A DNA stretch of 64,000 bases from Roseburia hominis. GTDB lineage: Bacteria; Bacillota; Clostridia; Lachnospirales; Lachnospiraceae. The translations under genes were made by a program, and so were the position numbers. Below are positions 1-64,000 of the stretch, piece by piece (the first letter of the stretch is position 1; the number at the start of each line of letters is the position of its first letter). The notes below the pieces were generated by a model. That model made no database searches, was not told where the DNA came from, and saw only the letters and a list, made by a program, of their open reading frames with translations. Location: assembly GCA_021771815.1 (NCBI GenBank), contig JAETOE010000004.1:1-64000 (forward strand). Direction: 5' to 3'.

Positions 1-2
1 GA

Positions 3-170
3 AAAGCTCGAATGGAACTAAAAGTCGGGCTTACATTTGCATGCATGAATCTCAAAAAACTGGCGGAAATGCTCCATAAGAGAGCGTTAAAAGAACATAT
101 TTTTTGCATCATTTTTGGAAAAATGCATTTTAATAGGACGAATTACAGAAAAGTAGCGCTTGGGTGGTAA
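3..170 (+). mobile_element. 3' end of an IS1182-like transposase (partial)
   Basis: An open frame runs in from the left edge and stops at TAA 168-170. Its residues MELKVGLTFACMNLKKLAEM match the C-terminal signature of DDE transposases of the IS1182 group, where an arginine/leucine-rich strand is followed by an F-A-C-M-N-L-K-K-L-A helix. Only about 55 residues are in the window, so completeness of the element cannot be judged. The region is AT-rich compared with the rest of the window, which fits an acquired element. Family assignment comes from recognising this motif; the element ends were not defined. Confidence 0.72.
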
Positions 171-184
171 TCCAAGCGCTACTT
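151..184. terminator. Hairpin over the transposase stop codon
   Basis: A perfect 13-bp stem (151-163 with 172-184) encloses the transposase stop codon in an 8-nt loop. It has no long T-run on the + side and may simply be a stem-loop marking the element's 3' end. Confidence 0.5.
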
Positions 185-197
185 TGTCTACAGTCTG

Positions 198-235
198 AAG
201 CGTATCATTAGAAATAATGGTACGCTTATTTTTTT
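198..235 (+). terminator. Rho-independent terminator after the transposase
   Basis: Arms 198-210 and 215-227 pair over 13 positions with one G-T wobble around a GAAA loop. A T-run at 229-235 follows. It would end transcription leaving the insertion sequence before it reaches the TetR gene. Confidence 0.75.
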
Positions 236-277
236 GCCCGTCGATATTGTTTTCTTTAACAACCTTGACAAAAATCA

Positions 278-338
278 TTCCCTCCATTATAATTCAGTTA
301 TATAAATAATTTATATAACTGAATTATAATGGAGGGAA
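278..338. promoter_or_regulatory. Perfect 61-nt palindrome, probable TetR operator
   Basis: Positions 278-307 are the exact reverse complement of 309-338 around a single central A at 308, giving 30-bp arms with no mismatch. The core (CAGTTATATAAAT and its mirror) is the size of a TetR-family operator. The right arm ends in the GGAGGG Shine-Dalgarno of the downstream TetR gene, so the same sequence also appears mirrored on the left. In RNA the whole leader would fold into one hairpin hiding this ribosome site. TATAAT-like hexamers lie in both arms. Autoregulation by the adjacent TetR protein is inference. Confidence 0.75.
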
Positions 339-342
339 AATT

Positions 343-909
343 ATGCCGAAGCAAAGAATTACAAAAGAAACGGTCGTCAATGCCGCTTTTGAAATTGCGA
401 GAAACAGCGGTATGGAGCAGGTCATGGTAAAAAATATTGCAGATAAAATAGGATGCTCCGTACAGCCGATTTACAGCTATTGCAAAAATATGGACAGTTT
501 ACGGCAGGACGTGGTTGAGCAGACCAACCGCTTTATACAGGAATATGTAGCGGCGCATATTGACAAAGATGACTTGTTTCGCAGCACCGGCAGATTATAT
601 ATTCGATTAGCGCAGGAAGAATCCCATTTATTTCGGATTTTTATTTTACACCAACGCAAGGGAATCTCTTCACTGAACGATTTGTATCAATCGGAAACCA
701 ATCCCCATGTTGCTGAAGTGATTGCAAGTGATTTGCACATCAGCGTAGCGCAGGCAAAACAGCTGCACTTGAATATGTTGATCTATACGATTGGGATCGG
801 CACGATTTTTTCGGTAACAACGCCGGGAATTTCGGCGGATGAAATCTATATACAACAGGAAGCTGCCTACGAAGCGTTTTTAAAGCAGGCATTGGGACAT
901 GAGGAGTGA
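343..909 (+). CDS. TetR/AcrR family transcriptional regulator
   Basis: This 188-residue protein has the TetR layout. Its N-terminal DNA-binding domain has a helix-turn-helix near residues 25-45 (VKNIADKIGCSVQPIYSYCK), and the rest is a variable helical ligand-binding and dimerisation domain. The start at 343 follows GGAGGG at 331-336 with a six-base gap. A perfect palindrome covers the leader, which suggests that the protein represses its own gene. The likely additional target is the flavodoxin gene about 95 bp downstream, because regulator and redox gene are in line with no terminator seen between them. The inducer cannot be deduced. The DNA is more AT-rich than most of the window and lies beside an insertion-sequence end, so recent acquisition is plausible. 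Confidence 0.88.
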   Translation: MPKQRITKETVVNAAFEIARNSGMEQVMVKNIADKIGCSVQPIYSYCKNMDSLRQDVVEQTNRFIQEYVAAHIDKDDLFRSTGRLYIRLAQEESHLFRIFILHQRKGISSLNDLYQSETNPHVAEVIASDLHISVAQAKQLHLNMLIYTIGIGTIFSVTTPGISADEIYIQQEAAYEAFLKQALGHEE

Positions 910-1005
910 CGACGAAGAAGGCGGCAGCAGATGTATGATAAAATTGAGAATGCATTGTTAATTGAGAGCAGATAAAGTACGAATTTCATGGAAAGGGAAT
1001 TAATT

Positions 1006-1533
1006 ATGCAAAAGGGAATGATCGTGTATCAGTCAAAATATGGGGCAACAGAGAAATATGCCAAATGGCTTCGGGAGATGACGAATTTTCATTGTGTGGA
1101 AGCATCAAAGGCGGCAGCGGCGGAAGTGGAACAGTGCGAAACAGTCGTATTGTGCGGCGGCGTATATGCTTCCGGAATAGCGGGCTTATCGTTTGTGAAG
1201 AAGAACATTAACAAACTGAAAAACAAGAAACTGGCGATATTTTGTGTAGGCGCTTCTCCCTATGATGACAGTGCGCTTGCAGAAATAAAAGAGCATAATT
1301 TGACAGGAGATTTGAGGGATATTCCGCTTTTTTACGGGAGAGGCGCATGGAACGAGAGCAAAATGAAATTCATGGACAGAACTATGTGCAAAATGCTGCA
1401 AAAATCTGTAGCGAAAAAGGACCCCAGTACATACGAACCGTGGATGAAAGCTCTTATGTGTGCGGCAGGACAAAACTGCGATTGGACGGATAAGAAATAT
1501 CTTGTTCCACTATTGAATTATCTGAATAGCTGA
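1006..1533 (+). CDS. Flavodoxin-domain protein (HemG-like)
   Basis: The product is a 175-residue single-domain flavodoxin. The N-terminal strand and FMN phosphate loop read GMIVYQSKYGATEKYAKWL, and a second loop VVLCGGVYASGIAGLSF fits the isoalloxazine-binding region of the HemG/flavodoxin_5 type. HemG-like members transfer electrons to protoporphyrinogen or quinones, but many Clostridia paralogues have no assigned substrate, so only a general FMN-dependent electron-transfer role is claimed. The start at 1006 is preferred over the ATG at 988 because GAAAGGGA at 991-998 is correctly spaced for it. The gene follows the TetR regulator in the same direction and is probably controlled by it. Confidence 0.8.
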   Translation: MQKGMIVYQSKYGATEKYAKWLREMTNFHCVEASKAAAAEVEQCETVVLCGGVYASGIAGLSFVKKNINKLKNKKLAIFCVGASPYDDSALAEIKEHNLTGDLRDIPLFYGRGAWNESKMKFMDRTMCKMLQKSVAKKDPSTYEPWMKALMCAAGQNCDWTDKKYLVPLLNYLNS

Positions 1534-1561
1534 ATTTAACGAAATGTGTAGCATATATCCG

Positions 1562-1589
1562 ATTCTGCATGAGCGGATTCCCAGTTCTG
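1562..1589 (+). promoter_or_regulatory. Candidate LytTR-type direct repeat upstream of flagellin
   Basis: ATTCTG at 1562-1567 recurs as GTTCTG at 1584-1589, two helical turns apart. The block matches the direct repeat upstream of the LytTR regulator gene (7043-7071) at about 24 of 29 aligned positions with one 2-nt gap. It lies about 30 bp upstream of the sigma-28 -35 element. LytTR proteins bind paired direct repeats with this spacing; the assignment is inference. Confidence 0.45.
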
Positions 1590-1620
1590 ATGTCAGTAAG
1601 CCTGAATTTGGAAATAAAGA

Positions 1621-1648
1621 TAAAAATTTCCGGGGAGAATGCCGATAT
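1621..1648 (+). promoter_or_regulatory. Sigma-28 (FliA/SigD) flagellin promoter
   Basis: TAAA at 1621-1624 is followed after 16 nt by GCCGATAT at 1641-1648. This matches the Firmicutes sigma-D consensus TAAA-N15-GCCGATAT with a perfect -10 element. It sits about 55 bp upstream of the flagellin start codon, and AAGGAGG at 1685-1691 is the ribosome site. Confidence 0.85.
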
Positions 1649-1705
1649 ATAACATATATATAGTCAAATGACCGGGGAAAACGCAAGGAGGCGAAGAGCG
1701 GGCAT

Positions 1706-4700
1706 ATGTTACCGATACAACATGATATGCTGACGTGGAATGCACAAAGACAGTATAATATTAACACGAAAGCAAAAAATAAAAGGATGGAGAAGCTTTC
1801 TTCCGGTTACCGGATTAACCGAGCTTCGGATGATGCGGTCGGTCTGACGATCTCTGAGAAAATGCGCAGACAAATCAGGGGATTGAAAAAGGGAACGGAG
1901 AATGCCCAGCACGGTGTTTCCTGGGTGCAGACCGGGGACGGTGCGCTTGGTGAGGTACACGATATCCTGCACCGGATGAATGAGCTTACTATCGCGTCGC
2001 TGAATGATACATATACGCCTTTGGACAGAGCGAATATGGAGGATGAGTTTGAACAGCTTCAAGGCGAGCTGGATCGTATCAGCACGACAACTTTGTTTAA
2101 TACACTGAACATTTTTGCGGAACATGAGCCTACCTATGACCAGATCTGCGGTAATATACCCTGGGATCATGGGCAGACGCATGAGATACTGGCGGGGAAG
2201 AATCAACTGGTTATTGAATACAGGGATGATGCGGCTGACAGTCCCAAGACGCTGATTTTAGAAGTTCCTCCGGGGAAATATACGACTCATGAACTGATTG
2301 ACGAGCTGGATGATGCGGCAGGAATTTCAGGTCCGATACATATGGAAATGGCGGGGGACGGAGTATGTAAGTTAAATCTGGAGAACGGTGAAATTATTGA
2401 TACGATATCAGGGGGGTTGTCTTATCTTCTGTGGGATACTTATAGCGGAGGAGGATACGGAGCCCTGATAGGAACCACGGAATTTGTCAGGGATACGGAT
2501 ACGCTGAAAATCGTTCAGGGACAAAACGACTACCTGGAGTTTACCATAGAGTATTTTGACGGAAGCGGCACGGATACGGTAAAAATTGACTTGATTAACG
2601 ATAGTCTGCCTGCAGGTACTGAGAGAAGGTACACGAAGGCTGAACTGATGAATATTATCGATAGGGCGGTTCCGGCAAGCAGCGGCTTAAAAACCAGTCA
2701 TTACGGCAAGTCCATTATGCTCTCCAGTGATTTAGGTATCGTTACCGGGTTTAAGGGAAATATGTTCAAAATAGAGAACACCAACCCGATATATACATCT
2801 GTTTTTTATGACAATATTCAGGAAGGACATGTATGGCATGACCCGGCGTCTGTAGTAGGCGGAGCAGTTTTAACTACGGATACGCGCGACAAGGAGCATA
2901 ACAGATATTATATTGACAGCACGAACAATACGTTGGTCTTACAGCCGAATTTAACGACGTCGCCAACTACGATTACAATAGATACAAATACTGCCGACGG
3001 CTATACGGCGGCTCAGATGGTTGAGGAACTGAATAAGAAATTTAAGGCGGCGGGGCTTGAAAATGAGGTCAAGGCTTGTTTGGTTCGTTCAAATAGCAGG
3101 GAGAAGTTTCCGGATGGGACAGACCCCAGTTCCGGAGCAGCGGTCCGGGAATCCGTGGGAGACGACTCCGTGTACTTTGAGGGTATAGAGATTCGGACCG
3201 TGAAAGAGGGACCGGATTCCATTGTAAATATTGATAAGGATGCCAGCAGTGCTTATGATACTTTGTTTACGGTCAAAAATTTTAATTCATATGGAACAAC
3301 TACAGATGCGGTTATAAATAACGAAACCAGAACGGACGCAAATGCTTATGCGGAGAGTTCCAAAGATTATAGCAACAATGCTATAGTTACGATTAAGAAC
3401 GACGTAAATGATAAATTTGTAGTCACGTTGAGAAGCAGAAATGCAAACGGCGCAAGTGATTACAATAAATCATTTACTATTGATATTCTTGCAGGCGGCA
3501 GCAGGGATATGACGGCGGCGGATATTGTTTCGGCCATTAATACGGAGATTGGAAATAATAGCGAACTGAACGGCAGGATTATAGCCAAAGTCGAGAACGA
3601 TAAAGTACGAATTCTGGATGCGGAAGATAAGACGCTTGATAATATAAATGACAGCTATCTTAACTGGAATACGGAGATATCGCTTAGCAGCTCTGGCAGT
3701 AACACCGGATATCGTGCTATTTTTCAGAAAGAGTATAAATATAACGTGCCGCAGACTGCCAGTGGGAAAGGGTCTTTGACAATCGATACGGCGGGGAAGA
3801 CGTTAAGCGGCGGTATGTCGGTCTATATCAATGGGAAAAAGGAGTATTTTGATTTCAACGGAAAAACAAGCCTTGATGATATCGTAGGAGAGATTAATAA
3901 AACGACACCAATAGAGTTCAAGGATGTAACCGGTCATGGTAATACGACTCCAAAGAATTTTTCGACGACTGGCTATGGGACGACAGATATCAGTTATTGG
4001 TCAGGCGGCACTGCGAAGGGAGATTCCGTGCCAGTGCAGGGCAGTACGGAGCTAACGGCAAATGCTCCGGCGGAACTCGCAATAGGACCGACGTTGAAGT
4101 CGAGCATGACAATTGTCGAGGCTGATCCCAGTAATGGTATTAAGGGTAATAATAAGATTACGATTGCATTAAGAAAGAACGGAGTTGACGTAAAAAAGAC
4201 GCTTGAACTGGATGCCGGAACTTATAATCAGGATACACTTGCGGAGATGCTGCAAAAGAAAATAGATGATGCATTTGGAACCGGTATGGGCGGCGCTTCG
4301 GTAGACGTCAAGGGTAACCAGCTTGTTCTTACATCTATTCTGCCGGAGGGTCAGGACGGAAAAGATACTTCTATTACCGCTTATGCCAAGGGGCAAGAGG
4401 AGAATACTTTTTTTGAATATCTGAACACGGTGGAGACGGCGGCAAGCTGTAAGAGTAATCTGTGGCTTTCGAATAACATTGCGCTGCAGGATGGCGTAAA
4501 CGATATTTTCAAGTTCTCTTATACCGACAGTACAGGAAACCATGATGTTGAAATCGACGTATCAGACAGTGCAGCGGGTGAAACGATTAGTGCGAGTGAC
4601 CTTTTGTCGAGAATCACGACCGGACTTACGAATCAGAAGAATACCGACGGCACAGACATCAATGTTACGGCGTCTATCGTGGATAACCGTCTGGTACTTA

Positions 4701-6901
4701 CGACCAAAGAAGCTGGAAAAGGGACATATATCGGTTATACAACAGGCATTGTCGGCAGTACAGACCCTAACGCCGACGCGATATTCGGGGGACTTTCCAG
4801 CGCTACGGCGGCGCAAATCATTCTGGACAAAAATGTTCAGGGAAGCGCTAACTTTACCGGAACCAAGTCCTTTGAATTTGACTTAGACGGTCAAAAGCAG
4901 AAAGTGGAAATTACAGCGTGGAGCAGTGCGGCCGATTTGGTAAATAAGTTAAATGCGGCGTTTGCCGACCATAAGGATGACAGCGGGCAAACGGCGCCGA
5001 TCGATGTGACGGCTTCTCTGGTGAACGGAAAACTCTGTCTGACGAAGAATACTGCCGGAAGCGGCAGCCTTCATATGTCATACGCTACCGGAGGCACGGT
5101 TATGGCGGATATGTTCGGCTATGAGCCGAAACCCGGCGTAACGGTGTCTTCCAGTGGAACGAGCATAACAATAACGGCCGGAGCCAACGATACGATTTCT
5201 ATTCCCTCCGGTGAGAGCGGCGGTCTGGTGGCACCGAAAGAGGCAACGGCTTATCTGTCCCACAACGCAAACAGCGGTTTCCATTCCGCCAAGTATAGCA
5301 CGGTAACCAGCAACGCGCTGGATGCAAACGGCGTTGTGCTGGACAGGTGGAATAACGATCTGCAGTTTACTTTTAAACAGGGCACGAAGACGACAAATGT
5401 CAAAATCGAGTTGACGAAAAGCACGGGCGGTCCCACTTCGCTGGACGATATTAAGGACGAACTCCAGACTAAGATAGACGCGGCGCTTGGAAATGATGCG
5501 ATAGAAGTCAGTCTTGATAAAAATAATAGATTGGTTTTTACCTCGAAAAAACCGGGCGCGGAGTACCAGTTCTCGGGAATGCAGAGTAATGCGTATGGGA
5601 AAATGGGCGGAGGCTTTTTCCACCATGTGATGTGCGGTTATACGACGAAACAGAACCAACTGGATGACCCTGAGGACATAAATGGCGAGCAGCGTGCGGA
5701 CGATATTTTTGCGCAGGGACGTCACGATGTAGTTACCGAGTTGACGAAATTAAAACCTGGCGTCAGCGATACTTTGATTCTGGATCTGACTTATATTCCG
5801 GATGCGGATCATGACGGCACAATAGATAAAGATAAACAGCAGACGATTACGCTGGAGATGAAGCTGGATCCGAACATGCGGGAGGAGGATTTCTATGACG
5901 CGGATAAGTTAAAAACGATGATTCAGGAAAAGCTCAATGAGGCAATCAATAGTACGGAAGTGCAACAAAAAGCGGCGCAGCTTGGCATTGAACTCCATGA
6001 GAATGTGATAGAGGTGGATGTGGGCAGACATCAGACGAATATCGTGGGAAATAAAGATAGTGTGTCCATCAGCTTCACAATGACAAAAGACCCGGATATT
6101 GCCACTCCGGCGGAGGGATATTTTTACATCGACGGTATTCGCGGCAATGCTGCTTATGAGACTTTTTATTATACTTTGGGTGAATTGGTTCCGGCGTATA
6201 TTATCGGTACGAAAAATATTAACGACGGCGTGGTTTTGAAGGATGATGATACGGATCTGTCTTTTGTTGTGGATGGTAAGCAGTATACGCTTAGTAATCT
6301 GGCTCCGGGAGAATATACTGCAGAGGAAGTTGTAGATATGCTTACGCAGGAGTTTAAGAAGCAGAATATTCCTTTGGCGGCGGAGATTACAAAGGGCGGT
6401 TATTTGAAGATCTCACATCAGAGAATGGGAGAGCATGTGATTGAGAAAGTGACCGGAAGCGCGAGGAACGAGTTGTTCTATTTGGAACATGCCCAAAAGG
6501 AAACGCCCAAAGAGCGGTATATCCAGCTCAGCAGCCAGAATAACGACAATATCGAGTTGTATAGTCCGAAGTTTTCCACGTCGATGCTGCATATTAATTC
6601 CATCTGCATATCGGGAAGAAAGTATTCGGAAAAAACTTTGGTGAGACTTAAGGATGCGTTGGATACGGTATCGGGCATGAGAAGCAGGTTTGGAGCGCTT
6701 CAGAACCGGTTGGAACATTCCATCGATAACAACCAGAATAAAACGGAGAACCAACAGGCGGCGGAATCCCGTATCCGCGATGCGGATATGGCCGAAGAGA
6801 TGGTTGCATATTCCAGTCTTAACATTGTACAGCAGGCAGGGCAGGCTGTTTTGGCGCAGGCAAATCAAGATAAGAGCTCGATTTTGTCGCTGTTAGGTTA
6901 G
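1706..6901 (+). CDS. Giant flagellin (1731 residues)
   Basis: The ends are ordinary flagellin. Residues 1-145 form the N-terminal D0/D1 helices, with the conserved run SSGYRINRASDDAVGLTISE near residues 32-51. The last ~110 residues form the C-terminal D1/D0 with SRIRDADMAEEM and QAGQAVLAQANQ. Between them lie about 1480 residues in place of the usual short variable region. That insert carries about eleven copies of a strand-helix-strand motif, with helices starting near residues 188, 307, 432, 601, 720, 838, 960, 1072, 1243, 1397 and 1536. Each reads roughly T-x-D-L-x-x-x-L-x-x-x-hydrophobic, usually followed by a strand such as LVLTS, which resembles the flagellin hook IN motif. No HExxH zinc site is present, so it is not a flagellinolysin. 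Seven cysteines occur, unusual for flagellin. A sigma-28 promoter precedes it, and no other flagellar gene is in the window. It should form the surface filament subunit. Confidence 0.93.
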   Translation: MLPIQHDMLTWNAQRQYNINTKAKNKRMEKLSSGYRINRASDDAVGLTISEKMRRQIRGLKKGTENAQHGVSWVQTGDGALGEVHDILHRMNELTIASLNDTYTPLDRANMEDEFEQLQGELDRISTTTLFNTLNIFAEHEPTYDQICGNIPWDHGQTHEILAGKNQLVIEYRDDAADSPKTLILEVPPGKYTTHELIDELDDAAGISGPIHMEMAGDGVCKLNLENGEIIDTISGGLSYLLWDTYSGGGYGALIGTTEFVRDTDTLKIVQGQNDYLEFTIEYFDGSGTDTVKIDLINDSLPAGTERRYTKAELMNIIDRAVPASSGLKTSHYGKSIMLSSDLGIVTGFKGNMFKIENTNPIYTSVFYDNIQEGHVWHDPASVVGGAVLTTDTRDKEHNRYYIDSTNNTLVLQPNLTTSPTTITIDTNTADGYTAAQMVEELNKKFKAAGLENEVKACLVRSNSREKFPDGTDPSSGAAVRESVGDDSVYFEGIEIRTVKEGPDSIVNIDKDASSAYDTLFTVKNFNSYGTTTDAVINNETRTDANAYAESSKDYSNNAIVTIKNDVNDKFVVTLRSRNANGASDYNKSFTIDILAGGSRDMTAADIVSAINTEIGNNSELNGRIIAKVENDKVRILDAEDKTLDNINDSYLNWNTEISLSSSGSNTGYRAIFQKEYKYNVPQTASGKGSLTIDTAGKTLSGGMSVYINGKKEYFDFNGKTSLDDIVGEINKTTPIEFKDVTGHGNTTPKNFSTTGYGTTDISYWSGGTAKGDSVPVQGSTELTANAPAELAIGPTLKSSMTIVEADPSNGIKGNNKITIALRKNGVDVKKTLELDAGTYNQDTLAEMLQKKIDDAFGTGMGGASVDVKGNQLVLTSILPEGQDGKDTSITAYAKGQEENTFFEYLNTVETAASCKSNLWLSNNIALQDGVNDIFKFSYTDSTGNHDVEIDVSDSAAGETISASDLLSRITTGLTNQKNTDGTDINVTASIVDNRLVLTTKEAGKGTYIGYTTGIVGSTDPNADAIFGGLSSATAAQIILDKNVQGSANFTGTKSFEFDLDGQKQKVEITAWSSAADLVNKLNAAFADHKDDSGQTAPIDVTASLVNGKLCLTKNTAGSGSLHMSYATGGTVMADMFGYEPKPGVTVSSSGTSITITAGANDTISIPSGESGGLVAPKEATAYLSHNANSGFHSAKYSTVTSNALDANGVVLDRWNNDLQFTFKQGTKTTNVKIELTKSTGGPTSLDDIKDELQTKIDAALGNDAIEVSLDKNNRLVFTSKKPGAEYQFSGMQSNAYGKMGGGFFHHVMCGYTTKQNQLDDPEDINGEQRADDIFAQGRHDVVTELTKLKPGVSDTLILDLTYIPDADHDGTIDKDKQQTITLEMKLDPNMREEDFYDADKLKTMIQEKLNEAINSTEVQQKAAQLGIELHENVIEVDVGRHQTNIVGNKDSVSISFTMTKDPDIATPAEGYFYIDGIRGNAAYETFYYTLGELVPAYIIGTKNINDGVVLKDDDTDLSFVVDGKQYTLSNLAPGEYTAEEVVDMLTQEFKKQNIPLAAEITKGGYLKISHQRMGEHVIEKVTGSARNELFYLEHAQKETPKERYIQLSSQNNDNIELYSPKFSTSMLHINSICISGRKYSEKTLVRLKDALDTVSGMRSRFGALQNRLEHSIDNNQNKTENQQAAESRIRDADMAEEMVAYSSLNIVQQAGQAVLAQANQDKSSILSLLG

Positions 6902-6937
6902 ACGATGGCAGGAGAACATCATCAGTAGAACTGCGGA

Positions 6938-7014
6938 AGACAATAATGATAGAATATCTGTCGGAAAAGAGCGTTAGCACATTATATTCATATAATCTGC
7001 TGGAGCTCTTTTTT
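6938..7014 (+). repeat. Repeat R copy 1, containing a terminator
   Basis: This ~75-bp block matches 10620-10698 with about six substitutions, most of which keep or wobble-pair the stem. Its second half (6966-7014) is a long imperfect hairpin, with AGAGC 6968-6972 pairing GCTCT 7005-7009, followed by a T-run. It acts as the terminator of the giant flagellin gene. The shared part extends about 25 bp upstream of the hairpin, more than a terminator needs. Confidence 0.85.
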
Positions 7015-7037
7015 GGTTTGTAATGGGAAATATCTTG

Positions 7038-7069
7038 TTCCAATTCTGCATAAGGATTTCCAATTCTGC
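7038..7069 (+). promoter_or_regulatory. 12-bp direct repeat, candidate LytTR site
   Basis: TTCCAATTCTGC occurs at 7038-7049 and again at 7058-7069, exactly 20 bp apart. Paired direct repeats about two helical turns apart are the hallmark of LytTR (AgrA/ComE) binding. The site lies upstream of a TATAAA -10-like box at 7098-7103 and of the LytTR gene, which fits autoregulation. A related block is found before the flagellin promoter. Confidence 0.55.
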
Positions 7070-7175
7070 CGCAATGGTTGAAAAGCATGGAAAACCATAT
7101 AAAATGATACAGGGCAGGAGCGCGCTGCGGAAGGAAGCAAAGCGTAAGGTGACAATGCGAGTAGGAGGATGCCCC

Positions 7176-7901
7176 ATGTTTTATGCTGCAATCTGTGACG
7201 ACGAAGAATATTTCAGATTTCGGGAAAAGAAGCTGATCGAACAGTATATGGAAAGCTGCGGGTATGCCTGCCGGATCGACTTGTTTGCTTCGGGGAAAGA
7301 ACTGTTGGACAAAACAGAAACGGATTTACCGTATGATGCCATATTCCTTGACATCAGCATGGAAGAAATGGACGGGTTACAGACGGCCGAGAGAATCCGT
7401 AAACGGTCGGAAACGGTCAGCATCGTGTTCGTGACAGCGTATATCACCTATGCGCTGGAGGGATATAAGGTAGGCGCGGCGCGTTATCTCCTGAAAGAAG
7501 AAGGAAGCCTTGAGAGCGCATTGAAGGAATGTCTGGATATGATCACAGAGTGCATGAATGAGGAAGAAGCGGTGTACGAATTTGATTCCCAGAATGGGAA
7601 AAAGAGGATTCCGACGGATGCGATCCTTTATGTGGAGAGCCGGCTGCATAAGGTGACCTTTTTTATTAAGGAGGATCGTGTAAAAGAATATTCCCGCTAT
7701 GACAGGCTGGATGCTGTGGAGAAGGAATTACGGCAATATGGCTTTTACCGTGTCCACCAGAGTTTTCTGGTAAATATGAAGTACGTAAGAGGCGTGGAAC
7801 GGTACAAAGTGTCGCTGGTAAACGGAACGGAGGTCAGTATATCCAAAAAGTATTATAAGGATGTGGAAAAAGAGTACATCAGAAGGCAGGGGGAAAGATG
7901 A
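7176..7901 (+). CDS. LytTR-family response regulator
   Basis: This is a 241-residue AgrA-type regulator. Its receiver domain (about 1-120) has the acidic pair D8-D9, phosphoacceptor D59 in FLDISMEEMDG, T87 and K107. The C-terminal LytTR DNA-binding domain (about 140-238) includes YVESRLHKVTFFI and FYRVHQSFLVNMKYV. The frame is open upstream to 7023, but the start at 7176 is chosen because GTAGGAGG at 7161-7168 is well spaced and because it begins exactly at the receiver fold. It overlaps the downstream kinase gene by four bases (ATGA), so the two are translated together. Likely targets are its own operon and possibly the neighbouring giant flagellin, since both have similar upstream direct repeats. 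Confidence 0.93.
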   Translation: MFYAAICDDEEYFRFREKKLIEQYMESCGYACRIDLFASGKELLDKTETDLPYDAIFLDISMEEMDGLQTAERIRKRSETVSIVFVTAYITYALEGYKVGAARYLLKEEGSLESALKECLDMITECMNEEEAVYEFDSQNGKKRIPTDAILYVESRLHKVTFFIKEDRVKEYSRYDRLDAVEKELRQYGFYRVHQSFLVNMKYVRGVERYKVSLVNGTEVSISKKYYKDVEKEYIRRQGER

Positions 7902-9238
7902 TGGAAAAGTATGCCTATCTTATGCTTGTATTTCATCTGCTGGAAATATACTGCTGTATCTGGATGTTCCAATCCTTTGCCGTAAAACGAAAGGGGGATA
8001 AGAGATTTATTACATTTGTCTATGTCATTGCATTATGCTGTGTGGAATGGGCGATTACAAATGTGCTTTATGAAAACCTTCAAGTGAAGGCGATTGTAAT
8101 AATAGGTGTTTTATCATTTGCAATGTATCGGCTGTTTTTGATCCGTTACACAAAGGCGCTGGTTTTATCCATGCTGTTTTATGGAGTGGTTCTGGTGGCG
8201 GATTATATGGAGCTTGTTGTAATGGGAACCGTTTTCCCCGGAAAATTCTGGAACCTGTCAAATGGAGTTATCTTTTTCGCGACCCGTGTGACCAATATTG
8301 TATTGGCATACGGCATGTCTTTTTGTATCAAAAAAATGCTCGGGAGTAAGACGACGGATTTTTTTACGGTCAAAGAATGGTACGCTCTGGCAGCAATTTC
8401 ATTGATAACCATATTTTCGGTTATTACGATCACGCTGCAAACAGATTGGCTGAATTATGCAAGCCAGTCGATTACCGTTGATTTCTTTCATATTCATATT
8501 GCAGCGGGGATACTGTGCATTAATTTTATCGGGTATTACCTGATTCACAGTATTGCGGAACGAGAAATAGAATTAAGGGAATATGCGGTTTTCCGTGAAA
8601 GGGTCAAGAATGAGACGGCAATGTACCGTTCCGTTTCCGAAAATCTGGAAAAGCAAAGAAAAAGAACGCACGAATACAAAAATCAGCTTGCCGCGATCAG
8701 TGCGCTTGCGGCTGAGGGAGCCTATCAGGAACTCGGGGCATATATTGAGAAAATAGAGACAACGCTGCAGCACAGAATGGATGTGGTGGATACCAATCAT
8801 GTCATTGTAAACGCAATTCTGAACACAAAATACCGTGAGGCGGTAAGTAAAGGCATTGTGTTCGTTCTGAAGGTGAATGATCTGTCGGCGTTAAAGATGG
8901 AGGAGGAAGATATTGTTGTCATTCTTTCCAATCTGTTGAGCAATGCTCTGGAAGCCTGCGAACGGTGTGAAGACAAACTGATCAAGCTGAAATTCGTGCT
9001 GGAAAACGGACAGGCTGTTATTTCCGTAAAAAACAGTATGGCGGCGGAGCCGGTCGTGGAAAACGGCGCATTGCTGACATCAAAGACAAAAGATACATAC
9101 GAGCATGGCGTAGGGATTTTGAATGTGGTGGAAACCGTCGAAAAGTGCGGCGGCAGATACATGGTCGATTATGGAGAGGGAAGCTTTCAATTTTCGATTT
9201 TGATACCCAATGATGAAGGAGGAGAACAGGGAAAATGA
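7898..9238 (+). CDS. GHKL sensor histidine kinase (AgrC-like)
   Basis: The 446-residue protein starts with about 210 residues of hydrophobic segments, consistent with six or seven membrane helices. A coiled linker and an atypical H-box, KRTHEYKNQLAAIS, with H258 as the probable phosphorylated histidine, follow. A GHKL ATPase domain comes next, with an N-box (ILSNLLSNALEACERC) and a glycine motif (EHGVGILNVVE). This is the architecture of peptide-sensing kinases of the AgrC/ComD type that pair with LytTR regulators, and the partner gene is directly upstream. No AgrB or obvious signal-peptide gene is in the window, so the ligand is unknown. LemA follows 15 bp downstream. Confidence 0.92.
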   Translation: MMEKYAYLMLVFHLLEIYCCIWMFQSFAVKRKGDKRFITFVYVIALCCVEWAITNVLYENLQVKAIVIIGVLSFAMYRLFLIRYTKALVLSMLFYGVVLVADYMELVVMGTVFPGKFWNLSNGVIFFATRVTNIVLAYGMSFCIKKMLGSKTTDFFTVKEWYALAAISLITIFSVITITLQTDWLNYASQSITVDFFHIHIAAGILCINFIGYYLIHSIAEREIELREYAVFRERVKNETAMYRSVSENLEKQRKRTHEYKNQLAAISALAAEGAYQELGAYIEKIETTLQHRMDVVDTNHVIVNAILNTKYREAVSKGIVFVLKVNDLSALKMEEEDIVVILSNLLSNALEACERCEDKLIKLKFVLENGQAVISVKNSMAAEPVVENGALLTSKTKDTYEHGVGILNVVETVEKCGGRYMVDYGEGSFQFSILIPNDEGGEQGK

Positions 9239-9253
9239 AAAGGAGGGACAGGG

Positions 9254-9790
9254 GTGGCAATTATAATCGTATTGCTTGTGTGCGCACTGTGCATTGTCTA
9301 TGCCATATCCACAGGTAACCGCTTCAAACAGCTTCACATCAAAATACAGGAGGCGCAGGCAGACATCGAGGTGGCGCTGATCAAGCGCTATGATGTGCTG
9401 ACGCAGTCCCTTGACGCGATAAAAGGATATATAGAGCACGAAGAAAAACTGATGTTAGAACTGATCAGGGCAAGAAACGGCATGACGACAGCACAGACAC
9501 AGGCTGTTCTTGATAATCAGGAACAGGTGCTTCGGAATGTCAGAATCGTAGGGGAGGCATATCCGCAGCTCTATTCCAGTGAATTATATAAAAACCTGCA
9601 GGCACAGATTACGGAAACAAACGAGCATCTTGCCGCGTCCAAAAGACTCTATCATGCAAATGTATCTTTATATAATCAGGCGATTGCCGTGTTTCCGGAA
9701 AGTGTGATCGCAGGTATGACAGGAAACCGCCCCGCAGAGTTTTTGAGGGATGAAAATGCAGAGGCGAAAAAGGAGATACGTTTGAGATGA
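9254..9790 (+). CDS. lemA: LemA family membrane-anchored protein
   Basis: This 178-residue protein begins with one membrane helix (residues 2-18). A long helical bundle follows with the LemA-family run NRFKQLHIKIQEAQADIEVA, then KRYDVL and LYHANVSLYNQ. The start is GTG at 9254, behind AGGAGGG at 9241-9247. LemA proteins are anchored by the N-terminal helix and display a helical bundle; their biochemical role is unsettled, although they are often encoded next to TPM-domain or DUF3137 proteins. The gene follows the kinase closely and overlaps the DUF3137 gene by four bases, so this pair appears to be the output of the LytTR two-component system. Confidence 0.9.
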   Translation: MAIIIVLLVCALCIVYAISTGNRFKQLHIKIQEAQADIEVALIKRYDVLTQSLDAIKGYIEHEEKLMLELIRARNGMTTAQTQAVLDNQEQVLRNVRIVGEAYPQLYSSELYKNLQAQITETNEHLAASKRLYHANVSLYNQAIAVFPESVIAGMTGNRPAEFLRDENAEAKKEIRLR

Positions 9791-10629
9791 GCAGTAATTG
9801 GAAAAAGGATTTGGATGAAAGTCTGCGAATTGTGAAAAATGGATTCCTGACAGGAGATACGCATACAGAGTTTCGTTTTTCGTCCGAACAGGACGATCCA
9901 AATGCCGAGGTCAAAAACGCTTTAAAAAAGAAAAGGCTGTATGCTTTTGCATTTGTTTTTTTACTGGTATCTGGCAGGATCATCGGGGTCGTGGAGGAGG
10001 GAATCTGGCGTCTGCTCCGTATTCCGGTTCATGGTACGACCTCGATGCTGATCCGCTACGAGAAGAACGGAAAAGCCTGCGCTTTTTCGAATCTTATGCT
10101 GACGAGGAGAGAAAAGGATCATAATGACAGATACTGCGACAAAGCGGTGTTCGTCGGACAGGCGTATATGCTGCGCTATAAGTCCAACATGCAGGGAACT
10201 GTGCGCATAATGACAACGACGCAGTGGATGGGAAAGGAACGTCTGGACGGATTTAAGAAACAGGATATGGACCGGGAAGAAAAGATAGAGACGGAGAATG
10301 AGGTTTTTAACGGGCAGTTCGATGTGTACGCCACGGATGCGCATACGGCTTTTTATGTGGTCACACCGATAGTTATGGAGCGGCTTCTGGCAATGAAAGC
10401 GAAATACGGAAGCTTCGGTGTGGCGGTGAGCGGAGGCGAGATCGTCATAGCGCTGTGCAGCGGCTATTGTCTGTTTGAGCCGCCGGAGAGCTATCAGGAG
10501 ATCGAGAATATTTCGGTGGAGAATTCCAAGGATGAGATACAACAGATGCTGTTGTTTGCGCAGCTGCTTGAGGACACGGTCAATGGCAGGACGGATTCTG
10601 ATTCCACCTTGACAAACGGAAGACGATAA
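9787..10629 (+). CDS. DUF3137-like membrane protein
   Basis: The product has 280 residues, with a hydrophobic segment near residues 50-70. The C-terminal half carries the DUF3137 pattern: NEVFNGQFDVYATDAHTAFY, then a stretch reading roughly tP-x-x-MERLL and a strand ending YCLFEPP. DUF3137 proteins often sit beside LemA, as here, and have no established activity. The N-terminal part is less conserved. Start 9787 overlaps the LemA stop in an ATGA arrangement. The stop codon lies at the beginning of the second copy of the terminator repeat. It probably works in the same membrane-associated process as LemA. Confidence 0.78.
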   Translation: MSSNWKKDLDESLRIVKNGFLTGDTHTEFRFSSEQDDPNAEVKNALKKKRLYAFAFVFLLVSGRIIGVVEEGIWRLLRIPVHGTTSMLIRYEKNGKACAFSNLMLTRREKDHNDRYCDKAVFVGQAYMLRYKSNMQGTVRIMTTTQWMGKERLDGFKKQDMDREEKIETENEVFNGQFDVYATDAHTAFYVVTPIVMERLLAMKAKYGSFGVAVSGGEIVIALCSGYCLFEPPESYQEIENISVENSKDEIQQMLLFAQLLEDTVNGRTDSDSTLTNGRR

Positions 10630-10698
10630 TGTTAGAATATCTATCGGAAAAGAGCGTTAGCATATTATATTCGTATAATCTGCTGGTGCTCTTTTTTT
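10620..10698 (+). repeat. Repeat R copy 2, containing a terminator
   Basis: This is the second copy of the block at 6938-7014. The hairpin (AGAGC 10651-10655 with GCTCT 10688-10692) is followed by seven T residues to 10698. It ends the LytTR/kinase/LemA/DUF3137 operon. The repeat begins inside the last codons of the DUF3137 gene, so the two copies bracket the cassette. Confidence 0.85.
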
Positions 10699-10866
10699 AT
10701 GCGCAGGTTCGCAAATGGAAATTTACTGCTGACGCAGTATGCGGACCGCGCGGCGAGCAGGGAGAAAAATCTTCCCTACTCGATTGAAACAGGAAATATT
10801 GCGCTGGGTCAGATCATCAACAGGAAAATGAACGATTCAGGCGGAAAGGGGAGTTCGATAAAATGA
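10699..10866 (+). pseudogene. 55-codon remnant upstream of yitT-like gene
   Basis: An open frame of 55 codons follows the terminator T-run directly and ends in TGA 10864-10866, overlapping the ATG of the next gene at 10863. Its residues (for example LPYSIETGNIALGQIINRKM) look like real protein and not random sequence. The ATG at 10699 has no ribosome site, only a T-run before it. The simplest reading is the 3' end of a gene whose 5' part was lost when the upstream cassette or repeat arrived. The parent family was not recognised. Confidence 0.4.
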
Positions 10867-11747
10867 AAAAGACGAATGAAACCGAATTGGCAAAGCAGTT
10901 ATTCTGGGAAGTGGTCGGAAGTATTTTTATTGCGGTGGGAATCTATAATTTTGCGGTGCAGGCGGGATTTCCGATGACGGGATTTTCCGGTATCTCGATC
11001 ATACTGTATCGGCTTTGGAATGTGCCGATCGGTTTGTCCACCATCCTGCTCAATATTCCGGTGGCGCTGTTGTGCTACCGTCTGCTGGGGCGGCAGTTCT
11101 TCATCAGCTCCCTGCGCTGTATGGTAATTTCTTCGGTCATGATAGACTATATTGCGCCGTTGTTTCCGGTCTATGACGGGGACCGCCTGCTTGCGGCACT
11201 CTGTACAGGCGTATTTGCAGGTCTGGGGTATGCGGTCATCTATATGAGAAATTCCTCGACGGGCGGCGCGGACTTCATTATCATGGCGGTGAAAGCATGG
11301 AAACCCTACTGGTCGGTGGGGAAAATCGCCTTTGTCTCCGATGTGCTCATTATTCTTCTGGGAGGCTTTTTGCTCCGTGATGTTGACGGTATGATTTACG
11401 GAATGATCGTGAGTTTCCTGCTCGCGGTCGTTGTAGATAAGCTGATGTACGGAATCAATGCGGGCAAGATGACGCTGATCGTGACAGAACACGGGAAAGA
11501 AATCTGCGGTGTGATCGACGACTGCTGTGAACGCGGCTCTACGATTCTAAAAGGACAGGGCGGCTACTGCGGGGATGAGAAGCAGGTCGTTATGTGCGCC
11601 TGCAGCAATAAGGATATGTATCTGGTACAGCATGCCGTAAAGGAAGCCGATCCGGAGGCGTTCATGATCGTACTTGAATCGAATGAGGTGCATGGGGAAG
11701 GCTTCCGAATGGTGCAGATCGGGGAGAACGCGTCATGTCGGGAATGA
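10863..11747 (+). CDS. YitT family membrane protein (DUF161/DUF2179)
   Basis: The 294-residue protein has about five or six N-terminal membrane helices with the YitT-type run NFAVQAGFPMTGFSGISIIL and the conserved loop RNSSTGGADFIIMAVK. A soluble C-terminal DUF2179 domain (about residues 205-285) follows, including GSTILKGQGGY and VVMCACSNKDMYLVQ. YitT proteins are widespread in Firmicutes and their substrate is not established. GGAAAGGGGAG at about 10843-10853 serves as ribosome site. It stands alone after the remnant and before an unrelated acetyltransferase. Confidence 0.9.
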   Translation: MKKTNETELAKQLFWEVVGSIFIAVGIYNFAVQAGFPMTGFSGISIILYRLWNVPIGLSTILLNIPVALLCYRLLGRQFFISSLRCMVISSVMIDYIAPLFPVYDGDRLLAALCTGVFAGLGYAVIYMRNSSTGGADFIIMAVKAWKPYWSVGKIAFVSDVLIILLGGFLLRDVDGMIYGMIVSFLLAVVVDKLMYGINAGKMTLIVTEHGKEICGVIDDCCERGSTILKGQGGYCGDEKQVVMCACSNKDMYLVQHAVKEADPEAFMIVLESNEVHGEGFRMVQIGENASCRE

Positions 11748-11874
11748 TGCGTCTGTGACGCGGATAAGAAGAAAGGACTATCATTTCAGCATATTTTGTG
11801 ATACTATGGTATCTGTTGATGGTAAAAAAGGACCAGGGCGATAGAGCGCCGTTTGCGCGGCAGAATGTGAGGAA

Positions 11875-12396
11875 ATGATGCTGAAATTGGAGCGGTTGAC
11901 AGCAGAGGATTTTGAGGTAGTGTGGAACATTATGGAGGAGAGTTTTCCTGTGGATGAACGAAGAAACCGCAGGGGGCAGGAGGAAGTTCTGAAAAACCCA
12001 TATTATCACCTCTATGGTTATCGTCAGAGAAAGGAAATTGTGGCGTTTCTGGCGGTATGGGAGTTCGACGTGTTTACGTTTATAGAACATTTTGCCGTAA
12101 AGCAGACATACCGCAACGGCGGACTGGGAGCGGAACTGTTAGGACAGCTTTTGGAGCGGAATCATCTTCCGGTGATCCTGGAAGCGGAGCCGCCGCTCGG
12201 GGAACTGCAGGAGCGCAGAATCCGCTTCTATGAGAGAAACGGTTTTGTGCTCAACCCGTATGAGTATGTGCAGCCCGCTATGAGTGCGGAGGGAAAGAAG
12301 ATTCCGCTTGGTATCATGTCCTATCCGAGACGTCTTTCGGTGGGAGAGTATGAGACGATGCGCGATATTCTCTACCGCATTGTGTATCATGTATAA
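11875..12396 (+). CDS. GNAT family N-acetyltransferase
   Basis: This is a 173-residue GNAT-fold protein. Residues 1-20 form the first strand and helix (LERLTAEDFEVVWNIMEESF). The acetyl-CoA-binding motif A region is IEHFAVKQTYRNGGLGAELL, with the Q/R-x-x-G-x-G/A pattern seen as R-N-G-G-L-G. The C-terminal strand reads FYERNGFVLNPYEYVQPAM. The acceptor substrate cannot be predicted. GTGAGGAA directly before the double ATG at 11875 gives the start. It is convergent with the exonuclease III gene, whose stop is only six bases away. Confidence 0.85.
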   Translation: MMLKLERLTAEDFEVVWNIMEESFPVDERRNRRGQEEVLKNPYYHLYGYRQRKEIVAFLAVWEFDVFTFIEHFAVKQTYRNGGLGAELLGQLLERNHLPVILEAEPPLGELQERRIRFYERNGFVLNPYEYVQPAMSAEGKKIPLGIMSYPRRLSVGEYETMRDILYRIVYHV

Positions 12397-12401
12397 ATAA
12401 A

Positions 12402-13157
12402 TCAGAGTGCAATCGTAAGTTCCACCGGGCAGTGATCGGAGCCGGATATGTCCGTGTGGATTTTGGCATCCGTCAGCTTTTCATCCAGTGCGGCGGAAGT
12501 GATGAAATAGTCGATACGCCATCCGGCGTTCTTTTCTCTTGCCTTGAAGCGGTAGGACCACCAGGAATAAACGCCCTCCGTGTCGGGATAGAAATGCCGG
12601 AAGGTATCGGTAAAGCCCGCGTTTAACAGGGCGGTCATCTTTTCGCGTTCCTCGTCGGTGAACCCGGCGTTTTTGCGGTTCGTCTTCGGATTTTTTAAAT
12701 CAATCTCTTCGTGTGCAACATTTAAGTCGCCGCAGAGAATCAGCGGCTTTTTCGCATCAAGCGCTTTTAGGTAAGCGCGGAAATCATCTTCCCATTTCAT
12801 ACGGTAGGGCAGTCTTGCGAGTTCATTCTGGGAATTGGGCGTATAGCACGTCACCATATAAAAATCTTCGTATTCCAGAGTAATCACGCGGCCTTCTGTA
12901 TCGTGTTCGGGAATGCCGATGCCATAGTATACAGACAGAGGTTCCCGTTTTGTGAAAATCGCAGTGCCGGAGTAGCCTTTTTTCTCGGCGTAATTCCAGT
13001 ACGCGTGATAGCCCTCCGGCGCAAAATCAATCTGTCCTTCCTGCAGCTTTGTCTCCTGCAGGCAGAAGAAATCTGCGTCCGCAGCGGTAAAAAAATCCAT
13101 GAACCCCTTTTGCATACAGGCGCGTATTCCGTTGACATTCCATGAGATTAGCTTCAT
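12402..13157 (-). CDS. xth: Exodeoxyribonuclease III (AP endonuclease)
   Basis: The 251-residue protein matches ExoA/Xth along its length and acts in base-excision repair, cutting abasic sites and removing 3' blocks with Mg2+. Visible active-site motifs are WNVNGIRA (Asn), FFCLQETKL (metal-binding Glu), [21 protein letters not shown] (catalytic Asp and Asn), WRIDYF and GSDHCPVEL (catalytic His). Start 13157 follows AAGAAAGG on the minus strand. Nothing looks abnormal. Confidence 0.96.
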
Positions 13158-13297
13158 AATAATAGTACCTTTCTTATTTAGATTGTTCCTGATCAGATCG
13201 TTCCAGGAAACTGTTTCAGATTGTACTTAGAATAGCATTTCCATAAGAAAAAAGAAAGAGGAAAATCATTGTGAAGCCAGAGGAAGGAGGAAATGCG

Positions 13298-14053
13298 ATG
13301 CCCACATGGAACCCGTGGCACGGCTGTATTAAGCTTGGTTCCGGCTGTAATCACTGCTATGTCTACCGCAGGGATGCGGAATTCGGAAAAGATGCGTCAA
13401 AAATTAAAAAGACAGCCAAGTTCGACCTTCCGGTGCAGAAGAACCGCAGGGGAGCCTATAAGCTTTTGCCGGAGGAAGAGCCGGTCTATGTGTGCATGAG
13501 CTCCGATTTTTTCCTGAAAGCGGCAGACGAATGGAGGAAGGATGCATGGGCGATGATGAGAGAGCGCGCCGATCTTTCGTTCGTGATCGTCACAAAGCGC
13601 ATCCACCGATTTAAGGTATCGCTCCCCGAGGATTGGGGCGAGGGGTACGAGAATGTGACGGTGATGTGTTCGGCAGAGAATCAGAGCCGGGCAGACGATC
13701 GGATACCGGAATTGCTGGCGCTTCCCATCCGGCATAAGGCGGTTCTTCTCGAGCCGATGCTTGGGCGTATTCAGATAGAAGCATACTTAAAGAGCGGGCA
13801 GATCGAGCGCGTCGTCTGCGGCGGCGAGACGGGAGAGGATGCAAGAGTCTGTGATTTCGCATGGGTACTTGACGCGATGAACCAGTGCGTGAAGTATGAC
13901 GTGCCGTTTCAATTCAAACAGACGGGAACGTTCTTTAAAAAGGGAGAGAAAGTGTACCGTATCGAAGAGGACAACCAGAAGCAGCAGGCAAAGCGGGCAG
14001 GCGTGGATTTTGGGCAGGGCAGTGAGAAAACGGCAGGTGAGAAAGAATTATGA
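13298..14053 (+). CDS. DUF5131 (Gp37/Gp68-like) protein
   Basis: This 251-residue protein begins with the family signature TWNPWHGCIKLGSGCNHCYV, with cysteines spaced C-x6-C-x2-C. The conserved CSAENQSRADDR and LLEPMLGRI follow, then GGETGEDARVCDFAWV. DUF5131 proteins were first named from phage genes (Gp37/Gp68) but are common on bacterial chromosomes; the cysteine cluster suggests a metal or iron-sulfur site, and no function is established. The start at 13298 is used because AGGAAGGAGG at 13281-13290 is correctly spaced. The stop overlaps the ATG of the following gene, so the two products may act together. Confidence 0.85.
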   Translation: MPTWNPWHGCIKLGSGCNHCYVYRRDAEFGKDASKIKKTAKFDLPVQKNRRGAYKLLPEEEPVYVCMSSDFFLKAADEWRKDAWAMMRERADLSFVIVTKRIHRFKVSLPEDWGEGYENVTVMCSAENQSRADDRIPELLALPIRHKAVLLEPMLGRIQIEAYLKSGQIERVVCGGETGEDARVCDFAWVLDAMNQCVKYDVPFQFKQTGTFFKKGEKVYRIEEDNQKQQAKRAGVDFGQGSEKTAGEKEL

Positions 14054-15657
14054 AAACCGAGTTGAAAATAGAGCCAGGGAAGACGCTGCTTGCCGCGCTT
14101 AGGGAGCAGCGGATCTATATTGACGCGCCCTGCGGCGGAAACGGGAACTGCGGCAGATGCAGGGTACGTTTTTTTAAGGATATGCCGCAGCCGACGGAGA
14201 AGGAGAAGCGTTTTCTTTCGGAAACGGAGCTCGCGGAGGGAATACGGCTTGCCTGCGCAGCGCATCCGCCGGGGAAATATACCGTTGAAGTGTTGTTCCA
14301 GAGAGAAGAAGAGATGGCTGTGCTCGTCGGAGAAGAATTTACAGGGAAAAGAATGACAGGGCGGACGGCAGGCTATGGCGCTGCAATCGATATCGGTACG
14401 ACGACGCTTGCGGCTTCGCTGCTTGATCCCGCAAGCGGCAGGAGAATTGCCACTGCTTTTTCGGTCAACCATCAGCGCGCTTATGGAGCGGATGTGATTT
14501 CGCGCATTCAGGCGGCGTGCGACGGGGCGAAAGAGGCATTGAAGCAAAGCATCTGTGCGGATATCGGGGAACTGCTAAGACAGCTTACGAAGAAAGCGGG
14601 AATTCCCGCGGAGGCGGTAAGTGAAATTGTCATCGCGGGAAATACGACGATGTGCCATCTGCTGCGCGGCTTATCCTGCGCGGGACTGGGCGCGGCGCCG
14701 TTTGTGCCGGAGGATATTTCCCTTTGGGAGGGAAGTGTAAAAGAGTTTCCGGGACTGTCGGGATGGAATGCGCGGATGACGATCCTGCCGGGAGTATCGG
14801 CGTTTGTAGGTGCGGATATTGTCGCCGGAATCTATGGAAGCGGAATGGATCTAAAGGAGTCGAACCTGTTTCTGGATATCGGAACGAACGGGGAGATGGC
14901 GATCGGGGGAAGAGAAGGATTTCTTGTGACTTCCGCAGCCGCAGGTCCGGTGTTCGAGGGCGGAAATATTGAGTGCGGCGTGCCAAGCGTGACGGGAGCT
15001 GTCGCCGGGATATCACTTGCGCTTGTAAACAGCGAAAAGAATGACGGAGATAGACAAAACGAGGATGAGGCAGAAGAGGACGACAGACAGGCGCTATGCC
15101 TGGTGATGACCGGATGCACGATCATCGGCGGGGCGGCAGCAGAGCATTTGGACAGCAATGCGCCTATCGGATTCTGCGGCACTGGAATCATTGACGTGAT
15201 GGGAGAACTGGTGCGCCTCGGGTTAGTCGATGAGAATGGAACGCTGGACGAACCGTGGTTCGATGCAGGGGTAACGCTTGCAGACGGGAAGCTGCGGTTT
15301 TCGCAGGCAGATATCCGCCAGGTTCAGATGGGGAAGTCTGCGATCCGGGCCGGCATTGAGACGCTGCTCGAAAAATCCGGGAAAGCAGATTTCGGGAAGG
15401 TCTGTGTGGCGGGCGGTTTTGGCAGCTATCTGAATGTGGAGCAGGCGATCCGCATAGGGATGTTCCCGAAAGAGTTTGCGGGGCGCGTGGAAATGATTGG
15501 AAACAGCGCGCTCGCCGGAGCGGAGAAGTTTCTTCTGGCAGACCGCAGAGCGGCGGCAGAGCGGATGGATCGAATCATACGGCAGACAACGGAAATCAAC
15601 CTTGCAATGGACGCGGGATTTAATGAACGCTATCTTTCTCATATGTTTTTTATATGA
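14050..15657 (+). CDS. Ferredoxin-fused ASKHA ATPase (corrinoid reactivase-like)
   Basis: The 535-residue protein has an N-terminal [2Fe-2S] ferredoxin domain with C28, C34, C37 and C69. A linker and a DUF4445/ASKHA ATPase domain follow, whose phosphate loops include AAIDIGTTTLAASLLDP and LFLDIGTNGEMAIGG. This architecture is that of RACE/RamA-type proteins that reductively reactivate corrinoid methyltransferases using ATP. No corrinoid protein or methyltransferase is encoded nearby. A short acidic insert (about residues 330-350, rich in D, E and N) interrupts the ATPase domain. It overlaps the DUF5131 stop by four bases, so translation is coupled. Confidence 0.9.
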   Translation: MKTELKIEPGKTLLAALREQRIYIDAPCGGNGNCGRCRVRFFKDMPQPTEKEKRFLSETELAEGIRLACAAHPPGKYTVEVLFQREEEMAVLVGEEFTGKRMTGRTAGYGAAIDIGTTTLAASLLDPASGRRIATAFSVNHQRAYGADVISRIQAACDGAKEALKQSICADIGELLRQLTKKAGIPAEAVSEIVIAGNTTMCHLLRGLSCAGLGAAPFVPEDISLWEGSVKEFPGLSGWNARMTILPGVSAFVGADIVAGIYGSGMDLKESNLFLDIGTNGEMAIGGREGFLVTSAAAGPVFEGGNIECGVPSVTGAVAGISLALVNSEKNDGDRQNEDEAEEDDRQALCLVMTGCTIIGGAAAEHLDSNAPIGFCGTGIIDVMGELVRLGLVDENGTLDEPWFDAGVTLADGKLRFSQADIRQVQMGKSAIRAGIETLLEKSGKADFGKVCVAGGFGSYLNVEQAIRIGMFPKEFAGRVEMIGNSALAGAEKFLLADRRAAAERMDRIIRQTTEINLAMDAGFNERYLSHMFFI

Positions 15658-15725
15658 GAAGAACTTGCGGCACCATTGAACATGCAAAGTTTTTTAAATG
15701 AAGGAGAACAGGAGGAGAACTCATA

Positions 15726-17087
15726 ATGGAACAGAAGAATGATTTTTTAGGTACCGAATCGATCGGGAAGTTATTGTGGAAAATGTCGGTTCCTGCGATT
15801 GCGGCGCAGCTTATCAATCTGCTCTACAATCTGGTGGACCGTATCTATATCGGACATATGCCGGGAGACGGCGCACTGGCGCTTACCGGAGTGGGCGTTT
15901 GTATGCCGATCATCATGATTGTGACGGCATTTGCAGCGTTGGTGAGCAACGGAGGTGCGCCGCGTGCGTCAATGGCGATGGGAAAGGGGGATTACGATGA
16001 GGCGGAAAAGATTCTCGGAAACAGCTTTGCGCTTCAGATTATCATTTCCGTGCTGCTCACAGTGCTTCTTCTCTTGTTTCACCGTCCGCTGCTTCTTATG
16101 TTCGGGGCGAGTGAGAATACGATTTCCTATGCGGCGTCTTATATGGGAATCTACGCACTCGGCACGATCTTCGTACAGCTCACGCTTGGCATGAATGCGT
16201 TCATCACGGCGCAGGGGTTTGCAAAGACGGGAATGTTAAGCGTTTTAATCGGTGCGGTGTGCAATATTATCCTGGACCCGATCTTAATCTACGGCTTTCA
16301 TATGGGTGTGCGCGGCGCGGCGGTGGCGACAATCGTCTCGCAGGCTGTTTCGACGGTGTGGGTGATTCAGTTTTTGACCGGGAAAAAGACGGTGTTAAAA
16401 ATACGCAGACAGAATTTAAAGCTTGAGTCAAAAGTAGTAATGCCAGGGCTTGCACTTGGGCTTGCACCGTTTATCATGCAGGCGAGCGAGAGCGTCATCA
16501 TCGTCTGCTTCAACTCCTCGTTGTTGAAGTACGGCGGGGATGTCGCCGTCGGCGCGATGACGATCTTATCAAGCGCGATGCAGTTTTCAATGCTGCCGAT
16601 GCAGGGACTCGGGCAGGGAGCGCAGCCGATTTCCAGCTACAACTACGGTGCGAAGAAGAAGGAACGCGTGAAGAAAACCTTTCGCCTGCTTCTGACGGTA
16701 AGCTTAAGTTACAGTGTGATCGTATGGCTGCTTATCATGCTGTTCCCGGAAATGTTCGCGAGGATTTTTGCTTCGGACGCCGGGCTGATCGCATATACGG
16801 GATGGGCGCTTCGTATCTATTGTGCGGCGATGGGAATCTTCGGAGCGCAGATTGCCTGTCAGATGACTTTTATTTCGCTGGGAAATGCGCTGGCTTCGAT
16901 TATGGTAGCGGTCATGCGTAAATTTATCCTGCTTCTGCCGCTCATTTATCTTCTGCCGCAGTTGATTTCGAACCAGGTCATGGCGGTATATCTGGCGGAG
17001 CCGGTCGCTGACGTGCTGGCAGTGACATTTACGGTGATCCTGTTCTATTTCCAGTTTAAAAAGTCGTTGAAGAAGATCGACGAATAG
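15726..17087 (+). CDS. MATE family efflux transporter
   Basis: This 453-residue membrane protein shows the two-fold MatE architecture of about 12 helices. The N-terminal half has KMSVPAIAAQLINLLYNLVD and GMNAFITAQGF, and the second half has PMQGLGQGAQPISSYNYGAK. MATE proteins export drugs or metabolites using Na+ or H+ gradients; the substrate here is unknown. The start at 15726 lies behind AGGAGGAG with a short spacer. It is a single gene between the ASKHA operon and the promoter of the Hpt operon. Confidence 0.93.
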   Translation: MEQKNDFLGTESIGKLLWKMSVPAIAAQLINLLYNLVDRIYIGHMPGDGALALTGVGVCMPIIMIVTAFAALVSNGGAPRASMAMGKGDYDEAEKILGNSFALQIIISVLLTVLLLLFHRPLLLMFGASENTISYAASYMGIYALGTIFVQLTLGMNAFITAQGFAKTGMLSVLIGAVCNIILDPILIYGFHMGVRGAAVATIVSQAVSTVWVIQFLTGKKTVLKIRRQNLKLESKVVMPGLALGLAPFIMQASESVIIVCFNSSLLKYGGDVAVGAMTILSSAMQFSMLPMQGLGQGAQPISSYNYGAKKKERVKKTFRLLLTVSLSYSVIVWLLIMLFPEMFARIFASDAGLIAYTGWALRIYCAAMGIFGAQIACQMTFISLGNALASIMVAVMRKFILLLPLIYLLPQLISNQVMAVYLAEPVADVLAVTFTVILFYFQFKKSLKKIDE

Positions 17088-17118
17088 GACTTTTTTACTA
17101 TGATTTCCCGCTGCAGTA

Positions 17119-17147
17119 TTGAAAAGAAACGACAACTTTGCTATGAT
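17119..17147 (+). promoter_or_regulatory. Sigma-A promoter of the Hpt operon
   Basis: TTGAAA at 17119-17124 and TATGAT at 17142-17147 are separated by 17 nt. The Hpt gene starts 44 bp downstream of the -10. Confidence 0.7.
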
Positions 17148-17190
17148 AAAATAAGAACTTGCGGCGGAGAGTATAGAAAGGTGAGAAGTT

Positions 17191-17541
17191 ATGAGTACAT
17201 TGCTGGAGGAACTGAAAAGCTGGGGATGTGATGTAGATGGGGCGATGGAGCGTTTTATTGACGACGAAGGACTCTATCGGACATGTCTTGATTCCGTGAT
17301 GGCGGATAAGAACTTTGAGGGACTGCTCGATGCGCTGAACCGGCATGATGTAAGTGCAGCGTTTGAATATGCGCATACCTTGAAGGGTGTACTCGCGAGT
17401 ATGGGACTTACCCCGATGTACGATATCGTTGTGCGAATCGTGGAGCCGCTTAGGGCCGGATCGGATGAGAATCTGCTCCCTGTCTGCGATGAACTGATGC
17501 AGTCGAAGAAAATGCTCGGAAAGCTGATCGAAGCGGGATGA
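17191..17541 (+). CDS. Histidine phosphotransfer (Hpt) protein
   Basis: This stand-alone Hpt domain has 116 residues. The phosphorylatable histidine is H62 in AFEYAHTLKGVLASMG, matching the family signature A-H-x-L-K-G. The rest is a helical bundle. Hpt proteins relay phosphate between receiver domains. The only hybrid kinase in the window (20722-23301) has no Hpt domain of its own and could use this protein, but that link is inference. The stop overlaps the next gene by four bases. Confidence 0.88.
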   Translation: MSTLLEELKSWGCDVDGAMERFIDDEGLYRTCLDSVMADKNFEGLLDALNRHDVSAAFEYAHTLKGVLASMGLTPMYDIVVRIVEPLRAGSDENLLPVCDELMQSKKMLGKLIEAG

Positions 17542-18293
17542 GACCGGAGAAATTACAGGCTGTGTGCGAGGGCAGGATGGGCGTTATGAGCGAGGGCGGT
17601 GTACCTGACAGCATCTGGCTTGCGGATGTGGCTATGTTTTCCGATAGGGTAATGTTTGAAGAAGGATTGGCGCAGATCACAGAGGAGCGGAGAGCGCAGA
17701 TTGCGCGGCTGAAATCATCTGCCGATCAAAGAAGAAGTCTTGGCGCAGGGCTTCTTCTGGAATTCGGACTGCGTGCGCGGGGCTACAGTCTGCTTGGGGG
17801 TGTCTGTAATAAGACAAAGATAAATATAGAGCGCGGAGAATACGGAAAGCCGTATGTCAGGGAACTGCCGGAACTCGGCTTTAATCTTTCCCATGCGGGG
17901 AACTATGTGGCGGCGGTGTTTTCCGAGGGTGCGGCAGGCATTGATATCGAATGCAGGCGGAAGGTACGTGACGGGATGGCGAAACGCTTTTTTTCAGTGG
18001 AGGAATATGCGGCTTTTTTGCGTAGAGAGCATGATTTCTTCTGGTTCTGGACAAGAAAAGAGAGCTATATCAAAGCGGTAGGCGAGGGAATGCACCTGCC
18101 GCTTGCTGATTTTTCCACGCTTTCGGATGAGATGGCAGGAGAGCACAGATATTATTTTAAGACGTGGGAGATGGGAGAAGGGCTTTTTCTTTCTGTGTGC
18201 GATGAGAAGCCGGTTGCGGCGGAACCGGTATGGGTGGATCTTGCGAAAATATTTGACGGTGTCCGCGAAAGCCACTATAATGATAGTTTGTAA
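17538..18293 (+). CDS. 4'-phosphopantetheinyl transferase (Sfp-like)
   Basis: The 251-residue protein carries the Sfp/AcpT motifs: GKPYV, FNLSHAGNYVAAVF, AGIDIECRRK with the Mg2+-binding Asp and Glu, and FFWFWTRKESYIKAVGEG. It transfers phosphopantetheine from CoA to carrier proteins. No NRPS, PKS or carrier protein is in the window, so the substrate is unknown. The ATGA overlap supports the start at 17538, but conserved sequence begins about 25 residues later and an internal Met could be used. Its position between an Hpt and a Gre gene is unusual. Confidence 0.9.
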   Translation: MRPEKLQAVCEGRMGVMSEGGVPDSIWLADVAMFSDRVMFEEGLAQITEERRAQIARLKSSADQRRSLGAGLLLEFGLRARGYSLLGGVCNKTKINIERGEYGKPYVRELPELGFNLSHAGNYVAAVFSEGAAGIDIECRRKVRDGMAKRFFSVEEYAAFLRREHDFFWFWTRKESYIKAVGEGMHLPLADFSTLSDEMAGEHRYYFKTWEMGEGLFLSVCDEKPVAAEPVWVDLAKIFDGVRESHYNDSL

Positions 18294-18318
18294 AAACAGA
18301 AAGGCATGGGTACGAAAT

Positions 18319-18822
18319 ATGTATGACGAGCTGACAGAGCAGGATATTAAGAAAATGGAGGAGGAGATCGAGTATCGGAAGCTGGTCGTCCGCAAGGAGG
18401 CGCTTGAGGCGGTCAAGGAGGCGAGAGCGCACGGCGATCTGAGCGAGAATTTTGAATATCACGCGGCGAAAAAGGACAAGAACCAGAACGAGAGCCGCAT
18501 CCGGTATCTTGAGAAGATGATAAAGACGGCGAAGATTATTTCCACGGAGTCTGCGGAGGATGAGGTTGGGATGAACAATACGGTCACGGTCTATTTCGAG
18601 GAGGACGACGAGGAAGAGGTCTATAAGATCGTCACGACAGTGCGCGGAAATTCGCTGAAAAATTTAATCAGCAATGAGTCGCCGCTCGGGAAGGCGCTGC
18701 TCGGACATAAAGTCGGCGACCGGGTAGAGGTGCGCGTCAACGATGATTATTCGTATTTTGTTGAGATTCGCAAGATCGAAAACACGGTTGACGACGGCAC
18801 GGATAAGCTGAGAAGCTTTTAA
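18319..18822 (+). CDS. GreA/GreB-family transcription elongation factor
   Basis: The product is 167 residues. The N-terminal coiled coil contains ARAHGDLSENFEYHAAKKDK, whose acidic tip residues enter the RNA polymerase secondary channel to stimulate cleavage of backtracked RNA. The C-terminal FKBP-like domain has TVRGNSLKNLISNESPLGKALLG. The frame is open upstream to 18103, but that part overlaps the preceding gene; the coiled coil begins at the Met at 18319. It could be a GreA paralogue and not the housekeeping copy. Confidence 0.88.
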   Translation: MYDELTEQDIKKMEEEIEYRKLVVRKEALEAVKEARAHGDLSENFEYHAAKKDKNQNESRIRYLEKMIKTAKIISTESAEDEVGMNNTVTVYFEEDDEEEVYKIVTTVRGNSLKNLISNESPLGKALLGHKVGDRVEVRVNDDYSYFVEIRKIENTVDDGTDKLRSF

Positions 18823-18893
18823 CGGCGCAAAGCGTCTGCTGACGGCTTCGGAAGGACATGATGGAATATGGGAAAAGAGTGGAGAATAAGAAG

Positions 18894-19763
18894 ATGAGAC
18901 TGACAGAATTATTAAAGACGGATCAAGTGACGATTTCCTGTGAACTGTTTCCGCCGAAGCAGGGCGCGCAGCTTGAAAATTATAAAAAGACGGTTGCGGA
19001 TATGGCGGCGCTTAAGCCGGCTTATATGAGCGTGACTTATGGGGCGACCGGAGGAACGTCCGATTATACGGTGGAGTTGGCGAAAGAAGTGGAAAAGCAC
19101 CAGATTCCGGCATTGGCACATCTGACCTGCGCATCTTCCACAAAGGAGAAGGTTGCATCCGTAATCGAGGAGCTTAAGGCAAATAAGATCGAGAATATCC
19201 TTGCGCTTCGCGGTGATATCCCGGAGAACGCGGATTTCCCGCTGCCGAATCAGTACAGACATGCAAGTGAGCTCATCGCTGATATCAAGGCGCAGGGAGA
19301 TTTCTGCATCGGCGGCGCGTGCTATCCGGAGGGACACCCGGAGGCGGATACGATCTTTCAGGATCTGGACCACCTCAAAGAGAAAGTCGATGCCGGATGC
19401 GAGTTCCTGACAACACAGATGTTTTTTGATAATCACATTCTGTACAATTTCATGTATAAGGCACTGACCAAAGGCATCGACGTTCCGGTCGTAGCGGGAA
19501 TCATGCCTGTGACGAATAAGGCGCAGATCAAGCGGATCGTATCGCTTTCCGGAAATATGGTTCCGCCGCGTTTCCTGGCAATCGTCGATCGGTTCGGCGA
19601 GAATCCGGCAGCAATGCGTCAGGCGGGAATCGCTTATGCGACCGACCAGATCATTGATCTGATTGCGAACGGAGTGAATCATGTACATATCTATACGATG
19701 AATAAGCCGGATATTGCGGGAGAGATTCTTGATAATTTGTCGGAAATCTATGTGAGAGGCTAG
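18894..19763 (+). CDS. metF: Methylenetetrahydrofolate reductase
   Basis: This TIM-barrel enzyme of 289 residues reduces 5,10-methylene-THF to 5-methyl-THF for methionine synthesis or one-carbon flow. Motifs include ISCELFPPKQGAQLENY, MSVTYGATGGT, ENILALRGDIP, CIGGACYPEGHPEA and FLTTQMFFDN. In-frame ATGs also occur at 18858 and 18861. The one at 18894 is preferred because GTGGAG lies about nine bases upstream and because the family normally starts a few residues before TELLK. Two small unknown genes follow within 2 bp, probably in the same operon. Confidence 0.93.
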   Translation: MRLTELLKTDQVTISCELFPPKQGAQLENYKKTVADMAALKPAYMSVTYGATGGTSDYTVELAKEVEKHQIPALAHLTCASSTKEKVASVIEELKANKIENILALRGDIPENADFPLPNQYRHASELIADIKAQGDFCIGGACYPEGHPEADTIFQDLDHLKEKVDAGCEFLTTQMFFDNHILYNFMYKALTKGIDVPVVAGIMPVTNKAQIKRIVSLSGNMVPPRFLAIVDRFGENPAAMRQAGIAYATDQIIDLIANGVNHVHIYTMNKPDIAGEILDNLSEIYVRG

Positions 19764-19765
19764 AA

Positions 19766-20239
19766 ATGGCGAAGAAGAGTATTGAGGGACAACTCGATAT
19801 GTTCGAACTGTTTGATTCTGTGGAGGAACTCGAGGAGCGCATCAAGGGTGTGCCGGAGCCGGCGGAGGAAGAAACAGTTGTGGAATGCGTGCCGGAGATG
19901 CAGGCATCTGCGACAGCGGAGAAACGGCGTATTCCCCGAGGCAGTCCTGTGATGCAGAAGACGTTTGTAATTGAAGATGCGGCGGCGACGGTGGCGTATC
20001 TGGATTACAACATGGTCTATGTGGCGGGCTGGGAGGACGAGCCGCAGTTGTGGCAGTTTGAGCAGTCGAAGGATGCGGTGAATTTCTATATGGAACAGAT
20101 GGAGCGCATTTCGGAAAAAGAAGGAGTGCGCGTGCGTCAGGAGCAGGAACCTATAAGGGAAGCGCGTGTGATAAAAAGGGCAGCGAATATGGATATGAGT
20201 CAGGCGCATGATAAAATGGACAGGGGAGGTATGATATGA
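19766..20239 (+). CDS. Unknown protein, 157 residues
   Basis: No known family was recognised. The sequence is soluble and acidic at the N-terminus (SIEGQLDMFELFDSVEELEE), with a more structured central part containing VAYLDYNMVYVAGWEDEPQL and a basic C-terminus. There is no signal peptide and no membrane helix. It starts 2 bp after metF and overlaps the next gene by four bases, so all three are probably co-expressed. Its conserved-looking composition and tight packing support a real gene. Confidence 0.7.
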   Translation: MAKKSIEGQLDMFELFDSVEELEERIKGVPEPAEEETVVECVPEMQASATAEKRRIPRGSPVMQKTFVIEDAAATVAYLDYNMVYVAGWEDEPQLWQFEQSKDAVNFYMEQMERISEKEGVRVRQEQEPIREARVIKRAANMDMSQAHDKMDRGGMI

Positions 20240-20685
20240 AGCAGGAGACACTTTGTCATAAACTAACGGAACTGATCAAAGAGACGAAAGACGGAAGAAT
20301 CCGTTGGAATGTTGAGGTACAGACGACGGAGGCGAACGATGTGTCGGAGAAGCCCGTTGAGGTGGAGAACGGCGTGGAGTGGACCGTCGACGAGTGCTAC
20401 GTGTCGTATTACTGCAAGTATCGCGGCGAGGAGTTTTGCATGATTACCTATGAACTGATTAAGACGGCGGGGACAGAGACGGTAACGAGTAACATGGTAT
20501 TTCTGCCGCCGCTCGGTGTTCGTTTCTTTGATCTTCGGACACTTTTGCCGCACAGTGTGGAAGTCTCCCCGGTACTGTTAGAGCAGATTCATCAGCTATG
20601 GGTGATGCTTCTGGATATGTATAAGGCGGACAAGGGCAGCCTGTATCTGGATGTGCGTCCCGGAAAGCTTACAATCGAGGATTGA
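20236..20685 (+). CDS. Unknown protein, 149 residues
   Basis: No known family was recognised. It is a soluble alpha/beta-looking protein with CYVSYYCKYRGEEFCMITYE in the middle and VFLPPLGVRFFDLRTLLPH towards the C-terminus; four cysteines lie in the central third. It has no signal peptide or membrane segment. It overlaps the previous unknown gene by four bases and follows metF in order. The hybrid kinase starts 37 bp downstream with its own ribosome site. Confidence 0.7.
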   Translation: MKQETLCHKLTELIKETKDGRIRWNVEVQTTEANDVSEKPVEVENGVEWTVDECYVSYYCKYRGEEFCMITYELIKTAGTETVTSNMVFLPPLGVRFFDLRTLLPHSVEVSPVLLEQIHQLWVMLLDMYKADKGSLYLDVRPGKLTIED

Positions 20686-20721
20686 TCATAAAAAGAATTA
20701 TAAGAATACAGAGGACGGAGC

Positions 20722-23301
20722 ATGAGCGATATAATTAGGGTATGTGGACAGACCGATGATAACATTTTTGGTGAAAGAGAATGTGAACGGCATAGTGATA
20801 TGCAGAATGTTCAGAATTTGGAAAAGATCATTAATGAGGGTCTTCGCATGGCACTCGAAGAGGACACCCCGGACAGGTCTTTGGAGGTATTTCTGGAACA
20901 TTTGGGGAAAGCGCTAAACGGACAGAGAACCTATATATTCGAGCAGAACGAGTCAGGCGGCGATGACAATACTTATGAGTGGGTTGCAGACGGAGTAGAG
21001 CCGGAGAAGGAAAATCTTCAAAATCTTCCCGCCAAGATGTGTGCGAGCTGGTATGAAAATTTTAGTATTGGCAGACATATCGTTATTAAAGATGTGGAAG
21101 ACATTCGTCAGTCCGATCCACTCCAGTATGAAACCTTAAAGCGGCAGAATATCCATTCTCTTGTGGTGGTTCCTCTTTATAACGGTGAAAAAAATATCGG
21201 TTTTTACGGCGTGGACAATCCGCCGGTGCAGTCGTTGGAATACGCATCCAATATGCTTCAGACGGCGGCATATTTTATCGTATCTTCATTGAAACAGCGT
21301 AATCTGTTTCGTGAGCTTCAAAAGCAGAACCACACTGTTTTCCAGGCTCTTAGTGTAGATTATCTGGGTATCTATCAGGTGGATTTTGATACCGGCGAGG
21401 TCAAGGTATATCGAAATAGTGGACGGATGAGCATGGACTGGGATGCTTTGCTAAAGGACAGTTACCAGACGGTTATGGAACGGTATATTTCCAAGTATGT
21501 GGTTCCCCGGGATCAGGAACGGCTTCGTGCCGCTACAAAGAAAGAGTATGTGTGCTCCGTACTCGAGACAAAAAAGAAGTTTTCTGTCCGTTACCAGGTA
21601 AAGGATGGCGCCTTTGGATTGAAATATATGGAGATTCATTTTTCCGCGATGGAGCAGGCGGACAAAAAGCACAGCGTGATTTTTGCCCAGAGGGACGTCA
21701 ATGCTGTAGTTGAGAAGGAAGAGAAGTATAGGCTTGAGGCAAGACAGAGTCTGGAGGATATTCTCGAGGGAGCCAGAATCGGTATTTGGGCGATTGAGAT
21801 GGAGGAGGGCTGTGAGCCCAGAATGTATGCGGATCGGACAATGCGGATTCTTTTGGGAGTATCAGATGAGATCAGACCGGAGGAGTGCTACAAGCACTGG
21901 TTTAAAAGCATTGATCCGACTTATGTGGACATGGTTTTGGAGGCAGTAAAGGAGATGGAGAAGACCGGGCGCTCTGAGGTGGCTTACCCCTGGCAGCATC
22001 CGACACAGGGGAAGATTTATGTCCGATGTGGCGGAGTGGTTGATAAAACCTTTACAAAGCCGGGTATATGCCTGCATGGATACCATCAGGATATTACGAA
22101 AGTTATGGAAACCAGAAAGAAACAGGAGCAGACGATCATGGATCTTCTGGAGAAGGTGAGACGGGCAAATTCGGTCAAAAGCGAGTTTCTCTCATATATG
22201 TCTCATGATCTTCGCACGCCCATAAATGGAATTTTGGGAATGCTTGACATCATTGAAAACAGTCCGGATGATCTGGAGAAGCAGAAAGAATGCAGGAAAA
22301 AAATTCGTGTATCGACGAAACATTTGCTTTCATTTTTGAATGACGTTCTCCAAATCAATAATATGGATAGCGGAATCCCTACAGTGACGGAGGAACCTTT
22401 CGACCTTTATGATGTATTGGATGACTGCGTCACAATTCTGTCTACCCAGGCGGCGGAGTCAGAAATTCAGTTGGTAATGGAGGAGGTCGATTTGCAGCAC
22501 AGCCGGCTGATTGGCAATCCGCTGCATCTGGAACAAATTCTGATGAATATTATTGATAATGCCATCAAGTATAACCGGCAGCATGGTTCCGTATTTGTTT
22601 ATGTAAGTGAAATATCCTGCCAAAACGGGATAGCAGATTATCGTTTTACGGTTGAAGATACAGGAATCGGCATCAATGAGGAGTTCCAAAACCATATTTT
22701 TGAACTCTTCACGCAGGAGAACCAAGGCGCAAGAACAAACTATAACGGCGTTGGACTTGGTATGGCGATCGTAAAGAAACTGGTGGATCAGATGGAGGGC
22801 AGTATTGAAATAGACAGTCAGGTCGGCAAGGGAAGCGTGGTTCGGGTCAATCTGCCAATTCGGGTAGATGAGACGTGGAGCGAGCAGCCGGCAGATGAGA
22901 TGCGGAATTTGCGCAGCAACATTGCAGGGATGCGTGTTCTTTTAGTGGAAGACAATGAGATCAACTGTGAAATCGTGCAGTTTATGCTTGAGGATGCGGG
23001 AGCAGAGGTGGTGACTGCCAGTGACGGAAAAGCTGCGGTAGATACGTTTGCGGAGGCTGCGCCAGGTACATTTGACTGCGTACTTATGGACTTGATGATG
23101 CCGCGCATGAGTGGATACGAGGCAACGCGCATGATTCGGCACATGGATCGGGCGGATGCAAACCTGCCTATTATCGCGCTGTCTGCAAACGCATTTGAGG
23201 AAGACATTGCAATGGCAAAGGAAGCCGGAATGAATGAACATCTGGCAAAGCCGGTAGACATCAGAAAAATGTTTCGGGTTATGAGCCGATTGAGTCGTTA
23301 A
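20722..23301 (+). CDS. Hybrid sensor histidine kinase
   Basis: The 859-residue cytoplasmic protein lacks membrane helices. A GAF-like domain lies near residues 50-190, PAS-like regions near 200-460, a HisKA domain with H495 in SYMSHDLRTPINGILGML, and a HATPase domain with IIDNAIKYN (~610), DTGIGI (~647) and GVGLGMAIVKKL (~677). A C-terminal receiver domain from about residue 737 (LLVEDNEINCEIV) has phosphoacceptor D790 in VLMDLMMPRMSGYE. It has no Hpt domain, so onward phosphotransfer would need a separate one, such as the Hpt protein at 17191. The start at 20722 follows GAGGACGGAG. Its signal and output are unknown. Confidence 0.93.
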   Translation: MSDIIRVCGQTDDNIFGERECERHSDMQNVQNLEKIINEGLRMALEEDTPDRSLEVFLEHLGKALNGQRTYIFEQNESGGDDNTYEWVADGVEPEKENLQNLPAKMCASWYENFSIGRHIVIKDVEDIRQSDPLQYETLKRQNIHSLVVVPLYNGEKNIGFYGVDNPPVQSLEYASNMLQTAAYFIVSSLKQRNLFRELQKQNHTVFQALSVDYLGIYQVDFDTGEVKVYRNSGRMSMDWDALLKDSYQTVMERYISKYVVPRDQERLRAATKKEYVCSVLETKKKFSVRYQVKDGAFGLKYMEIHFSAMEQADKKHSVIFAQRDVNAVVEKEEKYRLEARQSLEDILEGARIGIWAIEMEEGCEPRMYADRTMRILLGVSDEIRPEECYKHWFKSIDPTYVDMVLEAVKEMEKTGRSEVAYPWQHPTQGKIYVRCGGVVDKTFTKPGICLHGYHQDITKVMETRKKQEQTIMDLLEKVRRANSVKSEFLSYMSHDLRTPINGILGMLDIIENSPDDLEKQKECRKKIRVSTKHLLSFLNDVLQINNMDSGIPTVTEEPFDLYDVLDDCVTILSTQAAESEIQLVMEEVDLQHSRLIGNPLHLEQILMNIIDNAIKYNRQHGSVFVYVSEISCQNGIADYRFTVEDTGIGINEEFQNHIFELFTQENQGARTNYNGVGLGMAIVKKLVDQMEGSIEIDSQVGKGSVVRVNLPIRVDETWSEQPADEMRNLRSNIAGMRVLLVEDNEINCEIVQFMLEDAGAEVVTASDGKAAVDTFAEAAPGTFDCVLMDLMMPRMSGYEATRMIRHMDRADANLPIIALSANAFEEDIAMAKEAGMNEHLAKPVDIRKMFRVMSRLSR

Positions 23302-23320
23302 AGTAATAGGAAAACAGAGA

Positions 23321-23476
23321 ATGGACGTATTCCGGCGTTTCCTTTATCACAAGGTGAATCCGGGAAAGGCGTCAGCGGAAGAGATGTATGCTCCCATGCT
23401 TGCTGCAGCAGGGGAGCATAGGCATCTGGTGAGGATCAAAGAGATGTTTGAATTCAGGGTCGCAGTGGGGGAATGA
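23321..23476 (+). other. 51-codon open frame, possible gene remnant
   Basis: The 179 bp between the hybrid kinase and larC hold one open frame of 51 codons (residues include YHKVNPGKASAEEMYAPMLA). It has a weak GAGA-type site before the ATG and no recognised family. It could be a small protein or the tail of a lost gene. No clear terminator was seen for either convergent neighbour. Confidence 0.3.
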
Positions 23477-23480
23477 ACCG

Positions 23481-24809
23481 TCAGTGCAGCGACTTTGTCA
23501 CTTCCGCGACGGACAGTGCGCAATGGTTCTTTAATACGACAGACTTTAAGTCCTCAAATTCCGGCTTTTCCTTCTCGATGCCGTAGCCGCTGCTCTTCTT
23601 GATGCGTATATTGCCGTAGGAGGTCTTCTTCGTCTCGAAGGTGGACTCTAACTTGGCGCGCTCGTAGAGCTGGTAGCGCACGCCTCTGGTGGAGGTGTGC
23701 AGGAAGAACAGCCCCGTGAACTTCTCGCGGTCGTCCGGTTCGCAGAGACAAGTTAAAAGAATGCCGGGGCGGTTCTTCTTCATCTGAACCGGAATCGTGT
23801 AGACGTCAAGCGCTCCCGCAGCCATGAAGATTTCGGTGGCAAGCCCGAGCGCTTCTCCCGTCATATCGTCGATATTGCAGGAAATCGAAAGAACCGTATC
23901 GTCGCACGAAAAGCTTTCTTCCTCTTCTTCCTCGGGTACAAGGTAGGAGACGGTATCGCCTAAGAATGCGCGCACGCAGTTGGCAATCTCGAAATCCTTC
24001 GCCCCCATTCCGTAGCCGATCGCGGTGGTCGTGATCGCAGGCATCGGGAAAAAGCGCGTCACGTAATATTTTAAAATGGCGGCTCCGGTCGGGGTCAAAA
24101 GCTCTCCGGTGACGGAACCGGAATAGAACGGGATTCCTTTTAACAGTTCGGCGGTCGCCGGGGCAGGCACCGGAAGTACGCCGTGTGCACAGCGGACGAA
24201 GCCGTTTCCGACGTGGAGCGGCGAGGCGAGGATCTGGTCCGGTGCAATCAGACCGATCAAAAGCGCGCATCCGGTGATATCTGCGAGCGCGTCGAGCGTG
24301 CCTACCTCGTGAAAATGAATCTGCTCGAGCGTGGTGTTATGCACCTTTGCCTCCGCCTCCCCGAGCAGACGGTAAATGGCAGACACATCTTCCTTGACCT
24401 CCGCGGGAAGATCGAAGAACGCAATCTTTTCGCAGAGGGAAGCATAGTCGGCGTGTGTATGGGAAGCCGCATTTTTCCCGTCGTGCGCATGCGCATGAGA
24501 AGCGTCCGCCAGGTCACCAGATGCCGGGTCATCCGCGTTATGAGGAGCGTTTGCGTCGTGAGCGGCGCCAGCGTGCAGATGCACATGACCGTCCGCCGTC
24601 TCTTCCATACCGTCTACAATAACCGTCATATGTGTGCCGGAAATACCGCATTTTGTGGAAGAGTCGGCAGAAAGCGTTACATGGTAGGGAGCAAATATCT
24701 CATTCATCTTGTAGAGAAACCATTCTTTTTTATCACAGATCTCATAGAGGGCGCTCATCAGCATATCTCCGGCAGCGCCCATATTACATTCCAGATAGAT
24801 TGTCTTCAT
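23481..24809 (-). CDS. larC: LarC nickel-pincer cofactor nickel chelatase
   Basis: This 442-residue protein matches LarC (TIGR00299), which inserts nickel into the pincer cofactor of lactate racemase and related enzymes. It starts KTIYLECNMGAAGDMLMSAL and has EQIHFHEVGTLDALADITG and VLSISCNIDDMTGEALG. A histidine-rich stretch (about residues 75-125, many H-A-H and H-T-H pairs) fits nickel handling. In some lactobacilli larC is split and joined by a programmed frameshift; here it is one uninterrupted frame. It lies 3 bp after larB. Confidence 0.95.
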   Translation of the reverse strand: MKTIYLECNMGAAGDMLMSALYEICDKKEWFLYKMNEIFAPYHVTLSADSSTKCGISGTHMTVIVDGMEETADGHVHLHAGAAHDANAPHNADDPASGDLADASHAHAHDGKNAASHTHADYASLCEKIAFFDLPAEVKEDVSAIYRLLGEAEAKVHNTTLEQIHFHEVGTLDALADITGCALLIGLIAPDQILASPLHVGNGFVRCAHGVLPVPAPATAELLKGIPFYSGSVTGELLTPTGAAILKYYVTRFFPMPAITTTAIGYGMGAKDFEIANCVRAFLGDTVSYLVPEEEEEESFSCDDTVLSISCNIDDMTGEALGLATEIFMAAGALDVYTIPVQMKKNRPGILLTCLCEPDDREKFTGLFFLHTSTRGVRYQLYERAKLESTFETKKTSYGNIRIKKSSGYGIEKEKPEFEDLKSVVLKNHCALSVAEVTKSLH

Positions 24810-24812
24810 ATT

Positions 24813-25565
24813 TCATCCTCCAATGTGATTGATCATGCTTGCGAGATAGCCTGCGCCGAAGCCGTTATCGATATTGACGACGGAGACTCCGCTGGCGCAG
24901 GAGTTTAACATGGAGAGCAGAGCGGATATTCCGTGAAAGCTCGCACCGTAGCCTACACTTGTGGGGACGCCGATCACGGGACAGTCGGTCAGCCCGCCGA
25001 TGACGCTGGCGAGCGCACCTTCCATTCCGGCAACGGCGATAATCGCGTTGGCGTTTGTCAGCACGTCCATCTGTGAGAGCAGTCGGTGTAGCCCGGCGAC
25101 GCCCACGTCGTAGACGCGCTCGACGCGGTTGCCAAGTACCTCGGCGGTGAGAGCGGCTTCTTCTGCGACCGGAATATCGCTGGTACCTCCGGTGGCGACA
25201 ACGATCGTACCCTTTGCGGTGATGTGTTCCCTGCGGTTTATGATGCCGATGCGCGACGCCTCATCGTAGAAGAGCGAAAAGCGCCCGGACAGATAGGAAG
25301 CGGATTCCGCAGAAAGCCGGGTAATCAGAATATTTTCCGGGCAGTGTGCGAGAAGGCTATTTACAATCCCCTCCATTTGTTCCTTTGTTTTTGATGCGCC
25401 GTAGATGACCTCCGGCGTTCCCTGACGGATTGCCCTGTGATGGTCGACCTTGGCGTAGCCGAGATCCTCGAACGGGGCGAGCTTTAATCTTGCATAGCCC
25501 TCGTCCGCGTCAATCGTGCCGTTTTCGATGTCGGAAAGAATGCGTCTGATATGTTCGTTCTCCAT
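24813..25565 (-). CDS. larB: LarB nicotinate-derived cofactor carboxylase
   Basis: The 250-residue protein matches LarB, the AIR-carboxylase-like enzyme that carboxylates and hydrolyses nicotinic acid adenine dinucleotide in nickel-pincer cofactor synthesis. Visible motifs are KVDHHRAIRQGTPEVIYG, IVVATGGTSDIPVAEEA, AVAGMEGALASVIGGL and VGVPTSVGYGASFHGI, the last two resembling PurE active-site loops. It is the first gene of larBC. Neither LarE (sulfur insertion) nor LarA is in the window. Confidence 0.95.
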   Translation of the reverse strand: MENEHIRRILSDIENGTIDADEGYARLKLAPFEDLGYAKVDHHRAIRQGTPEVIYGASKTKEQMEGIVNSLLAHCPENILITRLSAESASYLSGRFSLFYDEASRIGIINRREHITAKGTIVVATGGTSDIPVAEEAALTAEVLGNRVERVYDVGVAGLHRLLSQMDVLTNANAIIAVAGMEGALASVIGGLTDCPVIGVPTSVGYGASFHGISALLSMLNSCASGVSVVNIDNGFGAGYLASMINHIGG

Positions 25566-25595
25566 GATGTCCTCCAGATAAAACTATATGGTTTT

Positions 25596-25624
25596 ATTAT
25601 ACATGGGGGCGGGTGGGAATGCAA
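25596..25624 (-). promoter_or_regulatory. Sigma-A promoter of larBC
   Basis: On the minus strand TTGCAT (25624-25619) and TATAAT (25601-25596) are 17 nt apart. An imperfect inverted repeat, AAAAC then GTTTT at about 25580-25595, covers the start region and may be an operator. Confidence 0.75.
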
Positions 25625-25658
25625 GAGACGAGGTTTTTGGTACTTTTCTACAAAAAAT

Positions 25659-25746
25659 GGAAACTGATTTTGTGAATCCGGTTTCTTGTGGAAGAGCATT
25701 TATTAATGCTATAATTTTGGAAACTGAAAAACAAAAATCAGTTTCC
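25659..25746. promoter_or_regulatory. Promoter with two TetR-type operators
   Basis: GGAAACTGA at 25719-25727 pairs with TCAGTTTCC at 25738-25746 (10-nt spacer, perfect). A second, weaker copy has GGAAACTGA at 25659-25667 and CCGGTTTCT at 25678-25686, also with a 10-nt spacer. The two copies start exactly 60 bp apart. Between them lie TTGTGG (25686-25691) and TATAAT (25710-25715) with an 18-nt gap. The strong operator covers the start site, so the TetR product (25788) probably represses its own operon. Confidence 0.72.
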
Positions 25747-25787
25747 TTTGAGAAAATCGTTAAGAGCGAGGGGAGGGATAAGACAGA

Positions 25788-26363
25788 ATGCAGCAGAGGG
25801 ATGAAAAAAAGCAGAAGGAATTGATTTTGGAAGGCACGGTAAAGGCGTTCAATGAGAAAGGACTGAAATTTACGATGGATGACGTTGCAAAGCTGCTCGG
25901 CATCAGCAAGAAAACGATCTACACGGTGTTTCGGGATAAGGAAGCGATGTTTCTGGCAATGGTCGATTACATGTTTGACTCCATCAAGGAGAGCGAACGG
26001 CGTATTGTGGAAGATATGTCGCTTACGACAAAAGAGAAGATCCGGGCGATTCTCGGCGTGATGCCGGAGAGCTACCGGGATGTGGATTTCAGGCAGCTCT
26101 ATCTGCTGAAAGAGAAATATCCCGTGATTTACAAACAGGTGGAAAGGCGGCTTGAGACGGGATGGGAGCGAACGATCGCGCTGTTGGAACAGGGCATGGA
26201 GGAGGGGGTGATCCGGCGCGTGAAAATCCCGATTGTAAAAATGATGCTTGAGGCGGCGCTGGAACAATTTTTCCAGAGGGACGTCCTGCTGCAGAATGAA
26301 ATTTCCTATATGGAGGCGTTGGATGAAGTCGTCGGAATACTGATGGACGGCATTGTAAAATAA
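25788..26363 (+). CDS. TetR/AcrR regulator of the galactoside operon
   Basis: The 191-residue protein has an N-terminal TetR DNA-binding domain (about 8-55), with MDDVAKLLGISKKTIYTVFR as helix-turn-helix and recognition helix. A helical ligand domain follows. Its start at 25788 follows a GAGGGGAGGGA site. It lies 18 bp before the GH2 gene and downstream of two matching palindromes, so it most likely autoregulates the TetR-GH2-GPH-GH36 operon. TetR control is less common than LacI or AraC control for galactoside genes. The inducing sugar is unknown. Confidence 0.88.
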   Translation: MQQRDEKKQKELILEGTVKAFNEKGLKFTMDDVAKLLGISKKTIYTVFRDKEAMFLAMVDYMFDSIKESERRIVEDMSLTTKEKIRAILGVMPESYRDVDFRQLYLLKEKYPVIYKQVERRLETGWERTIALLEQGMEEGVIRRVKIPIVKMMLEAALEQFFQRDVLLQNEISYMEALDEVVGILMDGIVK

Positions 26364-26381
26364 AGTGAGGAGAAATGATTT

Positions 26382-28793
26382 ATGGCGAGAATTTACTTAA
26401 ATGACGGATGGAAGTTTACAGAGCATTTCACGGACGAGCTGCTTACATGGGAGTGCGATACGGCTTCTTTTTCTGACGTGAGACTGCCGCATACGGTATG
26501 CGAAACGCCGCTTCATTATTTTGACGAGCATTGTTATCAGATGGTTTCCGGCTACCGCAGGAATATTTTCGTGCCGGAGACGTGGCGGGGGAAGCGGATT
26601 CTGCTCACGATCGACGGTGCGGCGCATGAGAGCGAGGTGTACTGGAACGGGAAACGGGTGGGAGAGCACCGCTGCGGTTATACAGCGTTTACAATTGACG
26701 TTACGGAAGCGCTGATTTACGGTTCGGATAATTTTCTTGCGGTGAAGGTGGACAGCAGGGAGGACCTCAATATTCCGCCGTTCGGGTTCGTGGTCGACTA
26801 TATGACCTACGGCGGGCTTTACCGTGAGGTCTGGCTTGAGATAAAAAATGAACATTATCTTTCCGACGTGTTCGTGCGCGGGGAACTGCCGGAAATGAAT
26901 GCGGGCGGCGAACTTGTCACGGAACTTACGGTGAACGCACCTGCGGAAGGGCTCTTTATCCGGCAGAGCATCAGAGAGCGGGGAACGGCAGAATACAGGC
27001 TGCTCGGTGAGAGGGAGCTTCCGGGAACCGGACTTTCACTTATCTTTCCGGCGCCGGACATCAAACGTTGGGAGCTTGACGCGCCGGTCTGCTATGAGGT
27101 GAGAACGGAACTGCTGCTTGCGGGGGAGTGCATCGACGAAGCGGTCACGGTAACGGGATTCCGCAGCGCGAAGTTTCATGCGGACGGTTTTTATCTGAAC
27201 GGAAAAAAGGTGAAGCTGCGCGGACTGAACCGCCATCAGAGTTATCCCTATGTCGGCTACGCGATGCCGGAGTCCATGCAGAAGCTTGACGCGGACATTC
27301 TCAAATACGAGCTTGGCGTGAATGCAGTGCGCACCTCGCACTATCCGCAGTCGCATTATTTTCTGGAGCGGTGCGATGAGATCGGGCTTCTGGTCTTCAC
27401 GGAGTTCCCGGGCTGGCAGCATATCGGGGATGCGGCGTGGAAAGAACAGGCGATTATAAATGTAAAAGATATGGTGCGGCAGTACCGCAATCACGTGTCG
27501 ATTATTCTCTGGGGCGTGCGGATCAACGAATCCGTGGATGACGATGCGTTTTATCGGGAGACGAACAAGACGGCGCATTTGCTTGATCCTTCCCGCCCGA
27601 CCGGGGGCGTGCGGGCACACAAGAAGAGCAGCCTCCTGGAGGACGTCTACACCTACAATGATTTTCTGCATGACGGAAGGACAAAGGGCTGTGAGCGGAA
27701 GAAAAATGTCACGCCCGACGCAAAGAAGCCGTATCTTATCAGCGAGTACAACGGGCATATGTATCCGACGAAGGCGTTCGACTGTGAGGAGCACCGCACG
27801 GAACATGCGCTGCGCCATGTGCGTGTGCTCGACGCGGTGGCGGGGGAGCCGGATATTGCGGGAAGCTTTGGCTGGTGCATGTTCGACTATAATACGCACA
27901 AGGATTTCGGAAGCGGCGACCGTATCTGCTATCATGGCGTGATGGATATGTTCCGCAATCCGAAATTCGCAGCGGCGGTCTATGCGTGCCAGCAGGAGGA
28001 GCGTCCGGTGCTTGCGGTCAGTTCGTCTATGGATATCGGGGAGCACCCAGGCTGCAATCGCGGAACCCTCTATATATTTACGAACGCTGACAGTGTGCGG
28101 ATGTACAAGAACGATTGTTTTATCAAGGAATATAAGAGGGAGGATTCCCCTTATCACAATCTTGCGCACGGACCGATTGCCATGGATGATTTTGTCGGGG
28201 GTGTGCTCGCGGAAAATGAGAATATGAAGCCGCAGCAGGAGAAGATTGTAAAGAAGCTTCTGAATACGGTGGCGCTGTACGGTCTGTCGCATCCGCCGAG
28301 ATCCTTTTACCTGGATGCGGCAAAGCTGATACTGTTCTATCATATGAAGCCGCAAGATGTAGTCACGCTATACAACCGCTACGTCGGAGACTGGGGCGGT
28401 ACTTCTACGACTTACCGCTTTGAGTCTGTGAAGGACGGCGTCGTCACAAACACGGTAGTCAGGGAGCCGATGCGCAGGGCGCACCTGTTTGTGCGTGCAG
28501 ACCACACGAATCTGGCGGAGAAAAACACCTATGATGTGGCGGCGATCCGCATCGAGGCGCGGGATGAACATGAAAATCTGCTGAACTATTATAATGAACC
28601 CATTACATTTGAAACGGAAGGAACGATAGAACTGATCGGACCGAAGACAATCACGCTGCAGGGCGGCATGGGAGGCACCTATATAAAGACAACAGGAACT
28701 TCCGGCGCGGCGCAGCTTAAGATTTCGGGCGGGCAGACGGAGACAGTCATCCTGCCATTTACGGTGACAGAAAAACACGGAGAAGAAGTATAA
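26382..28793 (+). CDS. Glycoside hydrolase family 2, probable beta-galactosidase
   Basis: The 803-residue enzyme shows the GH2 order: sugar-binding jelly roll (FVPETWRGKRILLTIDGAAHE), Ig-like domain and TIM barrel, with extra C-terminal domains. In the barrel, LRGLNRHQSYPYVGYAMPE and TSHYPQSHYFLERCDEIGLL are conserved. N-E in WGVRINES supplies the acid/base, and E in LISEYNGHMYP is the likely nucleophile. The N-x-K-G motif of beta-glucuronidases was not seen, which argues against that activity. There is no signal peptide, so it acts on sugars imported by the adjacent symporter. Exact linkage specificity is uncertain. Confidence 0.9.
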   Translation: MARIYLNDGWKFTEHFTDELLTWECDTASFSDVRLPHTVCETPLHYFDEHCYQMVSGYRRNIFVPETWRGKRILLTIDGAAHESEVYWNGKRVGEHRCGYTAFTIDVTEALIYGSDNFLAVKVDSREDLNIPPFGFVVDYMTYGGLYREVWLEIKNEHYLSDVFVRGELPEMNAGGELVTELTVNAPAEGLFIRQSIRERGTAEYRLLGERELPGTGLSLIFPAPDIKRWELDAPVCYEVRTELLLAGECIDEAVTVTGFRSAKFHADGFYLNGKKVKLRGLNRHQSYPYVGYAMPESMQKLDADILKYELGVNAVRTSHYPQSHYFLERCDEIGLLVFTEFPGWQHIGDAAWKEQAIINVKDMVRQYRNHVSIILWGVRINESVDDDAFYRETNKTAHLLDPSRPTGGVRAHKKSSLLEDVYTYNDFLHDGRTKGCERKKNVTPDAKKPYLISEYNGHMYPTKAFDCEEHRTEHALRHVRVLDAVAGEPDIAGSFGWCMFDYNTHKDFGSGDRICYHGVMDMFRNPKFAAAVYACQQEERPVLAVSSSMDIGEHPGCNRGTLYIFTNADSVRMYKNDCFIKEYKREDSPYHNLAHGPIAMDDFVGGVLAENENMKPQQEKIVKKLLNTVALYGLSHPPRSFYLDAAKLILFYHMKPQDVVTLYNRYVGDWGGTSTTYRFESVKDGVVTNTVVREPMRRAHLFVRADHTNLAEKNTYDVAAIRIEARDEHENLLNYYNEPITFETEGTIELIGPKTITLQGGMGGTYIKTTGTSGAAQLKISGGQTETVILPFTVTEKHGEEV

Positions 28794-28803
28794 GGAGGAT
28801 ATC

Positions 28804-30189
28804 ATGCAACTTACAGGAAAAGAAAAGGTGTCGTACGGTCTTGGGGCAGTTGGGAAGGATATGGTCTATATGCTTTCCGCAAGCTACATTCTGTATTATT
28901 ATCAGGATATTTTAGGGGTGAGCGCAGTCGCAATGGGCGTGATTCTGATGGCGGCGCGCGTGTTCGACGCGTTCAACGATCCGATCATGGGTGTGATCGT
29001 GGCGAAGACAAGGACGAAATGGGGCAGGTTCCGCCCGTGGCTTATGATCGGAACGGTGTTAAATGCATTCGTGCTGTATTTTATGTTTGCGGCGCCGCCT
29101 TCGCTGGACCAAAGCGGGCTGGTCGCTTACGCGGCGATTACATATATTTTATGGGGCGTGACCTACACGATGATGGACATTCCCTACTGGTCGATGATTC
29201 CTGCATTTACCGAGGGCGGCAAGGAGAGGGAAGGGCTCTCTACGCTGGCGCGTTCCTGCGCGGGCGTCGGCTCTGCGGTGGTGACGATCATTACGATGGT
29301 CTGCGTCTATCAGCTCGGGCAGGGAGACGAGCGCGTCGGGTTCAAACGGTTCGCTCTGGCTGTTGCGGTCGTATTTGTTATTTTTATCGCGATTACCTGT
29401 ATCAATATCAGAGAGAAATCCACAGTCGATATGGATTCTCCGTCGGTGGGGCAGATGTTTCGTGCGCTCCTTGCGAACGATCAGGCGATGACAGTTGTGC
29501 TTACCATTGTGCTTATCAACTGCTCCATTTACACTACATCGAATCTTGTCATCTACTTTTTTAAATATGATTTTGGCGGTGAGGGATGGTATAATAGCTA
29601 TACATTGTTCAATACCTTCGGCGGGGCCATCCAGATACTTTCAATGATGCTGTTTTTCCCGCTGTTGCGCAGATTCATGAGTGCGATCCGGGTGTTCTAT
29701 ACAAGCTTTGCGATGGCGGTCATCGGCTATGCTGTGCTGCTGATTCTGGCGTTTACGAATATGTCTAACGTAATTCTGCTGTTTATTCCGGGCTTCTTTA
29801 TCTTCGCGGCAAACGGAATGCTTACCGTTTTAACGACGGTATTCCTTGCAAATACAGTAGATTATGGAGAATGGAAGAATCACCGCAGGGATGAGAGCGT
29901 TATTTTTTCGATGCAGACATTCGTGGTAAAACTGGCGAGCGGTGTTGCTGCAATGATCGCATCCGTTTGTCTTGCGGTCTGCAATTTGAGCAATGATACC
30001 TCAGATACGGCGGCGGTCGTGTCGGCGGCCGCGGATTCTTCGGTTGTCGGACTTCGCATGACGATGACGGTCGTACCGATTACGGGACTTTTGATTGCAG
30101 TATTTTTGTTCCATAAGAAATATATGCTCACGGAAGAGAAGGTCGAGGAAATCGCGAAGGAAGTGAAGCGACAGCGGCAGCAGGCGTAA
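28804..30189 (+). CDS. GPH-family sugar:cation symporter
   Basis: The 461-residue protein has about 12 membrane helices and the glycoside-pentoside-hexuronide signature. KVSYGLGAVGKDMVYMLSAS opens it, DPIMGVIVAKTRTKWGRFRP follows helix 2, and DYGEWKNHRRDES marks the late loop, as in MelB-like carriers. It should import an alpha- or beta-galactoside with Na+ or H+. It is 10 bp after the GH2 gene with AGGAGGATATC as ribosome site. The C-terminal tail (KRQRQQA) ends at a TAA inside the first unit of a 42-bp tandem repeat. Confidence 0.93.
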   Translation: MQLTGKEKVSYGLGAVGKDMVYMLSASYILYYYQDILGVSAVAMGVILMAARVFDAFNDPIMGVIVAKTRTKWGRFRPWLMIGTVLNAFVLYFMFAAPPSLDQSGLVAYAAITYILWGVTYTMMDIPYWSMIPAFTEGGKEREGLSTLARSCAGVGSAVVTIITMVCVYQLGQGDERVGFKRFALAVAVVFVIFIAITCINIREKSTVDMDSPSVGQMFRALLANDQAMTVVLTIVLINCSIYTTSNLVIYFFKYDFGGEGWYNSYTLFNTFGGAIQILSMMLFFPLLRRFMSAIRVFYTSFAMAVIGYAVLLILAFTNMSNVILLFIPGFFIFAANGMLTVLTTVFLANTVDYGEWKNHRRDESVIFSMQTFVVKLASGVAAMIASVCLAVCNLSNDTSDTAAVVSAAADSSVVGLRMTMTVVPITGLLIAVFLFHKKYMLTEEKVEEIAKEVKRQRQQA

Positions 30190-30267
30190 GAGTCAGCCGG
30201 GAGTATGAAGCGAGAGCGACAGCAGGCGCAGGAGTCAGCCGGAAATATGAAAGGAAAGCGGCGGTAG
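30165..30267 (+). repeat. 42-bp tandem repeat at the symporter 3' end
   Basis: Units start at 30165, 30207 and 30249 (the third partial and diverged). The period is 14 codons. Reading past the symporter stop at 30187-30189 in the same frame gives repeats of K-R-x-R-Q-Q-A and E-S-A-G-x-M until TAG at 30265-30267. The TAA in unit 1 corresponds to CAG in unit 2, so one substitution separates the short and long C-termini. Confidence 0.8.
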
Positions 30268-30290
30268 AAATAAGAGAGGGGGAAGCGTGG

Positions 30291-32786
30291 ATGATCAGAA
30301 CGGACGGGAAGAATTTTATATTGGAGACAGAGCACACGACGTATTGTTTTCAGGTGACGGACACGGGACATCTGGAGCATCTGTATTACGGGCGGAAACT
30401 TATGTTTTCGGAGAAGCTAAACGGCGGGGAGTTTGAGCCGCTTGTGGAAAAGCATGTGTTCGCTCCCGGAAATACGAATGTCTATGACGCGGAGCACAGC
30501 GCATTTTCTCTTGAGGATATGCGGCTTGAGATGTCTTCCTACGGGAAAGGGGATATCAGGGAGCCGTTTGTGGAGCTTGTGCACGCGGACGGCAGTATGA
30601 CGTCGGATTTTCTCTATGATACCTACGAGATCACAAGTGTGACAGACAAACGCATCACGGATTGCGGGGAAGAGGTATCGGGCGGCAAGGAAGCTGTGCC
30701 GGAGCGCATAGGAAATGCGGCGGACATGGCGCTCCCGCACGCTTACGATGAGACAGGAAAGGCAGAGCAGCTTATTGTAACGCTGCGTGACAGGCAGTAT
30801 GATGTGAAGCTTGAACTGTGCTACACGGTCTATGAGGACTGCGACGTGATGACGCGGAGCGCAAGGCTTACAAACGAGAGCAAAGAAAATATACAGATCA
30901 GACGTCTTATGAGCATGCAGCTTGATTTTGATTCGGCAGATTACACATTCACGACGTTTACCGGAGCGTGGGCGCGTGAGATGAAGAGGAATGATTTGTC
31001 CATGTGCGCGGGGAAATATGTGAACGCTTCCTATACGGGGACATCCTCGAGCCGCGCCAATCCGTTCGTGATGCTTGCCAAGAGAGGGACGACGGAGGAC
31101 TTTGGCGGCTGTTACGGCTTCAACCTTATCTACAGCGGCAACCATTATGAAGCGGCGGAGGTTAGCAGCTTTGGAAAGCTTCGCCTTGTAGCAGGCGTCA
31201 ATCCGCAGTCATTTTGCTGGCAGCTTTCTGCCGGGGCGCAGTTTGAGGCGCCCGAGGCGGTCATGGCATACTCTCATTTGGGCTATAACGGGATGAGCCA
31301 GTGTATGCACCGTTTCGTGCGGGAACATATCGTGCGGGGTACGTGGAAACACAGGACGCGCCCGGTGCTTTTGAACAGTTGGGAGGCGTCCTATTTCGAT
31401 ATCAACGAGCGAAAGCTTCTCGCGCTTGCAAAAAAGGGAAAGGAGGCGGGCGTGGAGCTGTTCGTCATGGACGACGGCTGGTTCGGCGAACGGAATGACG
31501 ACGCGCACTCGCTGGGAGACTGGGAAGCAAATTCCAAAAAGCTTCCGGGCGGTCTTGGCGGGTTAGGGAGGAAAATCAGGGAACTTGGACTTTCCTTCGG
31601 TATCTGGGTGGAGCCGGAAATGGTAAATGTAAACAGCAGGCTCTACGCGGCGCATCCCGACTGGACGCTTGAAATTCCCGGGAAACCGCATTCCGAGGGG
31701 CGCAATCAGCGAATCCTTGATCTGGGAAGAAGCGAGGTGCAGGATTTTATCATTGAAAAGATGAGCGAAGTCTTTTCGCAGGCGGACATTTCCTATGTGA
31801 AATGGGATATGAACCGGACGTTTTCCGACTATTTTTCACAGGCGCTTCCCGCAGAGCGGCAGGGGGAGACGGCGCACCGCTATGTACTCGGGCTTTACCG
31901 CTGTATGAGGGAGCTGACCGCGCGTTTCCCGGATATTCTCTTCGAGGGCTGCGCGGCGGGCGGCAACCGCTTTGATCTCGGAATGCTGTGCTATTTTCCG
32001 CAGATCTGGGCGAGCGATAATACGGATGCGCTCTGCCGGGCGGAGATTCAGTACGGCTACAGCTACGGCTATCCGATGTCCGTCATAGGCGCGCACGTTT
32101 CCGCGTGCCCGAATCATCAGACGCTGCGTGTAACGCCGCTCGAGACAAGGTTTTCTGTGGCGGCGTTTGGCGTGCTTGGATACGAATGTAATTTTTCTGA
32201 TATGAAAAAGGAAGAGTTTGCGGCAGTCAAAGAGCAGATTCGTTTGTACAAGCAGTGGAGAGAGGTGCTGCAGAAGGGCGATTTTTACCGTGGCAGAAGT
32301 TTTGCCGACGGGGAGGCGGGAAGCTGCCTTAGGGATCTTCCCGGCAACGAGATGGAGTGGACGTGTGTGTCGGGGGACCGGACGAAGGCGGTCGGAATGC
32401 TTTTGCAGAAGCTTATCGTACCGAATACGCAGCAGCATATTTTCAAGCCGAAGGGACTGCACCCGGCTTACCGTTATCACTTTTATAACCGTTCCCTGCA
32501 ATATAGTGTAAAAGAATTCGGGGATCTGGTAAATACGGTTTCTCCGGTGCACATCAGGCAGGATTCAATCGCGCACAATCTGATCGCAAAGTTCGTTAAG
32601 ATGGACGGAGAGACCGAGGACTACCACGCATACGGGGATGTGCTGATGTACGGCGGCGTGCATCTGCATCAGGCGTTCGGCGGCACGGGTTACAATGGCG
32701 AGGTGCGGCATTTTCCTGATTTTGCTGCGCGGCTGTATTTTATGGAGAGCGAGGGAAATGGCGCGCCGGACGGCGGTTCCTGTTGA
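30291..32786 (+). CDS. Alpha-galactosidase, GH36
   Basis: The 831-residue enzyme has the GH36 layout: N-terminal beta-sandwich, TIM barrel and C-terminal sandwich. Catalytic motifs are SYVKWDMNRTF (nucleophile Asp) and QIWASDNTDALCR (acid/base Asp). LLNSWEASYFDINERKLL, LFVMDDGWFGERNDD and FEGCAAGGNRFDLGML complete the active site. It is somewhat longer than the usual ~730 residues, partly from an insert near residues 125-155. There is no signal peptide. It hydrolyses melibiose- or raffinose-type galactosides imported by the symporter. It follows the 42-bp repeats and closes the operon. Confidence 0.95.
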   Translation: MIRTDGKNFILETEHTTYCFQVTDTGHLEHLYYGRKLMFSEKLNGGEFEPLVEKHVFAPGNTNVYDAEHSAFSLEDMRLEMSSYGKGDIREPFVELVHADGSMTSDFLYDTYEITSVTDKRITDCGEEVSGGKEAVPERIGNAADMALPHAYDETGKAEQLIVTLRDRQYDVKLELCYTVYEDCDVMTRSARLTNESKENIQIRRLMSMQLDFDSADYTFTTFTGAWAREMKRNDLSMCAGKYVNASYTGTSSSRANPFVMLAKRGTTEDFGGCYGFNLIYSGNHYEAAEVSSFGKLRLVAGVNPQSFCWQLSAGAQFEAPEAVMAYSHLGYNGMSQCMHRFVREHIVRGTWKHRTRPVLLNSWEASYFDINERKLLALAKKGKEAGVELFVMDDGWFGERNDDAHSLGDWEANSKKLPGGLGGLGRKIRELGLSFGIWVEPEMVNVNSRLYAAHPDWTLEIPGKPHSEGRNQRILDLGRSEVQDFIIEKMSEVFSQADISYVKWDMNRTFSDYFSQALPAERQGETAHRYVLGLYRCMRELTARFPDILFEGCAAGGNRFDLGMLCYFPQIWASDNTDALCRAEIQYGYSYGYPMSVIGAHVSACPNHQTLRVTPLETRFSVAAFGVLGYECNFSDMKKEEFAAVKEQIRLYKQWREVLQKGDFYRGRSFADGEAGSCLRDLPGNEMEWTCVSGDRTKAVGMLLQKLIVPNTQQHIFKPKGLHPAYRYHFYNRSLQYSVKEFGDLVNTVSPVHIRQDSIAHNLIAKFVKMDGETEDYHAYGDVLMYGGVHLHQAFGGTGYNGEVRHFPDFAARLYFMESEGNGAPDGGSC

Positions 32787-32857
32787 GATAAAGGATTTTT
32801 AACAGAAGAAGCGAATCAGGATCGACTCCCATGCGAAGTATTCCTGTGTATATAGAC

Positions 32858-32887
32858 TTGCAGGAAACGGACAAAAGATGATATGAT
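32858..32887 (+). promoter_or_regulatory. Sigma-A promoter of the lipoprotein gene
   Basis: TTGCAG at 32858-32863 and TATGAT at 32882-32887 are separated by 18 nt, 33 bp before the start codon. Confidence 0.6.
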
Positions 32888-32919
32888 AGTCCGGTAAAAG
32901 AGGGTGGGAGGAGAACAAT

Positions 32920-33519
32920 ATGAAAATGTTTCATGCAAAAGGGAATATCTGCGTGGGGATGACGGTGCTTTTTTTCCTGTGTACGCTGCTTGGAGGATGT
33001 AGCGGCTCCCGTGAACATACGGCATCCGACGACACAGATGGCTTTGAGGAGAGCGTCGAGTTAAATAAGCACGGGGACTCGATTTATAGGAAAGAATTCG
33101 GCACCTATACGGTTCTGGACGGATGGGTGGAGAGCGAGACGCATTCCACGGACGAACAATTTTTTTATGTGAAGGACGGGCATGACGACGATGTCAGCCC
33201 GGATAACATTTCCATTAATGAGGGTACGAACCACTACGGGAAAGACGAGTATATGCAATTTAAGGATGCCATTATGGCGCAGCTTCTCGCGCAGGTGGGG
33301 AATCAGAACGTACAGGTAAACGGCAGCGGGTCATACACGGCGAATGAGGATCCGATGATTCTGTTTGAAATCATCGAGGAGGACAAAACGGTGACCAGAC
33401 AGTACTATATTGTCGGAGATTACCGGTACTGTCTGGTTCATCTGACGAATTACAGCGGGGATGAGGAAGCCGACCGCGTAGCGGAAATTATGGCGGACGG
33501 TTTTGCGTGGAGAGAGTAG
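32920..33519 (+). CDS. Unknown lipoprotein
   Basis: This 199-residue protein has a lipoprotein signal peptide: basic start, hydrophobic run and lipobox LLGGC with the acylated cysteine near residue 27. The mature part is acidic and mixed alpha/beta, including GTYTVLDGWVESET and YYIVGDYRYCLVHLTNYSG; no family was recognised. It should be anchored on the outer face of the membrane. GGGAGGAG precedes the ATG. The next gene also encodes an exported lipoprotein and starts 21 bp later, so the two are probably co-expressed. Confidence 0.75.
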   Translation: MKMFHAKGNICVGMTVLFFLCTLLGGCSGSREHTASDDTDGFEESVELNKHGDSIYRKEFGTYTVLDGWVESETHSTDEQFFYVKDGHDDDVSPDNISINEGTNHYGKDEYMQFKDAIMAQLLAQVGNQNVQVNGSGSYTANEDPMILFEIIEEDKTVTRQYYIVGDYRYCLVHLTNYSGDEEADRVAEIMADGFAWRE

Positions 33520-33539
33520 CTTAGAATGGAGCGGGCAGA

Positions 33540-34811
33540 ATGAAACAGAACAGAGGAACCGCCAAAAAGAGCGTGCTTGCAGCACTGCTCTTTTTGGCGT
33601 TGGTGAGCGGATGTACAGCGGCAGATGCGAGTTTCGAAAATATAGACGCCGCATCAGGGCAGGACAAGATTGCCGGAACAGAAGAGGCATCCGGGCAGAA
33701 GGAAACAGACAGCGGGAAAGCAAAAGATCATCAGGCGGCGGAACAGGATTTAGGGGAGGACGGCGCGCTCACCGTGACCTTCCTTGACGTCGGGCAGGGA
33801 AATGCCGTTCTTGTGGAGCAGGACGGGGAATATATGCTGATCGACGGCGGAGACAGAGAGTATTCGTCGTTTGTGGTGAGCTATTTGAAGGAGCAGGGCG
33901 TGGACGAATTTGCGTATGTGATCGCCTCACATTACGATGCGGATCATTTAAACGGCATTGTGGGAGCGCTGAACGTATTTCCGTGCAAGTTGGTGCTTGC
34001 CCCGGATTACACTGCGGATTCAAGGGTGTATACATCTTTTCTTGATGTGATAGAGGAGCGGGACATCGAGCTTGCCTATCCGGCGGTCGGCGATACCTAT
34101 ACGCTCGGCGGCGCGGAGTTTACGGTTGTCTGCCCCGACAGCTATGATGCACTGGACGCAAACGATAATTCCGTCGGTGTGCGTCTGACCTACGGGGAGA
34201 CGTCGTTTCTGATCTGCGGGGATGCCGGAACAGGCGTGGAGCGGGAAATGATCGAAAGCGGCATCGCGCTTGATTCGGATGTCTATCTTGCGAGCCACCA
34301 TGGGAGCAGCGGTTCGTCTTCCCTCGAATTTTTGCAGGCGGTTGGCCCGGAGGCTGTTGTAATCAGTGCAGGACGGGATAATCCCTACGGACATCCCACG
34401 GCGGAGGTGTTGGAGAATATTCAGTCCGTTGAGGCGGCGCTTTACCGGACGGATCTGCAGGGGACGCTTACGGCGGTGAGCGACGGCAGTGCAGTTACGT
34501 GGAATGTAGCGGCGTGTACGGATTGCCGGGATGGAGAGATACTGGAAGCGGCAGGCGTGCCGGAGGAAACAGCGGCGGGCGCAGATGCGGAAGTGGCGGG
34601 AGTGCCGGAAGAATCGGAACCGTCTGACCCGGCGGCAGGAACCGTGAACGGGCAGGCGGAATATGTTATGAACAGGAATACGAAGAAGTTTCATCTGCCG
34701 TCCTGTGCGAGCGTCTCCGATATCAGCCCGGAGAATAAAGCATATTTTACGGGGAGCAGGGAAGAATTGATCGCGGCGGGGTATGAGCCGTGTAAGAGGT
34801 GCGATCCGTGA
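33540..34811 (+). CDS. Exported ComEC-like MBL hydrolase with C-terminal zinc-binding tail
   Basis: The 423-residue protein starts with a lipoprotein signal (LALVSGCTAAD) and an acidic linker. A ComEC/Rec2-type metallo-beta-lactamase domain spans about 78-320, with LTVTFLDVGQGNAVLVEQDG, the metal motif SHYDADHLNGIV, and LASHHGSSGSSS. After a low-complexity E/A/G-rich linker, the last ~45 residues form an Ada-like metal-binding module (KFHLPSCASVSDI and EPCKRCDP, giving H-x3-C and C-x2-C). Related exported MBL proteins are thought to act on nucleic acids or phosphodiesters, but the substrate is unproven. It is not a full ComEC, as there are no channel helices. Confidence 0.88.
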   Translation: MKQNRGTAKKSVLAALLFLALVSGCTAADASFENIDAASGQDKIAGTEEASGQKETDSGKAKDHQAAEQDLGEDGALTVTFLDVGQGNAVLVEQDGEYMLIDGGDREYSSFVVSYLKEQGVDEFAYVIASHYDADHLNGIVGALNVFPCKLVLAPDYTADSRVYTSFLDVIEERDIELAYPAVGDTYTLGGAEFTVVCPDSYDALDANDNSVGVRLTYGETSFLICGDAGTGVEREMIESGIALDSDVYLASHHGSSGSSSLEFLQAVGPEAVVISAGRDNPYGHPTAEVLENIQSVEAALYRTDLQGTLTAVSDGSAVTWNVAACTDCRDGEILEAAGVPEETAAGADAEVAGVPEESEPSDPAAGTVNGQAEYVMNRNTKKFHLPSCASVSDISPENKAYFTGSREELIAAGYEPCKRCDP

Positions 34812-34862
34812 CAGTATTTTCCAGCGGGCAAAATAGAAATCAGGTAAATTTGCAAAATGTTC

Positions 34863-34891
34863 TTGACACTGACACGTCAGTGTAGTAAACT
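34863..34891 (+). promoter_or_regulatory. trp operon promoter with an internal palindrome
   Basis: TTGACA at 34863-34868 is followed after 17 nt by TAAACT (34886-34891). The spacer is an 18-bp inverted repeat, ACACTGAC-AC-GTCAGTGT (34866-34883), placed where a repressor would block RNA polymerase. This would add repression to the T-box control downstream. Confidence 0.65.
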
Positions 34892-35114
34892 GCAAGAAAT
34901 AAATGTAAATCGATGAGCAAAAGGAGTACTCCATATGAGTCTTCACAGAGAGTTTGCGGTGGTGAAAGCAGGCAGGATAGTATGGCAGGAATGGGTTTGC
35001 GAGAGCAAAGCGAACGGGCTGCGGGAGCGGTTTTAGTAGCGGATGCCGTGTCCTCACGTTACAGGGGCAGGATATAGAGTAATCTGTATCTGAGAGTTCA
35101 GACATGATTGGTGG

Positions 35115-35148
35115 CGGATATTTCCAGTGTGGAGATATCCGTTTTTTT
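35115..35148 (+). terminator. Terminator-like hairpin inside the T-box leader
   Basis: Arms 35115-35125 (CGGATATTTCC) and 35131-35141 (GGAGATATCCG) pair with one mismatch around a 5-nt loop, followed by seven T residues. It precedes the canonical T-box. A TGG-containing stretch (TTGGTGGCGG) directly upstream may be a degenerate T-box core. Confidence 0.7.
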
Positions 35149-35290
35149 GTTCTAATTAAGGAAACACACGCGTTGTTGTAAAGTGTGAAATGGATGATTC
35201 CTGTAGAGCAAAAAAGGCGAAGTCAAAGCGCTTGCGTGGGGCTTTTAAACCAGTATGTTTGGAGAAGAAGGGTGGCACCACGAGAATTAT

Positions 35291-35332
35291 CGTCCCTGAT
35301 TTGGTCATAGACCAAATCAGGGACGTTTTTTT
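35291..35332 (+). terminator. T-box attenuator terminator of the trp operon
   Basis: Arms 35291-35305 and 35311-35325 form a perfect long stem, CGTCCCTGATTTGGT with its complement, followed by T residues. This is the default OFF structure of the T-box. Confidence 0.92.
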
Positions 35333-35367
35333 CTGTTAGGAAATAGCTTGTTTTCAGGAGGTTATTT

Positions 35368-36714
35368 ATGAAAAGAATTTTTAGGGGCTACAAGAAGACA
35401 GTCAGCATTGTAGGCGAAACGCCGACGGCGATGTACGAAAATCTTGTGGGAAGGAACGGACAGGGAGTCCCCAAGAAAGGTTTTCTGCTTGAGAGCTATG
35501 ATAAGAATTACGACAGATATACCTTCATGGGCGCGGAACCGGAAGAAATCATTACCTCGGAGGGCGAATCGCTTGTCATCACAAAGCGAAACGGCGAGCG
35601 GGAGGTGCGGAAGGGAAATCCGCTTGCCCGGTTAAAGGAATATTACAGTGAGTTTGAAATTAGGAAAGACAGTGACGAACTGAACTATTCCGGCGGGCTG
35701 GTCGGAAATGTGGGCTATGATTTCGTGAGGTATTCCGAGAAACTTCCTGAGACGAACCCGGACGAAATCGGGATAGGGACGATTCAGTTCATGCTGATGA
35801 AGGAATTTATTGTCGTGGACTATGTGGCGGAGACGCTCACAGCAGTCGTGCTGGCATCCGATGATGAAGCGGGCAGGACGGAGGCGCTTAGGACGGCGGA
35901 AACACTGATTACAAGAGCGATGCATCCCGGGAGACTCGCTTCCAGCGGAACAGATCGCGCGGCAGACAAGGGGGAGAGCGTGCCGGCAGTGGTGCGCGAC
36001 GGCGTGATCCGAAAGAAGTCGGATACGCTGGAAGAGTACAGCGCTAAGGTAGAGAAGATCAAGCATTACATCAGGGAAGGACATATTTTCCAGACGGTGT
36101 TGTCGCAGCGCTGGATGGTGGAAACTGGAAGCGACGGCTTTTCCCTTTATAAAGAGCTTCGGGAGTTGAATCCCTCCCCGTATCTGTATTATTTTGATTT
36201 TGGAGCCTTCGAGGTCATCGGGAGTTCCCCGGAAATGCTCGTAAAACAGCGCGGCAGGCAGGTATTTACCTGTCCGATTGCAGGCACAAGACCCCGCGGC
36301 AGGACGCCGGAGGAGGATGCGGCGCTGCGGGGGGAGCTACTGGCGGATGAGAAGGAGCGTGCAGAGCATGTCATGCTGGTCGATCTGGCGCGCAACGACA
36401 TGGGACGCATTGCTGAATTCGGAACCGTCAAGGTGACGGATTTTATGAGCGTGCGAAGTTACTCCCACGTCATGCATATCGTGTCCATGGTGGAGGGACG
36501 GAAAAAGGGCAGCTTCCATCCGTTCGACCTTTTAGCATCCTTCCTCCCGGCGGGAACGTTAAGCGGAGCGCCGAAGATCCGGGCGATGGAAATTATTGAA
36601 GAACTTGAGGGCGCGCGGCGCGGACTTTACGGCGGAGCGACCGGATATGTGGATTTTTCGGGAGATATGGATTTCTGCATCACGATCCGAACAATGATCA
36701 AAAAGTACTGCTGA
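35368..36714 (+). pseudogene. trpE: Anthranilate synthase component I, 3'-truncated
   Basis: 448 codons match TrpE through the chorismate-binding domain: ESYDKNYDRYTFMGAEP, HIFQTVLSQRWMVET, CPIAGTRPRGRTPEEDAAL, LVDLARNDMGRIA and LSGAPKIRAMEII. The frame ends just after MDFCITIRTMIKK with Tyr-Cys-stop. Normal TrpE proteins continue about 50 residues and include the conserved Q-A-G-A-G-I-V strand that lines the active site; that part is absent. The DNA joins directly to sequence for the first residues of TrpG in another frame. The enzyme is probably inactive. A natural deletion and an assembly error cannot be told apart here. Confidence 0.85.
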
Positions 36715-37047
36715 GTGATAATTATGATTCCTTTACGTTTAATCTGTATCAATATATCGGAACATTCACGCAGGAGATCAGGGTCGCGCGCAACGACGGG
36801 ATATCGTACCGACGGTATTTTCACGGGAATCGACTTCCCCGTAAAGGTGGCGCGATATCATTCGCTTGCCGTACAGCGCGAGGATTTGCCGGAATGTCTG
36901 ACGGTGACGGCAGAGACGGCGGACGGGGAAATTATGGCGGTACGCCACAGGGAATATCCGGTAGCCGGACTACAGTTCCACCCCGAATCCATCTATACGG
37001 AGCACGGAAAGCGGATGGTCGAGAACTTTATTTCGGGTGTGATCTGA
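36708..37047 (+). pseudogene. trpG: Anthranilate synthase component II (glutaminase), internally deleted
   Basis: From 36708 one frame encodes the TrpG N-terminus (DNYDSFTFNLYQYIG, then RVARND) without its start codon. At about 36796-36815 the homology moves to another frame, which carries the TrpG C-terminus (VARYHSLAVQREDLP and GLQFHPESIYTEHGK) to the stop at 37047. About 70 residues, including the nucleophile loop G-x-C-L-G-H-Q, are missing. The C-terminal frame can be read from 36715 as a 110-residue protein, but its first ~25 residues are out-of-frame sequence. No glutamine amidotransferase activity is possible. Confidence 0.85.
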
Positions 37048-37123
37048 TGAGCCGGGTGTCGGACAGTTGATGAATGGGCCGGATGTCGGACAGATGATGG
37101 ATGAGCCGGATGTCAGGCAGATT
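37046..37123 (+). repeat. 27-bp tandem repeat after trpG
   Basis: The core GCCGGATGTCGGACAG (with variants) starts at 37051, 37078 and 37105, a period of exactly 27 bp. The array starts right at the trpG stop and fills most of the gap to trpC. Confidence 0.75.
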
Positions 37124-37179
37124 GATGCGCAGAGATGATATGAAGGAATAGGAAAAAGAGAAAAGCCCGGAGGTTTGTG

Positions 37180-37953
37180 ATGATATTAGATCGGATTGTG
37201 GAAGATAAGAAAAAGAGACTTTTGGAGCATAAGCAAAGAATGCCGGAAAATAAGATGCGGCGGCTGGCAGAGTTTTATGAGGGGGAACGCCACAGCTTCG
37301 AGGAAGCACTCAGGAAGGACGGCATCTCAATCATCGGAGAATTCAAAAAGGCGTCACCAAGCCTTGGAGAAATTAAAAGTAAAATTAATTTAAATGACAG
37401 AATTGAAGAATACAATGCTTCTGTAGATGCGATTTCCTGTCTGACGGAGGAAGATCACTTTGGCGGCAGTGTGGAATATTTAAAGCAGATCAGAGGAATT
37501 TCACCGCTTCCGATTCTGCGCAAGGATTTCATGATCGAGCCGTATCAGTTCTATGAGGCGCGCGCAATCGGCGCGGACGCGGTTCTTCTGATCGCGGCGA
37601 TCTTGGACGATGTGCAGCTAAAGGACTTTTACCAGCTTTCTGCGGAGCTTGGGCTGGACGCATTGGTCGAGGTACACGACGAGGCGGAGATGGAGCGGGC
37701 GTTAAAGCTGGATGCGCGCATCATTGGAGTCAACAATCGGAACCTCAAAGACTTTTCCATCGAGCTGGCTACGACAAAGCGGCTCGGAGGGATGGTTCCG
37801 CAGGAGAAGATTCTGGTGGCTGAGAGCGGCGTCGTAAGCGACGATGACGTCCGGTTCTTAAAGGAGTGCGGGGTGGACGCTTTCCTGATCGGAAGGGCGT
37901 TCATGGAAGCGGAGCATCCGAAAGAGGTGGCGGCGCGGTGGAAGAGCCTGTAG
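37180..37953 (+). CDS. trpC: Indole-3-glycerol phosphate synthase
   Basis: This 257-residue TIM-barrel enzyme closes the indole ring to give indole-3-glycerol phosphate. Conserved segments are IIGEFKKASPSLGEIK (catalytic Lys), CLTEEDHFGGS, PILRKDFMIEPYQFYEAR, LVEVHDEAEME, IIGVNNRNLKDF and VAESGVVSDDDV. ATG 37180 lies six bases after CGGAGG; a GTG at 37177 is also possible. It is the first intact structural gene of the trp operon. Confidence 0.96.
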   Translation: MILDRIVEDKKKRLLEHKQRMPENKMRRLAEFYEGERHSFEEALRKDGISIIGEFKKASPSLGEIKSKINLNDRIEEYNASVDAISCLTEEDHFGGSVEYLKQIRGISPLPILRKDFMIEPYQFYEARAIGADAVLLIAAILDDVQLKDFYQLSAELGLDALVEVHDEAEMERALKLDARIIGVNNRNLKDFSIELATTKRLGGMVPQEKILVAESGVVSDDDVRFLKECGVDAFLIGRAFMEAEHPKEVAARWKSL

Positions 37954-37965
37954 GGGGGAGCGGAC

Positions 37966-38706
37966 ATGACAGCGATCAAAATATGCGGAATCACCAGGGA
38001 AGAGGAAATCGAATATTTGAATGAAGCAGGGGTGGATTATGCGGGATTCGTATTTTACGAGAAGAGCAGGCGTTATCTTCCGGTCGCAAAGGCAAAACAG
38101 ATTTCTGGAAAATTAAATCAGGAGATAAAAAGAGTTGCCGTCACTGTAAACCCAGGTATGGAACTGATTCGGGAAATCGGGGAGGCGGGCTTTGATATTT
38201 TGCAGGTACACGGCATCGGACAGGATTGTATCGAACGACTGGCGGCGCATGAGACGGAATCGGGGCAGGTGATACCGACAGAGCTTCCGCTGTGGCTCGC
38301 GGCGAACTTAAGACGGTCGGAGGAGGTACGCCGATGGCGCCCGCTGTTAAATGTAAAGGAAGCCAGACCAAACGGCATCCTGCTCGATGCAGGGGATTAC
38401 GGAAGCGGTAAGACCTTCGGATGGGAGAGCCGGGCGGCGGGCGGCACACCGGAGCATGGGTGGCAGAGGGCGGTCGCAGAATTCCGGCGGGAAGCCAAAG
38501 CGGCGCAGGTGACGTTCCTTCTGGCAGGAGGGCTTAACGCAGCGAATGTGGCGGAGGGCATTCGGATTTTTGCGCCGGACATCGTGGACGTCAGCAGCGG
38601 TGTAGAGGAGACGTCGGACGGCGAGGTAAAAAAGAACAGGGAAAAGATAGCGGCATTTGTCAAAGCGGTGCGTGCGGCGGATGCCGGAATGGAAGTGAAC
38701 GATTGA
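37966..38706 (+). CDS. trpF: Phosphoribosylanthranilate isomerase
   Basis: The 246-residue enzyme isomerises N-(5'-phosphoribosyl)anthranilate. It shows [20 protein letters not shown] with the catalytic Cys, [36 protein letters not shown] and [11 protein letters not shown] followed by VDVSSGVE. It is about 30-40 residues longer than usual because of inserts near residues 95-115 and 145-165, which lie outside the catalytic loops. It starts 12 bp after trpC behind GGGGGGAG. Confidence 0.93.
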
Positions 38707-38758
38707 GAGCATCAGGAAAAGAAAAAAGGAAAGCATTGAAAGCAGCAAGGAGGATCAT

Positions 38759-39970
38759 ATGAACAGGAAAGCGTATTACGGAGAATTCGGCGGACAGTAC
38801 GTGGCGGAATCACTGATGAATACATTGGAAGAATTGGATGCGGCATTTGAGGAGGCAGTCCGCGATCCGGAATTTTTAAAAGAGTATCATTATTATCTGA
38901 AACAGTATGTCGGCAGGGAGACGCCGCTCTACTATGCCAAGCGTCTCAGCGAGGCATACGGCGCGAAGATTTACTTAAAGCGCGAGGACCTAAATCACAC
39001 CGGAGCGCACAAGATCAATAATGTCATCGGGCAGCTTCTTCTGGCAAAGCGTATGGGAAAGACAAAGGTAATTGCAGAGACGGGCGCGGGGCAGCACGGT
39101 GTGGCGACGGCGACAGGCGCAGCGCTCTTTGATATGGAATGTACCGTTTACATGGGCGCGGAGGATATCAAGCGGCAGGCGCTTAACGTGATGCGTATGG
39201 AGATGCTCGGCGCGAAGGTGGTGAGCGTCACCTCGGGCAGCAACACCTTAAAGGATGCGACGAACGAGGCGATCCGTACCTGGGCGAAAACGGCGGAGGA
39301 CACCTTCTATGTCATCGGATCGGCGGTCGGTCCGTACCCATATCCGAAGATGGTCAAGGAGTTCCAGAGCGTCATCAGCCGTGAGGCGAAGAAACAGATC
39401 CTTGAGGCGGAGGGCAGGCTCCCGGACGTTGTGATGGCGTGTGTCGGCGGCGGTTCAAATTCCATCGGTATGTTCGCGGATTTCATCGACGAGAAGGACG
39501 TGAAGCTGATCGGCGTTGAGGCTGCCGGAAAGGGCATTGGGACAGGGGAGCACGCTTCCGCCATGGCGCTTGGAGAGCCGGGCGTACTGCACGGAATGCG
39601 TTCCTATCTCCTGCAGGATGAGGACGGAAATGTACAGCTTGCACACTCGATTTCCGCGGGACTTGATTATCCGGGAGTCGGACCGGAGCACGCGTATTTA
39701 AAGGACAGTGGAAGAGCGGTCTATACATCCGCTACGGATGTGGAGGCGATGGACGCCCTTATGGAGCTCTGTAAAATCGAGGGAATCATCCCGGCGATCG
39801 AAAGCGCACATGCAATCGCGTACGCACGTAAGTATGCGGCAGAGCTTAAGGAAACACTGGGAGCAGAAAAGGCAAAAGAGCAGATTATGGTCGTGTGTCT
39901 GTCGGGACGTGGGGATAAGGACGTCAATACAATTGCAGATTATCTGGCGGGGAAGGGATATTTGAACTAA
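38759..39970 (+). CDS. trpB: Tryptophan synthase beta chain
   Basis: This 403-residue PLP enzyme joins indole and serine. It shows [33 protein letters not shown] with the PLP-binding Lys, [13 protein letters not shown] and [15 protein letters not shown] (phosphate loop). The length and motifs are those of the standard TrpB1 type. AAGGAGG precedes the ATG. The 99 bp between it and trpA are very AT-rich (TATAATTATAATAAT-like) with no terminator. Confidence 0.97.
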
Positions 39971-40069
39971 GCTTAACAAAATGAGAAATATATTAAATCT
40001 AAATATAATTATAATAATATTTGATTGAAATAAGCATAAAGGAGCCAAAAGGACAGAAAGGAAGAAAGA

Positions 40070-40867
40070 ATGGCGAAGAATCGAATTGAGGCGCGCATGG
40101 AAGCGTGCAGACAGAAGAAGGAGAAAGCGTTTATCACATATATTACAGCGGGTCTGCCGGATTTGGCGGCAACGAAGGAGATTATCAAGGCGCAGGAGCG
40201 CGGCGGCTGTGACGTCGTGGAACTCGGCATACCCTTTTCCGATCCCGTGGCGGACGGCCCGGTGATTCAGGAGGCTTCCTACCGTGCGATCTGCGGTGGC
40301 GTGAATGTGAGAAAGATTTTTGAAATGATGCAGGAACTGCGCGCGGAGGGCGTGAAGATGCCGATCGTTTTCATGATGTACTATAATACAGTGCTTCACT
40401 ACGGTATAGAGGCGTTTGCAAAGAAATGCAGGGAAGCGGGCGTAGACGGATTGATTATCCCCGATCTTCCGTTTGAGGAGCAGGAGGAGCTTCAGAATTA
40501 TTTAAAGCAATCAGACGATACGATTTTAATCCAGCTTGTATCTCCGGTATCTAAGGATCGCATTCCCAAAATTCTCGACGGGGCGCGCGGGTTTGTCTAC
40601 TGCGTTTCCTCAATGGGCGTAACGGGTCAAAAAGCGGATTTTTATAAGGAAATTAAATCGTACCTTAAGAAGGTGAATGGATTGACGGAGCTTCCGGTCA
40701 TGATGGGATTCGGAATCCGCACGGCGGAGGATGTGGCTCCGGTGAAGGATTTGATCGACGGTGCGATTGTTGGAAGCTATTTTATACAACTGCTTGAGGA
40801 GAATGGATTTGCTCCGGAGACGGCGGAGGAATACTGTGCGGCTTTTAAGAAGGAATTGAATGATTAG
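40070..40867 (+). CDS. trpA: Tryptophan synthase alpha chain
   Basis: The 265-residue TIM barrel cleaves indole-3-glycerol phosphate to indole, which it passes to TrpB. Catalytic residues lie in VVELGIPFSDPVADGPVIQ (Glu and Asp). FMMYYNTVLHYGIEAF, GLIIPDLPFEEQEEL and VYCVSSMGVTGQKADF are also conserved. It starts behind AAAGGAAG. The order here is trpB-trpA-trpD, whereas trpD usually stands before trpC. Confidence 0.96.
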   Translation: MAKNRIEARMEACRQKKEKAFITYITAGLPDLAATKEIIKAQERGGCDVVELGIPFSDPVADGPVIQEASYRAICGGVNVRKIFEMMQELRAEGVKMPIVFMMYYNTVLHYGIEAFAKKCREAGVDGLIIPDLPFEEQEELQNYLKQSDDTILIQLVSPVSKDRIPKILDGARGFVYCVSSMGVTGQKADFYKEIKSYLKKVNGLTELPVMMGFGIRTAEDVAPVKDLIDGAIVGSYFIQLLEENGFAPETAEEYCAAFKKELND

Positions 40868-40890
40868 TAGTAGGAAAGGAGATTTACGTT

Positions 40891-41916
40891 ATGAAAGAAT
40901 TGATAGCCAAAGTAGCGGAAGGAATGGATATAACGGAGGAAGAAGCGAAGCAGGCAATGGACATCATGCTGAGCGGTGAGGCAACACAGGCGCAGATTGC
41001 ATCGTTTCTCGCATTGGAGCGCGCAAAGGGAGAGACGCTTGACGAGCTGGCGGGCTTTGCGGCGGTGCTGCGCGATAAGGCGGAGACGATTTCACCCGCG
41101 GTCGATCATTATGTCGATCTGGTCGGAACAGGAGGGGATTGTACCTTTACCTTCAACGTATCTACAACGTCCGCGTTCGTTGTGGCGGCGGCAGGGCTTC
41201 CGGTAGCAAAGCACGGAAATCGTTCGATCTCTTCGAAATCCGGCGCGGGAGATGTGCTGGAATCCCTCGGCGTGAATATCATGGCGGAGCCGAAGCTGGT
41301 GGAAAAATGTGTGAATGAGATCGGAATCGGCTTTATGTTTGCACAGCTTTTCAATAAATCCATGAAATATGTCGGTCAGGCGCGCAGCGATATGGGAATC
41401 CGTACCGTGTTCAATATCTTAGGACCGCTTGCGAATCCGTCCCGCGCAAAAAATATGGTCGTTGGCGTTTATAGCCCGAAGCTCACGGAGAAGATCGCGA
41501 CTGCCATGAGCCGTCTCGGTGTAGAGAGGGCGTTTGTTGTCAGCGGCGAGGATAACATGGATGAAATCACACTTTGCGGCGCGACGACTGTCTCTGAAAT
41601 CAAGGACGGCAAGGTCACGACGTATCAGATTGTGCCGGAGCAGTTTGGCTTAAAGCGGGCGTCCTTAGAAGAACTGCGCGGCGGCGACGGAGCCAGAAAC
41701 GCCAAAATTACGACGGCGATCTTAAAGGGGGAGGAGCGCGGCGCAAAGCGTGATATCGTACTTTTGAACGCCGGGGCAACTCTCTATGTCGGAGGGGTTG
41801 CAAAAAATGTGGAAGCTGGTGTAAAATTAGCGGCAGAGACGATTGACTCCGGGGCGGCGTACGAGAAGCTTAAGGAACTGGTGGAGCTTTCAAATCAGAC
41901 GAAACTCGCAGGTTGA
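40891..41916 (+). CDS. trpD: Anthranilate phosphoribosyltransferase
   Basis: The 341-residue enzyme transfers phosphoribosyl from PRPP to anthranilate. Motifs are LVGTGGDCTFTFNVSTTSAF (PRPP loop), KHGNRSISSKSGAGDVLE, MFAQLFNKSMKYVGQARSDM, GIRTVFNILGPLANP and EDNMDEITLCG. It is the last trp gene, 24 bp after trpA, with AAAGGAG before the ATG. With trpE and trpG broken, this enzyme would depend on anthranilate from outside or from another enzyme. Confidence 0.96.
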   Translation: MKELIAKVAEGMDITEEEAKQAMDIMLSGEATQAQIASFLALERAKGETLDELAGFAAVLRDKAETISPAVDHYVDLVGTGGDCTFTFNVSTTSAFVVAAAGLPVAKHGNRSISSKSGAGDVLESLGVNIMAEPKLVEKCVNEIGIGFMFAQLFNKSMKYVGQARSDMGIRTVFNILGPLANPSRAKNMVVGVYSPKLTEKIATAMSRLGVERAFVVSGEDNMDEITLCGATTVSEIKDGKVTTYQIVPEQFGLKRASLEELRGGDGARNAKITTAILKGEERGAKRDIVLLNAGATLYVGGVAKNVEAGVKLAAETIDSGAAYEKLKELVELSNQTKLAG

Positions 41917-41949
41917 TCGAGAAAATCATAGAAGAGAGGCTGCAGAAGA

Positions 41950-43002
41950 ATGATACGTTTTAACAGTGATTATACCGAAGGATGCCATCCGGCGATTTTA
42001 GAGCGGCTGGCGGAGACAAATATGGAGCAGACGGCGGGGTACGGCGAGGATGAATACTGCGCGCGGGCAGCGGAGCTGATTAAAAGGGCTTGTGACGCGC
42101 CTGCGGCGGCGGTACATTTTCTTGTCGGAGGAACGCAGACAAATGTGACTGTGATTTCTGCGGCGCTCAAACACTATCAGGGTGTCATTACTGCGGCGAC
42201 GGGGCATATCAACGTACATGAGACAGGGGCGCTTGAGGCGTGCGGTCATAAGTGCCTTACGATCGAGACGCAGGACGGAAAGCTGACTGCAGAGCAGATC
42301 GCGTCGTATGTGGACGGACATTTTGCGGATGAAAGCTTTGAGCATACGGTACAGCCGAAGATGGTCTACATTTCCAATCCGACCGAGGTCGGCACGATTT
42401 ATAAAAAGGCGGAGCTTGCGGCGATCGGCCGCGTGTGCCGCGAAAAGGGGCTGTATCTTTTTCTGGACGGCGCGCGTCTTGGCTACGGACTGATGTGCCG
42501 GGAAAACGATCTGACGCTTGCGGACGTCGCAGAGCTTACCGATGTTTTCTACATCGGCGGTACGAAGGTCGGCGCGCTCTTCGGCGAGGCGGTCGTCATT
42601 ACGAACGAGGAGCTGAAAGCGGATTTCCGGTATAATATCAAGCAGCATGGCGGTATGCTGGCGAAGGGCAGACTGCTCGGCATCCAGTTTCTGACGCTGT
42701 TTGAGGAAAATCGCTATTTTGAAATCTCCGCGCATGCGGCACGTCTTGCGGAAAAGTTAAGGGATGAATTAACAAATATGGGTATAACGTTTTACGTGGA
42801 CTCCCCGTCGAACCAGCAGTTCCCGATTTTGCCGGATGAAGTTCTTGACAAATTGAAGGAGAAATATGCGTTTGCTTATCAGGCGCGCGTGGATGAGACG
42901 CACAGTGCAGTGCGGTTCTGCACCTGTTGGGCGACGAAGGAAGAAAATGTGGATCTTTTGATTTCGGATATACGGAAATGTATCGCACAGAGGGCGTGTT
43001 GA
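41950..43002 (+). CDS. Threonine aldolase-like PLP lyase
   Basis: This 350-residue fold-type I PLP enzyme belongs to the low-specificity threonine aldolase/beta-eliminating lyase family. Conserved parts are FNSDYTEGCHPAILERL, GYGEDEYCARA, HFLVGGTQTNVTVIS, LFLDGARLGYGL and YIGGTKVGALFGEAVVI with the PLP Lys. It lies 34 bp after trpD without a terminator, so the T-box may also control it. It could cleave threonine to glycine and acetaldehyde or act on related hydroxy-amino acids. Confidence 0.88.
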   Translation: MIRFNSDYTEGCHPAILERLAETNMEQTAGYGEDEYCARAAELIKRACDAPAAAVHFLVGGTQTNVTVISAALKHYQGVITAATGHINVHETGALEACGHKCLTIETQDGKLTAEQIASYVDGHFADESFEHTVQPKMVYISNPTEVGTIYKKAELAAIGRVCREKGLYLFLDGARLGYGLMCRENDLTLADVAELTDVFYIGGTKVGALFGEAVVITNEELKADFRYNIKQHGGMLAKGRLLGIQFLTLFEENRYFEISAHAARLAEKLRDELTNMGITFYVDSPSNQQFPILPDEVLDKLKEKYAFAYQARVDETHSAVRFCTCWATKEENVDLLISDIRKCIAQRAC

Positions 43003-43054
43003 TGACTGGCATCTGTCATACTATCGAAGAAGAAATGAATGGAGAAGAAGGATT

Positions 43055-44080
43055 ATGCCTGAAATGAAACGAATTCTGCTGCTTGCCACGGGCGGAACGA
43101 TTGCATCCAGGAAATCGGACAACGGATTAAAGCCGCAGATCACACCGGAAGAACTGTTGGAATATATTCCGCAGGTACGGGAAATCTGCGCGATTGAGGC
43201 GATACAGCTTTTGAATCTCGACAGTTCCAATATGGAACCGCAGCACTGGAAGATGATGGTGCGCGCGATTCGCGAAAACTATGACTGTTTCGACGGATTT
43301 GTGATTGCGCACGGGACGGATACAATGGCGTACACGGCGGCGGCGCTCTCTTATATGATACAGAATACGGCAAAGCCGATCGTCATCACGGGCGCGCAGA
43401 AGCCGATCGATGTGGAGATCACCGATGCGAAATCGAATCTCATCGACAGCTTTCTCTATGCGGCGGATGACAGGTCGCAGGGGGTCCAGATTGTATTTGA
43501 CGGGAAAGTTATTGCGGGAACGCGGGCGAAAAAGGTGCGATCGAAGAGCTATAATGCATTTTCCAGTATCGATTACCCTTGCCTTGCAATGATACAGGAC
43601 ATGAATATCATGCGCTACATCCCGATGCTTCCCTACGAGCAAGAGGTGCGGTTCTATGAGGAACTGGATGAAAATGTCTTTCTCATGAAGCTGATTCCGG
43701 GCATCAGGCCTAAGATGCTGGAAAACATTTTTGAAAATTATGACTGTATCATCGTCGAGAGCTTCGGCGTGGGCGGAATTCCGAAATCGATTGCCGGTGA
43801 TTTTTACCGGCTGTGCCAGAAATACCCGAAGAAGCTTGTCGTCATGGCAACGCAGGTCGCGCACGAGGGCAGCGATATGACGGTCTACGAGGTCGGACAC
43901 GACATGAAGGAAAATTGTCGTTTCCTCGAGTCCTACGATATGACGCTGGAATCCGTGATCGCGAAGACGATGTGGCTGCTTGGAAATTTTGATATCGCGC
44001 AGTGCGACGTGGAAGAGATTTTTTACCGAAGCGTAAATTATGATGTAATATTTGGAAAAAACAGAAAGTGCGGTTTGTGA
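43055..44080 (+). CDS. ansA: L-asparaginase (type I-like)
   Basis: The 341-residue enzyme has both asparaginase signatures: LLATGGTIASRKSDNG (first catalytic Thr) and FVIAHGTDTMAYTAAALSY (second Thr, Asp). ITGAQKPIDVEITDAKSNL and IVESFGVGGIPK follow. There is no signal peptide, which fits a cytoplasmic enzyme releasing ammonia and aspartate. It starts 53 bp after the lyase gene, behind GGAGAAGAAGG, and a terminator overlaps its stop codon, marking the end of the long trp transcript. Confidence 0.93.
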   Translation: MPEMKRILLLATGGTIASRKSDNGLKPQITPEELLEYIPQVREICAIEAIQLLNLDSSNMEPQHWKMMVRAIRENYDCFDGFVIAHGTDTMAYTAAALSYMIQNTAKPIVITGAQKPIDVEITDAKSNLIDSFLYAADDRSQGVQIVFDGKVIAGTRAKKVRSKSYNAFSSIDYPCLAMIQDMNIMRYIPMLPYEQEVRFYEELDENVFLMKLIPGIRPKMLENIFENYDCIIVESFGVGGIPKSIAGDFYRLCQKYPKKLVVMATQVAHEGSDMTVYEVGHDMKENCRFLESYDMTLESVIAKTMWLLGNFDIAQCDVEEIFYRSVNYDVIFGKNRKCGL

Positions 44081-44110
44081 TGTAATGTCATGGACCGCAC
44101 TTTTGTTTTT
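44065..44110 (+). terminator. Terminator after asparaginase
   Basis: AAAGTGCGGT (44065-44074) pairs with ACCGCACTTT (44094-44103), and a T-rich tail follows. The left arm lies within the last codons and the loop holds the stop codon. Confidence 0.8.
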
Positions 44111-44116
44111 ATACTA

Positions 44117-44189
44117 ATTAGATAATTACAAAAACAGATTGACAAAATTAATGTGACGGATATAATAGAATTATGATCTGATTAGATAA
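44117..44189 (+). promoter_or_regulatory. Promoter flanked by two ATTAGATAA repeats
   Basis: TTGACA (44139-44144) and TATAAT (44161-44166) are 16 nt apart. The 9-bp word ATTAGATAA occurs upstream (44117-44125) and downstream (44181-44189) of the promoter. The placement suggests an operator pair for the ArsR-type regulator encoded second in this operon. Confidence 0.65.
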
Positions 44190-44246
44190 CAATAAAATTA
44201 AAAAGCGGAAATGTGAATTAACAAGGAAAGAAGGAGAGGAAAAACA

Positions 44247-44639
44247 ATGGGAAAATCAGAAGCATTTGTGTTATATTTACAACAGGAAAAGAAGAATTGC
44301 GAGAGCAGAGAACATGCATTGATTGCCGACGAGCGCAAGGACGAGGCGAATCTATGCAAAATTGAAGCAAACATCTACGACATTTTTGAGACGCTTTATC
44401 TTGAGGCGTACCACAGGGCGGCGCAGAGCAAAGAGGATCAGGGGGCAGCGAATGAGAAAGCAGAGAGCGTCTTTCTTGCAAAAGCGGAGGCTGTTCCGCA
44501 AAACTGGCGGATAAGCTACGAAAAGGCGAAAGTACATCAGGATGCGCCAAAGCTTTTGATCGAGGAGACGAAGCTGAACGCGGCGGCGCGTATCATGGAG
44601 GAATATCGTAGTCTGATGGAAGAAGGGAAGAGAGAATAA
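44247..44639 (+). CDS. Unknown protein, 130 residues
   Basis: No family was recognised. The sequence is almost all helical and highly charged, with a probable coiled-coil character (ERKDEANLCKIEANIYDIFE and NAAARIMEEYRSLMEEGKRE). There is no signal peptide or membrane helix. It starts after AAGGAGAGG, and its TAA overlaps the ATG of the DUF2087 regulator by one base, so it is probably a partner or co-regulator of that protein. Confidence 0.75.
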   Translation: MGKSEAFVLYLQQEKKNCESREHALIADERKDEANLCKIEANIYDIFETLYLEAYHRAAQSKEDQGAANEKAESVFLAKAEAVPQNWRISYEKAKVHQDAPKLLIEETKLNAAARIMEEYRSLMEEGKRE

Positions 44640-45199
44640 TGACAGAGACAGAGGCAATCAAGCTATTTAAGTGTCTGGCGGATAAGTCCAGACTGCAGAT
44701 CATCAAGTCGCTGATGCAGGAAGATATGTATGTGGAGCGTCTCGCGGAGCGGCTCGGACTTACGGCGCCGACGATTTCCTTTCATCTGAAAAAGCTGGAG
44801 GATGCAGGTGCGGTAGTGTCATATAAGGAGCAGTATTATACGATGTACTCCTTAAAGAAAGACGTATTTATGACAAATATCATAGATATTTTAAAGGAAG
44901 AGTCGGCAGAAGCGAAGCTCCAGCAGGAACGTGAGGAGGCATACCGGAAAAAGGTCATCAATGCATTTTTTGAATACGGCAAATTAAAATCAATCCCGGC
45001 ACAGCGAAAAAAGGAGCGAATTGTTTTGGAGGAAATCGCACGAAACTTTGAAAAAGGCAGGAAATACATGGAGCGCGAGGTCAATCTCATCATTGCCGAT
45101 TACCACGATGATTTCTGCACGATACGCCGCGATATGATTTCAGAGGGAATCTTAGAGCGAGACAAAGAGGCGTACTGGCTGAGCGAGACACAGTCGTGA
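44639..45199 (+). CDS. ArsR-type regulator with DUF2087
   Basis: The 186-residue protein has an N-terminal winged helix (about 1-85) with FKCLADKSRLQIIKSL and ERLGLTAPTISFHLKKLEDA, typical of ArsR regulators. A C-terminal DUF2087 domain (about 105-180) contains KVINAFFEYGKLKSIPAQRKK and REVNLIIADYHDDFCTIRRD. DUF2087 is common in such regulators and its role is not established. No metal-binding cysteine pair is visible. It is translationally coupled to the preceding small gene and probably regulates that operon. Confidence 0.88.
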   Translation: MTETEAIKLFKCLADKSRLQIIKSLMQEDMYVERLAERLGLTAPTISFHLKKLEDAGAVVSYKEQYYTMYSLKKDVFMTNIIDILKEESAEAKLQQEREEAYRKKVINAFFEYGKLKSIPAQRKKERIVLEEIARNFEKGRKYMEREVNLIIADYHDDFCTIRRDMISEGILERDKEAYWLSETQS

Positions 45200-45274
45200 C
45201 ACATCATATGTATTTGAGACGACGATAAAAGCGGCGGCTGGTGATATGAGAATCGTCATCAAAGTGTTTTTGAA

Positions 45275-45325
45275 TGTAAACCACTTTAGAAAACAAGTTG
45301 ACAATACAAAAAAGTGTGCTATGAT
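45275..45325 (+). promoter_or_regulatory. bioY promoter with a BirA-like operator
   Basis: TTGACA (45298-45303) and TATGAT (45320-45325) are 16 nt apart. Inverted half-sites TGTAAACC (45275-45282) and AGTTGACA (45296-45303), 13 nt apart, resemble the BirA operator of Firmicutes and overlap the -35. This would repress biotin uptake when biotin is ample. Confidence 0.6.
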
Positions 45326-45405
45326 AATCCTTGTACAAAACGCACAATGCGCATGCAGAAGATATGAGACGCAGAAGCGCTAACTGTGCAGAAACGAGGA
45401 AAATT

Positions 45406-45963
45406 ATGAAAATATCAACAAAAACGATTGTAACAGTCGGTATGTTTACCGCCGTATTAAGTGTCTTATCGATTATGACGATCCCGATGCCAAGCGGTGT
45501 TCCGGTAACGCTCCAGACCTTTGCGATGGCACTCTGCGGCTATGTGCTCGGCGCAAAGAAGGGAGTGTCCTCCACACTGCTTTACATATTGCTCGGAACG
45601 ATCGGTGTTCCGGTATTTGCGGGAATGACAGGCGGTCCGTCCTGGCTTGTGGGCTACAGCGGCGGCTTTATCTGGGGCTTTATCTTTCTTACGCTGCTCT
45701 GCGGTCTGGGCGGAAAGCAGAAGAATATCGTAATCAGTCTTGTACTCGGAATGGCGGGACTTGCCGTCTGCCATCTCTTTGGTGTGCTTCAGTTCGCTAT
45801 TGTGGCGTCAAGCCCGTTTCCGGCAGCATTTGTGACAGTGTCTGTTCCGTATATCCTCAAAGATGTGATCTCGGTCGTCGGCGCCTATCTTGCGGCGATT
45901 CCGATTCGGAAAGCACTGCGTGCAGGAAATATTTTAAACGAGGAAGTGCGCGCGGCAGCGTAG
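45406..45963 (+). CDS. bioY: Biotin transporter BioY
   Basis: The 185-residue membrane protein is the substrate-binding S-component of an ECF biotin transporter, with about six helices. The family pattern is seen in MTIPMPSGVPVTLQTFAMAL, KKGVSSTLLYILLGTIGVPV and FAGMTGGPSWLVGYSGGFIW. The start at 45406 follows CGAGGA; the in-frame ATG at 45331 lies too close to the promoter. No ECF ATPases are nearby, so it either shares a general module or works alone. Confidence 0.94.
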   Translation: MKISTKTIVTVGMFTAVLSVLSIMTIPMPSGVPVTLQTFAMALCGYVLGAKKGVSSTLLYILLGTIGVPVFAGMTGGPSWLVGYSGGFIWGFIFLTLLCGLGGKQKNIVISLVLGMAGLAVCHLFGVLQFAIVASSPFPAAFVTVSVPYILKDVISVVGAYLAAIPIRKALRAGNILNEEVRAAA

Positions 45964-46008
45964 ATAAAGATACAGTTCTTATAGGCTATATGTGGGAGGA
46001 GAATTGCA

Positions 46009-46428
46009 ATGAACAAATTCCGGGCACATCATATCATCTGCACCTCGCTCTACGAGGGAAAGGGCTACAGCGGTGCATTCTGTGAAAATATGACGTCGAT
46101 TGTCGAACGCCTTCGAAGCGATCCCGATGAGGCGCTTCTCCTTGTAGCAGAACCGGACATGATCTGCGCGAATTGCCCGAACCGTACGGAGGGGAATGAA
46201 TGTTCAGAGAATCACAACCGCGTGGTAGACAAAGACCGCAGGGTCATCGAGCAGTTCGGATTGAAGGAGAACGAGGTCTACACTTACCGTGAGATGTGCA
46301 GACATGCGCGCGGGGCGATGACGGAAGCATTTTTTATGGAAAATTGCGGGAAATGCGACTGGCGCAGACAGGGACTGTGCAAATACGAGGATCTGCTCGC
46401 GCAGCTCGACCGCTGTATCGCGAAGTAA
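46009..46428 (+). CDS. DUF1284 family protein
   Basis: The 139-residue protein starts with the DUF1284 signature RAHHIICTSLYEGKGYSGAF. It contains at least eight cysteines, including CANC followed by CSENH, and NCGKCDWRRQGLCKYEDL, so an iron-sulfur or zinc site is likely. No function is established for the family. It lies 45 bp after bioY behind GGGAGGAG, and a strong terminator follows. Confidence 0.88.
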   Translation: MNKFRAHHIICTSLYEGKGYSGAFCENMTSIVERLRSDPDEALLLVAEPDMICANCPNRTEGNECSENHNRVVDKDRRVIEQFGLKENEVYTYREMCRHARGAMTEAFFMENCGKCDWRRQGLCKYEDLLAQLDRCIAK

Positions 46429-46442
46429 AACAATCCGAAAAG

Positions 46443-46485
46443 CGCGCCCGGTACAGATAATTCTTCTGTGCCGGGCGCGTTTTTT
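46443..46485. terminator. Bidirectional terminator
   Basis: CGCGCCCGGTACAGA (46443-46457) pairs with TCTGTGCCGGGCGCG (46465-46479) with one wobble, followed by T6. It lies between the convergent DUF1284 and ClC genes. Confidence 0.88.
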
Positions 46486-46508
46486 GTGCACAGATGCGCA
46501 CTTTTGTT

Positions 46509-47768
46509 CTACAGAGTCTTCTTATTGATATAATTTGTCTTGTACTTCGAGTAGACGATCTTCTGACTCTGGTAAAGTCCGAAATAGCCCGACAGCATAT
46601 AGCTGAACGCGACGGCAAGTAGGAAGTAGGGCATTCCGTCGTAGCCGAACAATTCAAAACTGATGAGCAGCGAGGTGATCGGGCAATTCGTCACGCCGCA
46701 GAATACGGCGGACATACCGACCGCGGTGCAAAGCGTCGGGGAGAAGCCCAGGAGATTGCCGAAGAGACAGCCGAAGGCGGCTCCGGTAAAGAGCGATGGC
46801 ACGATCTCGCCGCCCTTGTAGCCCGCACCGAGCGTCGCCGCGGTAAAGAGCATCTTTAAGAAAAATGCTTCCGGGCGCACCGAACCGTCCATGCACTTTG
46901 CGATAATGTTGATTCCGGTGCCGTTGTAGGTCTGGTCGCCGACGAGCAGGGTCAGCACAATCACCACGCAGCCGCCTGCGAAGACCCGTACATAGGCATT
47001 CGAAAAAAGCTTCTTATATAGACGGCCCGACTGGTGGAGCATCACACAGAAGAGAATGCTCACGAGCGCGCAGAGAATCGCGAGAAACGAAATCTCCACC
47101 GCTGAGGTAACGGTAAAAGACGGAATCCTGCCAAGCGGGAAACCGTCGGGGGTCACGCCGAACGATGTGGCGATCGCATGCGCGATCAGAGAAGAAATCA
47201 CACAGGGGACAAGCGCCGCATAGTACATGATCCCTACACTGACGACCTCCATCGAGAAGATCGCCGCCGCCATCGGCGTGCCGAACATTGCGGAAAATGC
47301 CGCGCTCATGCCGCACATAATCATAATGTGCTTGTCCTTCTCGTCGAAATGAAAAAGCTTCCCGAGCGCGTTTCCGATGCTGCCGCCAAGCTGTAAGGCA
47401 GCGCCCTCGCGTCCGGCGGAGCCTCCGAAAAGATGTGTGATCAGCGTCGAGATGAAAATAAGCGGCGCCATGCGAAGCGGCAGCTCGTCGCCGGAATGGA
47501 TGGCGGAGAGCACCAGGTTGGTTCCGGTATCGCGCTCGTCATGCAGCAGCCTGTACGCGCCGACAATTAAAAGCCCGCCGATCGGCAGCAGGAAAATCAG
47601 CCATGGATTCTTCGTGCGGACTAATGTGACAAGTCCCATTGCAAGATAAAAAAGCGTACCCGCAGAGCCGACAATGATGCCGGAAAGGACTGCAAAAACA
47701 ACCCATTTGACGGAGGCTTTCGCACGCTCGAAATTATGTCTGACTTTGTGCCTGATGATTTCTTTCAT
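46509..47768 (-). CDS. ClC family chloride channel/antiporter
   Basis: The membrane protein has about 419 residues and roughly 16 hydrophobic segments. The ClC selectivity motif appears as GSAGREGAALQLGGSIG, with the gating Glu present and Ala replacing the usual Pro; GAGYKGGEIVPSLFTGAAFG and MSAVFCGVTNCPITSLLISF are also conserved. These transporters exchange Cl- for H+, or in some clades export fluoride. The fluoride-type motifs were not checked in detail. The start is uncertain: an ATG at 47795 has no ribosome site, while that at 47768 has AGAAAGG somewhat far upstream. Confidence 0.9.
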   Translation of the reverse strand: MKEIIRHKVRHNFERAKASVKWVVFAVLSGIIVGSAGTLFYLAMGLVTLVRTKNPWLIFLLPIGGLLIVGAYRLLHDERDTGTNLVLSAIHSGDELPLRMAPLIFISTLITHLFGGSAGREGAALQLGGSIGNALGKLFHFDEKDKHIMIMCGMSAAFSAMFGTPMAAAIFSMEVVSVGIMYYAALVPCVISSLIAHAIATSFGVTPDGFPLGRIPSFTVTSAVEISFLAILCALVSILFCVMLHQSGRLYKKLFSNAYVRVFAGGCVVIVLTLLVGDQTYNGTGINIIAKCMDGSVRPEAFFLKMLFTAATLGAGYKGGEIVPSLFTGAAFGCLFGNLLGFSPTLCTAVGMSAVFCGVTNCPITSLLISFELFGYDGMPYFLLAVAFSYMLSGYFGLYQSQKIVYSKYKTNYINKKTL

Positions 47769-47854
47769 AGTAGATGACAGTACCTTTCTAAACATACTTA
47801 TATAAAAATTTTAGCATTTCCTTAACCGTTTTACAACAGAAAGCTGTCATGAAA

Positions 47855-47942
47855 TGACAAGAAAAATTGTCAAATCGTGTAGAAAAGGCGTTGACAAGAA
47901 AAGTTGTCATTGATATAATTAAGCTGACAAGAAAAGTTGTCA
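47855..47942 (+). promoter_or_regulatory. Consensus promoter with three TGACAA-N6-TTGTCA operators
   Basis: TTGACA (47891-47896), 17 nt and TATAAT (47914-47919) form a perfect sigma-A promoter. The 18-bp palindrome TGACAAGAAAAGTTGTCA occurs at 47892-47909 and 47925-47942, and a one-base variant at 47855-47872. A fourth, related palindrome (TGTCAT/ATGACA) lies at 47845-47859. The copies cover upstream DNA, the -35/spacer and the start site. The XRE protein encoded next is the likely binder. Confidence 0.85.
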
Positions 47943-47973
47943 CAACAGGATAAGGCGAAAGGCGGAATGGCAT

Positions 47974-48231
47974 ATGCCGTTATATAATAAGTTGAAGGAA
48001 TATCGGGCGAAAATAGATGTGAATCAGCAGGAGATGGGACAGTTGGTCGGCGTGTCCAGACAGACGATCAGCCAGATTGAGCGGGGGGATTATTCGCCGT
48101 CCGTGACGCTGGCGCTCAAGATCGCGAAGGTGTTCGACGTTCCGGTCGAGGAGATTTTCACGTGGGTGGAAGAGGAGGAGAACAAAGATGCAGGCGCAGG
48201 AAGAGAAGGGAGTTTGCGGCATGAGAGATGA
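47974..48231 (+). CDS. XRE-family transcriptional regulator
   Basis: The 85-residue protein is essentially one Cro/CI-type helix-turn-helix domain: NQQEMGQLVGVSRQTISQIE with recognition helix, then RGDYSPSVTLALKIAKVFDV and an acidic tail. This small type usually acts as a dimeric repressor. Three identical operators on its own promoter suggest tight autoregulation. The last 44 bases overlap the start of the DUF3169 gene in another frame. Together they form a regulator/membrane-protein pair seen in other Firmicutes. Confidence 0.9.
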   Translation: MPLYNKLKEYRAKIDVNQQEMGQLVGVSRQTISQIERGDYSPSVTLALKIAKVFDVPVEEIFTWVEEEENKDAGAGREGSLRHER

Positions 48232-49057
48232 AAAGGTAATTGAGAATACAAAGGTAAATGAGAACAGACGGGAGGATAAGCGGTTCTTTAAGAAATTTAT
48301 CATAGTACTCGTGCTCGCGACGGTCGGCGGGGGAATTGTGGGAGCGGCGTCGCAAGTTGTGGCGGAAGGCGTGGCGGGAGCGGCAGATCGTCTGCTTTCG
48401 GCGTTTTTGCTGGTGGCGCCGTTTGGTAATCTGATTCTTACGCTGCTGCTTCTGGTATGGTATATCGCAGTGTTTGGACGTTTGCGGAAACAGTTTCTTG
48501 CATGGGACGGCGAGGATGAAGAGACGATCGAAAGTATCGAAGGGAAACTTTCTGCCGGAATGATTTTGACAAGTATCGCGTCTATTCTGAGCTACTTTTT
48601 TATGGGGGCAGGCTTTTATGCGATCGCTCATTTAGAGATGGACCCGTATCGGGTGATGTCATTGGCTCGTCTGGCGGCGGTGTTCGGCGGTCTTATCTGT
48701 GTGATGGTTCTGATGACCGTTATGCAGAAGAACATCGTGAATCTGATCAAGGAGATCAATCCGGAGAAGCAGGGCAGTGTTTACGACACGGGCTTTCGGA
48801 AAAAATGGAGTGCCAGCTGTGACGAGATGGAGCGGATGCAGACCTACGAGGCGGGATTCTATGCGTATCAGGTCGGCGCGTATACCTGTATCGTATTGTT
48901 TATGGTTTGTTTTGTAGGCATGCTCACATGGGACTGGGGCCTTCTGCCGCTTGCGATGGTACTGCTTGTGTGGCTGGTGCAGACGGTCGCGTATGGGATG
49001 AAGTGCAGGAAGCTGTCGGGGCACGGAAAGAAGCATAAAAAGTCTTATCGGGCATGA
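48188..49057 (+). CDS. DUF3169-like membrane protein
   Basis: The 289-residue protein has about six hydrophobic segments, including IIVLVLATVGGGIVGAASQV, GNLILTLLLLVWYIAVFGRL and LLPLAMVLLVWLVQTVAYG. A soluble central part contains VYDTGFRKKWSASCDEMERM. The layout and its pairing with a small XRE regulator fit the DUF3169 family, whose function is unknown. ATG 48188 is chosen because GGAGGAG at 48174-48180 lies inside the XRE gene at the right distance, so the two genes overlap by 44 bases. Confidence 0.8.
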   Translation: MQAQEEKGVCGMRDEKVIENTKVNENRREDKRFFKKFIIVLVLATVGGGIVGAASQVVAEGVAGAADRLLSAFLLVAPFGNLILTLLLLVWYIAVFGRLRKQFLAWDGEDEETIESIEGKLSAGMILTSIASILSYFFMGAGFYAIAHLEMDPYRVMSLARLAAVFGGLICVMVLMTVMQKNIVNLIKEINPEKQGSVYDTGFRKKWSASCDEMERMQTYEAGFYAYQVGAYTCIVLFMVCFVGMLTWDWGLLPLAMVLLVWLVQTVAYGMKCRKLSGHGKKHKKSYRA

Positions 49058-49071
49058 TGCGCACTTCGCAT

Positions 49072-49100
49072 AGAATCCGGCAGAGCCGGATTCTATTTTT
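49072..49100 (+). terminator. Terminator, repeat S copy 1
   Basis: A perfect 10-bp stem, AGAATCCGGC with GCCGGATTCT (49072-49081, 49085-49094), is followed by ATTTTT. The same hairpin and its flank (GATGCGCAC, TGCAAAA) occur again at 60434-60460. Confidence 0.88.
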
Positions 49101-49148
49101 ATGCAAAACATATAAAAACGGAAGTGAAAACTTGGCAAAAATATGGAA

Positions 49149-49266
49149 AATACCAATTAGGTATTGCATTTTTCGGAAAGCGGAAATATAATTTGACTAT
49201 CAACTGAAAACGTTACCGAGAATGTTACCGAAAACAGTACCGGAAACAATACCGGAAGCGTTTCAA
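49149..49266 (+). promoter_or_regulatory. Maltodextrin promoter with palindrome and 12-bp operator array
   Basis: TTGCAT (49164-49169), 17 nt and TATAAT (49187-49192) form the promoter. AATACC-N5-GGTATT (49149-49165) overlaps the -35. From 49207 four tandem 12-bp units (AAAACGTTACCG, AGAATGTTACCG, AAAACAGTACCG, GAAACAATACCG) and a fifth partial unit (GAAGCGTTTCAA) run to 49266, straight after the expected start site. A LacI-family repressor encoded at 52667 is the obvious candidate ligand for at least one of these elements. Confidence 0.72.
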
Positions 49267-49305
49267 AGAAAAGTTGAACAACAATATTTAGGGAGGAAAT
49301 TTTTT

Positions 49306-50733
49306 ATGAAGAGAAAAGTATTATCCGTAATGCTTGCAAGTGCAATGCTTGCTACCATGTTCGCAGGATGCGGCAACGACGCTGACGCAGCAGGTGATGC
49401 GGGAACAAACGCACCGGCAGGGGACGCGGCAGCTTCCACAGAAGCGGCTGACGCGGCAGCACCGACAGCATCGGGCGAGGGCCAGGTTTACTACTTGAAC
49501 TTCAAGCCGGAGCAGAACGATGCATGGCAGGAGCTTGCAGCTACTTACACGGAGCAGACAGGTGTTCCTGTAACGGTTATCACCGCTGCAGACGGAACTT
49601 ACGAGCAGACCTTAAAGTCTGAGATCGCTAAGACCGAAGCTCCTACTTTATTCCAGGTAAACGGACCGGTCGGACTTGCAAACTGGAAGGATTACTGCAT
49701 GGATCTTTCTGGCAGCGAGCTTTACTCTCACCTGACCAGCGAGGATTACGCGTTAAAGAATGACGCGGGCGAGGTATCCGGTATTGCATATGTAATCGAG
49801 ACCTACGGTATTATTTACAATAAGAAGATCTTAAGTGATTACTGTACATTGGAGAACGCAGTGATCTCTGCGCCGGAAGACATCAACAACTTCGAGACTT
49901 TAAAGGCAGTTGCGGACGATATTCAGGCAAGGCTTGACGAGATGAACGATACCTTCGGTTATGAGTTAAAGGGAGCGTTTACTTCCGCAGGTATGGACGG
50001 TTCTTCCGACTGGAGATTTAAGACGCACCTTGCAAACCTTCCGATTTACTATGAGTACAAGGATAAGGGTATTGACGCCACAGACGCAATCGAGGGCACA
50101 TACCTTGACAACTACAAGCAGGTATGGGATATGTACATCACAGATGCAACCTGCGAGCCGGGTCTTCTTTCAAGCAAGACAGGTGACGAGGCTGAGGCTG
50201 AGTTCGGTATGGAAGAGGCAGTATTCTACCAGAACGGTACATGGGAGTACGGCAACCTGACAAACGATGACAACGGTTATCTTGTAACAGCAGAGGATAT
50301 GGGCATGATGCCGATCTACATTGGTGTAGAGGGCGAGGAGAATCAGGGACTCTGCACAGGTTCCGAGAACTACTGGTGTGTAAACAGCCAGGCATCCGCT
50401 GAAGATCAGCAGGCAACGCTTGATTTCCTGAACTGGGTAGTTACCTCCGATGAGGGGCGTGATTCTATGGCAAATGTTATGGGATTCACCACACCGTTCG
50501 ATACCTTTGCTGACGGTTACACAGCAGACAATGTATTCATCCAGGCAGACGCAGCATACACCGAGGCAGGTAAGTACTCCGTAACATGGAACTTCTCTAC
50601 CATTCCTTCCGAGACATGGAAAGACGGCGTAGGTTCCGCATTACTTGAGTATGCACAGGGCACAGGCGACTGGGATGCAGTTGTAAGCGCATTCGTTGAC
50701 GGATGGGCAACCGAGTACGCAGCAACACACTAA
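49306..50733 (+). CDS. Sugar ABC transporter binding lipoprotein (MalE-like)
   Basis: The 475-residue extracellular solute-binding protein has a lipoprotein signal ending in MFAGC (Cys22) and an A/T/G/D-rich linker. The mature family-1 fold includes YLNFKPEQNDAWQELAATY and YVIETYGIIYNKKIL. It should bind maltose or maltodextrins, judging by the linked 4-alpha-glucanotransferase. Start 49306 follows GGGAGGAA; an in-frame ATG at 49222 lies in the operator array and is not a plausible start. Codon use is strongly biased compared with its neighbours, as expected for an abundant protein. Confidence 0.92.
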   Translation: MKRKVLSVMLASAMLATMFAGCGNDADAAGDAGTNAPAGDAAASTEAADAAAPTASGEGQVYYLNFKPEQNDAWQELAATYTEQTGVPVTVITAADGTYEQTLKSEIAKTEAPTLFQVNGPVGLANWKDYCMDLSGSELYSHLTSEDYALKNDAGEVSGIAYVIETYGIIYNKKILSDYCTLENAVISAPEDINNFETLKAVADDIQARLDEMNDTFGYELKGAFTSAGMDGSSDWRFKTHLANLPIYYEYKDKGIDATDAIEGTYLDNYKQVWDMYITDATCEPGLLSSKTGDEAEAEFGMEEAVFYQNGTWEYGNLTNDDNGYLVTAEDMGMMPIYIGVEGEENQGLCTGSENYWCVNSQASAEDQQATLDFLNWVVTSDEGRDSMANVMGFTTPFDTFADGYTADNVFIQADAAYTEAGKYSVTWNFSTIPSETWKDGVGSALLEYAQGTGDWDAVVSAFVDGWATEYAATH

Positions 50734-50774
50734 TCCATGTGTGATATGGCGTCTTAGACAGACACATAGTGTTT

Positions 50775-50811
50775 AAAAGGGGTGGGCACTAACGCTGCCC
50801 ATCCCTTTTTT
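50775..50811 (+). terminator. Intercistronic terminator after the binding protein
   Basis: GGGGTGGGCA pairs with TGCCCATCCC (50779-50804 region), followed by T6. It lies between the binding-protein and permease genes and probably reduces permease transcription compared with the binding protein. Confidence 0.88.
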
Positions 50812-50868
50812 ACCCTGATGATCGAAGGCAGGGTATGTGATGTATGGTAAAAGAGAGGATAAAAGATC

Positions 50869-51711
50869 ATGGAGAAATCAATTAAAAAATATTTTCCAAT
50901 TTTTGCACTCCCGACTATGGTGGCTTTTACTCTTGGATTTATAGTTCCTTTTATTATGGGTATCTACCTGTCGTTCTGTGAGTTCACAACAATTACGGAT
51001 GCCAAGTTCGTAGGGTTGAAAAATTATATCCGGATATTTTCAGATTCGACATTTACGCATGCACTGTGGTTTACGGCATTATTTACGGTTGTTTCCGTAC
51101 TTGCCATCAACGTGCTTGCATTTGCGATTGCGATGCTCTTAACAAAGGGAATTAGGGGCACCAATGCGTTCCGTACCGTATTTTTTATGCCGAATCTGAT
51201 CGGCGGTATCGTATTAGGATATATCTGGCAGATTTTATTGAACGGAATTTTAGGACATTTCGGAAAGACGCTTACATATTCGGCTTCTTACGGATTCTGG
51301 GGACTTGTCATCCTTATGTGCTGGCAGCAGATCGGTTACATGATGATCATCTATATCTCCGGTATCCAGAATATTCCGGGCGAACTGATCGAGGCGGCGA
51401 AAATCGACGGGGCGACGGCTCCGCAGGTACTTCGTTATGTGACGATCCCGATGGTAATGCCGTCGATCACAATCTGTACATTCCTCACATTGACGAATTC
51501 CTTCAAGCTGTTCGACCAGAACCTTGCATTGACGGCGGGCGAACCGTCCAACAGCTCCCAGATGCTTGCGCTCAACATTTTTGAAACCTTCTATACGAGA
51601 ACCGGATGGGAAGGCGCAGGTCAGGCGAAGGCGGTTATCTTCTTCATTATCGTGGCGATAATCGCAGTTGCACAGAATAGAATCACCAGAAGCAAGGAGG
51701 TGCAGCAGTAA
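50869..51711 (+). CDS. Sugar ABC transporter permease (MalF-like)
   Basis: This 280-residue permease has six predicted membrane helices and the EAA loop GELIEAAKIDGATAPQVLRY, which docks with the ATPase. The N-terminal region lacks the long periplasmic insert of E. coli MalF, as usual in Firmicutes. It starts after a GAGAGGA site and ends in an ATG overlap with the second permease gene (51711). The order binding protein-permease-permease is typical of CUT1 importers. Confidence 0.93.
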   Translation: MEKSIKKYFPIFALPTMVAFTLGFIVPFIMGIYLSFCEFTTITDAKFVGLKNYIRIFSDSTFTHALWFTALFTVVSVLAINVLAFAIAMLLTKGIRGTNAFRTVFFMPNLIGGIVLGYIWQILLNGILGHFGKTLTYSASYGFWGLVILMCWQQIGYMMIIYISGIQNIPGELIEAAKIDGATAPQVLRYVTIPMVMPSITICTFLTLTNSFKLFDQNLALTAGEPSNSSQMLALNIFETFYTRTGWEGAGQAKAVIFFIIVAIIAVAQNRITRSKEVQQ

Positions 51712-52577
51712 TGGCAAAGAATACAGATAATCAGGTAAGCGCAGTCAGAAAAGCGAAGCACGGATGGCTTCTCACACTGATTTTCACATTGATTGCAGTA
51801 CTATGGCTGTATCCGATTTTTTTGGTAGTCATCAATGCAGTTAAGAAAAAGGCATTTATCACGAGAGAGCCGTTTGCGCTGCCGGATGGGCGTTCCTTCT
51901 TCGGACTTAAGAACTTTGTCAGTGGTATCGAAAAGACGAATTTCTTCTCTGCAATGGGGAATTCCGTCATCATCACCGTAGGTTCCGTTATCGTTATTAT
52001 CGTATGTACCGCGATGTGCGCATGGTACATTAACAGAGTCAAAGGAAAAATCTCCTCAGCAATGTATACGGGATGTCTGTTTGCAATGATCGTGCCGTTC
52101 CAGATGGTAATGTTCTCATTGTCCAAGCTGGCTAATATGATGCATTTGAGCAATCCGATCGGAATTATTGTCGTGTACCTCGGTTTTGGCGCAGGGCAGG
52201 CGGTATTCATGTTCAGCGGTTTTGTCAAGAGTATTCCGCTCGAGATCGAAGAGGCGGCGATGATCGACGGCTGTACGCCGCTCCAGACATTTTTCCAGAT
52301 CGTATTCCCGATTATGAAACCGACCACGATTACGGTCGCGATCTTAGAGGCAATGTGGATCTGGAACGATTACCTTCTTCCGTATCTGGTACTGGATCTG
52401 AAGAAATATAAGACGATTCCGATCGTTATCCAGTATTTGAAAGGCGGCTACGGCGCAGTAGACTGGGGAACGATGATGGCAATGTTGGTTCTTGCGATTA
52501 TTCCGATCATTATTTTCTATGCTGCATGCCAGAAATATATTATTGAGGGAGTAGTTGCAGGTGCCGTAAAAGGTTGA
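51711..52577 (+). CDS. Sugar ABC transporter permease (MalG-like)
   Basis: The 288-residue permease has six helices and the EAA loop IPLEIEEAAMIDGCTPLQTF. N-terminal PIFLVVINAVKKKAF and the IWNDYLLPYLVL segment are typical of CUT1 second permeases. The start overlaps the end of the first permease gene. No ATPase gene follows, so an MsmK-type shared ATPase encoded elsewhere is presumably used. The promoter of the LacI gene lies at its 3' end. Confidence 0.93.
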   Translation: MAKNTDNQVSAVRKAKHGWLLTLIFTLIAVLWLYPIFLVVINAVKKKAFITREPFALPDGRSFFGLKNFVSGIEKTNFFSAMGNSVIITVGSVIVIIVCTAMCAWYINRVKGKISSAMYTGCLFAMIVPFQMVMFSLSKLANMMHLSNPIGIIVVYLGFGAGQAVFMFSGFVKSIPLEIEEAAMIDGCTPLQTFFQIVFPIMKPTTITVAILEAMWIWNDYLLPYLVLDLKKYKTIPIVIQYLKGGYGAVDWGTMMAMLVLAIIPIIIFYAACQKYIIEGVVAGAVKG

Positions 52578-52583
52578 TATAAT
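52555..52583 (+). promoter_or_regulatory. Promoter of the LacI regulator gene
   Basis: TTGCAG (52555-52560) and TATAAT (52578-52583) are 17 nt apart. The -35 lies inside the permease gene and the -10 just after its stop. Confidence 0.75.
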
Positions 52584-52666
52584 GTACATAATATGTCAAT
52601 TTATGTAAAATAATGACGCATAGATTGGCAGTGTACAGTTGAATTTGAAACAGGCAGGAAAAGAGT

Positions 52667-53683
52667 ATGGTCACAATCAAGGATATCGCCAGAGAATCGG
52701 GTTATTCTGTCAGCACCGTTTCCAGAGTCTTGAATCACAGGAGCGATGTCAGCCCGGATGCGAAGCAGAAGATTGAAGCGGTGGTGACGAAGTTCAACTT
52801 CGTTCCCAATAATAATGCGAAGCATTTGAAGCAGAATAATTCGAAGTCGATCGGCGTAATGGTCAAGGGTATCTCCAATATGCTGTTTGCCAGCATTGTA
52901 GAGGAGATTCAGCGCATGATAGAGAAGACGGAATACACGCTGGTGGTATCCTATCTCGATGAGGATGCAGACGAGGTGGAGCAGGCGATTCTGCTCTGCC
53001 GTGAGAGAAAGCCGTTAGGGTTATTGTTCCTCGGCGGTAATCCCGACTATTTTAAAAAGGAATTTGCCGGAGTCGATGTACCCTGCGTACTGGTCACGAA
53101 CCGGGCGAACCAGATGGAGTTCCGCAACCTGTCGAGCGTGGCGACGGACGATGTGGCTGCGGCGCGGCGCGCGGTGGATGTGCTGTTTGATGCAGGACAT
53201 GAGAAGATCGGTATTTTGGGTGGTGATTTTACCAAGTCTTACACAAGCTATCAGCGCCTGAGAGGATGCAGTGACAGCTTTGCGGCGCATGGGGCGGTAT
53301 TTGACGCCGACCGATGCTATGAGAAGGCACGTTTCTCATTTGACAGCGGATATCGGGGGATGGAACGTCTGGTGACGAAGTTTCCGGACATCACGGCGGT
53401 CTTCGCCATGTCGGACGTCACGGCGATCGGTGCGATCCGGGCGCTCCGCGACAGAGGACTTCGGGTGCCGGAAGATATTTCGATAATCGGCTTTGACGGC
53501 ACGACGTTGGCAGAGTATTATAATCCGAAGCTTGCGACGATCAAACAGCAGTATCAGAGGCTTGCAAGCAGAAGCATTGAGATTTTGTTTGGACAGATTG
53601 AATTAAAGAAAGAACCGATTCACGAGATCGTTCCGTTTGAGTTCGTGAACGGCGAGAGCATCCGGGTCATAGAACACGGATGA
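52667..53683 (+). CDS. LacI-family transcriptional regulator
   Basis: The 338-residue regulator has the LacI headpiece VTIKDIARESGYSVSTVSRV with hinge helix NNNAKHLKQN, followed by a periplasmic-binding-protein-like sensor domain (KSIGVMVKGISNMLFASIVE, ILGGDFTKSYTSYQRLRG and AVFAMSDVTAIGAI). By position it is the regulator of the maltodextrin genes on both sides, in the manner of MalR. It has its own promoter and is followed by malQ 63 bp later. Confidence 0.92.
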   Translation: MVTIKDIARESGYSVSTVSRVLNHRSDVSPDAKQKIEAVVTKFNFVPNNNAKHLKQNNSKSIGVMVKGISNMLFASIVEEIQRMIEKTEYTLVVSYLDEDADEVEQAILLCRERKPLGLLFLGGNPDYFKKEFAGVDVPCVLVTNRANQMEFRNLSSVATDDVAAARRAVDVLFDAGHEKIGILGGDFTKSYTSYQRLRGCSDSFAAHGAVFDADRCYEKARFSFDSGYRGMERLVTKFPDITAVFAMSDVTAIGAIRALRDRGLRVPEDISIIGFDGTTLAEYYNPKLATIKQQYQRLASRSIEILFGQIELKKEPIHEIVPFEFVNGESIRVIEHG

Positions 53684-53746
53684 GGCGGCATCGCCGGTGC
53701 GGGTACAAACCGCAGACAGCAGTATATTTTGGAGGGTGCAATTGTT

Positions 53747-55315
53747 ATGAGAAGTAGTGGTGTATTAATGCACATTTCTTCCCTGCCTTCGCCTTACGGC
53801 ATTGGCACGATGGGAAAGGAAGCCAGAAGATTTGCAGATTTTCTGGAGAAAGCGGGACAGAAGTATTGGCAGATTCTTCCAATCTGCCCGACAAGTTACG
53901 GGGATTCTCCGTACCAGTCATTTTCAAGTTTTGCGGGAAATCCGTATTTTATTGATCTGGAGTATCTGTGCAGGGAGAAGCTTCTTAAGAAAGCGGAGTG
54001 CGAGTCATTTCCGTGGGGCAAAAAGGCGACGGCAGTCGACTACGGTGTGATGTATGAGTCGCGCTATAAGCTTCTGAAGCTGGCATACGCCCGTTTTGAG
54101 AAGAATGAGCCGGAGGAGTTTAACGCATTCTGTGAGAAAGAGGCCGACTGGCTTTCCGATTATGCGCTTTTTATGGCGCTCAAGGATGCGAACGACGGGA
54201 AGGCATGGTTCTTCTGGGATAAGGAACTTAAGACCAGAGAGCCGGAAGCATTAAAGAAAGCCCGTGCTACCTATGCCGAGGACATCCGTTTCTATCAGAT
54301 GCTGCAGTATCTTTTCTTCAAGCAGTGGTGGGACTTGAAAGCGTATGTCAATGAGAAGGGCATAGAGATCATCGGAGACGTTCCGATCTACGTGGCGGGT
54401 GATTCCGCGGACGTGTGGGCGAATCCCAAGCAGTTCTATCTGGACGAGGACTTAAATCCGATCGACGTGGCAGGGTGTCCTCCGGACGCATTTTCCGAGG
54501 ACGGTCAGCTCTGGGGCAATCCGCTGTTCCGCTGGGATGTGATGAAGAAGGACGGCTATTCGTGGTGGACGAAGCGCGTTGCCGCAATGTCCAGGCTTTA
54601 TGATATCGTCCGCATCGATCATTTCCGTGGATTTGATTCTTATTATGCGATTCCGGCGAAGGATAAGACGGCAAAGAACGGCGAGTGGCGAGAAGGACCG
54701 GGAATGGATTTATTTAAGGTTCTGGAGAAGAAGCTCGGCAAGCTGAACATTATTGTGGAGGATTTAGGTTTCCTCACACCGTCCGTATTAAAGCTCGTGG
54801 CGGACTCCGGTTTCCCGGGCATGAAGGTTATCCAGTTCGCATTCGATTCGCGCGAGGGCAGCAACTATCTGCCGCATACATATATAGAGCACTGTGTCGT
54901 ATATACGGGAACGCATGACAATGACACACTGCTCGGATGGATGAAGACCGCGCCAAAAAAGAGTGTGAAGTTCGCGAAAGAGTACCTGAACCTCACCGAG
55001 GAAGAGGGCTACAACTGGGGCATGATGCGCGGGGCATGGTCGTCGGTCGGCGAGCTCGCCATTGTCCCGATGCAGGATCTGATCGGACTGGGACATGAGG
55101 CGCGCATGAACACACCGTCCACGCTCGGCGGCAACTGGCAGTGGCGTGCGACCGCAGACCAGATTACGAATAAGCTTGCAAAGCGTTTATACTATTACAT
55201 GGAGATGTATGGACGCCTTCCGGTGAAGGAAATTGAGGAAGAGGAAGAAGCGGAAGCAGGAGCGGAGAGCGCGGTTAAGACAAAAGCGGATGCTGCGGTA
55301 AATGCAGAGGCATAG
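53747..55315 (+). CDS. malQ: 4-alpha-glucanotransferase
   Basis: This 522-residue GH77 amylomaltase transfers alpha-1,4-glucan segments between maltodextrins. Motifs are LPSPYGIGTMGKEARRFADF, SYGDSPYQSFSSFAGNPYF, GDVPIYVAGDSADVWANP, RIDHFRGFDSYYAIP (nucleophile Asp), IVEDLGFLTPSV (acid/base) and GTHDNDTLLGWM. The start at 53747 follows GGAGGG. The last ~28 residues are an unusual E/A-rich, low-complexity tail beyond the normal GH77 end. Confidence 0.96.
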   Translation: MRSSGVLMHISSLPSPYGIGTMGKEARRFADFLEKAGQKYWQILPICPTSYGDSPYQSFSSFAGNPYFIDLEYLCREKLLKKAECESFPWGKKATAVDYGVMYESRYKLLKLAYARFEKNEPEEFNAFCEKEADWLSDYALFMALKDANDGKAWFFWDKELKTREPEALKKARATYAEDIRFYQMLQYLFFKQWWDLKAYVNEKGIEIIGDVPIYVAGDSADVWANPKQFYLDEDLNPIDVAGCPPDAFSEDGQLWGNPLFRWDVMKKDGYSWWTKRVAAMSRLYDIVRIDHFRGFDSYYAIPAKDKTAKNGEWREGPGMDLFKVLEKKLGKLNIIVEDLGFLTPSVLKLVADSGFPGMKVIQFAFDSREGSNYLPHTYIEHCVVYTGTHDNDTLLGWMKTAPKKSVKFAKEYLNLTEEEGYNWGMMRGAWSSVGELAIVPMQDLIGLGHEARMNTPSTLGGNWQWRATADQITNKLAKRLYYYMEMYGRLPVKEIEEEEEAEAGAESAVKTKADAAVNAEA

Positions 55316-55387
55316 GCGAAGCCGAAAGCGGATGTATTGTAATTTTGGAATTTCTGTGATAAACTAAATAAAATCTGGCACAGCAGT

Positions 55388-55423
55388 AAACGTCCATCCG
55401 GTGTATGCCTGGTGGGCGTTTTA
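55388..55423 (+). terminator. Terminator of malQ
   Basis: AACGTCCA pairs with TGGGCGTT, with further pairing of CCGG and CTGG inside, followed by TTTT. It lies about 75 bp after malQ. Confidence 0.72.
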
Positions 55424-55522
55424 TCTTTCGCAATAGGAATTGTTCTGCCGGAAATTTGGAGTGCGAAAGTGCGCGATGTACACTTTTGTTCTTGGGTGAA
55501 AGTTACGTAGGAGAACAGATCA

Positions 55523-56464
55523 ATGCTATATTTTATTGTAAATGAGAAGTCCAGAAGCGGGAAGGGCGCTGCCGTCTGGCGGGAAGTGCAGGAGACGCTT
55601 CATGCAGAGAAGGTTGCGTACAAGGCGTGGGTGACGGAGTATGAAGGGCACGCCCTCGCTCTGGCGCGGGAAATCTGTGCACGGGATGATGATGACATTT
55701 GTCTCGTCGCGTTGGGCGGAGACGGAACCGCGAACGAGGTCATCAACGGTATCACGGATTTTGAGAGGGTAAGGTTCGGCGTGATCCCGACAGGGTCGGG
55801 AAACGACATGGCGAGAGGGCTTGGAATTACAGGAAACCCGACTGAGAATCTGAAACGGATACTTGCGTGCATGCAGATGGATAAGGCACAGTGCCGGACG
55901 ATCGATCTGGGGGAGGTGCGCTATAAGGGCGGCGAGACGTCTAGACTCTTTGCCATCAGTTCGGGGCTGGGTCTGGATGCGATCGTGTGCAAAAAGGCGC
56001 TCAAGTCGAAATTGAAGGACACGCTCAATAAGCTGCATCTTGGAAAACTGACCTATCTGCTTCTGACAGTGCAGACGCTGTTTTCCATGCATACGACTAA
56101 TGCATCGGTGCGTTATGAGAAGAAGGATACACAGCATTTTAAGGAATTTATTTATATAGCGGCGATGAATTTTAAAGCAGAGGGCGGCGGTGTTCCGATG
56201 GCGCCGTCGGCGGATGCGGAGGACGGAATGCTTTCCATGTGCAGTGCGTCGGGAATCCCGAAGTGGAGAACCTTCTTCTGCCTGCCGTTTCTTGTTGCGG
56301 CAAAGCATCTGTTGATCCGCGGGTTTGAGGTGCGTGACTGCGCGGAATGCGAGATACATCTCGCGGAGCCTATGGTGCTGCATGCCGACGGAGAGTACTG
56401 CGGCGAGGTGACGGAGGTACGTTTTCGCTGTCTCCCGAAAAAGCTTCGCGTTTTGCTGGCATAA
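55523..56464 (+). CDS. Diacylglycerol kinase family lipid kinase
   Basis: The 313-residue protein belongs to the DagK/YegS family. It opens YFIVNEKSRSGKGAAVWREV and has the nucleotide-binding loop VALGGDGTANEVINGI and VIPTGSGNDMARGLG. The C-terminal beta-sandwich includes VLHADGEYCGEV. It phosphorylates diacylglycerol or a related lipid; which one cannot be said. The start follows GTAGGAGAA. Its terminator is the hairpin that also controls spoIVA. Confidence 0.92.
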   Translation: MLYFIVNEKSRSGKGAAVWREVQETLHAEKVAYKAWVTEYEGHALALAREICARDDDDICLVALGGDGTANEVINGITDFERVRFGVIPTGSGNDMARGLGITGNPTENLKRILACMQMDKAQCRTIDLGEVRYKGGETSRLFAISSGLGLDAIVCKKALKSKLKDTLNKLHLGKLTYLLLTVQTLFSMHTTNASVRYEKKDTQHFKEFIYIAAMNFKAEGGGVPMAPSADAEDGMLSMCSASGIPKWRTFFCLPFLVAAKHLLIRGFEVRDCAECEIHLAEPMVLHADGEYCGEVTEVRFRCLPKKLRVLLA

Positions 56465-56513
56465 ACAGGCAGCCCCTTTCATACATTTAAGTAAGTATGG
56501 AAGGGGTATTTTT
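56460..56513 (+). promoter_or_regulatory. Sigma-E promoter nested in a terminator/SD hairpin before spoIVA
   Basis: CATAAA (56460-56465), 14 nt and CATACATT (56480-56487) match the mother-cell sigma-E consensus. CCCCTTTCATAC (56473-56484) and GTATGGAAGGGG (56495-56506) form a 12-bp stem with one wobble, followed by TATTTTT, so the same DNA is an intrinsic terminator for the upstream gene. The 3' arm contains the spoIVA ribosome site GGAAGGGG, seven bases before ATG 56514. A sigma-E transcript starting near 56494 would lack the 5' arm. Confidence 0.72.
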
Positions 56514-57998
56514 ATGGACATCAATAATAAAAAAGAATTTGATTTATACAAAGATATCCAGAACCGCACGAACGGTGAGGTGTACCTTGGAATTGTAGGT
56601 CCTGTCCGCACGGGAAAATCGACGTTTATCAAACGTTTCATGGATTTAATGGTGCTTCCGTTTATGGAGGACGTACATAGCAGGGAGCGGACGATCGATG
56701 AACTGCCGCAGTCCGCGCAGGGACGTACAATTATGACGACAGAGCCGAAATTTATCCCGAAGGATGCGGCGGAAATCGCACTCGGTGACGATACGCGGGT
56801 GAAAATCCGTCTGATCGACTGCGTCGGCTTTATGGTGGACGGCGCGACGGGGCATATGGAGGGAAATGCGAACCGCATGGTAAAGACGCCGTGGTTCGAT
56901 TATGAGATTCCGTTTGTCGAGGCGGCGTCCATCGGCACGCAGAAGGTCATTAAAGACCATGCGACGATCGGGATCGTCGTCACGACGGACGGGACGATCG
57001 GGGAGCTTCCCAGAGAGAGTTATGTCGAGGCGGAGGAGCGGACGATACAGGAATTGTCCGGTATCGGGAAACCGTATGTTATTGTCTTAAACTCCAACAA
57101 GCCTTACAGCGAGGAGGCAACGCAGCTTTCGGAGGAATTGAAGGAAAAGTATCAGACGGCGGTGATTCCGGTCAACTGCGAGCAGTTAAGGAAAGATGAC
57201 GTTTACCGGATTTTAGAGCAGATCTTATATGAATTTCCGGTCGTGCGCGTGGAATTTTTTATTCCGAAGTGGGCGGAAATGCTTGCGACCGATCATCCGA
57301 TGAAAGCGGAAATCATTAAGACTGCGTCGCAGATCTTAGGAACTATGAGAAAGACGAAGGACGTCTACGCGCAGGAATTTACGCCGGAACATTATATTTC
57401 CCGCATTAAGGTGGAAGAGCTGGACTTAGCCTCAGGCTGTGTAAAAATACGCATGGATGTGGCGGAAAAGTATTACTACGAGAATATGAGCGAACTGGCG
57501 GGCGTGCCGATTTCCGGGGAATACGAACTGATCTCGCTGATCCGTGAGATGTCGGAGCGAAAGGACGCCTACGATAAGGTGGCGGATGCGATTGCGACGG
57601 TGCAGATGAAGGGTTACGGCGTGGTCGGGCCGGGGCTGTCCGATATCCGTATGGAAGAACCGGTTCTGATTCGCCACGGCAATAAGTTCGGTGTGCGTAT
57701 CAAGGCGGTATCGCCGTCCATCCACATGATAAAGGCGAACATCGAGACGGAAATTGCGCCGATCGTGGGAAGCGAGGAGCAGGCGAACGACCTCATTTCT
57801 TACATAAGACAGGGACAGCAGAGCGAAGAAGGAGCGTGGGAGACGAATATCTTCGGAAAATCGATCGGAGAACTGATGGAGGACGGTATTCGCAACAAGA
57901 TTTCCATGATGGACGATGAATGTCAGATGAAGCTGCAGGATACTATGCAGAAAATTGTCAATGACAATAATGGTGGGATGGTCTGCATCATCCTGTAA
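56514..57998 (+). CDS. spoIVA: Stage IV sporulation protein A
   Basis: The 494-residue protein is the spore-coat morphogenetic ATPase SpoIVA, which polymerises on the forespore surface as the base of the coat. It shows YLGIVGPVRTGKSTFIKRFM with the Walker A motif, RIRLIDCVGF-like Walker B (VKIRLIDCVGFMVDGA), then VVTTDGTIGELPRESYVEAE and the conserved C-terminus. It is strong evidence for endospore formation. It has its own sigma-E promoter and is followed by a bidirectional terminator. Confidence 0.98.
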   Translation: MDINNKKEFDLYKDIQNRTNGEVYLGIVGPVRTGKSTFIKRFMDLMVLPFMEDVHSRERTIDELPQSAQGRTIMTTEPKFIPKDAAEIALGDDTRVKIRLIDCVGFMVDGATGHMEGNANRMVKTPWFDYEIPFVEAASIGTQKVIKDHATIGIVVTTDGTIGELPRESYVEAEERTIQELSGIGKPYVIVLNSNKPYSEEATQLSEELKEKYQTAVIPVNCEQLRKDDVYRILEQILYEFPVVRVEFFIPKWAEMLATDHPMKAEIIKTASQILGTMRKTKDVYAQEFTPEHYISRIKVEELDLASGCVKIRMDVAEKYYYENMSELAGVPISGEYELISLIREMSERKDAYDKVADAIATVQMKGYGVVGPGLSDIRMEEPVLIRHGNKFGVRIKAVSPSIHMIKANIETEIAPIVGSEEQANDLISYIRQGQQSEEGAWETNIFGKSIGELMEDGIRNKISMMDDECQMKLQDTMQKIVNDNNGGMVCIIL

Positions 57999-58000
57999 AA

Positions 58001-58055
58001 AAAAACCTTACCGTGAGGCAGAAAAGACGATGTCTTTTTCCCAGGTAAGGTTTTT
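58001..58055. terminator. Bidirectional terminator after spoIVA
   Basis: AAAAACCTTACC (58001-58012) pairs with GGTAAGGTTTTT (58044-58055). The loop contains a second small stem, GAAAAGAC with GTCTTTTTC. It serves both converging genes. Confidence 0.88.
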
Positions 58056-58067
58056 ATTTGTAATATG

Positions 58068-58640
58068 TCAGTTGTTGTTTCCCGTCTCCTTGTCTTTTTC
58101 CTTCGCATCTTCCTCCGTCTCGGGAAGTGACCGGTAGGCGTCGGATTTTTGGAAATCCTTCATGGCATCGTCGTAGGCTGCGACGATATATTCCTTCATG
58201 GGATCGTCGCCGCCGATATGGGTGAGCGCGTCTGCATACGTCTGCTGTGCTTCCTCCCTGGAGGAGCAGGAAGAGAGGCGGGCTTCTAAGGAATCGCGCA
58301 TCGACTGCACGCGTGCCGCCTGTTGGTAAAGCTGCGGATTTTCCGCCTGCAGGAAACGCATCTCCTCTGCGGTGAGACGCTTTCCACTCTTTAATTTTGC
58401 CATGATCTTCGCCATATAGGAGGATTTCTCTTCCTCGGTCATGCCGCAGGCAGGGCTTAGAAGCTCGGAGATATTCTGCGTGACGGAAAAGCTGTCAATG
58501 GCAGAAGATTTTGTGGTTTCACTGTGCTGTGTTCCGAGATTAGATCTGGAAAGGTTGCCTAAGATACGCTCTGCGGCAGTCTGGTTATTCCGTTCGGGAT
58601 GCAAAATGCGGCTCAGTCCGTTTAAGTAAAATGCCAACAT
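58068..58640 (-). CDS. Unknown protein, 190 residues
   Basis: No family was recognised. The protein is helical and polar, starting MLAFYLNGLSRILHP. It has a conserved-looking middle (MTEEEKSSYMAKIMAKLKSG then LTAEEMRFLQAENPQLYQQA) and a charged, low-complexity C-terminus. There is no signal peptide. The start at 58640 follows AGGAGGAACC; an upstream ATG has no ribosome site. Position next to spoIVA hints at, but does not show, a role linked to sporulation. Confidence 0.75.
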   Translation of the reverse strand: MLAFYLNGLSRILHPERNNQTAAERILGNLSRSNLGTQHSETTKSSAIDSFSVTQNISELLSPACGMTEEEKSSYMAKIMAKLKSGKRLTAEEMRFLQAENPQLYQQAARVQSMRDSLEARLSSCSSREEAQQTYADALTHIGGDDPMKEYIVAAYDDAMKDFQKSDAYRSLPETEEDAKEKDKETGNNN

Positions 58641-58781
58641 GGTTCCTCCTGTCAAAAATATTGTTCTATCACATATATCGTCCGAAACAGGAAATTGTTA
58701 AGAAGGTGCAGCGCATATCTTTCCTTATGAGAGGGGATATGGTAAGATGTTGCCATACATTTTAAGAAAAGGGTGAAGAAA

Positions 58782-59432
58782 GTGAAAGATTTTATAAAAG
58801 GGCTGTATCAGAGAGAGAATTTTACAAAACGTCTGGCGATCGTTGTTCTTGCGGTAATCACGATGGGCTTTGCGCTGTCATGGCTCGTGCGGGTGGATAT
58901 GGGAATCGACCCGTGTACAAGCTTGAATCTTGCAGTGTCCGCAAAGCTTGGCGTGAGCCTTGGAAGCTGGCAGGCGTTCTTTAACTGTATACTTTTTATT
59001 TTTGTGGCTGTGTGGGGAAGAGAATATATCGGTTTCGGAATGCTTGCCAATATGTTTTTGGTGGGGTATGCCGTGGATTTCTTCTCGTGGCTTTGGGATA
59101 AAATACTTCCGGCAGGGCTGTTTGATTCCATGACAGTGCGTGTGGCGGTGTTGTTTCCGGCGCTTGCGGTGTTTATCGTGGCGGTCGCGGTTTATATTGA
59201 CGTGGAGCTTGGGACGGCGCCCTATGATGCGATCCCTGCAATGATTCAAAAGGCGCAGTCGAGATTTTCATACAGGGTCGTGCGCTGTGCATATGATCTG
59301 CTCATCATTGTGATTGCGTATTTGTTCGGTGCGCATATCGGGATTGTCACGATTGTGATGGGATTTACACTGGGACCGGTTATCGCGTGGGTCGGGGTGC
59401 GGATACGTCCCATGCTTGGCATGGAAGCGTGA
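58782..59432 (+). CDS. YczE/YyaS-type membrane protein
   Basis: This 216-residue protein has five or six membrane helices and the YczE family pattern MGFALSWLVRVDMGIDPCTS, then VSLGSWQAFFNCILF and LGTAPYDAIPAMIQK. Family members have no settled function. The start used is GTG 58782, since AAAAGGG (58767-58773) is spaced for it; GTG 58773 is also in frame. CATACATT at 58754-58761 resembles a sigma-E -10, but the -35 spacing is poor. Confidence 0.85.
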   Translation: MKDFIKGLYQRENFTKRLAIVVLAVITMGFALSWLVRVDMGIDPCTSLNLAVSAKLGVSLGSWQAFFNCILFIFVAVWGREYIGFGMLANMFLVGYAVDFFSWLWDKILPAGLFDSMTVRVAVLFPALAVFIVAVAVYIDVELGTAPYDAIPAMIQKAQSRFSYRVVRCAYDLLIIVIAYLFGAHIGIVTIVMGFTLGPVIAWVGVRIRPMLGMEA

Positions 59433-59434
59433 GC

Positions 59435-59471
59435 TGACAAACTTGTCAAAGTATGGTTTTTCGGATATACT
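59435..59471 (+). promoter_or_regulatory. Purine nucleoside phosphorylase promoter with palindrome
   Basis: TTGTCA (59443-59448), 17 nt and TATACT (59466-59471) form the promoter. The -35 is the right arm of a perfect palindrome, TGACAA-AC-TTGTCA (59435-59448). The half-site equals that of the XRE operators at 47.9 kb, but the spacer is 2 nt and not 6. Confidence 0.72.
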
Positions 59472-59537
59472 AGGTTTAATTGTATAAAAGAGTCTGCCTG
59501 CGCTAATCGGGAAGCGCAGAGGAAGGGAGAATAGGGT

Positions 59538-60380
59538 ATGAATCCGTTATATGAAAAACTGTTAAAGTGCTACGAAAGTTATAAAGCAAAGATTGATTTC
59601 GCACCGGAGGTTGCGCTCGTATTAGGCTCCGGTCTCGGCGATTACGCGAATGATATCCGTGTGGAGGCGACGCTCGATTATCATGAGATCGAGGGCTTTC
59701 CGGTATCCACCGTGCCGGGGCATGCGGGAAAATTTATTTTCGGCTATGTCGGTGAGGTTCCGGTCGTGTGCATGCAGGGAAGGGTACACTATTATGAGGG
59801 ATACGAGATGTGCGACGTTGTGCTTCCGGCGCGTCTGATGAAGATGATGGGAGCGAAGGTGCTGTTTCTGACAAATGCTGCGGGCGGAATTAAGCTTGGG
59901 ATGCGGGCAGGTGATTTTATGCTGATCGAGGATCAGATCGCGAGCTTTGTGCCGTCGCCGCTGCGCGGGGCGAATATCGACGAGCTCGGCGTGCGGTTCC
60001 CGGATATGAGCCAGATTTACGATCCCGCGCTCCGGCAGATCGTAAAGAAAGCGGCGTCAGATCTTGGAATTGATATCAAGGAAGGCACGTATCTGCAGCT
60101 TTCCGGTCCGCAGTATGAGTCTCCGAAGGAAGTGGCTATGTGCCGGACGCTCGGTGCGGACGCGGTCGGCATGAGTACAGCGTGCGAGGCGATTGCGGCG
60201 AGACATATGGGAATGCGTGTCGTTGGTATTTCCTGCATTTGTAATCTCGCGTGCGGTATCTCGGCTGTTCCTCTTTCCCACAAGGAGGTGCAGGAGGTCG
60301 CAGATTCGGTGGCGCCGAAGTTCAAAGCGCTTGTGACGGAGACGATTCTTGGAATCGGACAGGAAAGCGCTCCGCGCTAG
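59538..60380 (+). CDS. punA: Purine nucleoside phosphorylase
   Basis: The 280-residue enzyme is of the trimeric PNP type, cleaving guanosine- and inosine-type nucleosides with phosphate. It shows VALVLGSGLGDYANDI (phosphate loop), VPGHAGKFIFG, MQGRVHYYEGYEM, LTNAAGGIKLGMRAGDFMLI, SGPQYESPKEVAMCRTLGAD and VGMSTACEAIAARHMGMRV. A GGAAGGGAG site precedes the ATG. It is followed by an amidohydrolase that may act in the same nucleoside salvage. Confidence 0.95.
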   Translation: MNPLYEKLLKCYESYKAKIDFAPEVALVLGSGLGDYANDIRVEATLDYHEIEGFPVSTVPGHAGKFIFGYVGEVPVVCMQGRVHYYEGYEMCDVVLPARLMKMMGAKVLFLTNAAGGIKLGMRAGDFMLIEDQIASFVPSPLRGANIDELGVRFPDMSQIYDPALRQIVKKAASDLGIDIKEGTYLQLSGPQYESPKEVAMCRTLGADAVGMSTACEAIAARHMGMRVVGISCICNLACGISAVPLSHKEVQEVADSVAPKFKALVTETILGIGQESAPR

Positions 60381-60433
60381 ATGCGCACCTCGCGGAGAAG
60401 AAGTCAGCTGTAAACAGCACCGCTCGGGCGCGG

Positions 60434-60460
60434 AGAATCCGGCAGAGCCGGATTCTATTT
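60434..60460 (+). terminator. Terminator, repeat S copy 2
   Basis: The stem AGAATCCGGC/GCCGGATTCT with tail ATTTTAG repeats the terminator at 49072-49100. The preceding GATGCGCAC block is also shared, separated here by about 40 bp of extra sequence. Confidence 0.82.
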
Positions 60461-60502
60461 TAGTGCAAAAAGTAAACAGACGAAACGGAATGGAGATTTG
60501 GG

Positions 60503-61825
60503 ATGAATACACGTTTTTATAATGCGAAGATTTTAACATTGGCGGACGATCACAAGTTCGCGATCACAGAGGGAGAACTCTGGGTAAAAGGGGATACGAT
60601 CTGCTATATCGGCAGAGCGGAAGAGGACGCTTTTGCGGGCGGCGCTGCGGCAGAGGGTGTCATGGCGGGCAGTGAACCGATTATTTGGGACAGGGAGATC
60701 GATGTACGCGGCAATCTCTTAATGCCAGGCTTTAAGAATGCGCATACGCACACGGCGATGACGTTCTTACGTTCCTATGCGGACGATCTGCCGCTGCAGG
60801 ACTGGCTGTACCAGCAGGTGTTCCCGAAGGAGGGACAGCTTACGGAGGACGACGTATATTGGCTGAATATTTTAGGCATTATGGAGTATCTGACCAGCGG
60901 CATCACATCGAACTTCGATATGTATTTCTTCCCTCCGGTGGATGCGAAGGCGTCTGCCGATACGGGCTTCCGGACAGTGCAGACGAGCGGTCTTAACAAT
61001 TTCGGCGGCACTGTCGAACTGATGGAGGAGAATTATCACATTGTCAATGAAATGAGCGATCTGACTTCGTTTATCATAGGATTTCACGCGGAGTACACGA
61101 CATCGAAGGAGCTGATGGAGGGCGTTGCGGGTCTGGCGCAGAAGCTGAAATCTCCGGTATGGCTTCACAATTCCGAGACGAAGAGCGAAGTGGCGGAGTG
61201 CAAGGAGCGCTGGGGCATGACGCCGACGCAGCTTACGGATTCGCTCGGCATGTATGAGTACGGCGGAGGCGGCTATCACTGCGTATGGGTGGAGGAGCCG
61301 GATTTTGAGATTTTTAAGAAAAGAAAGCTTACCGCGGTGACGAATCCTGCTTCGAATCTGAAGCTTGCGTCCGGTATCTGTCCGACGAAGCGCTTTGTGG
61401 ACGAGGGAATTTCCATGGCGATCGGAACGGACGGTCCGGCGAGCAATAACTGTCTGGATATGTTCCGCGAGATGTTTTTGACTTCCACACTTGCAAAGGT
61501 GCGCGAGATGGATGCGGAGTGTGTATCCGCGGATGAGATTCTCTATATGGCAACGGCAGGCGGCGCGCATGCAATGCAGTTAGACGATTGTGACAGCCTT
61601 GCAGTCGGCAAGAAGGCGGATCTTATTATGATCGACTTACAACAGCCAAATATGCAGCCGGAGAACAACATCGTGAAGAATCTTGTCTACAGCGGCAGCA
61701 AGCAGAATGTGAAGCTGACGATGGTGAACGGCAGGGTGCTCTATGAGGACAACCGTTTTGAGATTGGCTTTGATCCGAAGGAGATTTATGCGCACGCGAA
61801 CCGGATTATCCGCCGCATGCAGTGA
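60503..61825 (+). CDS. Amidohydrolase, MTA/SAH deaminase-like
   Basis: The 440-residue metal-dependent amidohydrolase belongs to the MtaD/SsnA/TrzA group. It shows the zinc motif FKNAHTHTAMTFLRSYADDL, LPLQDWLYQQVFP, IIGFHAEYT, WLHNSETKSEV and AIGTDGPASNNCLDMF (metal-binding Asp). Family members deaminate methylthioadenosine, S-adenosylhomocysteine or adenosine. The purine phosphorylase upstream supports a nucleoside substrate, though guanine or s-triazine-type activity is not excluded. It starts after AATGGAGA. Confidence 0.9.
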   Translation: MNTRFYNAKILTLADDHKFAITEGELWVKGDTICYIGRAEEDAFAGGAAAEGVMAGSEPIIWDREIDVRGNLLMPGFKNAHTHTAMTFLRSYADDLPLQDWLYQQVFPKEGQLTEDDVYWLNILGIMEYLTSGITSNFDMYFFPPVDAKASADTGFRTVQTSGLNNFGGTVELMEENYHIVNEMSDLTSFIIGFHAEYTTSKELMEGVAGLAQKLKSPVWLHNSETKSEVAECKERWGMTPTQLTDSLGMYEYGGGGYHCVWVEEPDFEIFKKRKLTAVTNPASNLKLASGICPTKRFVDEGISMAIGTDGPASNNCLDMFREMFLTSTLAKVREMDAECVSADEILYMATAGGAHAMQLDDCDSLAVGKKADLIMIDLQQPNMQPENNIVKNLVYSGSKQNVKLTMVNGRVLYEDNRFEIGFDPKEIYAHANRIIRRMQ

Positions 61826-61887
61826 AACGAGTAATACTAAGACGCCGCATCAGAGGATGCGCCGTCCAAGTATTACTAGCGTTTCAC
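61822..61887. repeat. 66-nt inverted repeat over the deaminase stop codon
   Basis: GTGAAACG/CGTTTCAC, AGTAATACT/AGTATTACT and a GC-rich inner stem around GCATC-AGAG-GATGC form a long, nearly perfect hairpin with two small bulges. The left arm includes the stop codon. There is no T-run directly after it. Confidence 0.82.
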
Positions 61888-61888
61888 G

Positions 61889-61920
61889 GAAGTTTGCAAA
61901 ACCAGCAAACTTCTGATTTT
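61889..61920 (+). terminator. Second hairpin, weak terminator
   Basis: GAAGTTTGC (61889-61897) pairs with GCAAACTTC (61905-61913), followed by TGATTTT. It probably completes termination with the 66-nt hairpin just upstream. Confidence 0.6.
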
Positions 61921-61945
61921 AATATTAGATTGAGGAAATATATAT

Positions 61946-62701
61946 ATGCAGGTAATTTTTATACATCATAGCTGCTTTCTTGTCGAGGTGGATGAGAAGG
62001 TATTGATTTTTGACTGGTTTGACGGCGACCGCGTGGAGGGTTGGCATTTTGGCGGCACACTTCCGGAATATGAGCCGGACACGCCGATTTACGTGTTCGC
62101 CAGCCATAAGCACCGCGATCATTTTGATATGGATGTGCTCCGGTGGGCAGAGCGGTATACCAATATTCATTACATTTTCTCCAAGGACTGCAGGATGAGC
62201 CCGCATTTTCTGGAAAAGCACGGGTTTCCGGCGGGCATTTCAAAGAAGATTCTCTATGTCAGTGCCTGTGTAAAATATGAGGTGGACGATCTGCACATCG
62301 AGACGCTGCGGTCCACGGATGCGGGAGTGGCGTTTTATGTTGGGACGAAAGGTGTGTATATTTATCACGGAGGCGATCTCAATGACTGGAAATGGGAGGG
62401 CGCAGGCGATTTGGTGAACGGGATGATGACATCCAACTACCGGGGGCAGATCAAGCGGCTTGCGAACAAGAAGATTCATGTGGCGTTCGTTCCGGCCGAC
62501 CCGAGACTCGGAGAGCATCAGTTCGCGGGGCTTGATTATTTTCTGGAGCACACGGATGCGGACTATGTATTTCCCATGCACATGTGGCAGGACTACTCAG
62601 GAATCAGGGAGTACTGCAGGAAGATTTCCAATGCGGCGATGGCGGAGCGTGTCGCCTGGATCATCCATGAGAACCAGAGTTTTCCGATCGGGGAGGAATA
62701 A
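61946..62701 (+). CDS. MBL-fold metallo-hydrolase (UlaG-like)
   Basis: The 251-residue cytoplasmic protein has the beta-lactamase-superfamily fold. It starts VIFIHHSCFLVEVDEKVLIF and has the metal motif FASHKHRDHFDMDV (H-x-H-x-D-H), then VYIYHGGDLNDWKWEG and VFPMHMWQDYSG. It resembles UlaG-type hydrolases, which act on small cyclic or phosphorylated metabolites; the substrate is not predictable. The start follows TTGAGGAA, downstream of the double hairpin, so it is a separate transcription unit. Confidence 0.85.
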   Translation: MQVIFIHHSCFLVEVDEKVLIFDWFDGDRVEGWHFGGTLPEYEPDTPIYVFASHKHRDHFDMDVLRWAERYTNIHYIFSKDCRMSPHFLEKHGFPAGISKKILYVSACVKYEVDDLHIETLRSTDAGVAFYVGTKGVYIYHGGDLNDWKWEGAGDLVNGMMTSNYRGQIKRLANKKIHVAFVPADPRLGEHQFAGLDYFLEHTDADYVFPMHMWQDYSGIREYCRKISNAAMAERVAWIIHENQSFPIGEE

Positions 62702-62712
62702 AAAGAGAGCAC

Positions 62713-62742
62713 TTGACGGAAATAAAACAGTTGCGCTATACT
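62713..62742 (+). promoter_or_regulatory. Promoter upstream of the small membrane gene and alaS
   Basis: TTGACG (62713-62718) and TATACT (62737-62742) are separated by 18 nt. No T-box or other riboswitch was seen between it and alaS. Confidence 0.65.
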
Positions 62743-62818
62743 TAATTAGTTATGGGAGATTTCGCCCGGGGTGTATTTCATGTGCGGGTGAAGCTTAGAA
62801 GAAAGGCAGGGCAAAGCT

Positions 62819-62971
62819 ATGGCATTTTTGGGATGGTTGGTTCATTATTTACTGATTTTCGTTGTTTTGGCGGCAGTGGCATTGCTCGGTGTTTTCGCGG
62901 GGAAGAAATGGCGCGAGAGCAGCGATGCGAAGAAAGCAGGGGAAGCTGCGGACAGCGGGAAGACAGAATAA
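62819..62971 (+). CDS. 50-residue single-pass membrane protein
   Basis: This small frame begins [20 protein letters not shown], giving one membrane helix (about residues 6-27), followed by a basic stop (KKWRE) and a charged tail ending in SGKTE. GAAAGGCAGG lies upstream at a fair distance. It ends 34 bp before alaS and shares its promoter. No family was recognised; the helix-plus-charged-tail layout and spacing support translation. Confidence 0.65.
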
Positions 62972-63005
62972 GATATTACGAAGAGACAGTTTGGAGGAAT
63001 TAGTC

Positions 63006-64000
63006 GTGAAGAAGTTTTATGGAGAGAATGAGCTTCGCAGGATGTATCTGGATTTTTTTAAGAGCAAGGAGCATCTTGTCATGAACAGCTTTTCACTGGT
63101 GCCGCACAATGACAACAGTCTGCTTTTGATAAATGCAGGCATGGCGCCGTTAAAGCCGTATTTTACGGGACAGGAGATCCCGCCGAGAAGGAGAGTGACG
63201 ACGTGTCAGAAGTGTATTCGTACCGGAGATATCGAGAATGTCGGTAAGACGGCAAGACACCTGACATTTTTTGAGATGCTCGGAAACTTTTCTTTCGGTG
63301 ATTATTTTAAGCATGAGGCGATTGCGTGGTCGTGGGAGTTTTTGACAAAGGTGCTTGGACTTGAAGAGGACAGGCTTTATCCGTCCGTCTATGGTGAGGA
63401 TGAAGAGGCGTTTACGATCTGGAATAAGGAGATCGGCGTTCCGGCGGAGCGTATCACGCGCTTTTACCGTGATCCCGAGACGGGAGAGTGCGACAACTTC
63501 TGGGAGCACGGCGCGGGTCCGTGCGGTCCGTGTTCCGAGATCTACTATGACCGTGGAGAGAAATACGGCTGCGGCAGCCCGGACTGTAAGGTCGGCTGTG
63601 ACTGTGACCGTTTTATGGAAGTGTGGAACAACGTCTTCACGCAGTTCGAGGGTGACGGAAAGGGCGGTTACACCGAGCTTGCACAGAAGAATATCGATAC
63701 AGGTATGGGCTTGGAACGTCTTGCGGTCGTGATGCAGGATGTGGATTCTGTGTTCGATATCGACACAATGAAGGCGATCCGCGACAAGGTATGCGAGCTG
63801 TCCGGCAAGACTTATCAGAAGGATGCGCTTGACGATGTGTCCATCCGTCTGATTACCGATCATATCCGCTCGGCGACCTTTATGGTTTCCGACGGTATCA
63901 TGCCGTCCAACGAGGGCAGGGGCTATGTACTCCGCCGTATCATCCGCCGCGCGGCGAGACACGGAAGAATGCTCGGCATTCCGGGAACTTTTATGGCGAC
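63006..64000 (+). CDS. alaS: Alanyl-tRNA synthetase (5' part, runs off the window)
   Basis: About 331 residues of AlaRS are present, covering most of the class II catalytic core. Motifs include [29 protein letters not shown]-like [33 protein letters not shown] (motif 2), [30 protein letters not shown] and [14 protein letters not shown] (motif 3). It charges tRNA-Ala. The start is GTG 63006, behind TTGGAGGA. The editing and C-Ala domains lie beyond the edge. Confidence 0.97.

Follow-up and report, generated by a model that had tools for sequence, protein, structure and literature searches.

An orphan giant flagellin of Roseburia hominis with eleven homologous outer modules, and a family of relatives with mostly eight or about eleven

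The 64,000 nucleotides of Roseburia hominis DNA analysed here (the window) carry a giant flagellin gene at positions 1706–6901 of the forward strand, an open reading frame with an ATG start and no internal stops that encodes 1731 aa (188 kDa). It is well supported that this giant flagellin is intact, that its outer part consists of eleven homologous modules, and that it belongs to a family of orphan paralogues with mostly eight or about eleven modules. The favoured reading, with a probability of roughly 0.55, is that the gene is a dedicated flagellin paralogue and that its product forms a thick filament, the shell of which would be made of FliD/flagellin-type modules on an out-and-back path. 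Most relatives have either eight or about eleven modules by sequence, a regularity which suggests that a swimming filament is encased in a thick shell built to a fixed plan.

Both ends of the protein are those of an ordinary flagellin, as in the original prediction. The N-terminal D0/D1 region (residues 4–139; 1715–2122, forward strand) matches PF00669 (Flagellin_N, E 5.3e-37, 127 bits) and the C-terminal D1/D0 region (residues 1649–1730; 6650–6895, forward strand) matches PF00700 (Flagellin_C, E 6.8e-21, 75 bits), both scores exceeding the Pfam cut-offs, and an insert of about 1509 aa lies between them. Over the N-terminal region, the protein is 54–56% identical to those three flagellins of its genome that match it best. 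The FlgL model TIGR02550 scores 81.8 bits on the window protein, under its cut-off of 127.2, and the best NCBIfam flagellin model reaches 192 of 352 bits; none attains its curated cut-off over the whole protein, as expected because the insert is so large. Judged by these matches, the protein reads as a flagellin and not as the hook-junction protein FlgL, and at 1731 aa it exceeds the 1000 aa that mark a giant flagellin sensu Thomson 2018. Enzymatic surfaces had been proposed along the filament, and this idea found no backing: no enzyme or lectin domain is among the Pfam matches of the window protein, and the HExxH motif and metalloprotease domain by which a flagellinolysin is recognised are both absent from it. 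Flagellin_IN (PF07196) and the FliD C-terminal family are likewise not among its families at E ≤ 1; of ten relatives, a single one matches PF07196, at E 0.14 and with 12.8 bits where the cut-off is 22.7.

A sigma-28-like promoter, TAAA-N16-GCCGATAT, was located by pattern matching at 1621–1648 (forward strand), in agreement with the sigma-28 promoter originally predicted for the gene, and AGGAGG occurs at 1686–1691, 14 bases 5′ of the ATG. The site is one base off the sigma-28 consensus. With one mismatch allowed, the pattern, which was defined post hoc from the site already seen, has two matches in 64 kb against 0.43 expected, and two or more in 7 of 100 shuffles. The sequence TAAA-N15-TCCGATAT lies upstream of the small flagellin in the flagellar cluster on contig C10 of the same genome. 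Downstream of the gene, a rho-independent-type terminator hairpin with a T run (6961–7016, forward strand; RNA fold −25.1 kcal/mol, z −6.4) was equalled in stability by none of 200 shuffles, and is absent from the output of a simple terminator scan. Taken together, the promoter-like site, the AGGAGG and the hairpin indicate that the giant flagellin is probably a one-gene unit. A family-wide sigma-28 promoter was considered and dropped, as the strict pattern TAAA-N14-17-GCCGAT was found in 3 of 53 giant upstream regions (window included; L051 omitted, its upstream region being too short) versus 0.38% of 5000 random stretches, and the promoter is argued for in the window only.

The neighbours of the gene are a flavodoxin gene upstream, and a LytTR regulator and a GHKL kinase downstream. 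Twelve flagellar-region proteins of the same genome, labelled by our own reading (one label is uncertain), were used as queries and revealed no further flagellar gene in the 64-kb window; they matched the giant itself and, marginally, 63 residues at 12312–12479 (E 0.008). The gene had been expected to stand apart from other flagellar genes, and this was borne out, the orphan position being judged on the upstream side from 1.7 kb, with the contig beginning at window base 1. The window opens a contig of 112,599 bases (C31), one of 85 in an assembly of 3.74 Mb.

The flagellar export system on which the original prediction depended is indicated by an intact FlhA on contig C76, and the genome also encodes FliD and at least four other flagellins. 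Two partial FlhA-family matches were seen in addition on contig C56 (G000:C56:37636-38226). One cluster of the same genome is read as fliS-fliD-fliW-flgL-flgK, the names being our own except for FliD (PF07195). A further flagellin of 500 aa (L049, 7037–9051) is situated away from the C10 cluster, and a 159-aa gene directly behind it is FliS-like by eye. Among genomes of the same family, FlhA was found in all ten carriers of a giant versus 155 of 299 genomes overall (Fisher p 0.0012).

In a self-alignment of residues 141–1640, the three best local paths (139, 92 and 89) rose above the highest score of 20 shuffles (59), whereas from the fourth path on the scores (≤54) were at shuffle level. The boundaries of eleven modules were placed by eye, and each window module was scored with a profile built from the other ten positions in other giants, against 100 shuffles per module. 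All eleven exceeded their best shuffle (10.2–43.4 versus ≤8.6). On the forward strand, with the score and best shuffle given last, these are M1 (residues 163–242; 2192–2431; 22.2 and 4.3), M2 (262–351; 2489–2758; 30.5 and 7.1), M3 (400–512; 2903–3241; 31.3 and 4.6), M4 (558–650; 3377–3655; 27.3 and 8.6), the degenerate M5 (688–748; 3767–3949; 10.2 and 6.4, the narrowest margin), M6 (798–895; 4097–4390; 43.4 and 5.3), M7 (921–1014; 4466–4747; 28.2 and 6.9), M8 (1041–1130; 4826–5095; 29.6 and 5.7), M9 (1207–1293; 5324–5584; 39.0 and 7.6), M10 (1344–1461; 5735–6088; 16.3 and 6.8) and M11 (1504–1586; 6215–6463; 35.5 and 6.2). The repeats are therefore real, with about eleven related helix-strand units as predicted, while their spacing differs from the 112–171 residues claimed at first, module starts being 99–166 residues apart. 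A single all-position profile recovered 10 of the 11 window modules at E ≤ 0.01, M5 being missed by this common profile, and found none besides those of the giant in 452 ORFs from the window and 12 same-genome loci (best E 0.09).

The most alike positions are M7–M8 (112), M6–M8 (106), M6–M9 (96) and M6–M7 (94), and profile–profile comparison of positions gave probabilities mostly above 90%, the lowest being M5 versus M10 (12–18%). Within the gene, DNA repeats of at least 20 bases extend over short stretches and reach no more than 81% similarity; recent duplication of modules was therefore rejected, and the duplications are taken to be old. A three-module periodicity was also dropped: the top self-alignment path has an offset of 407 residues, close to three modules, yet module-against-module scores gave no consistent signal of period 3, the mean at offset 3 being 62.8 versus 63.8 at offset 1. 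Within M10 there is an acidic DxDxDG-type loop, DADHDGTIDKDK (residues 1366–1377, window 5801–5836), which resembles an EF-hand-type calcium loop; it was not seen at the equivalent place in the other nine giants compared.

Related inserts are present in 10 of 299 genomes of the same family, the window's genome included, and the one same-genus genome listed has FlhA and lacks the giant. A class-wide draw of 391 genomes gave three matches: the window's genome, another genome of its family, and a third match that is weak and partial. Scanning of 84,980 species with two peptide patterns returned 133 stretches, among which 66 relatives at 65 loci were recognised. Many of their record titles name Lachnospiraceae or its genera, others Eubacteriales, Clostridiales, Clostridium, Eubacterium or simply bacterium; L066 is titled Bacillus sp., and L113–L115 Oscillospiraceae or Ruminococcus. 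Both flagellin ends were found in one frame of more than 900 aa at 53 of the 65 loci (L096 among them, with an N-terminal domain that is only partial), and with the window these make 54 members. The 12 loci left out comprise eight two-frame splits, three cut by contig ends (L069, L075, L104) and one without a C-terminal match (L094). The eight two-frame giant genes (L057, L064, L070, L076, L079, L085, L092, L110) may reflect assembly error, decay or something regulated. The giant flagellin, described at first as much longer than usual for Firmicutes, is long against the other flagellins of its genome (open frames of 265–540 aa) and of ordinary length within its own family, where 6 of the 54 members are longer.

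An orphan position is the rule within the family. No flagellar neighbours were seen by eye at the nine other carriers first fetched, except second flagellins (L041 and L045). The flanks of the 65 loci (1.26 Mb; up to 10 kb on each side, many shorter) have in common housekeeping genes, each in subsets of loci, and ten flagellar queries against their ORFs of at least 90 aa gave a single match, FliS in L112; FlgL and the small flagellin had been excluded from the twelve queries because they cross-match flagellins. Second flagellins occur in L074, L102, L109, L111 and L112, and L095 has one in fragments. At the latter locus (14009–17981), N- and C-terminal pieces of a second giant, in separate frames, adjoin the 1278-aa giant of Eubacterium plexicaudatum ASF492.

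Members fall into two length groups, 15 of 1164–1285 aa and 39 of 1519–1880 aa, with just one of the latter (1519 aa) below 1600 aa. The common profile finds eight modules in all 15 short members, and in the 39 long members it finds eleven in 30, ten in four (window, L073, L081, L088), nine in four (L051, L065, L068, L102) and twelve in one (L060). The window and its three nearest relatives are thus below eleven by this profile, the positions missed being M5 in the window and the places of M5 and M10 in L051, L065 and L068, where the modules may be degenerate or lost. Short modules S1–S4 match M1–M4 and S6–S8 match M9–M11, and S5 resembles M6, M7 and M8 to much the same degree (98, 108 and 110), so that the three-module difference between the two forms is located mid-insert. 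Modules of the Oscillospiraceae proteins match M1–M4, M6, M7, M8 and M9–M11 one to one, M5 having no clear counterpart. Strains carrying the eight-module form include Anaerocolumna aminovalerica DSM 1283 (L106) and E. plexicaudatum ASF492; Bacterium C-53 carries eleven.

A tree of 53 members, built from D0/D1 and the insert ends with the middle columns left out, places the eight-module members in one group (SH-aLRT 94), so that a single change of module number suffices there, and if it is rooted on Oscillospiraceae the eleven-module order would be the older. A tree of D0/D1 only, with 39 giants and 29 other flagellins, conflicts with it on both the single origin of the eight-module form and the older form: the eight-module members are not together, L106 and L109 being placed among long forms (support 83), and the Oscillospiraceae are nested within the giants. 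In this second tree the giants and a 1071-aa flagellin (L140, in genome G273) form one group (SH-aLRT 97), and a grouping of the giants alone was not rejected (AU p 0.81, with a likelihood better than that of the free tree). On this tree the giants look like one long-lived paralogue. The D0/D1 region of L140 (G273:C39:34900-38400) groups with the giants and its insert shows no module in the scan; it is perhaps a giant with a replaced insert.

Conservation of the modules is lowest in the middle of the insert. Among 31 long members, a set without redundancy that excludes the Oscillospiraceae and L102, mean pairwise identity from M1 to M11 is 0.47, 0.40, 0.34, 0.28, 0.26, 0.32, 0.30, 0.29, 0.34, 0.40 and 0.38, and among 14 short members it runs from 0.61 through 0.28–0.35 to 0.56. 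The V-shaped trend is not strictly monotonic, M6 being above M7 and M8, and M11 just below M10, and it may be deepened by poorer alignment or looser constraint in the middle. Together with the mid-insert change in module number, it is as expected if both ends of the insert are inner and its midpoint outermost. The flagellin ends are under purifying selection (dN/dS 0.03–0.13 in eight pairs), as is the insert in six of the eight (0.07–0.13), the other two giving 0.33 and 0.43; the pairs are not eight clean independent values, since three include L077 and L051–L068 has a dS of 1.4.

AlphaFold2 models were obtained for window residues 356–1498 (with 38 relatives; pLDDT 84.4, pTM 0.48) and for the eight-module protein of A. 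aminovalerica (1192 aa, 41 rows; pLDDT 86.1, pTM 0.53). Most modules in the models form their own strand-strand-helix-strand-strand run, which speaks for continuous folding units, while pTM values of 0.48–0.53 mean that the relative arrangement of modules is not predicted. A Foldseek search of the PDB with the window model gave three matches at E ≤ 0.001, one being Helicobacter pylori FliD (6iwy; E 5.6e-6, probability 1.00, the TM being low and the rmsd high when the whole multi-domain model is superposed) and the others a complement C3 entry (probability 0.08) and a phage tail entry (0.13); Vibrio cholerae flagellins followed at probabilities of 0.98–0.99 and E 0.06–0.1. The eight-module relative gave 71 matches at E ≤ 0.001, headed by a Geovibrio thiophilus flagellin (9au6, E 4.7e-16) and then Vibrio and other flagellins, some of them probably due to the common D1. 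The module profile also matched FliD 5fhy weakly (E 0.075). Structure prediction, the check proposed at the outset, thus points to FliD and flagellin outer domains, and the modules are predicted to have the same fold as the outer domains of FliD, a resemblance and not proof of descent.

Capsid and tail proteins of viruses also show the module pattern. The best match of the module profile was protein S (1prr; 2.4e-4, through two short stretches), and others were PBCV-1 protein P1v1 (E 3e-4) and a penton protein (0.005). A phage family of unknown function, phrog_19400, matched nine of ten inserts (best 2.7e-28), the window being the exception; under a permissive threshold of E ≤ 1, it was also matched by 4 of 14 control genomes. 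Adeno_Penton_B (PF01686) matched three of ten inserts (best 4.9e-9) and has no match in the window protein; its matches in the inserts of L063 and L109 are above the Pfam cut-off, yet cover 36 or 62 residues of a 461-position model. Foldseek against a viral library gave 20 matches at E ≤ 0.001, and among these the models of penton-like, tail sheath and baseplate proteins have probabilities of 0.95–1.00 and low TM. No match to the L054 insert was found by tblastn in 50,697 phage records, and a scan of viral contigs with the two patterns gave 48 pattern matches and no relatives. A viral origin of the modules was rejected, and the likeness is read as a common strand-Gly-x-Tyr-helix pattern that is probably convergent, with common ancestry as the alternative.

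For the thick-filament reading we infer sigma-28 control, filament assembly, an out-and-back path, thickness and a mechanical role. The gene would be transcribed alone under the flagellar sigma factor, and the D0/D1 ends would allow export by the ordinary flagellar machine and polymerisation as in any flagellin. The chain would run outward via M1–M4, turn in the central modules and return via M9–M11, each module folding as its own unit of the FliD/flagellin-outer-domain type (a helix flanked by two strands on each side). A filament assembled from thousands of copies would then have a thick outer shell (roughly 30–45 nm by a volume estimate), and the shell may stiffen or bulk the filament for swimming in viscous surroundings. 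If each subunit adds a rise of 0.47 nm and the core is 6 nm in radius, the 1509-aa insert gives 30–44 nm at a packing of 0.3–0.74 and 54 nm at 0.2, as a rough guide; by the same sum, and on rounded insert lengths, the 24 nm of Salmonella correspond to a packing of 0.18 and the 30 nm of Bermanella to 0.38. The eleven-module order common to Oscillospiraceae counts for this reading, as do the D0/D1 matches, the homology of the modules, FlhA in all ten carriers, the matches to FliD and flagellin folds, the V-shaped conservation and the low dN/dS of the insert in six of eight pairs. Counting against it are the low pTM of the models, the departures of the conservation trend from strict monotony, the strict sigma-28 pattern in only 3 of 53 upstream regions, the same-genus genome that has FlhA and no giant, the faster insert evolution in two of the eight pairs, the departure of the window clade from eleven modules and the several other flagellins in the genome, among which the giant could be a minor component.

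It is possible, if unlikely, that the modules are instead an adhesive or glycan-binding display that binds mucin, plant fibre or other cells, with thickness being incidental. The six record titles that spell out a body site (L055, L060, L082, L083, L113, L115) all name rumen, caecum or colon, and flagellin outer domains serve adhesion according to the accessible part of PMC10256154. Pfam matches among ten inserts include a CCL2-like lectin (E 0.0032) and Mucin_bdg (0.08), in one insert each, but these are weak matches judged on E alone and none is in the window protein, and the modules that are least conserved are the middle ones, those expected to be outermost. Quite doubtful is a role as a minor flagellin, present in few copies in an ordinary filament, or as a secreted decoy or immunomodulator like Campylobacter FlaC, which the accessible text of PMC4863622 describes as secreted and without part in motility. 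The orphan position favours such a role, as do the PF00669 matches of the nine other genomes with a giant, which number 4–8 per genome when the giant itself and FlgL-like proteins are counted, whereas the presence of both D0/D1 ends and their purifying selection are as polymerisation would require. Similarly improbable is a lattice rule, by which the giant would build a second, alternative type of filament. Adjacent subunits would interlock through their modules to form an unbroken tube, a protein sheath around an ordinary flagellar core, and only eight or eleven modules would close the lattice. Such a rule, with its step of three, would account for a module number that stays constant although insert sequences have diverged to about 30% identity, but it is weakened by the counts of 9–10 in the window clade under the common profile, and by the ends-only tree, which leaves the eight-module members ungrouped. 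A steric shield, whose shell would keep antibodies, phages or the flagellin receptor away from the D0/D1 core, would fit the bulk of the insert and the tie of outer domains to immune evasion in the accessible part of PMC10256154, but is very unlikely, as the insert is under purifying selection in most close pairs, unlike an antigen under diversifying pressure.

Several known systems resemble the giant flagellin in part. Flagellinolysins, the proteolytic flagellins of PMC7643111, likewise have a large flagellin insert as far as the accessible text describes them, but carry the protease domain and HExxH that the window protein lacks. In the ridged filaments of P. aeruginosa PAO1, dimerised outer domains form a mechanical layer suited to viscous surroundings, as is proposed for the giant, and in the accessible part of that description (PMC10256154) they have D2 and D3 only, unlike the module chain of the window. 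The D2–D3 domains of FliD, the filament cap, and the D2/D3 domains of flagellins have folds similar to that predicted for the window modules; one or two copies are usual there, in contrast to eleven in one window chain. Closest are the giant flagellins of Thomson et al. 2018 (PMC6248924), which in the accessible part of that paper are likewise longer than 1000 aa, with ordinary D0/D1 and repeated insert domains, and among which larger flagellins of 1020–1190 aa give thicker filaments of at least 30 nm. The repeat described in the same part comprises two DE regions, in Oceanospirillales and in single-flagellin species; by description, the window family differs in having eight or about eleven shorter modules, and in being an orphan paralogue beside other flagellins. 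The same authors, in that part, leave open the function of giant flagellins and how the tandem-repeat insert between the D1 halves folds, whether as continuous or split domains. With two module-number classes, many species and other flagellins in the genomes tested, the present family is a natural experiment on both questions. No eight- or eleven-module Lachnospiraceae flagellin is described among the literature matches listed, most subscription papers lying outside the coverage. Eubacterium plexicaudatum, a carrier of the family (L095), is named in the legend of Fig. 1 of PMC6248924, and its giant is likely the same gene. Giant flagellins, one of them from E. plexicaudatum, are already known, and what is new is the plan of eight or eleven modules and the orphan family that carries it.
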